NCBI GenBank assembly: GCA_937871775.1
Contig: CALMOP010000051.1
Location: 1-33,551, forward strand
Source: an uncultured Gemmatimonadota bacterium
GTDB taxonomy: Bacteria; Gemmatimonadota; Gemmatimonadetes; Gemmatimonadales; GWC2-71-9
Direction of reading: 5' to 3'
DNA: 33,551 nucleotides
Shown here: in pieces, positions 1-33,551 of the stretch
How the letters are laid out: every line of letters starts with the position of its first letter
Position numbering within the stretch: position 1 is the stretch's first letter
Program-made: the position numbers and the translations under genes
The notes under the pieces: generated by a model
The model's input: the letters and a program-made list of their open reading frames with translations, nothing else
What the model was told of the DNA's origin: nothing
Database searches by the model: none

Positions 1-710
<710 letters not shown>

Positions 711-887
711 TCATCAGGGGCTTAGGCAAGCCGCATACCCAGAAAACGCGCCGTTTTGGCAGAAACTGGCAGCTGCCTCCAGGGAGTATCCACCCCCGTC
801 AAGCCGGGACGTCGGACGCACACAGGATCTGCGGAAGGCAGGACCGGGCGGCAGGTATCCGTGCGATCTCGCGTTTAGGTTTTGTCC

Positions 888-1610
888 ATGTTCCCCATCC
901 GGGATGAGAATCCGACCCTGCATACGCCGGTCACCACGGTCCTGCTCATCGGCCTGAATGTCGCCGCCTGGGTGTTGCTGCAGGGGATGGGGCACGAGCC
1001 GGGGCTGTCCCGCTCGGTGTGTGAGTTGGGCCTCGTCCCGGGCGATTTCCTGGCGCGGCTCCCCGAGGGGTTCCAGATTCCGCTGAACGACGGCATGGCG
1101 TGCATCATCACGGCGGGCCGTGCCTGGTACGCGCCGCTGACCTCGATGTTCATGCATGGCAACTGGCTGCATCTCCTCGGCAACATGTGGTTCCTGTGGA
1201 TCTTCGGGAACAACGTCGAGGACGTGATGGGGCGGGGACGCTTCTTCCTCTTCTATCTGCTGTGCGGGCTGGCCGCCGTCGCGGCCCAGATTGCGGCGAA
1301 CCCCGACTCGGCCGTTCCGATGGTCGGTGCCTCCGGTGCCATCGGCGGAGTGATGGGGGCCTATACCCTGCTGTTCCCGCGAGCCCGCATTCACACCTTC
1401 GTCTTCCTCTTCTTTGTCGATGTTCCCGCGTTGTTCATGCTGGGCTACTGGTTCCTGCTCCAGCTGGCGGGCGGCGCGATGACGATGGATGGTGGGGGAG
1501 TGGCCTTCTGGGCGCACGTCGGCGGATTTCTGGCCGGTCTGCTCCTGGTTCCTGTGTTCCGGGACCGGGACCTGTACGCGGCCCACCGCCGGATGGCCCG
1601 CTTCGCGTGA
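888..1610 (+). CDS. Rhomboid-family intramembrane serine protease
   Basis: Polytopic membrane protease that cleaves transmembrane substrates within the bilayer. From the ATG at 888 it has 240 residues. The catalytic serine is in the GASG motif (Ser149) and the partner histidine in WAHVGG (His210). The HGNWLHLLGNMWFLWIFG stretch matches the conserved TM2 region that carries the oxyanion/HxxxN signature. About six hydrophobic segments are visible, the usual bacterial rhomboid core. The track starts at a TTG (882). I prefer the ATG at 888 because AGG at 877-879 sits 8 nt upstream. The stop overlaps the deoC start (GTGA), so the two are probably co-translated, although no functional link is known. 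The substrate cannot be inferred. Confidence 0.92.
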   Translation: MFPIRDENPTLHTPVTTVLLIGLNVAAWVLLQGMGHEPGLSRSVCELGLVPGDFLARLPEGFQIPLNDGMACIITAGRAWYAPLTSMFMHGNWLHLLGNMWFLWIFGNNVEDVMGRGRFFLFYLLCGLAAVAAQIAANPDSAVPMVGASGAIGGVMGAYTLLFPRARIHTFVFLFFVDVPALFMLGYWFLLQLAGGAMTMDGGGVAFWAHVGGFLAGLLLVPVFRDRDLYAAHRRMARFA

Positions 1611-2335
1611 GCCGGGACCCTTCAACCTCCCTTCCCTGGCTGGCGCCGTTCATTCAGGACGGCCTGGCCGCGCGGGTCGATCACACCTGCCTCAGGCCCG
1701 AGGCCACCGACGCAGATATCGGGGCCCTCTGCCGGCAGGCTCTCGACCACGGGTTCGGTACGGTCTGTGTGAACGGCCAATGGGTCAGCACTGCCTCGTG
1801 CCGGCTCCACGGCAGCCCGGTCCGGGTGGCCGCAGTCGTGGGCTTCCCGCTGGGGGCTTCCGGCCCTGCGGCGAAAGTGGCGGAGACCCGGCTGGCAGTG
1901 ACCGATGGCGCCGGTGAGATCGACGTGGTCGCCGCCTTGGGATGGATCCGCTCCCGCCGCTGGGACCTGGTGCGCGATGAAATCGCAGGGGTCGTGGAGG
2001 CGGCCGCGGGTCGCCTGGTCAAGGTGATCCTCGAAACGGCGGCGCTTTCGCCCGAGGAGATTCAGCGGAGCTGTGAGGCGGTGCTGGCGGGTGGAGCGGG
2101 GATGCTCAAGACGTCGACCGGATTCCACCCGGCCGGGGGAGCGACTCCGGAGGCTGTCCGTTTGCTCCGCCGCTCGGTCGCGGATCGGGCCGGGGTCAAG
2201 GCGTCCGGTGGGATCCGGACAATGGCCGCCGCGGTGGAGTTGCTTCGGTCGGGCGCTGACCGTATCGGGACCTCGTCCGCCGTCGAGTGGGGCCTGGCTG
2301 TCGGGTCTCCGGCGCTCGGGGAGCTGCTCCGGTAG
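1607..2335 (+). CDS. deoC: Deoxyribose-phosphate aldolase
   Basis: Cytosolic class I aldolase that splits 2-deoxyribose-5-phosphate into glyceraldehyde-3-phosphate and acetaldehyde in deoxynucleoside catabolism. The track ORF from 1100 begins with out-of-frame sequence under the rhomboid gene. The real start is the GTG at 1607, which overlaps the rhomboid stop as GTGA and gives 242 residues, close to the family length. The Schiff-base lysine is in MLKTSTG (Lys168), the proton-relay lysine in VKASGGIR (Lys198), and the conserved aspartate in EIDVV (Asp106). An RVDHT motif near residue 23 is typical of the N-terminus. It converges on ppx with a 13-nt gap. It complements the purine nucleoside phosphorylase at about 20 kb in nucleoside use. 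Confidence 0.96.
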   Translation: MSRDPSTSLPWLAPFIQDGLAARVDHTCLRPEATDADIGALCRQALDHGFGTVCVNGQWVSTASCRLHGSPVRVAAVVGFPLGASGPAAKVAETRLAVTDGAGEIDVVAALGWIRSRRWDLVRDEIAGVVEAAAGRLVKVILETAALSPEEIQRSCEAVLAGGAGMLKTSTGFHPAGGATPEAVRLLRRSVADRAGVKASGGIRTMAAAVELLRSGADRIGTSSAVEWGLAVGSPALGELLR

Positions 2336-2348
2336 CGTAACGGGCTGG

Positions 2349-3902
2349 CTACACCGCGGGCTCGATCACGACCTTTCGGGCGACCACCCGGGTCAGCACG
2401 TCGGCCTGTTCGGTCGCCCCCCAGCATTCCAGCGCGAGATCCGCCTCGGAGAACCGGGGTACGGCGCGGATGGTGACCCGCGTGGGGCAGACCTCCAGGG
2501 CAACCTTTTCGACGCTCGCGGTGTGGCCCCGGTCCAGGCCTTCCGCGATCCGCAGAATCCCCGCCAGCCGACGGATGATGGCCTGATCCTCACGGGGCAT
2601 GCCGCGAAACACCCGATGCTTCTTTCGCGGGCCCCGGCGGCGGTGATACCGGCTGATCAGGGCCACCAGCTGGCGCTCACGCGGGCTAAACGGCAGTCGC
2701 TCGCCATGCATGATCAACTGGTAGCTGTGCTTGTGATGGGCGCGGTAGCTCACCAGCTGCCCCACATCGTGCAGCAGGGCCGCGGCTTCGAGCAGGGCCC
2801 GTTCCTCGGCCCCCGGGTCGAGCACATCCACCAGGAGATCAAAGAGGTTGAGCGCCAGCAGCCGGACGTGCTCGACATGGCGCCGATCGGAGTGACAGCG
2901 TTCGGCGAACTCCCGGATCAGTCGCAGCGGTTCCACCGCCGCGGGAGAGGCGTCGGCGCCGGCCATCTCCAGCAGCAGGCCCTCCCGCAGGCCGAAGGCG
3001 CTGATCTTCACCTCGCGCGCCTCGATCCGCTCCAGCAGCTCCGCGGTGACCGCGAGGCCGGCCACGATGATGTCGGCCCGCTGGGGATTGAGTCCCTCCA
3101 CCTGGGCCCGCTTCTCCGGACTCAGGCTGGCCAGCCAGTCCAGCAGATGTTCGACTTCGGCGATGCTGACGGTCGTCCCGTGCACCGGGTCGGCGGGAGA
3201 GAGGCCTCGTCGGGCCGCCACCATTCGCCCGAGGTTGGTGAAGGATCCCCCGGAGCCGATCAGGGTGCCGGCAGTCCAGTCGCGCATCGGCAGCTTGCGC
3301 CGGAATTGTCGCCGGGCGTACTCGCGGAGTTTGCGAACCGCCACGCGCTGCTCCGGCTTGCCGCCAAGGTGGAGCTCGGTGAGCCGTACCGCGCCGAAGG
3401 GCAGGGAGAGGGTGTGCTCGATCAGCCCGTCCACCGCGCTGATCAGCTCCAGGCTGCCACCCCCGATGTCGGCCACCACGGTCCGCCCGCCCTCCAGGGG
3501 AAAGTGGTGAGCCACCGACCGGTACGAGAGGGCGGCCTCGGTACCGGCGTCGATGATCCGGAGTCCGAGTCCGGTGTCGGCTCGGACCCGGGCCACGAAC
3601 GCCTCCCCGTTGGTCGCTTCCCGCACCGCGGCGGTGGCCACGGCGGCGATCCGGGTCACGCCCCGCCGCTCGCACACCCCCTGCATCCGGGTGAGCGCCT
3701 CCAGGGCGCGGTCCATGGCGGCCGGGTCGAGTCGCCCGGTCTGGGCGACCCCCGCGGCCAGCCGGGGTTGCTCCTTGATCTCGTCGATCACGCTCAGGCC
3801 GGAGTGGGGCCCGTATTCGGCCACCAGCAGACGGATCGAGTTGGAGCCGACATCAATCGCGGCCAGTCGCTCGCGGCGCTCCGGCAGGGGCACGACGGTC
3901 AT
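2349..3902 (-). CDS. ppx: Ppx/GppA exopolyphosphatase with C-terminal HD domain
   Basis: A 517-residue enzyme of the ASKHA fold that releases phosphate from the ends of polyphosphate; related members hydrolyse pppGpp. The N-terminus has the phosphate-1 loop AIDVGSNSIRLLVAE (about residues 15-29), then a TAAVREATNG segment, the ADIGGGSLEL phosphate-2 motif and GSGGSFTNLG. The last ~200 residues form an HD-type helical domain with LLHDVGQL and a distal GILRIAEGLDRGH motif, the architecture of full-length E. coli Ppx/GppA. Its ATG overlaps the phoU stop (ATGA), so it closes the pstCAB-B-phoU operon. That placement suggests polyphosphate is mobilised together with phosphate uptake. Whether Ppx or GppA activity dominates cannot be told from sequence. 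Confidence 0.93.
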   Translation of the reverse strand: MTVVPLPERRERLAAIDVGSNSIRLLVAEYGPHSGLSVIDEIKEQPRLAAGVAQTGRLDPAAMDRALEALTRMQGVCERRGVTRIAAVATAAVREATNGEAFVARVRADTGLGLRIIDAGTEAALSYRSVAHHFPLEGGRTVVADIGGGSLELISAVDGLIEHTLSLPFGAVRLTELHLGGKPEQRVAVRKLREYARRQFRRKLPMRDWTAGTLIGSGGSFTNLGRMVAARRGLSPADPVHGTTVSIAEVEHLLDWLASLSPEKRAQVEGLNPQRADIIVAGLAVTAELLERIEAREVKISAFGLREGLLLEMAGADASPAAVEPLRLIREFAERCHSDRRHVEHVRLLALNLFDLLVDVLDPGAEERALLEAAALLHDVGQLVSYRAHHKHSYQLIMHGERLPFSPRERQLVALISRYHRRRGPRKKHRVFRGMPREDQAIIRRLAGILRIAEGLDRGHTASVEKVALEVCPTRVTIRAVPRFSEADLALECWGATEQADVLTRVVARKVVIEPAV

Positions 3903-4618
3903 GCGGGCTTCACCTTCCCGGTGGTGCCCGAGTTCCGGGGTTCGCCCCGGTCCTCGGCGTGGTGCTTGATCGATTTCCCCTCGACCAGGAAAACTACGTC
4001 CTCGGCGACGTTGGTCGCCAGATCCGCCACCCGCTCCAGGTTGCGGCTCACCAGGAACAGCTCCATGCCGGCGCCGATCATGTGCGGATCCTCCATCATA
4101 TGGGTGAGCAGGATCCGGAACACCGAGCGATGCAGGGCGTCCACCTTGTCGTCGCGGAGACAGATCTGGCGGGCCTCGGTCGCGTCACCGCGGATGAAGG
4201 CCTCCAGCGCGTCGGAGAGCATGTCCCGGGCCAGCCGGGCCATCTCGACGATCTCCGGTTCCGGGGCGATGGGCCGGGCCTGCGCCAGCCGCGCGGCGGA
4301 CTGCGCGATGTTCACGGCGTGATCACCGACCCGTTCGAGATCGTTGGCGATCTTGAGTGCCGAGGTGAGCATGCGAAGGTCTCGCGCCATGGGCTGCTGC
4401 AGGGCCAGCAGATTGATGCAGGTTTCCTCGATCTCCATCTCCATCCCGTCGATGATCCGATCATTGCGGATGACGATCTCGGCCTTGCCACTGTCCCGCT
4501 CCAGCAGGGCCTCGACCGCCAGGCCCAGGGCCGCTTCGGCCTCACCGGACATGGTGAGGAGCCGGACCTTCACGTCGTTCAGCTCGTCGTGAAAGTGGCG
4601 ATGCATGTCGGTGTTCAT
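3899..4618 (-). CDS. phoU: Phosphate signalling/transport regulator PhoU
   Basis: Cytosolic adaptor that links PstB transporter status to PhoR and keeps the Pho regulon off when phosphate is plentiful. The track ORF (to 4849) is too long; the real start is the ATG at 4618, which overlaps the pstB stop as ATGA and gives 239 residues, normal for PhoU. Two three-helix PhoU repeats are visible, each with a metal-binding signature: [15 protein letters not shown] in the first half and [15 protein letters not shown] in the second. The C-terminal ~20 residues are polar and probably disordered. It lies between pstB and ppx, the standard order in many bacteria. Confidence 0.96.
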
Positions 4619-5481
4619 CCGAATCTCCCGGTGATGTATGCCTCGGTGCGTTCCTGGGCCGGGGCGGTGAAAACCCGCTCGGTGTCTCCGAACTCGATCA
4701 GCTCGCCTCGGTCGAAGAAGGCGGTCCAGTCGCTCACCCGGGCGGCCTGCTGCATGTTGTGGGTGACGATGACGATGGTGTAGTCCCGCTTCAACTCGAC
4801 TAGCAGTTCCTCGATCTTCTGGGTCGCGATCGGGTCCAGCGCCGAGCACGGTTCGTCCATGAGCAGCACCTCAGGCTGGTTCCCCAGGGCCCGGGCCAGG
4901 CACAGGCGCTGCTGCTGGCCGCCGGAGAGGCTGGTGCCGGGCTCGTCCAGCCGGTCCTTGACCTCGTCCCACAGGGCAGCCTGGCGCAGGCTTCGCTCGA
5001 CCAGCTCGGGCAGGTCGCGCTGGCTCACCAGCCGGTTGAGCGCGGGGCCGTAGGCGACGTTGTCGTAAATGGACTTGGGAAAGGGATTGGGCCGCTGAAA
5101 CACCATACCCACGCGCTGCCGCAGGGAGACCAGATCCATGCTGCGGCTGAGCACTGAGGTAGTGCCCAGCAACAGGTCACCCTCGTACCGTGCCGTCGGG
5201 ATCAGGTCGTGCAGCCGGTTCACGGAACGCAGGAAGGTCGACTTGCCGCATCCGGAGGGTCCGATGATCGCGGTGACGGCCTTCTCGGGAATCTCGAGGC
5301 TGATGTCCCTAAGGGTCAGCTGGTCGCCACCGTAGGAGAACTGGAAGCCCCGGGCGGCGATGGCAGTCCGGGCCGGCCCGCCCGGTGGCGGGCTCCCCCT
5401 GCGCCGGGACAATGTGGTCCGGAACACTGGAAAAGCGGCCGAGGAGGCTGGGGCCGAGCGATCTGGGGTCATGGTGGTCAT
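4615..5481 (-). CDS. pstB: Phosphate ABC transporter ATP-binding protein PstB (distal copy, with N-terminal extension)
   Basis: ATPase subunit of the PstSCAB high-affinity phosphate importer, on the cytosolic membrane face. It has 288 residues; about 40 polar residues, rich in Pro, Ser and Arg, precede the conserved start of the ABC domain. Walker A is GPSGCGKST, the Q-loop region is [10 protein letters not shown], the signature is LSGGQQQR and Walker B is [13 protein letters not shown], the classic PstB form. It is the second of two tandem pstB genes. Its start overlaps the stop of the upstream copy (ATGA) and its stop overlaps phoU (ATGA). ATG codons exist at 5481 and 5472; I keep the first because it makes the overlap. 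Confidence 0.95.
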
Positions 5482-6242
5482 CCGAATCGTCCCGTGATGT
5501 AGGCTTCCGTCCGTGCTTCCCTCGGGGTAGTGAAGAGCTGCCGAGTGGCACCGGTTTCGACCATGGTGCCCATGTAGAAGAAGCTGGTGGTGTCGCTGAC
5601 TCGCGCGGCCTGCTGCAGGTTGTGGGTGACGATCACGATGGTAAACTCGCGCTTCAGCGCGAAGACCAGCTCTTCGATCCGCTGGGTTCCGCCCGGATCC
5701 AGGGATGCGGTCGGCTCGTCCAGCAGGATCACCTCCGGCCTGGGCGCGAGGGTGCGGGCGATGCAGAGCCGCTGCTGCTGGCCGCCGGAAAGCGCCAGCG
5801 CGCTGCCGCGCAACCGGTCCTTGACCTCATCCCACAGCGCCGCCTGCTTCAGCGAATGTTCCACCACGCCATCGAGCTCGGAGCGCCCCGGCCGGCCGTT
5901 CACCCGCAGCCCCGCCGCCACGTTGTCATACACGGACATCGTGGGGAAGGGTGTCGGTTTCTGGAACACCATGCCTATGCGGCGACGCAGCTGCATCGGA
6001 CTGACCCGGCTGGCGTAGATGTCCTCGCCGTCCAGCAGCACCCGGCCGGTGATCCAGCCTTCCTCCGACAGCTCGTGCATCCGGTTCAGGGTGCGGAGAA
6101 AGGTCGACTTGCCGCACCCCGACGGGCCGATCAGGGCGTTGACGGTGTTCGCCTGAAATGTGATGGACACGTCCTTGACTGCGGTGAACTTGCCGTACAT
6201 CGCCGTGAGTCGGGCCGTCGCCAGCCGCACCGTCTCAGCCAT
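5478..6242 (-). CDS. pstB: Phosphate ABC transporter ATP-binding protein PstB (proximal copy)
   Basis: Second PstB-type ATPase, 254 residues, the usual family length. Walker A is GPSGCGKST, followed by [10 protein letters not shown], the signature LSGGQQQR, and Walker [17 protein letters not shown]. The Walker B stretch differs from the canonical DEPCSALDP seen in the neighbouring copy. Both proteins end in the same [13 protein letters not shown]-like tail, which suggests duplication, yet they differ throughout. Its ATG overlaps the end of pstA by 8 nt. Both copies keep every catalytic ABC motif, so either homodimers or a PstB1-PstB2 heterodimer is possible; the sequence does not decide. Confidence 0.94.
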
Positions 6243-7080
6243 TCAGGGTGAACCGCCGTCCGGTCGCCAGCCGCGCGAGCAGACTCAGGGTCAGCACCAC
6301 CAGGATCAGCACCAGCGCGGCCGCCCAGGCGAACCGATGCCACTCCTCGTAGGGGCCAGTCGCGTACTGGTACACGGTGAGCGGCAGCGCCGCCATCGGC
6401 TGGGTGATATCCAGTGAGAAGTACTGGCTGCCCAATGCCGTCAACAGGAGAGGCGCAGTTTCTCCCGCGATCCGCGCGATCGAGAGCAGGCTGCCGGTCA
6501 CGATGCCGGGCAGCGCCGTGCGGAGCACTATGGCCAGGCTGGTCCGCCATCTCGGATACCCCAGGGCCAGGGCTGCTTCCCGAAGCGAGTGTGGCACCAG
6601 CCGAATCAGCTCCTCGGTGGTGCGCATGACCATGGGGATCATGAGCATCGCCAGGGCACAGCTGCCGGCCAGACCGGAAAAGTGCCTTACCCGGGCCACG
6701 ATGAGGGTCCAGGCGAATACTCCCACGACGATGGATGGCGTGCCATTCATGACGTCCGCGAGGAACCGGGTCAGCTTCGCCAGCCGGGCTCCCGGGTATT
6801 CAGCGCAATAGATACCGGCTCCGACCCCGACCGGAACGCCCACCAGACTCGCCGTGCCGACGATGAGCAGGGTGCCGACGATCGCGTTGGCCACCCCGCC
6901 GCCGGTCTCTCCGGCAGGGACCGGCACCCGGGTGAAGAAGGCGATCGAGAGGCTGCCCGCTCCCTTGATGACCAGGTTCAGCAGGATGAAGACCAGGGGC
7001 AGGACCGCCACGATCACGGCGAGGATCATGAGGCCCACCATGCCGTTGCTGACCCAGCGCCGCAGGACGCGTCGGTTCAC
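6235..7080 (-). CDS. pstA: Phosphate ABC transporter permease PstA
   Basis: Inner-membrane permease subunit of the phosphate importer. The track ORF extends to 7644 in a frame that lies over pstC. The real start is the GTG at 7080, overlapping the pstC stop as GTGA and giving 281 residues. About six membrane segments are visible. The binding-protein-dependent permease loop that contacts the ATPase appears as [16 protein letters not shown], with the EAA motif in the third quarter. [14 protein letters not shown] near residue 230 is typical of PstA. It ends inside the start of the proximal pstB. Partners are PstC, PstB and PstS. Confidence 0.95.
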
Positions 7081-8048
7081 AGACCCTTGCCTCCGCCGGA
7101 GCCACGGGCGACCCGCCAGATCAGCAGCCGCGCCAGGGCATTGACCAGGACCGTGACCAGGAACAGCAGGAAGGCGACGTAGGCCAGGGCGCTGAAGTGC
7201 AGATCGGTCGCGGCCTCGGAGAACTCGTTGGCGATCACGGCCGCCATGGTGTAACCGGGTGCGAACAGGGAGGCGGAGATGGCGTTGCGGTTCCCGATCA
7301 GCATCGTCACCGCCATGGTCTCGCCCAGCGCCCGACCCAGGCCGAGGATGATGGCGCCGAGGATGCCCGACCGGGCGTAGGGGATGATGGCCGACATCAC
7401 CGCCTCCCACCGGGTCGCGCCCAGGGCGAGCGCGGCCTCGCGCTGACTTCCCGGGACCGCGATCAGGACCTCCCGCGCCACCGACATGATGAATGGCATG
7501 ATCATGATGGCCAGGATGATGCTCGCCGACAGCATCGACGGCCCGTAGATCGGCCCCTGAAAGAAGGGCAGGAATCCCAGCCCCGACCGGAGCACCGGAA
7601 ACACGAACTTCTTGAGGATCGGGATCAGGACGTAGATGCCCCACAGGCCGTAGACCACACTGGGGATCGCGGCGAGCAACTCGATCAGGAACGCGATCGG
7701 CTGGCGCAGGACTCGCGGGGCGAACTCAGTGATGTAGATCGCCACGCCCAGGGAGAGTGGCACCGCGATCAGCAGGGCCAGGAACGAGGACAGGAGCGTC
7801 CCCGCAATGAGTGGGAAGGCACCGAACTCCTCGGCTACCGGGTCCCAGGTGCTCCCGGTGACGAAGCCGAGTCCGTAGCGCGAGATCGCGAGCCTGGCCC
7901 CCGAGTGCAGCTCCAGCAGCAGGAACAGCAACAGGATGGGGATCGCGAGCGCCGCAATGGTCAGGGCGACCCGGAACATCCGGTCTCCCGCCCGGGAACC
8001 CTCCAGACCCCGGGCGGTGCTGGTACCTGGAAGGGATGGTGCGGCCAT
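7077..8048 (-). CDS. pstC: Phosphate ABC transporter permease PstC
   Basis: Inner-membrane permease partner of PstA. From the ATG at 8048 it has 323 residues. About six membrane segments follow a short basic N-terminus. The EAA loop is [17 protein letters not shown], and GLGRALGETMAVTMLIGNRN is the strongly conserved PstC stretch. The track begins at a GTG (8087), but that codon lies inside the phased Pho-like repeats (8081-8109), and a -10-like TACACT ends 7 nt before the ATG at 8048. I therefore prefer the ATG, possibly translated from a leaderless message. It is the first gene of the pstC-A-B-B-phoU-ppx run and is separated from pstS by a hairpin terminator. Confidence 0.94.
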   Translation of the reverse strand: MAAPSLPGTSTARGLEGSRAGDRMFRVALTIAALAIPILLLFLLLELHSGARLAISRYGLGFVTGSTWDPVAEEFGAFPLIAGTLLSSFLALLIAVPLSLGVAIYITEFAPRVLRQPIAFLIELLAAIPSVVYGLWGIYVLIPILKKFVFPVLRSGLGFLPFFQGPIYGPSMLSASIILAIMIMPFIMSVAREVLIAVPGSQREAALALGATRWEAVMSAIIPYARSGILGAIILGLGRALGETMAVTMLIGNRNAISASLFAPGYTMAAVIANEFSEAATDLHFSALAYVAFLLFLVTVLVNALARLLIWRVARGSGGGKGL

Positions 8049-8055
8049 GGCGGGC

Positions 8056-8061
8056 AGTGTA
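8056..8061 (-). promoter_or_regulatory. Candidate -10 box of the pstC operon
   Basis: On the minus strand the hexamer reads TACACT, four of six bases matching TATAAT. It lies 7 nt before the pstC ATG and 19 nt downstream of the phased repeats. No -35 box is evident, as expected for a PhoB-activated promoter. This is a motif reading only. Confidence 0.4.
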
Positions 8062-8080
8062 CCGGGCCCTCCCCCGTGGG

Positions 8081-8109
8081 CGGTCACGTTGATGTAACGG
8101 ACCTGTCAC
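8081..8109 (-). promoter_or_regulatory. Candidate Pho box before pstC (three heptamers, 11-bp period)
   Basis: On the plus strand three heptamers are spaced by exactly 4 nt: CGGTCAC, ATGTAAC, CTGTCAC, starting at 8081, 8092 and 8103. PhoB half-sites in E. coli (CTGTCAT) repeat with the same 11-bp period. On the coding strand of pstC they read GTGACAG, GTTACAT, GTGACCG, so orientation relative to the gene is opposite to the E. coli arrangement. The array overlaps the alternative GTG start of pstC, which argues against that start. Confidence 0.6.
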
Positions 8110-8127
8110 GCCGGGGTGGAAATGACA

Positions 8128-8153
8128 GGCGGCGGGGGAAGACCCCCGCCGCC
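8128..8153 (-). terminator. Hairpin terminator after pstS
   Basis: A perfect inverted repeat with an 11-bp GC-only stem (GGCGGCGGGGG / CCCCCGCCGCC) and a 4-nt loop lies 31 nt past the pstS stop and before the pstC promoter region. On the minus strand a short TGTCATTTCC follows rather than a clean U-tract, so it is an imperfect intrinsic terminator. It would separate the porin-pstS transcript from the pstC operon or act as a 3' stabiliser that raises PstS levels. Confidence 0.7.
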
Positions 8154-8184
8154 CGATCCCGACAGCCCAAAGTCGTGTGTCGGG

Positions 8185-9210
8185 CTACTTCAGGCCCTTG
8201 ATACGCTCCTGCTCCAGCCTGATCACCTCGGCTGGCAGCGAGGCATACTGCAGCTGGTTCGCCATCTGCTGTGCCTCGTCGGTCAGCATCCAGGACAGAA
8301 AGTCCTTCAGCGCCTTGGACTTGGCGGCGTCCTTGAGCTTGGGACGCACCAGCAGCCAGGTAAAGGAAGAGATGGGATAGGAATCCTTGCCGGGTGCGTT
8401 GGTGATCGACACCCGGAAGTCGGTGCCCTTGTCGAATTTCGCGCTTGCGGCGGCGGCAGTGACACCGGCCAGCGATGGCACGATGTAGTCCCCTGCAGGG
8501 TTCTTCACCTGGGCATACGGGAGCTTGTTGGCGACCGCATAGATCAATTCGACGTATCCGATCGTTCCTTCAGTCTGCTTGACCTCCTGGGTCACCCCCT
8601 CGTTGCCCTTGCCGCCGAGTCCGACGGGCCAGTTCACCGAGGTGGCCTTGCCGACCTTGTCCTTCCACTCCGGCGAGACCTTGCTGAGGTAATCGGTGAA
8701 GATGTAGGAGGTGCCTGACCCGTCCGACCGGTGCACCACGATCAGGTCCGCGTTGGGAAGCTTCACGCCGGGGTTCAGGGCGGCGAGCCGGGAATCGTTC
8801 CACTTGGTGATGCGACCCAGAAAGATGTCGGCGATCGTCGGACCATCCAGCTTGAGCTGAGTGTCACCCAGCGCGGGGACATTCCAGGTCAGGACCACCG
8901 CACCCATGACGGTTGGCAGGTGCAGCACTTCCCCCTGCACGGTGGTCATCTGGTCGTTCGACATCGGGCCATCGGAAGCACCGAAGTCCACCGTGCCCTC
9001 GGTGTATTGCCGGATGCCGGCGCCGGAGCCGACCGACTGATAGTTGATCTGCACCCCGGTCTTCTGATGATAGGCGTCAAACCACTTGGTGTAGATCGGA
9101 TTCGGGAACGTGGCCCCGGCTCCAGTCAGGGTGGTCTGGGCTGTCGCGGGCGTGGCGCCGAAGAGCAGCGCCAGGGCGCCCAGCGTCAAGGGGGAGGAAA
9201 TGCGTCGCAT
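8185..9210 (-). CDS. pstS: Periplasmic phosphate-binding protein PstS
   Basis: Solute-binding protein that delivers phosphate to PstCA. The track start (9309) lies in the upstream porin gene. The ATG at 9210 has GGAG 9 nt upstream and begins a clean Sec signal peptide (MRRISS, hydrophobic core, ATPATAQ cleavage region) without a lipobox cysteine, so the mature protein is soluble and periplasmic. It has 341 residues. Phosphate-binding signatures are GAGATFPNPIY at the mature N-terminus, SVGSGAGI, DFGASDGPMS and HRSDGSGTSYIFTDYL. It sits 34 nt after the porin gene on the same strand and ends before a strong hairpin, so porin and pstS probably form one phosphate-controlled transcript. Confidence 0.96.
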   Translation of the reverse strand: MRRISSPLTLGALALLFGATPATAQTTLTGAGATFPNPIYTKWFDAYHQKTGVQINYQSVGSGAGIRQYTEGTVDFGASDGPMSNDQMTTVQGEVLHLPTVMGAVVLTWNVPALGDTQLKLDGPTIADIFLGRITKWNDSRLAALNPGVKLPNADLIVVHRSDGSGTSYIFTDYLSKVSPEWKDKVGKATSVNWPVGLGGKGNEGVTQEVKQTEGTIGYVELIYAVANKLPYAQVKNPAGDYIVPSLAGVTAAAASAKFDKGTDFRVSITNAPGKDSYPISSFTWLLVRPKLKDAAKSKALKDFLSWMLTDEAQQMANQLQYASLPAEVIRLEQERIKGLK

Positions 9211-9244
9211 CGATACGGTCTCCAACTTCGAAGGAGTAAGGAAC

Positions 9245-10285
9245 TCAGTAGGTGAACTGGCCCTGGACGTAGGCGGTGCTGCTGGTGGCCTTGAAGCCGT
9301 TGGGCTCATTGCCCCCCTGCCGACTTACGTGGTCCAGGTCGACCAGCAGTCGAAAATTTGGAGTGACCTGATAGGAAGCCCCTCCGATAATCCTGGTCAG
9401 CCGGTCGTTGGTCGCGGCGCTGGCGGTGTTCGGATCCGTGATGTCGACCCGGGCGAGGATGGCGATGGCGGAGTTGGGAACGTTGTAGACCCCGAAGGCG
9501 CTGAGTACCCGACCCTTTGCCACGCTGGTGCTGGCGGCGACGCTGTCCCGGGTCATGGCGTATTCCGCAGCCAGGGTGATCTGCTTCGACTTGTGGGACA
9601 GCATGCCGAGGTAGCGCTGGCGCTTGCCGCCCCCGGTCGGCTTGCCGTATTGGGCGTAACCGGTGAGCCGGAGGCCACCGACCTTTCCGGGGAGATCGGT
9701 GTTCATCAGCTTGTACGAGGCCCGGGCCATGAGGTCCTTGCGCTGGTCGCCGGGAGCGCCGCTGTAGTTCTCGCCGTTGTAGACCCCCACCTGGGCATTG
9801 AACTTCTCGTACCCCCAGTTCCCGTCGACGCCGGCACCGAAGTCCGAGGACGACACGTAGCCGCCCCGCTCCAGGGCCATCTGGCCCTGCATGCGGTAGT
9901 CCCACAGCGCCTCTTCCCAGTCGAGCCACGGGGTGTGGATCGCGCCCAGCTTGTAGGTCAGGTGGCTGTCCTCGGGGGTCCAGGCCAGGTAGGCGTATTT
10001 GATCCGGATGGCGAGATAGCTGGTGTTCGCCGAGCGGCCGGCCAGGTCCAGAGTGATGCGGGTGGTGAGTCCCTTGGGGAACTTGCCGATCGCGTTCACG
10101 TAGGCCCTGGTGACGTCGAAATTGTTCTGATGTCCGTTCAGGACGGTGTCCTTATTCAACTGGTACTGATACTGCACATACCCGACGCCGCCCACCGTGA
10201 CCGAAGGAGTCTGTGCGCCGAGCGCAACGCTCACAGCTGTGAGGAGCCCCAGGAGGGTGGCGAAGGAACGGAACCTGACTCCCAT
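9245..10285 (-). CDS. Outer-membrane porin, probably phosphate-related (OprP/OprO-like)
   Basis: The 346-residue protein starts at the ATG at 10285, with GGGGA 8 nt upstream; the longer track ORF has no signal sequence. A signal peptide (MGVRFRS, hydrophobic core, ending VALGAQ) is followed by alternating hydrophobic/polar strands rich in Tyr and Gly. The last residues, VQGQFTY, end in an aromatic residue as outer-membrane barrels do for BAM recognition. Segments such as VTRAYVNAIGKFPKGLTTRI resemble phosphate-selective porin strands. It is directly upstream of pstS and carries phased Pho-like repeats in its promoter region, so a role in phosphate entry is likely. Ion selectivity is inferred from context, not shown. 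Confidence 0.85.
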   Translation of the reverse strand: MGVRFRSFATLLGLLTAVSVALGAQTPSVTVGGVGYVQYQYQLNKDTVLNGHQNNFDVTRAYVNAIGKFPKGLTTRITLDLAGRSANTSYLAIRIKYAYLAWTPEDSHLTYKLGAIHTPWLDWEEALWDYRMQGQMALERGGYVSSSDFGAGVDGNWGYEKFNAQVGVYNGENYSGAPGDQRKDLMARASYKLMNTDLPGKVGGLRLTGYAQYGKPTGGGKRQRYLGMLSHKSKQITLAAEYAMTRDSVAASTSVAKGRVLSAFGVYNVPNSAIAILARVDITDPNTASAATNDRLTRIIGGASYQVTPNFRLLVDLDHVSRQGGNEPNGFKATSSTAYVQGQFTY

Positions 10286-10324
10286 GACATATTCCCCGAA
10301 ATTGAGTGGACCTGCTCTGACGCT

Positions 10325-10342
10325 GCTGAGGGATGTCTCAGC
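10325..10342 (-). other. Small stem-loop in the porin 5' untranslated region
   Basis: GCTGAG and CTCAGC form a 6-bp stem with a 6-nt loop, about 40 nt before the porin ATG and downstream of the phased repeats. It is too short for a terminator without a U-tract. It could stabilise the 5' end of the message, or be chance. Confidence 0.25.
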
Positions 10343-10364
10343 GCGCCGTAACAAAGCCCCGGCG

Positions 10365-10404
10365 CTGTAACGGGATGACCCGCGCCAGGTAACGACGGGG
10401 TAAA
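10365..10404 (-). promoter_or_regulatory. Candidate Pho box before the porin-pstS transcript (11-bp period)
   Basis: On the plus strand heptamers start at 10365, 10376, 10387 and 10398: CTGTAAC, TGACCCG, AGGTAAC, GGGTAAA, each separated by 4 nt. Three of the four share the GTAA core; the second is divergent. On the porin coding strand these read GTTAC or TTTAC repeats. This is the same 11-bp geometry as the array before pstC. The span lies 80-119 nt upstream of the porin ATG. Confidence 0.55.
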
Positions 10405-10570
10405 GGCACATTGTCCCGCCGTTACCGCGGGCTTGGCCCGACCCGACTGTAGGGATTCTCAAACAGTGCTTCTTCCGACATCGGCAGTGCTGTCGCCAGT
10501 GGCCGGGGGGGCGGCGGCGGTGGCAATTCCGCGCCGGTCGCGGCCACCGGCCCCGCCGGCGGGAGCCCCT

Positions 10571-11407
10571 TCATCCGCATACGGCCGCCGCGGTAAACGC
10601 TTCCTCGAGTACGCGCCCTCGGTAGGACGGTGGTGTCGGAGCTCCGAAGTGATGCAACACCGTGGGCGGCACATCCAGGAGGTGAGCAGGCAGGTCGCCA
10701 CCCCGTCCCGGGACCACGCGACCTCCCAGCAGCAGCAGCGGGATGGCATCATTGAGTGGATGTGGATGGTCATGATCCCGCTCGAGCACTCCGCCTCCGC
10801 CGTGATCCGCCGTGATGACGACCAGATGTTCCGGTGAGCTCACCAGCGACATCAGGCCCGCCAGGGACCGATCAATGGCGCCGGCGGCCTGAAGGTACGC
10901 CGGCGACATCCAGCCCCAGGCATGCCCCGCCAAGTCGGCATCGTTCAGATACGCCACCACGAAAGCCGGACCCTGCGCCTTGTCCAGAGTGTGCAGGGCG
11001 GTGTCCACCAGCCGGGTTGGCTCGCTGGCGCTGGCCTTGAGGCGGGCGACTCCCCCGAGTCGAAGCAGCGCACCGGCGAGCCAGCGTACCGAACCCGGCA
11101 ATTCTGGAGTAACCACAGTTGTCTCAACGCCATGGCGCCGCAACTCCCCCGGGAGGGGCTGCAGGCCGCGGAACCGCGGCAGGGTCCATCGTGACTGGTT
11201 GTCCATGCCATGGACACCTGGGGACACCCCGGTTCCGAGCGAGGTGAGGGCGGCCACCGTCACACTCGGTCGCACGGTGACCGCGGAACCGGCGACCCAC
11301 CCGAGACCCATCATCCGATGCAGCACCGGTGTGGTGTCGTCGCGGATGGCATCGGGCCGAAGGCCGTCGATGACCACCAGGATGGCGGTGCGCTGTCTGT
11401 ATTCCAC
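10571..11407 (-). CDS. Alkaline-phosphatase-superfamily phosphodiesterase (type I phosphodiesterase/nucleotide pyrophosphatase-like)
   Basis: Predicted metal-dependent phosphoester hydrolase of 278 residues from the GTG at 11407, with GGGGG 7 nt upstream; the track extends further into the glycosyltransferase on the other strand. Metal-binding motifs are in order: AILVVIDGLRPDAI at the N-terminus, RPSVTVAALTSLGTG carrying the likely Ser/Thr nucleophile, VHGMDN, NDADLAGHAWGW and ITADHGGGG. No signal peptide is visible, so it probably acts in the cytosol. The substrate is unknown; a phospholipid head group, nucleotide or phosphonate ester are all possible. It is divergent from the GT4 gene across a region holding two Pho-like arrays, which suggests phosphate control. 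Confidence 0.85.
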   Translation of the reverse strand: MEYRQRTAILVVIDGLRPDAIRDDTTPVLHRMMGLGWVAGSAVTVRPSVTVAALTSLGTGVSPGVHGMDNQSRWTLPRFRGLQPLPGELRRHGVETTVVTPELPGSVRWLAGALLRLGGVARLKASASEPTRLVDTALHTLDKAQGPAFVVAYLNDADLAGHAWGWMSPAYLQAAGAIDRSLAGLMSLVSSPEHLVVITADHGGGGVLERDHDHPHPLNDAIPLLLLGGRVVPGRGGDLPAHLLDVPPTVLHHFGAPTPPSYRGRVLEEAFTAAAVCG

Positions 11408-11440
11408 TCCTGATCCCCCGTCTGAGATTGTGCATGGACG

Positions 11441-11480
11441 CTGTCGGGGTCGTGTCACTTTCCGATGGTCCACGTGTCTC
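11441..11480 (-). promoter_or_regulatory. Candidate Pho box, array 1 of the divergent phosphodiesterase/GT4 region
   Basis: Heptamers on the plus strand start at 11441, 11452, 11463 and 11474: CTGTCGG, GTGTCAC, CGATGGT, GTGTCTC, with 4-nt spacers. Three of four contain TGTC; the third is degenerate. The array lies 34-73 nt upstream of the phosphodiesterase GTG, with a CACAAT (-10-like) at 11432-11427 on its coding strand. Confidence 0.5.
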
Positions 11481-11501
11481 AAGCCCGCGACGACCGGACC
11501 G

Positions 11502-11530
11502 CTGTCGTGCCTCCGTGACCAGTCCGTCAC
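11502..11530 (+). promoter_or_regulatory. Candidate Pho box, array 2 of the divergent phosphodiesterase/GT4 region
   Basis: Three heptamers start at 11502, 11513 and 11524: CTGTCGT, CCGTGAC, CCGTCAC, with exact 4-nt spacers. The array ends 33 nt before the GT4 ATG and reads in the E. coli orientation for that gene. It is out of phase with array 1 (28 nt from its last heptamer), so the two look like separate sites for the two divergent genes. Confidence 0.5.
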
Positions 11531-11563
11531 CCATTCGCGATGATGCGCAGGCATGGTATTCCC

Positions 11564-12733
11564 ATGCGAATCCTTTTCTGTACCGACACATTCCTCCCCG
11601 AGGTCAACGGGGTTACCACGGTCCTGGCGCAGATGCGGGAGGGCCTGGCTCGGCGTGGGCACCAGGTGCGGATCGCGGCCCCTCGATACCCGACCCCTGC
11701 CACGGACGAATCGGGTGTGTGGCGCCTGGGTGCCGTGGCATGCCCGGCCTATCCGCAGGTGCGGCTGTCATGGCCGTGGGGTCGTGGACTTGGAACCCAC
11801 TTCGACCAGTTCAGTCCGGAACTGGTACACGTCGTGACGGAAGGACCGCTCGGAGTCTTCGGCCGTCACTACGCCCAGCGTCGCGGCCTGCCGCTGGTTT
11901 CCTCCTTTCACACCGACTTTCCTCGTTACGCGGTGCGGTACCTGGGTCCGCTCGCGGCCGCCCCGACCTGGGCCTGGCTGCGTCGGTTCCATCAGGCCGC
12001 GGTCCTGACCCAGACTCCAAGCGATGTAACCCGCAATGAATTGCTGGTACACGGCATTCCCGGCGCGGTTGTCTGGGGCCGCAGTGTGGACGCGACCTGG
12101 TTCCGGCCGGATCGGCGCTCCGAGGGACGGCGGGTTGGGCTGGGTGCCGCGGGCCGGGCGCTGGTCCTGCACGTCGGCCGGCTGGCGGTGGAGAAGGACG
12201 TGGATACACTGGTGGCCTCGTTCACGGAGGCTCATCGGCGCCTTGGGGAGCAGGCGGTGTTCTGCGTCGCCGGCGACGGACCCCGCGGGCCCCAGGTGCG
12301 GGCGGCGCTGCCATTCGCGCGCCATGTCGGCTTTCTCGATCGCACGACGCTCGCCGATCTGTATGCGGATGCCGATGTCTTCGTGTTCCCCTCGCCTACG
12401 GAGACCTGCGGCCTGGTCGCGCTGGAGGCGCTCGCCTCGGGGATTCCGGTGATCGGGGCCAATGCAGGGGGAATACCCGAGAGCCTTCGCGAAGGCCTGA
12501 CTGGATATCTGATCGGCCCCGGGGACGCCGAGGCTTTTGCGGCGCGCATCGAAGAGCTGGTGCGGGATGGAGACCAGCGCCGGGCGATGGGGGAGGCGGC
12601 CCGGGGGTTTGCGGTCGGGCGTGATTGGGCTCGCGAGCTGGATGCGCTGGACGAGACCTACCGCAGGGTGAGGTGGACCACCACGGCGGCGGCCGCGCCC
12701 AGCGCCTGTCCCACCACGACGTCCGTGACGTAG
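11564..12733 (+). CDS. GT4-type glycosyltransferase (GT-B fold; MgtA/SqdX-like)
   Basis: Retaining glycosyltransferase of 389 residues, likely peripheral to the inner membrane and using a nucleotide sugar. The N-terminal domain starts MRILFCTDTFLPEVNGV and contains SFHTDFPRYA near residue 114. The C-terminal donor domain has VGRLAVEKDVDTL, VAGDGP and the EX7E motif in SPTETCGLVALEAL (Glu280, Glu288). WGRSVDATWFRP resembles the WGRGVD stretch of bacterial alpha-mannosyl- and lipid glycosyltransferases. ATG codons occur at 11540, 11543 and 11564; conserved sequence begins at 11564, and the earlier ones crowd the Pho-like array. The last ~20 residues (VRWTTTAAAAP...) are antisense to the PAP2 gene tail, with a 76-nt convergent overlap. 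The acceptor may be diacylglycerol or a phospholipid; this is inferred. Confidence 0.85.
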   Translation: MRILFCTDTFLPEVNGVTTVLAQMREGLARRGHQVRIAAPRYPTPATDESGVWRLGAVACPAYPQVRLSWPWGRGLGTHFDQFSPELVHVVTEGPLGVFGRHYAQRRGLPLVSSFHTDFPRYAVRYLGPLAAAPTWAWLRRFHQAAVLTQTPSDVTRNELLVHGIPGAVVWGRSVDATWFRPDRRSEGRRVGLGAAGRALVLHVGRLAVEKDVDTLVASFTEAHRRLGEQAVFCVAGDGPRGPQVRAALPFARHVGFLDRTTLADLYADADVFVFPSPTETCGLVALEALASGIPVIGANAGGIPESLREGLTGYLIGPGDAEAFAARIEELVRDGDQRRAMGEAARGFAVGRDWARELDALDETYRRVRWTTTAAAAPSACPTTTSVT

Positions 12734-13170
12734 TGCACCCGGAGATACACCCGGGAGGCGCCAACACCGAGGGCAACCGTCAGCGCCACGAGGCCGATGA
12801 GCGGGTTCTGCAGGAAGGTGGAGGCGGCCAGAGCCATGGCCGCGGCGGAATGCCCCGAGGGGAATGAGAACTGATCCGGCAGGTCCACCAGCGCCGTGAG
12901 GCCTGGCAGTCGGGCCGACGGGCGCTGGCGGATCACGGTGCGCTTGAGGAACTGCACGGCCAGGTGGGAAGACAGATTCGCGACCGCGGTCAGGATGCCG
13001 AGGTATCGAGTGTCCGGCCAGGACACCAGCAGCAGCGACACACCCACGGTGATCGTGGCGTCGCCCGCATGGGTGAGGGTGCGCAGTCCCAGGTCCATCC
13101 AGGGCGGCACGGTCCGCCGCGCCACCGCCACCATCAGTCGACCATCACCCGTGCTCACCCGCTCCAGCAT
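12658..13170 (-). CDS. PAP2-family membrane phosphatase
   Basis: Small membrane phosphatase of 170 residues; family members dephosphorylate phosphatidic acid, undecaprenyl diphosphate or similar lipid phosphates at the membrane surface. All three PAP2 signature blocks are intact: KX6RP (KRTVIRQRP, Lys76-Pro84), PSGH (104-107) and SRX5HX3D (Ser139 to Asp150). About four to five hydrophobic segments surround them, so it is a minimal core without extra domains. GGAGGAGGAG lies upstream of the ATG. It starts 76 nt after phoR on the same strand, so it probably ends the arsR-phoB-phoR transcript, and it converges on the glycosyltransferase with overlapping 3' ends. Phosphatidic acid phosphatase versus undecaprenyl-diphosphatase activity cannot be separated here. 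Confidence 0.92.
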   Translation of the reverse strand: MLERVSTGDGRLMVAVARRTVPPWMDLGLRTLTHAGDATITVGVSLLLVSWPDTRYLGILTAVANLSSHLAVQFLKRTVIRQRPSARLPGLTALVDLPDQFSFPSGHSAAAMALAASTFLQNPLIGLVALTVALGVGASRVYLRVHYVTDVVVGQALGAAAAVVVHLTLR

Positions 13171-13246
13171 CGATCTCAGGGTCTCCTCCTCCAGGATCTG
13201 TGGAGGGAGGATCGCCCGGGAGCGTCACGCTATCGCCCGGAGCTGG

Positions 13247-14968
13247 TCACGATTCCGTCTCGGATCGATCCGGGAGCCACACCCCGATCTCGGTACCCTG
13301 TCCAACGGTGCTGGCGGCCGTAATCCGACCCCCATGGGCCTCCACCAGATGGCGCACGATCGACAGCCCCAGGCCGGTCCCGCCCTCGGCACGAGACCGG
13401 TGGGGATCGGCACGATAGAAACGCTCGAAGATCCTGGGCAGGTGCTGGGAGGGGATCCCGCTGCCGGTGTCGCGGACGGCCAGGCTGACGCCTCCGGGCT
13501 CCCGGGACGCACGCACCGAGATCCGCCCGCCGGGCGGGGTGTAGCGCAGGGCATTGTCGTAGAGATTGCTGAGGACCTGACGCACCGCTTCGGGGTCGGC
13601 CCACACGCTCTCGGCGCCGGCTGTGATCTCGGTACTGAATCCGACACCCTGACGCTCGGCGCGATCGGTGAAGAAGCTCCAGCTCTCGCCGAGGAGGCTC
13701 CTGGTGTCGACCTCCTGTGGCTTCGGCTCCCAGCTTCCCGATTCGATCCGGGAGAGGTCGAGCAGGTCGTCGACCAGCCGCTGCATCCGCCGGGCGTTCC
13801 CGGCGATGACTTCCAGGAACCGCTGGGTGGTCTCGGCGTCGGGGGAATCGTTGACCAGGGTTTCCGCATATCCGGAGATCGAAGTGAGCGGGGTCTTGAG
13901 TTCGTGCGACACGTTGGCCACAAAGTCTCGGCGCACCGTCTCCAGGCGACGCAGGGCGGTCACGTCGTGCATGACCAGGAGCGCGCCCCCTTCCGGCAGC
14001 GGTCGTCCGGAGAGCAGGACGTTGCGGCCTTCGAGTTCCAGCTCCCGATCCGGAACGCTCTCGCCGCCCAGCGAGAGATCCACCACCTCCCGGGCCACCT
14101 TGGCACGGAATAACTGGGGCAGCGCGGGAAGCGGTTCCCCGGTTTCGTACCCGAGCAGCCGGCGGACCGCGGAGTTGGCGGTGACAATGCGACCGCGACT
14201 GTCCGCCGCCACCACTCCGTCCACCATCGCCTCCACCAGGGCGGCACTCTCGGCCCGCTCCTGGCGGAGCAGGCTGAATCGCTCGTCCAGTTGCTGGTGC
14301 ATGACCCGGAGGGCCTGCACCAGGTCATCGATGTCACTGATGCCAGACCGGGGAAATCGGGGGGAGACTCCCGCCGCGATCAAACGCGCCGAAGCGGTGA
14401 TCTCGGTCAGGGGGCGGGCGATCGAGCGCCCGGCCACGAACGCGAAGGCCGAGCCCAGCAGCAGGGCCAGCAGGGCGGCCGCGATGATGGCCCGCTGGGC
14501 CCGCCGGAAGATCTGCTGCGCCCCGTCCAGCGACGTCGCCACCCGGACCACGCCGGGTCCTCCCCGCACGGCGACGTACAGCATGGGCCGGTGCACCGTC
14601 CTGCTCTCCCGCTGGTCGGTCCCTACGCCGCTCAGGAGTGCTGCCTGGACCTCCGGGCGGCCGGCATGGTTCTCGATGCCTGACAGACTCTCCACCGGTG
14701 CGTCGCTCTCGGCCACCACCATACCGTCCGGGCGGATGAGGGTGATCCGGAGTCCGGTGCCCCGGGCGATCTCACGGACCGCCACCGGCCAGGCGGCGGA
14801 GTCCGCCGGCAGGGTGCGGGCAAGCAGCCGGGCGTCCCGCTCGAGGGCGCGCCGAATGTCGGCCTCGAGGTCCCGCCGCAGCGTGACATCGGCCGCCAGT
14901 GCCAGGGTGATGATCGCCACGACGCTGACCCCCAGGGTGCCAAGCACCAGCCGCCTGGCGAAGGTCAT
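13247..14968 (-). CDS. phoR: PhoR-type sensor histidine kinase
   Basis: Membrane histidine kinase of 573 residues, partner of the adjacent PhoB-like regulator. Order: TM1 (residues 8-26), a ~130-residue periplasmic sensor region, TM2 (160-179), HAMP (about 180-232), PAS (about 240-335), HisKA with the phospho-acceptor in NVSHELKTPL (His355), and HATPase with the N-box SNLYDNALRYTPPGG, G1 DTGSGIP and G2 GGTGLGL. E. coli PhoR lacks the large periplasmic domain; this one resembles the longer PhoR/PnpS type of Gram-positive and other phyla. Its ATG overlaps the phoB stop (ATGA). PhoR is favoured by that pairing, the PAS-HisKA layout and the nearby pst/phoU genes. Other stress kinases of the same family cannot be excluded. 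Confidence 0.9.
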   Translation of the reverse strand: MTFARRLVLGTLGVSVVAIITLALAADVTLRRDLEADIRRALERDARLLARTLPADSAAWPVAVREIARGTGLRITLIRPDGMVVAESDAPVESLSGIENHAGRPEVQAALLSGVGTDQRESRTVHRPMLYVAVRGGPGVVRVATSLDGAQQIFRRAQRAIIAAALLALLLGSAFAFVAGRSIARPLTEITASARLIAAGVSPRFPRSGISDIDDLVQALRVMHQQLDERFSLLRQERAESAALVEAMVDGVVAADSRGRIVTANSAVRRLLGYETGEPLPALPQLFRAKVAREVVDLSLGGESVPDRELELEGRNVLLSGRPLPEGGALLVMHDVTALRRLETVRRDFVANVSHELKTPLTSISGYAETLVNDSPDAETTQRFLEVIAGNARRMQRLVDDLLDLSRIESGSWEPKPQEVDTRSLLGESWSFFTDRAERQGVGFSTEITAGAESVWADPEAVRQVLSNLYDNALRYTPPGGRISVRASREPGGVSLAVRDTGSGIPSQHLPRIFERFYRADPHRSRAEGGTGLGLSIVRHLVEAHGGRITAASTVGQGTEIGVWLPDRSETES

Positions 14969-15672
14969 GGGCGACGAGCCCCCTTCTCGGCCGACTTGAA
15001 TCGGTACCCGAAGCCCCGTACCGTCTCGATCAGGTCGCCGGCGGCACCCAGCTTGGAGCGGAGCCGCTGGACGTGCATGTCGACCGTCCGGGTCTGGATG
15101 TCCGGCTGCGCTTCCCAGACCGTTTCCAGCAGCTGGGGTCGGGTCTGCACCCGGCCCCGCCGCTCGAGCAGCGTGACCAGCAGCTTGTATTCGGTGGCGG
15201 TGAGCTCAATTTCCGTACCCCCGACCGCGACCCGGTGTGCCGCGCGGTCGATGACGATACTCCCCGCAGACAGCGTGGACCCGCCGGCGACGGCCGGAGC
15301 GGCGAGGCGTCGGAGCAGGGCCTTCACTCGAAGGGCCAGCTCGGCGGGGGAAAACGGCTTGGTGAGATAGTCGTCGGCACCGAGCGAGAGTCCCCGGATG
15401 CGATCGGGCTCTTCGCGCCGGGCGGTCAGCAGGATCACTCCCACGTCCCGAGTCTCCTCGAGCCGCCGCAACTCGGCCAGGACGTCGTAGCCGGAGACCC
15501 CGGGCAACATCACGTCCAGTATGATGATGTCGGGTCGCTCCTCGCGAGCGGCCTTGAGCGCGTCGGGGCCGTTGGCGGCGGTGGAGACCCGATGGCCCGC
15601 CTTGGCCAGGTGATAGGCGACCAGCGCCGTGATGTCCGGCTCGTCGTCGACGACCAGGATGCGGTGAGTCAC
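14965..15672 (-). CDS. phoB: PhoB-type response regulator (OmpR/PhoB winged helix)
   Basis: Two-domain DNA-binding response regulator of 235 residues. The receiver domain has the acidic pocket VVDDEPD, the phosphorylated aspartate in ILDVMLPG (Asp53), the switch threonine in LLTAR and the lysine in YLTKPFSP. The C-terminal winged helix has ELTATEYKLLVTLLERRG and the recognition region TRTVDMHVQRLRSKLG, ending in the family signature ETVRGFGYRF. The start is a GTG at 15672 overlapping the arsR stop (GTGA). It presumably binds the 11-bp-phased repeats found before pstC, the porin and the phosphodiesterase/GT4 pair. Confidence 0.92.
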   Translation of the reverse strand: MTHRILVVDDEPDITALVAYHLAKAGHRVSTAANGPDALKAAREERPDIIILDVMLPGVSGYDVLAELRRLEETRDVGVILLTARREEPDRIRGLSLGADDYLTKPFSPAELALRVKALLRRLAAPAVAGGSTLSAGSIVIDRAAHRVAVGGTEIELTATEYKLLVTLLERRGRVQTRPQLLETVWEAQPDIQTRTVDMHVQRLRSKLGAAGDLIETVRGFGYRFKSAEKGARRP

Positions 15673-16046
15673 GGGGAGCGTCCTTCTACGGGGGGCGCGG
15701 TGCGTTGGTGGGCGCGCCGCCGGCCTTCGGTCCAGGCATTGGCCCGCTCGGTGCGCAGTGCTGGCTCATCCCGGGCGGCGTCCAGCGCAGCGGCCAGCAG
15801 CCGGCCCAACGGCTCGGCCGGGCGGCGCAAGCGGTACAACACGAATTGGCCGATGGGTGTGTCCCGGACCACCCCCACCTCCCGCAGCACCCGGAGGTGT
15901 CGGGATACCGTCGGCTGCGGGACCCCGAGCAAGGCCTGCAAATCCGACACGAACAGCGGCGCCGCCGACAGGCAGTTTACAATCCGGAACCGGGTGGGCT
16001 CCGCCAGGGTCTCGAGCAGGCGTCGGGTAGACAGGGGTCCTGACAT
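15669..16046 (-). CDS. ArsR-family winged-helix transcriptional regulator
   Basis: Small DNA-binding regulator of 125 residues from the ATG at 16046; the track uses a TTG at 16055. The winged helix begins LLETLAEPTRFRIVNCL, the usual ArsR opening, followed by VSDLQALLGVPQPTVSRHLRVLREVGVV, which carries the helix-turn-helix. The wing includes FVLYRL. The single Cys28 in RIVNCL does not form the CxC metal site of ArsR or SmtB-type alpha-5 sites, so the effector is not evidently a metal. The C-terminal ~40 residues are polar and Arg/Ala-rich. It is coupled by GTGA to phoB and is the first gene of the arsR-phoB-phoR-PAP2 set, divergent from the 5'-nucleotidase-like gene across 86 bp. Confidence 0.9.
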   Translation of the reverse strand: MSGPLSTRRLLETLAEPTRFRIVNCLSAAPLFVSDLQALLGVPQPTVSRHLRVLREVGVVRDTPIGQFVLYRLRRPAEPLGRLLAAALDAARDEPALRTERANAWTEGRRRAHQRTAPPVEGRSP

Positions 16047-16119
16047 ATGCGCCAAAACGAATACAACGCCGCCCCCGGAGATGCAAGCCGGAGCGGCGGA
16101 ATCGCCCGCGCGGCCTGTC

Positions 16120-16125
16120 TATATT
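16120..16125 (+). promoter_or_regulatory. Candidate -10 box immediately before the 5'-nucleotidase-like gene
   Basis: TATATT, five of six bases matching TATAAT, ends 7 nt before the ATG at 16133, so the message would start at or next to the start codon. No purine-rich ribosome site lies in the region and no clear -35 was found. Confidence 0.4.
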
Positions 16126-16132
16126 GCACTCC

Positions 16133-18490
16133 ATGTCTCTCGTTGCCCTGCTTGCCGGACTGGCGATCGCGCCAGCGGACACCGCGCACCTGGTGCTGGT
16201 GGCGAGCACCGACCTGCACGGCACCGCGACCGACTGGAATTACGTCCAGAACCTCCCCTGGCCGGGCGGTCTGGCCCGGGCCGCGGCCGTCATCGACTCC
16301 CTCCGCCAGCTCTATCCCGGACAGGTGGTGGTGGTCGATGCGGGTGATGCCCTCGCGGGGAACGCGTTCGCAGCCTACTACGGCCGGGTGGGGAAGCGGA
16401 CGCCGCACCCGGTGGTCGAGGCAATGAGCCTCGCCGGATACGACGTCGCCACGCCCGGAGAGCGGGAATTCGATTTCGGCCTCGACCGGTTCAACCAGGC
16501 TGTCTCCGGCGCCACCTTCCGCTACGTCACGGCCAACATCCGGCTGCTTCCCGAGGATACGCTGGCCTTCCCGGCCTATGTCGTCCTGCAACGGGGCGGG
16601 GTTCGGATTGCGATTTCCGGTCTCACGACCCCGGGGGCAATGATCTGGAACGGGCCCCAGCTGCGGGGCAGGATCATGGTCGACCCGATCGAGGCCAGCG
16701 CCGCGCGGGTCCTGCCGCGGATGCGTCTGGATGCCGATCTCGCTGTGCTGCTGGTCCATAGCGGCATGTCCGGGGCTTCCTCCTATGATACGACCGGCCG
16801 GGGCGGTGAGCACGTCGCCGCCCGCCTGGCTCAGGGTGCCGACCGGCCGGACCTGGTCGTTGTGGGTCATTCGTACCAGGAAATCATCGACTCCACGATC
16901 AACGGGGTTCACTTCGTTCAGCCTCGCCCCGACGGGGTCAGCCTGTCGGTGGTTCACATTTCGCTGACCCGGGAAAACGGCCGCTGGGTCCCGCGCGAGA
17001 TCCGGGGTCAGCGTATCCTGCTGGCCGAGGTGCGCCCGCTGGAACGGGTGCTCCGCCGGCTGGACGAGCCCCACGGTGAGGTGCTGCGCTGGTCTTCGGT
17101 CAAGATCGGGGAGAACGAACGCCGCATTTCCCTGGCTGCCGCCCGGGTCGAGGACACGCCCCTGATGCGGCTGATGCTCAAGGCCATGCGCCAGGCCACC
17201 GGGGCTGACCTGGCGGCTCTCCCGGCCCCGGACCTGCGCATCGCGCTGGATCCTGGCGAGGTGACGCAGGGATCGGTGTTTCGGCTCTACCCCTGGGAGC
17301 ATCATCTCAAGACGGTGCGTATCAGCGGGGCCGAGCTCAAGGCCTACCTGGAGCAGGATGCGAGATATTTCTTCGTCGATGCCCATGCTCAGGTGTTTCC
17401 CAACCTGTATGTGCCTGGCTCATGGTACGACGTGGTTGGCGGTGCGACCTACATTGTGGACCTGGGCAAGCCGATGGGGTCACGAGTAGTGCGGCTCGCG
17501 GTCAAGGGTCGGACCGTCGCTCCGACCGACAGCTTCACGCTCACCATTCCCGACATTCGCCGGGAAGGCCAGGGCGCCTACGCCATGCTGACCCGAGCGC
17601 CGCTCGTCAAGGCCAGCGAGCCCTTGATCCAGGACGCGCTGCGGGCCGAACTCGCCCGCGCGAAGGTCGTCCGGGCCGCGGACTACGAAGGACAGGACTG
17701 GTCACTCACCCCGTCATACCTGGCCCGGCGTGCCCGGGCCCTCTTCATCGCGCCCACCGGGCCGGAAATCGCCGTGGCCGACACCGAGCCGGAGCGGTTC
17801 GAGATCCCTCAGGCGCCGACCCGGGTCGATCTGCTGCGGCAGGATTCGCTGGACCGGCTGCGGGAACGGGCCGACTCGACCGCCGGTGTGATCGTCACCA
17901 CCCTGCGGCTACCGGCGGAACGTGCGCCCGGGACCGGACTGCTCCGCCTGCTGGCCGACGCCTATCGCAACGATACCCGGTCGGACGTGGCCGTCGTCAT
18001 CCCGGAGGAAGGCGTCAACCCGCTGCCGGCGCGGGGCCTGAGCGCGGGGGAAGTGCGGGCCGCCGCGCTCGGAGCTGCGACCCTCCTGACGATTGGGTTG
18101 ACGGGGGCGGAACTCCGGGCCCTGCTGGAGACGGCGCTGGCACGCCGTGGCGGGCCCTGCTGCGAATTCTCGGGGCTGCGGGTGGAGTACGACGGGCGTC
18201 GGAAGCAGTGGGATCGGGTGCGCAAGGTCACGCTCAGTACCGGCAAGCCGCTGGATCCCAAACAGAACTACCTGCTGACGTTCAGCACCAGGCTGGTGTC
18301 GGGGGATGCGTTTCCGCTCGGCGCGACGGACTGCCGGCCAGTCAAGGGATGCCAGACCCCTGGCCGCCTGTCGCAATACGTCGTGGAGCGTTCGGAACGG
18401 CATCCGGCCGACGCGCTGCTTGAGTATGTCTCGAAGCTGCACCAGCCGGTGACGCCGCCCGATGACCTGAGGCTGGTGCCGATTCGCTGA
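16133..18490 (+). CDS. 5'-nucleotidase/UshA-family metallophosphoesterase with two C-terminal domains and altered active-site residues
   Basis: Large, probably exported protein of 785 residues. The N-terminus is a short hydrophobic stretch without basic residues, so the signal peptide is weak. Domains: calcineurin-like metallophosphatase (about 18-290), 5'-nucleotidase C-terminal domain (about 320-520) and a second, shorter C-terminal-like domain (about 590-765). Family motifs seen are STDLHG (Asp27, His29), DAGD (Asp72) and VHSGMSG (His209). The usual GNHEFD reads GEREFDFG, replacing the metal-binding Asn and catalytic His by Glu110 and Arg111. GHS(H/Q) reads GHSYQE, with Tyr248 in place of a metal ligand. 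Activity is therefore uncertain. It heads a run with the small gene, add and purine nucleoside phosphorylase, which would fit AMP to adenosine to inosine to hypoxanthine. The ATG (16133) is preferred to the track's TTG (16124). Confidence 0.85.
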   Translation: MSLVALLAGLAIAPADTAHLVLVASTDLHGTATDWNYVQNLPWPGGLARAAAVIDSLRQLYPGQVVVVDAGDALAGNAFAAYYGRVGKRTPHPVVEAMSLAGYDVATPGEREFDFGLDRFNQAVSGATFRYVTANIRLLPEDTLAFPAYVVLQRGGVRIAISGLTTPGAMIWNGPQLRGRIMVDPIEASAARVLPRMRLDADLAVLLVHSGMSGASSYDTTGRGGEHVAARLAQGADRPDLVVVGHSYQEIIDSTINGVHFVQPRPDGVSLSVVHISLTRENGRWVPREIRGQRILLAEVRPLERVLRRLDEPHGEVLRWSSVKIGENERRISLAAARVEDTPLMRLMLKAMRQATGADLAALPAPDLRIALDPGEVTQGSVFRLYPWEHHLKTVRISGAELKAYLEQDARYFFVDAHAQVFPNLYVPGSWYDVVGGATYIVDLGKPMGSRVVRLAVKGRTVAPTDSFTLTIPDIRREGQGAYAMLTRAPLVKASEPLIQDALRAELARAKVVRAADYEGQDWSLTPSYLARRARALFIAPTGPEIAVADTEPERFEIPQAPTRVDLLRQDSLDRLRERADSTAGVIVTTLRLPAERAPGTGLLRLLADAYRNDTRSDVAVVIPEEGVNPLPARGLSAGEVRAAALGAATLLTIGLTGAELRALLETALARRGGPCCEFSGLRVEYDGRRKQWDRVRKVTLSTGKPLDPKQNYLLTFSTRLVSGDAFPLGATDCRPVKGCQTPGRLSQYVVERSERHPADALLEYVSKLHQPVTPPDDLRLVPIR

Positions 18491-18729
18491 TGGCGGAGAT
18501 CCGGGTCTTCCTCAACGAGCGGGGCCTCACCGTGCCTCCCGCCTCCACCGTCCGGGAGGTGCTGGCTGCCGCGCTGCCCGACCTGCTTCCCGCGATCACC
18601 GGCGGAACCGCCTTCGTGACCGATGGTCGCGGCCTGCCCATTGCCCTCGACGCGGTCCTGCCTCCCGGCGCGATCCTGCGGGCGGCCCGGTCTGGACGCC
18701 GCAGCGAAGCGGAACATGGCGGGACCTGA
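18490..18729 (+). CDS. Small protein, possibly beta-grasp (ThiS/MoaD-like)
   Basis: I do not recognise this 79-residue protein as a named family. It starts with an ATG sharing one base with the upstream stop (TGATG) and overlaps add by 14 nt, which supports translation. It opens IRVFLNERGLTVPPASTVREVL, then ITGGTAFVTDGRGLPIALDAVLPPGAILRAAR. This pattern (strand, turn, strand, helix, then the late PPGAILR strand) is like ThiS/MoaD ubiquitin-like sulfur carriers. The C-terminus ends HGGT rather than the required terminal GG, and the last ~10 residues overlap add, so a sulfur-carrier role is not supported. It may be a structural or regulatory partner of its purine-salvage neighbours. Confidence 0.7.
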   Translation: MAEIRVFLNERGLTVPPASTVREVLAAALPDLLPAITGGTAFVTDGRGLPIALDAVLPPGAILRAARSGRRSEAEHGGT

Positions 18730-19738
18730 ACGGTTTCGCCTGCTGCCCAAGGCGGAATTGCACGTCCATCTCGACGGCTCCCTCAGGCCGGCGACGCTGA
18801 TCGATCTGGCCGACGCCGCCGGGCTCCCCCTGCCGACCCGCGAGCCCGGCGCCCTGGCCCGCCACATGGCCGCCGCCGCTCGTGATCTCGAGGACTACCT
18901 CAGTCGGTTCGCTCTGACCGTGGCGGTGCTGCAGACCCCGCAGGCCCTTGAGCGGGTGGCGTACGAGATGGTCGAGGACGCGGCCGCCGATGGGGTCCGG
19001 TATCTGGAGGTGCGGTACTGTCCTGCGCTGAGCCGGGAGGCGGGGCTCACTCTCGACGAGGTGGTCGCCGCCGAACGCCGGGGTCTGGCCGCAGGCGAGC
19101 GGGCCTTCGGGGTGCGAACCGCCATCATCAACTGTACCCTGCGCCATTTCGCTCCCGACCTGTCGGAGGAGATCGCCGAAGCATCGGTGCGACAGGGGCC
19201 CCACGGCGTGGTGGGGTTCGATCTCGCCGGCGGCGAAGCGGACTACCCTGCAGCGCCCCACCGCGCTGCCTTCGCGATCGCCAGCCGGGGAGGGCTGGGA
19301 CTCACGGTGCACGCTGGTGAGGCGGCCGGCCCGGCCTCGTTGCGTGAAGCCATCTTCGAGTGTCAGGCGGACCGGATCGGTCACGGGACCCGCTTGCACG
19401 AGGATCCGGAACTCACCGAGCTGGTACGCGAGCGCGGGATTCCGATCGAGATCAACCTGACATCGAACGTCCAGACCGGAGTGGTTCGGGAGCCCGCCGT
19501 CCATCCGGTCCGGAGGTACCTCGACGCCGGTCTCCGGGTCACCCTGTGTACCGACAACTGGCTGATGAGTGGGGTGACGCTCTCGGGTGAATATGCCGTG
19601 GCCGCCGCGGCACTCGATCTGACTCCGGCTGAACTCCGGCAGCTCATCCTGGAGGGATTCCGCGCCGGGTTCCTTCCGCCCGCCGATCGCGACCGCCTGG
19701 TCGCCGAGGCGGCCGAGGCGCTGCGAGGGCTCGTCTGA
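18716..19738 (+). CDS. add: Adenosine deaminase
   Basis: Cytosolic zinc amidohydrolase converting (deoxy)adenosine to (deoxy)inosine. The track starts too early, at 18623; the ATG at 18716 gives 340 residues and begins just before the conserved region. The HxH zinc motif is ELHVHLDGS (His16, His18), the third histidine with the catalytic glutamate is in VHAGEA, then DRIGHGTRL, and the last zinc ligand is the aspartate of CTDNWLMSG. The second position of the usual TDD is Asn here, a variant I recall from other bacterial adenosine deaminases. It overlaps the small gene by 14 nt and is followed by purine nucleoside phosphorylase, giving consecutive salvage steps. Confidence 0.94.
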   Translation: MAGPERFRLLPKAELHVHLDGSLRPATLIDLADAAGLPLPTREPGALARHMAAAARDLEDYLSRFALTVAVLQTPQALERVAYEMVEDAAADGVRYLEVRYCPALSREAGLTLDEVVAAERRGLAAGERAFGVRTAIINCTLRHFAPDLSEEIAEASVRQGPHGVVGFDLAGGEADYPAAPHRAAFAIASRGGLGLTVHAGEAAGPASLREAIFECQADRIGHGTRLHEDPELTELVRERGIPIEINLTSNVQTGVVREPAVHPVRRYLDAGLRVTLCTDNWLMSGVTLSGEYAVAAAALDLTPAELRQLILEGFRAGFLPPADRDRLVAEAAEALRGLV

Positions 19739-19767
19739 TCCGCCGGGACATCGCCCAGGCCGCCGCG

Positions 19768-20550
19768 GTGGTCCGGACGTGGCTCGCCGCCGAGCGCCCG
19801 GATCTGGGGGTGGTGCTGGGATCCGGGATGGGCGGCTTCGCGACCCGGCTGAGTGGCGAGCGCCGACTCGACTTCGCCGCGATTCCCGGATTCGGGGAGG
19901 CCCGGATCCCGGGTCATGCTGGTGAACTGGTCATCGGACGACTCGGCGGCCGTCCGGTGCTGTGCCAAAGCGGACGATTCCACGCGTACGAGGGTCATCC
20001 GCCGGCCCAGCTCGCCTTGCCGATCCGGGTGATGGCCAGCGTGGGGGTTACGACGCTCTGCCTGACCAATGCCGCGGGGGGCATCGATCCGCGATTGGAG
20101 CCGGGTGGCCTGATGCTGCTGACTGATCACCTCAACCTCACCTTTCGGAATCTGCTGGCGGGGCCGGTTGCAGCGGGAGAGACCCGCTTCCCGGACCTGT
20201 CCGCCCCCTACCACGCCGGCCTCCGGGCCCTGGCGAGGGAAGTGGCCGCGGAGCGGCGCATTCCGCTGGCCGAGGGCGTGTACGCGGGCCTCACGGGACC
20301 GAGCTATGAAACCCCGGCGGAGATCCGGATGCTGGCGCGGGCCGGCGCCGCGGCAGTGGGGATGTCGACGGTCCTGGAGGTGATTGTGGCGCGGGCGTGC
20401 GGGCTCCGCTGCCTGGGAGTGTCGGTCATTGCCAACCGCGCGGCGGGCCTCGCAAGCGGTCGGCTGGATCACGCCGAGGTGCTCGCGATCACTCGGGCGG
20501 CCGAGTCCCGGTTGAGCGATCTGCTCGAGGGGGTCCTGGGTCGGGCCTAG
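19768..20550 (+). CDS. Purine nucleoside phosphorylase (trimeric PunA/NP-II type)
   Basis: Phosphorolyses inosine and guanosine to base plus ribose-1-phosphate. Conserved motifs: VVLGSGMGGF (phosphate loop), GHAGELVIG, GRFHAYEGH, CLTNAAGGID, LTDHLNLTF, GVYAGLTGPSYETPAEI, GMSTVLEVIVA and SVIANRAAG. The last is Asn-Arg-Ala where the typical family reads TNxAAG, so base specificity may differ. The annotated GTG (19768) gives 260 residues but cuts the first helix. Reading upstream in frame adds IRRDIAQAAAV back to a CTG at 19735, which overlaps the add stop as CTGA and would give the normal ~24 residues before the phosphate loop. The stop TAG shares the CTAG at 20547-20550 with convergent thiD. 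Confidence 0.92.
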   Translation: MVRTWLAAERPDLGVVLGSGMGGFATRLSGERRLDFAAIPGFGEARIPGHAGELVIGRLGGRPVLCQSGRFHAYEGHPPAQLALPIRVMASVGVTTLCLTNAAGGIDPRLEPGGLMLLTDHLNLTFRNLLAGPVAAGETRFPDLSAPYHAGLRALAREVAAERRIPLAEGVYAGLTGPSYETPAEIRMLARAGAAAVGMSTVLEVIVARACGLRCLGVSVIANRAAGLASGRLDHAEVLAITRAAESRLSDLLEGVLGRA

Positions 20551-21392
20551 GAGGACGAGGGGTCCGCTGCGCCCGGGCCCGTTGTACCTTGGGGGAGTCC
20601 CCCGTGGAGCCGTGCCGGAACCGTGTGGTTCAACGGGCCGTGCCCCTGTCCCAGCCCCGGGGCCGCCGCGATGGCCCGGTGGACGTAGTCGAGCCCGTCG
20701 GCGGTGGCCTGCTCCAGCGGGTAACCGGCGGCCAGCCCTGCGGTCAGCGCCGCCGAAAGGGTGCAGCCGGTGCCGTGGGTGGATCGGCCGGGCAGCCTGG
20801 GCCTCCGGAAATGGCGGATCTCCCCGGCGGTGACCAGGATGTCGGTGATCTCCTCACCCGCGAGGTGCCCGCCCTTGATCAGGGCCGCCCGCGCTCCCAG
20901 GGTGAGCAGGCGGCGTCCCGCCAGCTCCATCTGCGCCGGGGTCCTGACCTCGAGCCCGGTGAGCATGGCCGCTTCGGGAAGGTTGGGAGTCACCACCAGG
21001 GCCAGCGGCACGAGGAGATCCCGGATCACGGTCTCCGCCGCCGGGTCGAGCAGGCGATCACCGCTGGTGGCGGCCATCACCGGATCGAGGACGTACCGGG
21101 ACCAGCGGTATCCGGCGATGGCCCGGGCGATCTGGCGAACCAGTCCGGCATTGGCCAGCATCCCGGTCTTGAGGGCCGCCGGGGGAAGATCTTCGGCGAG
21201 GGCCGCGAGTTGCTCGGCCACCATCGATTCCGGAACCGGGTGGACAGCCCGTACCCCCCGGGTGTCTTGGGCGGTGAGCGCGACCACGACGGTGGTGCCG
21301 AACACCCCGAACTGATGAAAGGTTTTCAGGTCCGCCTGGATGCCGGCGCCGCCCCCGGAATCGGAACCGGCGATCGTCAGGGCGATCTTCAT
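20547..21392 (-). CDS. thiD: Hydroxymethylpyrimidine/phosphomethylpyrimidine kinase
   Basis: Cytosolic ribokinase-fold kinase phosphorylating HMP and HMP-P in thiamine biosynthesis. From the ATG at 21392 it has 281 residues; AGGAG lies 6 nt upstream, a much better site than that for the track's ATG at 21422, and this start removes overlap with the divergent gene. Motifs: IAGSDSGGGAGIQADLKTF at the N-terminus, ALTAQDTRGV, LDPVMAATSGDRLL, TPNLPEAAMLTG, LIKGGHL and the anion hole STHGTGCTLSAAL with the catalytic aspartate position occupied by the GTGC segment as usual in ThiD. The last ~20 residues (Gly/Pro/Ser-rich) are a dispensable-looking tail. No other thiamine gene is nearby. Confidence 0.95.
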   Translation of the reverse strand: MKIALTIAGSDSGGGAGIQADLKTFHQFGVFGTTVVVALTAQDTRGVRAVHPVPESMVAEQLAALAEDLPPAALKTGMLANAGLVRQIARAIAGYRWSRYVLDPVMAATSGDRLLDPAAETVIRDLLVPLALVVTPNLPEAAMLTGLEVRTPAQMELAGRRLLTLGARAALIKGGHLAGEEITDILVTAGEIRHFRRPRLPGRSTHGTGCTLSAALTAGLAAGYPLEQATADGLDYVHRAIAAAPGLGQGHGPLNHTVPARLHGGLPQGTTGPGAADPSSS

Positions 21393-21411
21393 CCCCAACT
21401 CCTGGGTGGCC

Positions 21412-22176
21412 GTGTCGCTCATACGGACGATTCGCGATCTCCAGCGGCGGCGGGCCCGCGAGCGCCGGGGCCAGGCCCTGATCGAGGGGGTCCGGCTGGT
21501 GGAGGAGGCCCTCGCCGCCGGGTTGCCGATGGCGGGAGCGGTGGTGGCTCCGGGGCTGGAAAGTACATCGCGGGGTCAGGCCCTCCAACGGCGGCTCCGG
21601 GAGACGGCGGTTCCGCTGGAGCAAGTGAGCGATGCCGACCTGGCCCGGCTGGCCGACACCGACCAGCCACAGGGTGTGGTGGCAGTGGTCGACCCGCCCG
21701 TCTGGAGCCTGACACAGCTCCCGGTGGGCTCCGCCGGGGTGGTCCTGGTTCTGGACGGAGTACAGGACCCGGGGAATGTCGGGGCCCTGGCGCGGACCGC
21801 CCTGGGACTGGGCGCCGTCGGCCTGCTGGCGTTGCCGGGCACCGCCGACCTGCTGAACCCCAAGGTGCTGCGCGGCAGCATGGGGGCGCTGTTCCGGCTG
21901 CCGGCTCTGGCGGTCGAGCTGGAGGAACTGTACCGCTGGTCCGCCGACGCCGGCGTGGCCCTGTGGGTGACGGGGCCGGATGGGACGCCGGTGTCCGGCG
22001 TGGTGCGGCAGGGTCCGGTGGCGGTGGTCGTGGGCAACGAGGGGAGTGGGGTACGGCCGGAACTCGCGGCCCGGGCCACCCGATCGGTCTCGGTGCCACT
22101 GCGGGGGGGCGTGGAATCACTGAACGTGGCGGTCGCGGCGGGAATCATCCTCCACGAGGTATTGCGTGCGCATTGA
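21412..22176 (+). CDS. SpoU/TrmH-family RNA 2'-O-methyltransferase
   Basis: Predicted SPOUT methyltransferase that methylates a ribose 2'-OH in rRNA or tRNA using SAM. The track starts inside thiD; the best start is GTG at 21412 (or 21406), giving about 254 residues. An N-terminal substrate-binding domain (about 1-90) includes RRGQALIEGVRLVEEAL. The SPOUT domain follows with motif 1 DPGNVGALARTA, motif 2 VVVGNEGSGV and motif 3 LNVAVAAGIILHE, which form the trefoil knot. No convincing ribosome site precedes the start. The target nucleotide cannot be read from sequence. It is coupled to the prepilin peptidase gene by an 11-nt overlap. Confidence 0.9.
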   Translation: MSLIRTIRDLQRRRARERRGQALIEGVRLVEEALAAGLPMAGAVVAPGLESTSRGQALQRRLRETAVPLEQVSDADLARLADTDQPQGVVAVVDPPVWSLTQLPVGSAGVVLVLDGVQDPGNVGALARTALGLGAVGLLALPGTADLLNPKVLRGSMGALFRLPALAVELEELYRWSADAGVALWVTGPDGTPVSGVVRQGPVAVVVGNEGSGVRPELAARATRSVSVPLRGGVESLNVAVAAGIILHEVLRAH

Positions 22177-22939
22177 AACCCTGACAGCACTGGGCATGGG
22201 TGTACTGGGCGCCATGATCGGCAGTTTTCTCAATGTGTGCATCTACCGCTGGCCGCGGGACGAGTCGGTGGTCCGCCCCCGCTCCCGCTGCCCCGGCTGC
22301 GGCCAGAGTATCGCGTGGTACGACAACCTGCCGGTCTTTTCGTGGCTGCTGCTCCGGGGCCGCTGTCGTCGCTGCGGAACCGGGATCTCGCTGCAGTACC
22401 CGCTGGTGGAATTGGCGACCGGGCTGATCTGGGGCCTGCTGGCCTGGCGCCACGGCCTGACCCTGGCGGCGCTGATGGGCGCGGTGTTCTTCACACTGCT
22501 GCTCGGCATCACCATGACGGACGCGCGTGACTACATCATCCCGGATGAGTTCAGTATCGGCGGGCTGGTCCTCGGCATCTTGTTCAGCCTGCCAGGGGGT
22601 TTCCCCGTCATCGCCCATGCCCTGATCGGGGCTGCCGCCGGATTCTGCCTGCTGTGGGTCGTCGGTGCCCTCGGGACCCGCATCTTCAAGGAAGACGCCA
22701 TGGGTGGCGGGGACATCAAGATGATGGCCATGGTGGGCGCCTTCGTGGGCTGGCAGGGGGTGCTGCTCACGGTCTTCCTGGGTGCCCTGCTGGGGACTCT
22801 GATCTTCGTGCCCATCAGCGTTCTCAATCGCAAGCGACTGGTTCCCTTCGGGATCTTCCTCAGTATGGGGGCGGCGACCACTTGGGTAGCCGGTCCGACG
22901 CTGATCGCATGGTATCGCGACTTCGTATTGCGACCCTGA
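22166..22939 (+). CDS. pilD: Type IV prepilin peptidase / N-methyltransferase
   Basis: Inner-membrane aspartic protease of 257 residues that cleaves and N-methylates prepilins and type II secretion pseudopilins. The N-terminal GSFLNVCIYRWP is followed by the four-cysteine zinc motif (CPGC and CRRC) in a cytosolic loop of the methyltransferase region. Catalytic aspartates are in TMTDARDYIIPDE and the GxGD-type MGGGDIKMMAMVG. About seven to eight membrane segments are visible. The GTG start at 22166 has GAGGT 5 nt upstream and overlaps the previous stop. No pilin or secretion gene lies in the window, so substrates are elsewhere. Confidence 0.95.
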   Translation: MRIETLTALGMGVLGAMIGSFLNVCIYRWPRDESVVRPRSRCPGCGQSIAWYDNLPVFSWLLLRGRCRRCGTGISLQYPLVELATGLIWGLLAWRHGLTLAALMGAVFFTLLLGITMTDARDYIIPDEFSIGGLVLGILFSLPGGFPVIAHALIGAAAGFCLLWVVGALGTRIFKEDAMGGGDIKMMAMVGAFVGWQGVLLTVFLGALLGTLIFVPISVLNRKRLVPFGIFLSMGAATTWVAGPTLIAWYRDFVLRP

Positions 22940-24117
22940 TCATTCTCGCGGCCGCCGTCGCCGCGTGCCGGGGCCAGCCTCCGGCACGCGAGATCGATGA
23001 GGTCACCCGGATGATCGACAGCCTCACTCCCGCCGTGGAAAAGGCGGTGGGGCTGCCCTTCCGTACCCGCCCCCGGGCCACGCTGCGCAGCCGCGAGCAG
23101 GTTCGCGCCTACATTCTCCAGAAGCTCGACCAGGAGTTGCCCGCTTCCAAGGCCCGCGGGCTGCAGGCCACCTACCGGCTGCTCGGGCTGCTGCCTGACT
23201 CGCTGGACCTGCGGGCCCTGCTGCTCGACCTGTTCACCGAGCAGATCGCCGGCTATTACGAGCCGGACTCCTCGATGCTGTTCCTGGTCGCCAGCAGCGA
23301 TCCGGGCGCGCTCCGCGTGACGGCCGCGCACGAGTTGGTACACGCCCTGCAGCACCAGTATCTCCCGCTCGATTCGATCCTGCGGCAGCAGGGCGACAAC
23401 GACCGCCTCACCGCCGCCCAGGCGATTCTGGAAGGCCAGGCCACGATCGCCGGCATCCAGGTCATGGTGCCGGACCAGAACCTGTATGCCATGCCGATGT
23501 TCTGGGACACCTATCGGGAACAACTCAAGACCACCCAATCCACCATGCCCGTCTACGGCAAGGCTCCCAGCATCCTGCGGGAGAGCCTGATCTTTCCCTA
23601 CCTTGGCGGCGCCGATTTCCTGCGCTGGTGGTACGGCTCCGAACTCCACGACAGCCAGCCGTATGGGCCGCGCATGCCGGTCTCCACCGAGCAGATCCTC
23701 CACCCCTACCGCTACGGCCGGGGCGATCAGCCGGTCCGGCTCGAGTTCACGGCGGCCGAAGCTGGCGTGATCTACGAGGACGTGCTGGGGGAACTGGACC
23801 TCCGGATCCTGATTGCCGATCTGGGTGGGGTCGATCTGCAGTCCCCGATGGCCCTGGGATGGGGGGGCGACCGCTACCGGGTCTACGATACCCCTGCCGG
23901 TGCGGCCATGGTGTGGTACATCGTGTGGGACGACGCGGCCAGTCGGACCCGGTTTCACGCCAGCTCGGTTCCCCGCCTGGAGCAGCGCCGCCGGCTCGGC
24001 TATCGGATGGAGCTGACCCCATTCACTCTGCAGGGGCGCCCCGCGACCCGCGGGGTGATCGCCCCCGACCACTGGTCCGGGTGGAAGCAGCTCGCCACGG
24101 TGCGGATACCGCCCTGA
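22909..24117 (+). CDS. Putative lipoprotein zinc metalloprotease (HEXXH), unknown family
   Basis: Predicted exported protein of 402 residues from the ATG at 22909; the track's start at 22654 lies inside pilD. A signal sequence ends with the lipobox-like VAAC (Cys20), so it is probably lipid-anchored. The central region has ITEQIAGYYEPD-like sequence followed by AAHELVHALQHQ, the zincin HEXXH motif (His141-His145). A downstream glutamate in AQAILEGQATI, about 25-30 residues on, could be the third ligand. I do not recognise the family beyond zincin-like. It overlaps pilD by 31 nt, so co-translation is likely and a role at the cell surface fits. It ends 3 nt from a convergent small gene. Confidence 0.8.
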   Translation: MVSRLRIATLIILAAAVAACRGQPPAREIDEVTRMIDSLTPAVEKAVGLPFRTRPRATLRSREQVRAYILQKLDQELPASKARGLQATYRLLGLLPDSLDLRALLLDLFTEQIAGYYEPDSSMLFLVASSDPGALRVTAAHELVHALQHQYLPLDSILRQQGDNDRLTAAQAILEGQATIAGIQVMVPDQNLYAMPMFWDTYREQLKTTQSTMPVYGKAPSILRESLIFPYLGGADFLRWWYGSELHDSQPYGPRMPVSTEQILHPYRYGRGDQPVRLEFTAAEAGVIYEDVLGELDLRILIADLGGVDLQSPMALGWGGDRYRVYDTPAGAAMVWYIVWDDAASRTRFHASSVPRLEQRRRLGYRMELTPFTLQGRPATRGVIAPDHWSGWKQLATVRIPP

Positions 24118-24120
24118 CGC

Positions 24121-24381
24121 TCAGTGGACCAAGGGTCTGGAACTGCTGTCCGGCCGCTCGGCGAGGACCGACGCCATGGCCCGGGCCGAGCTGGAAGCGA
24201 CCTCCAGGACACTGGTGACGAAGTCGAGGCCCAGCCGGAGTTCTTCGTCCGACATGGACCGGGCCGTGCGCATGACAGCATAGGGCCCGTGGCTGACGGC
24301 TTCGGCGAGGGCATCCGCGACCCGGATGCCGATCGCGGCCCGGGGATCGGTGTCCGGCTCGAGGGTGAGGACCGGCTTCAT
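24121..24381 (-). CDS. Small helical protein of unknown function
   Basis: An 86-residue protein not recognised. The ATG at 24381 has GGGAG 6-7 nt upstream, a strong ribosome site, while the longer track ORF has none. The sequence (DALAEAVSHGPYAVMRTARSMSDEELRLGLDF...) is mostly amphipathic helix, with no cysteine, membrane segment or signal. It is convergent with the metalloprotease gene, stops 3 nt apart, and divergent from ffh across 236 bp. Good initiation signals favour a real gene, but no function can be suggested. Confidence 0.6.
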   Translation of the reverse strand: MKPVLTLEPDTDPRAAIGIRVADALAEAVSHGPYAVMRTARSMSDEELRLGLDFVTSVLEVASSSARAMASVLAERPDSSSRPLVH

Positions 24382-24579
24382 GGGCGGCTCCCGTGGTAGA
24401 AGGTCGCCCCCAGGATAGCCGCCGCGGCGAATAACCCCGACTCGTCCCGACGCAGACCGGGGCCACGCAACGCGGGGCCCGCAGTTGACCACCCGCCACT
24501 CGGCGTCGTCGCCCCGCTCCCCCCGGAGCTCCCCAGGCCACCCAAGCGCTCGGTCCTCCCCAGCGAGCTGGGCCGGGCC

Positions 24580-24608
24580 TTGCCGGAAGGGCGTAACCCC
24601 TCTATTTT
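24580..24608 (+). promoter_or_regulatory. Candidate sigma-70-type promoter of the ffh-rnhB cluster
   Basis: TTGCCG (24580-24585) and TATTTT (24603-24608) are separated by exactly 17 bp. The -10 ends 9 nt before the ffh ATG, leaving almost no leader. The rest of the 236-bp gap (24382-24617) is GC-rich with no other feature recognised. Confidence 0.55.
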
Positions 24609-24617
24609 CGGGGGCTT

Positions 24618-25961
24618 ATGTTCGAGGAGTTGGCCGCCAAACTGACCGCCGCGCTGGGCCGACTCACCGGCCGTGGCGTGCTGACCGAGGCGGCCGTCAA
24701 GGATGGGCTCCGGGAACTTCGCCGGGTATTGCTCGAGGCGGACGTGAGTTTCGAGCTGACCCGCCAGTTTCTGGAGCGGGTGGAAAAGAAGGCGGTCGGC
24801 GCCCAGTTGATCAAGGCGGTCCGTCCGGGTGACCAGCTGGTCAAGATCGTGTATGACGAGCTGGTGGTGCTGCTGGGGGAGAAGCAGGCCCCGGTGGCGT
24901 TCGCCTCGGTGCCGCCCACGGTGATTCTGCTGGTGGGCCTGCAGGGCTCCGGCAAGACCACGACGGCAGGCAAACTCGCACGGCGCCTCAAGCAGGAACA
25001 AAAGGCGCCGTTTCTGGTCGCAGCTGACGTGTACCGGCCAGCCGCGGTCGAACAGTTGGTCACGCTGGCACAGCAGGTGGTGGTAGGCTGCCACAGCGAG
25101 CCCGGCGTCACCGACGTTCCGGCGCTGGTGCGGCGGGGCATCCTCGAGGCGGGTCGGGCCCGGGCGCGGACTGTCATCGTTGACACCGCGGGCCGGCTGC
25201 AGATCGACGCCGAGATGATGGAGGAGCTCAAGGCGCTGAAGGCCGCCGTCCGGCCGCATGAGATCCTGCTGGTGGTCGACGGCATGACCGGTCAGGATGC
25301 GGTGCGGATCGCCAGCGGGTTCCATGAGGCGCTGGGAATCACCGGCGTCATCCTCACCAAGATGGATGGTGACGCCCGCGGCGGCGCGGCCCTGTCGATC
25401 TACGGTGTGACCGGGGCTCCGATCAAGTACCTCGGGCTGGGTGAGAAGCTGGACCAGCTGGAGCCCTTCCGTCCCGACCGGCTGGCCGGCAGGATTCTCC
25501 AGAAGGGTGACGTGCTGACGCTGGTGGAGCGGGCCCAGGCCACCGTGGATCACGCCGAGGCGGAACAGCTGGCCCGCAAGGCGGTCTCGAAGAAGGGACT
25601 GGATCTCCAGGACTTTCTGACCGCCATGAAGCAGATGCAGAAGCTGGGGCCGCTGAAGACTGTGCTGGGGATGCTGCCGGGGGTGAATGCCCAGGCGCTG
25701 CAACAGGCCAATCTGGACGAGCGGCGGGTCCGGCATGTGGAGGCCATCGTGCTCTCGATGACTCCCCGGGAGCGAGCCGACCCCCAGCTGCTCAACGGGT
25801 CCCGTCGGCTCCGGATCGCAAAGGGGTCGGGACGCACGGTGCAGGAAGTGAATCAGCTGCTGGTGCAGTTCAAGCAGATGCAGAAGATGATGAAGTCGGC
25901 CGGCAAGCCGGGAGTGCGGCTGCCCTTCGGCAAGGGGCCCGGTGGTGGCTTCGGGATGTAG
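24618..25961 (+). CDS. ffh: Signal recognition particle GTPase
   Basis: SRP54 homologue of 447 residues; binds 4.5S RNA and signal sequences of nascent membrane proteins and docks with FtsY. The N domain is about residues 1-95. The G domain has GLQGSGKTTTAGKLA (G1), DVYRPAAVEQL, VDTAGRLQID (G3) and TKMDGDARGGAAL (G4). The M domain from about 310 is methionine-rich (FLTAMKQMQKLG, KQMQKMMKS) and has the RNA-binding GSRRLRIAKGSGRTVQEVN motif. The tail ends GPGGGFGM. It begins the standard ffh-rpsP-rimM-trmD-rplS cluster, with rpsP 63 nt downstream. Confidence 0.98.
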   Translation: MFEELAAKLTAALGRLTGRGVLTEAAVKDGLRELRRVLLEADVSFELTRQFLERVEKKAVGAQLIKAVRPGDQLVKIVYDELVVLLGEKQAPVAFASVPPTVILLVGLQGSGKTTTAGKLARRLKQEQKAPFLVAADVYRPAAVEQLVTLAQQVVVGCHSEPGVTDVPALVRRGILEAGRARARTVIVDTAGRLQIDAEMMEELKALKAAVRPHEILLVVDGMTGQDAVRIASGFHEALGITGVILTKMDGDARGGAALSIYGVTGAPIKYLGLGEKLDQLEPFRPDRLAGRILQKGDVLTLVERAQATVDHAEAEQLARKAVSKKGLDLQDFLTAMKQMQKLGPLKTVLGMLPGVNAQALQQANLDERRVRHVEAIVLSMTPRERADPQLLNGSRRLRIAKGSGRTVQEVNQLLVQFKQMQKMMKSAGKPGVRLPFGKGPGGGFGM

Positions 25962-26024
25962 CAGCAGGACCGGGGCCGCGGGCCCGGGTCGAGACATCGC
26001 TCAACGGGGAAGGTCAGGACCAGC

Positions 26025-26288
26025 ATGGCAACCAGGATTCGGCTGCGCCGGGTAGGCCGGAAGGGTGTACCGCTCTACCGGATTGTGGTCGCGGACAAGG
26101 AAGCCCCACGGGACGGGCGCTTCGTCGCGACCATCGGAACCTATGATCCCCGCGCCAAGCAGCCGGCGGACAAGGTCCAGCTCGACCAGGAGCAGGCCAA
26201 GGTGTGGATCGCACGGGGCGCGACGCCCACCGATACGGTGCGCTCGCTTCTGGAGCGCGCCGGGGTCCTTGCGGCCCAGAAGGCGTGA
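26025..26288 (+). CDS. rpsP: 30S ribosomal protein S16 (bS16)
   Basis: Small-subunit ribosomal protein of 87 residues, within the normal 80-90 range. The start MATRIRLRRVGRKGVPLYRIVVAD and the GTYDPR motif near residue 39 are diagnostic, followed by the typical WIARGATPTDTVRSLLERAG segment. It lies between ffh and rimM in the conserved order; its stop overlaps the rimM start (GTGA). Confidence 0.98.
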   Translation: MATRIRLRRVGRKGVPLYRIVVADKEAPRDGRFVATIGTYDPRAKQPADKVQLDQEQAKVWIARGATPTDTVRSLLERAGVLAAQKA

Positions 26289-26818
26289 GCGAAACGGAGC
26301 GCCCCCGCCTGCTGGCGGTGGGGCGGCTCCGCAAGCCGCACGGGCTCAAGGGGGAGTGCGCGGTCTTTCCGCTCACCGATACGCCCGATCTGGTGTTCGT
26401 ACCGGGGCGGCCGCTGCAGCGTTTGGGTCTCGACGGCAGCCTGCTGGGAGAGGTGCTGGTCATTGAGCGGAGCCGTCCCTTTCACCGGGAATGGCTGCTC
26501 AAGTTCCAGGGCCTGGACCATCGGGACGCGCTGCAGGAGTGGCGGGGGCAGTTTCTGGGCGCTCCCGCGGACCAGTTGGAACCCCCGGCGGCGGATGAGG
26601 TCTATGTCCATGAGCTGGAGGGCTTCGCGGTCCGGGATAGCCAGGGGTCTGCGTTGGGCCTGGTGACAGCCCTGTACCACCTGCCGGCCGGACTGACCCT
26701 GGAGGTGCAGGGCCCCCGCCGAGAGTTCCTGCTGCCGTTCCGGAAGGAATTCGTGCGCCAGGTGGACCGCGCCGCGCGGGTGCTGGTGGTCGAGCTGCCG
26801 GAAGGGCTGGTGGAGTAA
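26285..26818 (+). CDS. rimM: 16S rRNA processing protein RimM
   Basis: Assembly factor of 177 residues that helps mature the 30S head and binds uS19. The real start is the GTG at 26285 overlapping the rpsP stop, not the track's 26204. The N-terminal beta-barrel starts VGRLRKPHGLKGECAVFPLTD, the RimM signature. The C-terminal PRC-barrel includes VYVHELEGFAVRD and the ending LLPFRKEFVRQVD. It ends directly against trmD with no gap. Confidence 0.95.
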   Translation: MSETERPRLLAVGRLRKPHGLKGECAVFPLTDTPDLVFVPGRPLQRLGLDGSLLGEVLVIERSRPFHREWLLKFQGLDHRDALQEWRGQFLGAPADQLEPPAADEVYVHELEGFAVRDSQGSALGLVTALYHLPAGLTLEVQGPRREFLLPFRKEFVRQVDRAARVLVVELPEGLVE

Positions 26819-27517
26819 GTGCTCGGCATCAACGTGGTGACCCTGTTCCCGGAAGTGATCGCGCCCTACCTGGCGGCGAGCATTCCAGGCCGGGCGGCAG
26901 CGGCGGGACGAGTGGGGTACCGGCTGATTCAGCTCCGGGACTACACCCATGACCGGCACCATACCGTGGACGACGCGCCTTACGGCGGGGGTCCGGGCAT
27001 GGTGCTCAAGCCGGAGCCCTTCTTCGAAGCGGTCGCAAGTCTGGATCCGGCGAGTCGTGCCGGACCGATCGTGCTGCTGTCCGCGCGGGGCCGGCGGTTC
27101 ACTCACCGGGACGCGGTGCGGTTCTCGCTGGGCGAGCGGCTGACCCTGCTGGCGGGGCACTACAAGGACGTGGATCAGCGGGTGGCCGAGGGACTGGCCA
27201 CCGACGAGTTGTCGCTGGGTGACTTCGTGCTCTCGGGGGGGGAGCCCGCCGCGATCGCGATTGTGGATGCGGTGGTGCGGCTGCTGCCCGGGGTGCTGGG
27301 CGATCACGAATCGGCTGCCGGTGACTCGTTCTACGAGGGTCTCCTGAGTCCCCCGAGTTACACCCGGCCCCCTGACTACGCCGGCCGGCAGGTGCCGGAG
27401 GTATTGCTCTCCGGCAATCACGCGGAGATCGCCGCCTGGCGCCAGGCGGAATCGGAACGGCTCACCCGGACACTCCGTCCGGATCTGTGGCAGGAATACG
27501 AGACCCGCCAGCACTAG
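26819..27517 (+). CDS. trmD: tRNA (guanine-N1)-methyltransferase
   Basis: SPOUT-class SAM enzyme of 232 residues making m1G37 in tRNAs for codons such as CUN, CCN and CGG, which prevents +1 frameshifting. Signatures: [50 protein letters not shown] and the knot segment [16 protein letters not shown]. The C-terminal region has the usual [15 protein letters not shown] and [16 protein letters not shown]. The start GTG immediately follows the rimM TAA. Length is typical of the family. Confidence 0.97.
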
Positions 27518-27588
27518 GGCGTCGCCCCGTGCGGGTGGCACGACGGACCGGGGGGACCACGCGAGCCCCCGGGATTCTGGAGGAGATC

Positions 27589-27951
27589 ATGGAACGGATG
27601 GCTGCGTTGGCCCGCGAGGGCCGCAGGACCGACATCCCGGCGTTCGAGCCGGGAGACACGATCAAGGTGATGGTGCGGGTGCGCGAGGGTGACAAGGAGC
27701 GCCTGCAGGCCTTCGAGGGCTTGTGCATGGGCAAGCGGGGCGGGGGCATCAGCGAGACCTTCCGGGTCCGCAAGGTGTCCGCCGGCGTCGGAGTGGAGCG
27801 GGTGTTCCCGCTGCACAGCCCGAGCCTCGCCTCGATCGAGGTGGTCCGCAAGGGCCGGGTGCGCCGCGCCAAGCTGTACTATCTCCGCAAGGTGAGCGGC
27901 AAGGCCGCCAGGATTCGCGAGAAGCGGGAGAACACAACTCCCGGTCAGTAG
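27589..27951 (+). CDS. rplS: 50S ribosomal protein L19 (bL19)
   Basis: Large-subunit protein at the 30S-50S interface, 120 residues. The ATG at 27589 has GGAGG 5 nt upstream, so the track's start at 27487 is too early. Diagnostic segments are [39 protein letters not shown] and [19 protein letters not shown], ending in the basic [13 protein letters not shown]. It is in its usual place after trmD. Confidence 0.98.
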
Positions 27952-27974
27952 GGAGTCGGCCGGGGTTACGCCTG

Positions 27975-28634
27975 ATGCCTGGCGCTCCCGATCTGACGCA
28001 CGAGACGGCCGCTTGGTCGGCGGGTTCCCTGCTGATCGGAGTGGATGAAGTAGGCCGCGGTCCGCTGGCGGGTCCAGTGCTGGCCGCGGCCGTGGTGTTT
28101 CCCCCAGGGACGGCGCCGATCGAGGGTGTCCGCGACAGCAAGACCCTGAGTGCCAGGCAGCGGCAGGTCCTGGTGCCGTTGATTCGAGCCCGGGCCGCCG
28201 GACTCTGGGTTGCGGCCGCCTCGGTGCACGAGATCGATCGATTCAACATCCGCCGAGCCACCGCCCTCGCCATCCGCCGGGCGGTCTCCCGCCTCCTGGC
28301 CGCGGGCCGGGTCGCGGAGCAGGTGCGCGCCAGCCGGTTCACGGGGCACCGGGTGCTCCTGGACGGTCTGCCTCTGCCCGAGTGTGGCCTGGAGCATGAT
28401 GCGCTGGTCGATGGGGACGCACTGTGCTACACCGTCGCGGCCGCCGGCATCGTCGCCAAGGAAGTCCGCGATGAGCTGATGCTGCGGCTGGCGCGGCGCT
28501 ACCCCGACTACGGCTGGGCCAGCAATGCCGGGTACGGGACTGCCGAACATTGCATCGCGATCGATACCCACGGCCCTACCCCCCACCATCGCCGCAGCTT
28601 CACCCCTGTCTCCCAGATGAGTCTCGGCCTGTGA
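27975..28634 (+). CDS. rnhB: Ribonuclease HII
   Basis: Cleaves RNA in RNA-DNA hybrids and at single ribonucleotides in DNA. The ATG at 27975 gives 219 residues; the longer track ORF is a shadow of rplS. Catalytic DEDD residues are in GVDEVGRGPLAGPV (Asp and Glu), VLLDGLPLP (Asp) and the late AKEVRDELM (Asp). DSKTLSARQR and HDALVDGD match RNase HII. The family's ASIIAK reads AAGIVAK here, a mild change. Ribosomal-cluster context (rplS-rnhB) is common. The stop overlaps the next start as GTGA. Confidence 0.95.
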   Translation: MPGAPDLTHETAAWSAGSLLIGVDEVGRGPLAGPVLAAAVVFPPGTAPIEGVRDSKTLSARQRQVLVPLIRARAAGLWVAAASVHEIDRFNIRRATALAIRRAVSRLLAAGRVAEQVRASRFTGHRVLLDGLPLPECGLEHDALVDGDALCYTVAAAGIVAKEVRDELMLRLARRYPDYGWASNAGYGTAEHCIAIDTHGPTPHHRRSFTPVSQMSLGL

Positions 28635-31078
28635 CGTTCCGCGGGACCCCATTGCTGCTGGGCCTGTTGCTCACGGCGCAGCTTGCCGCGCAGTCCAACG
28701 CCGAGCGGGTCGCGACCGACTGGTACACCCGCTCCCACGACTACGACCTGCTGCACCAGCGGATCCAGTTGTGGAGCTTCGACTGGGCCGGGCGCAGCTT
28801 CGAGGGACGGGTGACGGTGGAGCTCCGGGCGCTGCGGCCCGGGTTCGACTCCGTGGTGCTGGATGCCGGGGCCCTGCTGCGGATCGATTCGGTGGCCACC
28901 ATCGGCGCCCGCCCGGTGCCACTCCGGCAGACGCGTGAGCGGGATACCCTGGTGATCCATCTCCCGCGGCCCCTCGCGCTCGGGGATACGGCGCGCCTGC
29001 AGCTGCGCTATCACGGCGTGGTACAGAACGGCCGGGGTCTCACCTTCATCGATGGCGATTCGCAGCCGCCGTATCGGCCGGACCAGGTGTGGAGTCAGGG
29101 GGAATCGATGGACAACCATCTCTGGTTCCCTACCTACGACTCCCCCAATGACAAGGCGACCTGGGAATTCTCGGTCACCGTGCCGAAGCGATTCACGGTG
29201 GTATCGAATGGGCGCTGGATCGGCGACCGGCCAACCCCCCAGGGGAATCACACGGTCGTCTGGCGGCAGGATCGGCCGGCTTCCACCTACCTGGCATCGC
29301 TGATCATTGCGCCGCTCAGCCAGCTGCATGATCGGTGGCATGGCATCCCGGTGGACTACTATGTCTACCCCCGGGACACCCTGCTGGCTCGGCCCCTGTT
29401 CGCGATCACGCCGGACATGATCGAGGTATTCGGTCGGCTGACCGGGGTCGCCTATCCCTGGGCCAAGTACGCCCAGACCACGGTCGCGGACTTCTTCGGC
29501 GGCATGGAGAATGTCAGTGCCACCACACTGGTCGACTGGCTGCCTGACCCCGCTGCCTACGCCGACCGGCCGTGGTATCGGCACATCCTGATCCCCCACG
29601 AGCTCGCCCACCAGTGGTTCGGCGACTACGTCACCACGATCAACTGGGCCAACTTCTGGCTGAATGAAGGGTTTGCCGAGTTTCTCCCGGGCCAGTATTG
29701 GGGCGTGCGCCAGGGCCGGCTCGCGGAAGCGGAGTACTACCTCGATGAGTACCACCAGTTCATGAACATCGACGAGCGGCGACGGATGCCGCTCGCCGCC
29801 CTCAACTCCAACAATGCCTACCCCCGCGGTGCGCTGGTGCTGGAGATGCTCAAGCAGCGCCTCGGGCCGGAGCGGTTCTGGGCCGGAGTCCACCGGTACC
29901 TGACCGTCCATGCGTTTGGGAACGCCGGCAGCGACGACTTGCGCCAGGCGTTTCTGGATGCGACCGGAGAGAACCTCGAGGTCTTCTGGAATGAATGGAT
30001 CTACCAGGCCGGCTACCCGGAGTTCCAGGTCCACGCCACCTGGGACTCGACGCTGGCGACCGTCACGCTGCGGGTCCGTCAGCTGCAGCGCGACACGCTG
30101 GTCGCCGACAGTACCGGACTGCGGTACACCGTTCCCGAAGTCTATCATGGGCCGGTGACCGTCCGGGTGGGCGCCCCCGGTGGCGACGTCACGGTTCAGG
30201 CAGAGCTGACGGCGCGCGAACAGGAGATCCAGATCCCCGGGGTTCGTAGCGCCCCGGAGATGGTGATCTTCGATGAAGGCAACACCCTGCTCAAGGGCCT
30301 GCAGTTCGACCAACCGACCGCCTGGCTGGCAACCCAGCTGCGGCGAGACCCCGCGGTCTGGAATCGGGCCTGGGTCATCGGGGAGCTGGCCGGTCGCCGG
30401 GATGACCCGGAAGCGACCGCCGCGCTGATTCGGGCGCTGGCGGAGGCCGATCTGCCTCGCATCCGCGCCGAGGCCGCCACGGCCCTCGGCGGCGCGACGG
30501 ACTCCGGCACGGTCGCCGCTCTGCTGAAGGCACTCGGCGACACCGCATCCTCGGTGCGAACCGCTGCCGTGAGCGCCCTGGCCGGAGCCCAAGGGCCGGT
30601 GGTATTGGGAGAGGTGCTCCGGCGCTGGTCCGCCGATACCAGCTACGCCGTGCGGGCCGCGGCACTGGGCAGCCTGGTCTTGCTGGACCCCGCCCACGCC
30701 CACCAGCGCCTCGAATCGGCGCTGGGCACCGCATCGTATCAGGATCAGATTGCCGATGCGGCTCTGGGAGGAATCCTGCGGGTCGGAGATACCACTCTGG
30801 TCACCGCGGTGAGTGACGCTATGGCCCGGCTCGATAACGCCGGCCATGTGCTGGCGCTTCTGGGCGGTCGGGGGAACCGCCGTGCCCTGGAGCTGCTGGG
30901 GCAGCACGTCCTGGTGCCCCGGGCGGTGGTGCGGCGGCGGGCACTGCAAGGATACCGCTACTCGCTTCCCCCGGCGCTCTCGAGGCCAGCCCTCACCGCC
31001 CTGCTCGCCCAGGCTTCCGGGGCGGCGGCGGAGGAGATCCGCCGGACCCTGCAGCAGATCGGCACCACCCACCCCTGA
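28631..31078 (+). CDS. Exported M1-family aminopeptidase with C-terminal HEAT-like repeats
   Basis: Zinc metallopeptidase of 815 residues. It starts at the GTG (28631) overlapping the rnhB stop, followed by a signal peptide (LLLGLLLTAQLAAQ), so it is probably periplasmic or surface-located. The N-terminal beta domain contains DNHLWFPTYDSPNDKATWEF. The exopeptidase motif is GGMEN (290-294) instead of the usual GAMEN. The zinc site HEXXH-X18-E is complete: HELAH (323-327) and NEGFAEF (Glu346). After about residue 570 come repeated Ala/Leu-rich helical pairs (for example AALIRALAEADLPRIRAEAATALGG) typical of HEAT/armadillo scaffolds. This is the architecture of M1 peptidases with HEAT repeats. 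Its substrate is unknown. It converges on bioD with a 3-nt gap. Confidence 0.93.
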   Translation: MTFRGTPLLLGLLLTAQLAAQSNAERVATDWYTRSHDYDLLHQRIQLWSFDWAGRSFEGRVTVELRALRPGFDSVVLDAGALLRIDSVATIGARPVPLRQTRERDTLVIHLPRPLALGDTARLQLRYHGVVQNGRGLTFIDGDSQPPYRPDQVWSQGESMDNHLWFPTYDSPNDKATWEFSVTVPKRFTVVSNGRWIGDRPTPQGNHTVVWRQDRPASTYLASLIIAPLSQLHDRWHGIPVDYYVYPRDTLLARPLFAITPDMIEVFGRLTGVAYPWAKYAQTTVADFFGGMENVSATTLVDWLPDPAAYADRPWYRHILIPHELAHQWFGDYVTTINWANFWLNEGFAEFLPGQYWGVRQGRLAEAEYYLDEYHQFMNIDERRRMPLAALNSNNAYPRGALVLEMLKQRLGPERFWAGVHRYLTVHAFGNAGSDDLRQAFLDATGENLEVFWNEWIYQAGYPEFQVHATWDSTLATVTLRVRQLQRDTLVADSTGLRYTVPEVYHGPVTVRVGAPGGDVTVQAELTAREQEIQIPGVRSAPEMVIFDEGNTLLKGLQFDQPTAWLATQLRRDPAVWNRAWVIGELAGRRDDPEATAALIRALAEADLPRIRAEAATALGGATDSGTVAALLKALGDTASSVRTAAVSALAGAQGPVVLGEVLRRWSADTSYAVRAAALGSLVLLDPAHAHQRLESALGTASYQDQIADAALGGILRVGDTTLVTAVSDAMARLDNAGHVLALLGGRGNRRALELLGQHVLVPRAVVRRRALQGYRYSLPPALSRPALTALLAQASGAAAEEIRRTLQQIGTTHP

Positions 31079-31087
31079 TCCTCAGGG
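31073..31087. terminator. Short palindrome spanning the convergent stops of the M1 peptidase and bioD genes
   Basis: CCCTGA-TCC-TCAGGG contains the TGA of one gene and the complement of the TGA of the other. The 6-bp stem with a 3-nt loop could act as a weak bidirectional terminator. No U-tract follows on either side. Confidence 0.25.
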
Positions 31088-31843
31088 AAGCAGCCACCCG
31101 GCGACTTCCTTCAGTGCTTCGGCCGCCCGGGCCGGATCCGCCAGTCGGGGCACCGTCACGACCGGAACCTGCTCCGCCAGCCGGACCAGCGCGGCGGCGT
31201 TGGTCCGGGTGCTCTGGTCGGCTGCATCCACCTGGTTCAGCACGATCCCCAGGACCGGGATCCGCTCGGCCTGCAGCACCCGGAGCGCCAACAGCGTGTG
31301 GCTGAGCGTACCCAGCCGGTCCGCTGCGACGAGCAACACCCGGCTCTCCAGGCTGTGGGCCAGGTCCAAATGGTTGTCCGTCCAGGTGAGCGGGGTCAGG
31401 AGGCCGCCAGACCCCTCGACCAGCAGCAGGGTGTCCGGTGCCGCCAGGCTCCTGATCCGGGCCACCAGGTCATCATAATCCAGGACGATGCCGGCCTGAT
31501 CGGCGGCGATGGCCGGCGCGACCCGGCCGGGGAGTCGCACCAGCGACCGGCGGGGGCCGCTCTGCCCGGTGGCAGTGGCCAGTCTGGCGCCGTCCTCCTC
31601 CGAGTTCGGCTCCTCACCGCAGCCAGTCTCGATGGGCTTCACGGCGATGACTTGCTGACCGAGCTCCTTGAGGGCGCGGGCCACCGCGGCGGTAACCCAG
31701 GTCTTGCCGACGTCCGTATCGGTCCCGACCACCAGGGTGATCGGTGGGTGGGGCGGAGCCGCCGGGGGTTCGTCACGGCCCGCCGCAGTGGGCCGCGAGC
31801 TGCGGCCCGGCGAGGGGCGCTTGCGAGGCGGAGGCGAGGTCAT
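31082..31843 (-). CDS. bioD: Dethiobiotin synthetase
   Basis: ATP-dependent ring closure of 7,8-diaminopelargonate with CO2, the penultimate step of biotin synthesis. It has 253 residues. Conserved sequence begins at about residue 35 with VVGTDTDVGKTWVTAAV (P-loop), then AVKPIETGC, LVEGSGGLLTPL and GIVLNQVD. The first ~34 residues are Pro/Arg-rich and not conserved, so translation may begin later, but the ATG at 31843 overlaps an upstream stop as ATGA and supports the long form. Directly upstream lies a short bioA-like tail and not a full bioA, so the partner enzymes must be elsewhere or missing. Confidence 0.94.
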   Translation of the reverse strand: MTSPPPRKRPSPGRSSRPTAAGRDEPPAAPPHPPITLVVGTDTDVGKTWVTAAVARALKELGQQVIAVKPIETGCGEEPNSEEDGARLATATGQSGPRRSLVRLPGRVAPAIAADQAGIVLDYDDLVARIRSLAAPDTLLLVEGSGGLLTPLTWTDNHLDLAHSLESRVLLVAADRLGTLSHTLLALRVLQAERIPVLGIVLNQVDAADQSTRTNAAALVRLAEQVPVVTVPRLADPARAAEALKEVAGWLLP

Positions 31844-31959
31844 GGGCAGGTCTCCCGGATGCCGTAGCCGATGGCCGCGACCAGGTGAGTGATTTCCGAT
31901 TCAGTGATGCTGAGCGGGCGCATGGCCACGATGGGACAGGTCGGCGAGGGCGTTCCCAT
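31840..31959 (-). pseudogene. Probable 3' remnant of bioA (class III aminotransferase)
   Basis: A reading frame runs into bioD with an ATGA overlap, as in the other coupled pairs of this window. It reads MRPLSITESEITHLVAAIGY then GIRETCP and stop. PLSITESEI...LV.AI is the usual C-terminal end of BioA and related class III aminotransferases (PPLSITE-EID-LV-AL). No aminotransferase sequence remains upstream: the same frame is closed by the TAG that ends the preceding secreted-protein gene (32032-32034), and other frames show nothing recognisable. The simplest reading is that an upstream deletion removed all but the last 30-40 codons. The homology rests on a short motif, so the call is tentative. 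Confidence 0.45.
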
Positions 31960-32031
31960 CGGGCATCGGCAAGGGGGTCGAAGGCGGAACCGCAATATCA
32001 GGGAAGGACACTCGGAGTACTGCCCGGGACG

Positions 32032-32442
32032 CTAGGGCTTCGGCGGGTGCACCAGCAGCACCTGCTGGATGGTGCGAAGCCGGGTAGCGAAATCCATTGT
32101 GACCATGTCGTAGACCTCATCGTCGCTGCCGGTCAAGGCGCTCATGGCGCCACCGCCCCCTTCGCCGAGGCGGACCACGGACTTGCGGATGAGGCGGAGC
32201 TCCCGCAGTTGTCCCACCCGGGCCGCCCCGACGGTGTCGGCCTGCCGGAACAGGAGTGAATCTCCACTCAGCCGCAGCAGGCGGATGTCCCAGATGTAGT
32301 CGCCGTTTTCAAGGGTGATTTGCCAGCGCTCATCTTCGTGGCCCCGGAAGCCGTCGTCCTGGGCGGCTCCCGGCAGAGTCCACGCCAGCAGCGCGAGGCC
32401 GGTCAGGATCAGCGGCACCAGCAACCGGCGCGGCGGGCGCAT
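32032..32442 (-). CDS. Small secreted protein of unknown function
   Basis: Predicted exported protein of 136 residues. The ATG at 32442 has GGAG 5 nt upstream and opens a good signal peptide (MRPPRRLL, hydrophobic core, PGAAQ). The track's start at 32532 lies in the tRNA and is wrong. The mature part is a short beta-rich segment (RWQITLENGDYIWDIRLLRLSGDSLLF) followed by VGQLRELRLIRKS, which looks like a small barrel or SH3-like fold, and a helical end. No cysteine or known motif. It lies between the tRNA (opposite strand) and the bioA remnant. I do not recognise the family. Confidence 0.7.
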   Translation of the reverse strand: MRPPRRLLVPLILTGLALLAWTLPGAAQDDGFRGHEDERWQITLENGDYIWDIRLLRLSGDSLLFRQADTVGAARVGQLRELRLIRKSVVRLGEGGGGAMSALTGSDDEVYDMVTMDFATRLRTIQQVLLVHPPKP

Positions 32443-32505
32443 ACACACTCCATTGGCAGGTGGCTCTTGAGTTTCCCCGGCGGGAGCCACACGTTTCGGG
32501 CCGGC

Positions 32506-32578
32506 GGGGGCGTAGCTCAACAGGTAGAGCAAGAGACTTTTAATCTCTAGGTAGTGGGTTCGAGTCCCACCGCCCTCA
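32506..32578 (+). tRNA. tRNA-Lys (anticodon TTT)
   Basis: A complete cloverleaf of 73 nt. The acceptor stem pairs GGGGGCG with CGCCCTC (one G-T pair), the D arm is GCTC...GAGC, the anticodon stem AGAGA/TCTCT flanks loop CTTTTAA with anticodon TTT at 32539-32541, the variable loop is AGGTA, and the T arm is GTGGG-TTCGAGT-CCCAC. The discriminator is A and CCA is not encoded. It reads AAA and AAG codons. Confidence 0.97.
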
Positions 32579-32764
32579 TGGTCAGTCGCCCCACCCGCAC
32601 GGTCTATTTACATCAGGGGAACGGCCGCCGGTAGGGGGCCGCGGAGCACCAGCGGTCCGTGCCCGACCGGGGTCCGCCGGTTTCCACCTTCCGTCCTGTC
32701 GGGAAGCCGGCCACATTCCGTTCTCCGGCATCCCGCGGCTCCACCCATCGGCAAGGAACGGTTC

Positions 32765-33551
32765 GTGACGCTGATCTACCTCGACGGCCAGTGGCTCGAC
32801 AAGGCCTCCGCCAAAGTCTCGGTGTTCGACCATGGGCTGTTGTACGGCGACGGGGTGTTCGAGGGGATCCGGGTGTACGACGGGAAGATCTTCCGACTCC
32901 GGGAGCACATGGACCGGCTGTACGATTCAGCCCAGGCCATCCTGCTGACCGTGCCCATGACTCGGGAGCAGATGATGGCGGTGACTGAAGAAGGGGTGCG
33001 GCGGGCCGGGCTGAAGGAAAGCTACCTCCGCCATGTGGTGACCCGCGGGGTGGGCGACCTGGGTCTCGATCCCCGCAAGTGCGCCGCGGCATCGGTGATC
33101 ATCATTTTCGACACGATCGCGATCTGGCCCGCTGAGCGCTATGAACAGGGGTTGACCCTGGTCACTGCGGGCACCCCGATCAATCAGCGCGAGGCACTTT
33201 CCCCACGGGTGAAGTCGCTGAACTACCTGAATCACATCCTGGCCAAGATCGAGGCCACCAACGCAGGGGCAGACGACGCCATCATGCTGGACGCCTCGGG
33301 ACACGTCGCGGAGGCTACCGGCATGAACCTGTTCGTGTGGAAGCGCCAGGTGCTCCACACCCCACCGGCCCATGCCGGCCTCCTCCGGGGGGTGACGCGG
33401 GACGTCGTCGTCGAAATCGCGGCGGCGGCCGGATACCGTGTCCAGGAAACCATCCTGAACCGCTACGACCTCTACACCGCTGACGAGGCCTTCCTCACCG
33501 GGACCGCGGCCGAGGTGGCCCCCATCCGGATGGTGGATGGGCGGGTCATCG
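32765..33551 (+). CDS. ilvE: Branched-chain amino acid aminotransferase (class IV), cut by the window edge
   Basis: PLP enzyme of fold type IV that transaminates leucine, isoleucine and valine. It is not in the ORF track because it has no stop before the window ends. The GTG at 32765 is preceded by AAGGA about 8 nt upstream. The 262 visible residues begin MTLIYLDGQWLDKASAKVSV (GTG read as Met), then DHGLLYGDGVFEGIRVYDGKIF, YLRHVVTRGVG, the PLP lysine in RVKSLNYLNHI, EATGMNLFV and AFLTGTAAEVAPI, which are typical of IlvE. About 30 C-terminal residues are missing. The 186-bp gap after tRNA-Lys has a TATTTA at about 32607 that could be a -10, but no leader peptide or attenuator was recognised. 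D-amino-acid aminotransferase is a less likely alternative. Confidence 0.92.
   Translation, partial: MTLIYLDGQWLDKASAKVSVFDHGLLYGDGVFEGIRVYDGKIFRLREHMDRLYDSAQAILLTVPMTREQMMAVTEEGVRRAGLKESYLRHVVTRGVGDLGLDPRKCAAASVIIIFDTIAIWPAERYEQGLTLVTAGTPINQREALSPRVKSLNYLNHILAKIEATNAGADDAIMLDASGHVAEATGMNLFVWKRQVLHTPPAHAGLLRGVTRDVVVEIAAAAGYRVQETILNRYDLYTADEAFLTGTAAEVAPIRMVDGRVI

Follow-up and report, generated by a model that had tools for sequence, protein, structure and literature searches.

The question raised by this locus is whether repeated short words in the intergenic regions of a phosphate-uptake cluster are operators of the phosphate regulon and, if so, which regulator reads them and which genes they control. 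The stretch analysed here (the window, 33,551 nt) is part of a 3.06-Mb metagenome genome of the Gemmatimonadota, a phylum common in soil of which few members have been cultured. The pst genes and PhoR-PhoB have been described in this phylum, with no operator (PMC10581226), and we found no description of a Gemmatimonadota Pho box in the open-access papers searched. On the minus strand of the window lie ppx-phoU-pstB-pstA-pstC-pstS-porin; past the porin gene, a phosphodiesterase gene (minus) and a GT4-family glycosyltransferase gene (plus) stand back to back, followed by phoR and phoB (minus). The gene pstC (7077..8048, -) encodes a phosphate ABC permease (Pfam PF00528, TIGR02138), pstS (ORF 8185..9309, -; TIGR00975, E 1e-119) a phosphate-binding protein whose true start is probably further inside the ORF, and the next gene (9245..10285, -; PF07396) a phosphate-selective porin of the Porin_O_P family. 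A preliminary description, made from the letters of the window, had proposed four phased arrays built on a GTNAC core as PhoB-type boxes.

With 106 copies of the short word GTNAC in the window, a chance arrangement of such words in high-GC DNA had to be weighed. The window contains three GTNAC pairs at 11-bp distance, of which the pstC array has two and the GT4 array one, and three more at 22 bp, in each case against about 0.3 expected, and a pattern search for the exact GTNAC-N6-GTNAC-N6-GTNAC finds a single occurrence in the 3.06-Mb genome, the pstC array. To avoid circularity, a matrix was then trained with the window left out, by expectation-maximisation and with no period imposed, on 56 regions of relatives lying upstream of pstS/porin or between pstS and pstC. 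The resulting motif, YGTKAC-N4-YYGTKACA, has an 11-bp period, and all 39 of its sites of at least 14 bits in the training regions are on the gene-sense strand. In 58 regions of this kind, 41 GT[GT]AC pairs are spaced by 11 bp (against 0.1 expected), 20 by 22 bp and 13 by 33 bp. The same de novo method applied to proteobacterial pstS regions recovers CTGTCAT.

Among approximately 67,000 window positions, the four best matches to this matrix are 8093 on the minus strand (25.8 bits), 11514 on the plus strand (18.8), and 10388 (16.2) and 8082 (13.3) on the minus strand. All four fall inside the arrays first described, in line with the earlier remark that nothing comparable exists elsewhere in the window, and three sites reach at least 16 bits where 0.07 would be expected in Markov sequence. 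A matrix trained elsewhere thus ranks three boxes first, and these boxes are conserved across genera; for the three arrays chance is refuted, its probability being next to nil. The fourth array (11441..11480, -), claimed upstream of the phosphodiesterase gene, does not rise above background (3.1 bits), and here chance remains the likely explanation.

The repeat unit, [C][CT]GT[GT]AC[A], recurs at 11-bp intervals along the gene-sense strand. The pstC box (8083..8111, -), the best match in the window, has three units at this period, GCGTGAC (8111-8105), CCGTTAC (8100-8094) and ACGTGAC (8089-8083), with a degenerate fourth position at 8078-8072 (-). The box of the porin-pstS pair (10367..10406, -; 16.2 bits) has four unit positions, CCTTTAC (10406-10400), TCGTTAC (10395-10389), a degenerate CGCGGGT (10384-10378) and CCGTTAC (10373-10367). 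The GT4 box (11502..11530, +; 18.8 bits) consists of a degenerate CTGTCGT (11502-11508) followed by CCGTGAC (11513-11519) and CCGTCAC (11524-11530), and is conserved at a fixed distance before GT4 orthologues. The varying orientation first reported for these arrays was an artefact of the core GTNAC, which is palindromic and gives no orientation, whereas the flanks of the full unit (5' Y, 3' A) place all three boxes on the gene-sense strand. We also considered reading the unit on the reverse strand, as an E. coli-like TGT[CA]AC. How PhoB would be seated is not settled by a near-palindromic unit alone, and we prefer the sense reading because the flanks are asymmetric and the predicted -10 element lies 10 bp away.

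That spacing is a feature of the promoters as a group. In aligned relatives, units stand at 0, 11, weakly 22, and 33, followed by 10 bp and then a -10 element with T at its last position in 91%. A last unit about 10 bp upstream of the -10 element is the E. coli rule for Pho boxes (PMC1906773), and the last unit position lies at about that distance here. In the window, the predicted -10 element of pstC (TACACT, 8056..8061, -) fits the conserved column of the relatives and lies 7 nt before the ATG at 8048; that of the porin gene (CTTTGT, 10351..10356, -) is 10 bp past the last unit, and that of GT4 (CATGGT, 11552..11557, +) lies 6 nt before the ATG. For pstC, GT4 and the polyphosphate kinase gene ppk, the predicted -10 element ends only 6-7 nt before the start codon (window 8048-8061 and 11552-11564; L171, 2240-2262). 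This proximity suggests leaderless messages for pstC, ppk and GT4, and points to leaderless mRNAs in the Pho regulon of this phylum.

Enrichment in orthologous promoters, a check that the preliminary description had proposed, came out in its favour, the motif being enriched before pst/pho genes of relatives. A strict form of the pattern has 54 matches in 61 genomes, compared to 14 for the same pattern read backwards as a control. Its genome-wide preference is for phosphate genes. In the own genome there are only two matches, one before pstC and the other (contig 308, L171 2201-2218) 43 bp before the polyphosphate kinase gene ppk1. A strict box also precedes ppk in three relatives (L174, L184, L189), phoB in one relative, and in one a gene taken, without a family search, to be PhoU-like. 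Allowing one mismatch in the own genome gave 7 matches against 8 in the control, so no further targets could be called there.

Across 200 Gemmatimonadota genomes, by the author's tally, matches of the strict pattern outnumber those of the control by 47 to 8 within the own family and by 49 to 6 beyond the order; in other phyla (35 genomes) there is no enrichment (17 versus 18). De novo searches of small acidobacterial and cyanobacterial sets returned nothing interpretable, which makes the absence of the motif there weak evidence. Single high-scoring similar sites do occur near pstS in Geobacter and in one acidobacterium, so the variant box may not be exclusive to Gemmatimonadota. The earlier idea of a lineage-specific box holds as enrichment in the phylum and less surely as strict exclusivity.

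Which regulator would read these boxes? The window encodes, as first described, a PhoB response regulator (14965..15672, -), and next to it a phoR/pnpS-type sensor kinase (13247..14968, -; domain and family profile matches). TIGR02154 is the best model for this PhoB, which reaches 250.9 bits against a cut-off of 296.2. E. coli PhoB contacts bases through T194, V197, R201 and R219 (PMC3264566, PMC3973317). In the window PhoB and its relatives T194, R201 and R219 are kept and V197 is replaced by methionine, which occupies position 197 in every one of the 26 distinct Gemmatimonadota PhoBs read; PhoBs from elsewhere have Val, Thr or Ala, with one Met, in contig L058. This contig, filed as Candidatus Kuenenia, has 66% GC, carries a phoB 70% identical to that of the window, and has a matching site close to its pst genes; it is probably a misbinned Gemmatimonadota contig. 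The operator change and the residue-197 change go together, and V197M, the only changed base-contact residue, located in the recognition helix, may account for the altered unit letters.

The boxes could be real and yet be operators of another OmpR-family response regulator controlling the same genes, since targets of the OmpR/PhoB family share 11-bp direct repeats and a second 11-bp motif, of CTGTCAT type and located before a tonB-like gene, indicates at least two active regulators of this kind. This is improbable given that strict sites stand before pst, porin, ppk and GT4 genes and, in one relative, before phoB itself, that phoB-phoR is part of the same cluster in many relatives, and that three of the four E. 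coli contact residues are kept. The three supported arrays (8083-8111, 10367-10406, 11502-11530) are, in our view, very probably variant Pho boxes that PhoB reads. In two relatives (L223, L225) the GT4-phosphodiesterase pair is followed, downstream, by a second gene resembling phoB.

The motif learned from relatives agrees with the proposal of 11-bp-period, PhoB-type boxes with a core unlike CTGTCAT. The E. coli system and this one share 11-bp direct repeats, pst targets and a PhoB with T194, R201 and R219. The E. coli pstS promoter reads CTGTCAT, CTGTCAT, CTTACAT, CTGTCAC, 10 bp, TATTTT, and like the porin promoter of the window has four unit positions, a degenerate third one and 10 bp to the -10 element. 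Unlike in E. coli, however, the unit here is CYGTKACA versus CTGTCATA, with changes at positions 2, 5 and 7, the linkers are not AT-rich, and PhoB has Met197 instead of Val. Because its unit is CYGTKACA and not the E. coli consensus CTGTCAT, the Gemmatimonadota box is best termed a Pho box of variant sequence. The cyanobacterial SphR box (CTTAACCT, 8+3 bp; PMC1906773) is likewise a variant of the unit at the level of a phylum and keeps the 11-bp period; it differs in having TTAAC where GT[GT]AC is found here and in using at least three repeats.

The E. coli-type pattern TGTCAY-N5-TGTCAY was rejected as the Pho box of the phylum, its conserved matches being located before a tonB-like gene. This gene, for a TonB-like energy transducer, is preceded in at least six genomes by the second 11-bp tandem motif, CTGTCAT-N4-TTGTCAT, usually with TAATC ahead (own genome, G000 contig 137 near 4665, L243; also L244, L245, L246, L248, L249 and L251). 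Counting all matches, this pattern occurs 56 times in 61 genomes against 7 for its control. It is closer to the E. coli Pho box than the pst boxes are.

The preliminary description had further placed both the phosphodiesterase and the GT4 gene under phosphate control. For GT4 (11564..12733, +; PF00534/PF13439; GT-B fold model, pLDDT 89.7), 14 of 20 orthologues (≥40% identity) are preceded by a sense-strand box scoring 12 bits or more, compared to 1 of 25 paralogues (Fisher p = 2.9e-6), mostly 43 bp before the start or one repeat less (32-34 bp). The loci with a box span many genera and several are far from pst; in the nearest relative, G001, the box is weak (9.5 bits). By this conservation, the predicted Pho regulon includes GT4 as a conserved member.

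The phosphodiesterase gene (10571..11413, -) lacks a supported box of its own in this genome. Moderate sense sites (11.1 to 14.9 bits) before its counterparts in four relatives (G052, G003, G114, G120) speak for a fourth Pho box at 11441-11480, but the 3.1 bits of the window array are far under chance maxima and the nearest relative has 1.1 bits there, so that such a box is unlikely. The phosphodiesterase gene adjoins GT4 in 15 genomes, 8 of them divergent as in the window and 7 co-directional with the phosphodiesterase downstream. In several co-directional pairs the gene ends overlap; being on the same strand and downstream with overlapping ends, the phosphodiesterase is probably co-transcribed from the GT4 box in these 7 relatives. 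GT4 and the phosphodiesterase are likely to form a phosphate-controlled module.

The phosphodiesterase is a cytoplasmic-looking member of the alkaline-phosphatase superfamily (PF01663), with conserved metal and nucleophile residues, the superfamily residues being intact, and no evident signal peptide in its sequence. Its best structural match (Foldseek) is nucleotide pyrophosphatase/phosphodiesterase (NPP). Those of GT4 are BshA, MshA, GlgM and PimA, a range of folds that does not fix the acceptor. Both sets of matches would agree with a role, under Pho control, in exopolysaccharide, a phosphate-containing envelope polymer or nucleotide sugars rather than membrane lipids, and we give such a role slightly better than even chances. 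Against it, the NCBIfam model that fits GT4 best, though below cut-off, is that of a lipid glycosyltransferase, GlcNAc-phosphatidylglycerol synthase, and the pairing copies the logic of PlcP-Agt (PMC4796936).

In the PlcP-Agt lipid-remodelling operon of marine bacteria and Pseudomonas aeruginosa, neighbouring genes for a phosphoesterase and a glycosyltransferase stand under the control of a Pho box (PMC4796936, PMC8528852). The likeness here consists in the adjacency of the two genes (15 genomes, 7 co-directional) and a Pho box before GT4. The differences are that the phosphodiesterase belongs to PF01663 and not to the calcineurin-like PlcP family, that it has no direct box in this genome, and that both activities are putative. 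As the phosphodiesterase family differs, the pair can be said to work like PlcP-Agt without being a member of it; the own genome encodes three calcineurin-like proteins, one of them LpxH-like. Perhaps the module serves lipid remodelling. In its fullest form, the proposal would have the alkaline-phosphatase-superfamily phosphodiesterase replace PlcP and GT4 make the surrogate glycolipid in Gemmatimonadota, with the pair driven, like pst and ppk, by the variant Pho box and a Met197 PhoB; we regard this as a tentative possibility.

Under the reading that we favour, phosphorylated PhoB would bind the boxes at low phosphate as tandem dimers on the 11-bp direct repeats and recruit RNA polymerase to the -10 hexamer 10 bp past the fourth unit position. 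Presumed activation would switch on pstC and the genes behind it, the porin-pstS pair and GT4, and the last of these, together with the phosphodiesterase, might act in membrane-lipid remodelling.

For the phylum, the matrix is usable for listing Pho regulons in its many metagenome genomes, and the change of an operator together with one base-contact residue offers a clean case of protein-DNA specificity. A hitherto unexplained glycosyltransferase-phosphodiesterase pair becomes a testable candidate for lipid remodelling, in which, through GT4, phosphorus-free lipids may be swapped into the membrane when phosphate is scarce.
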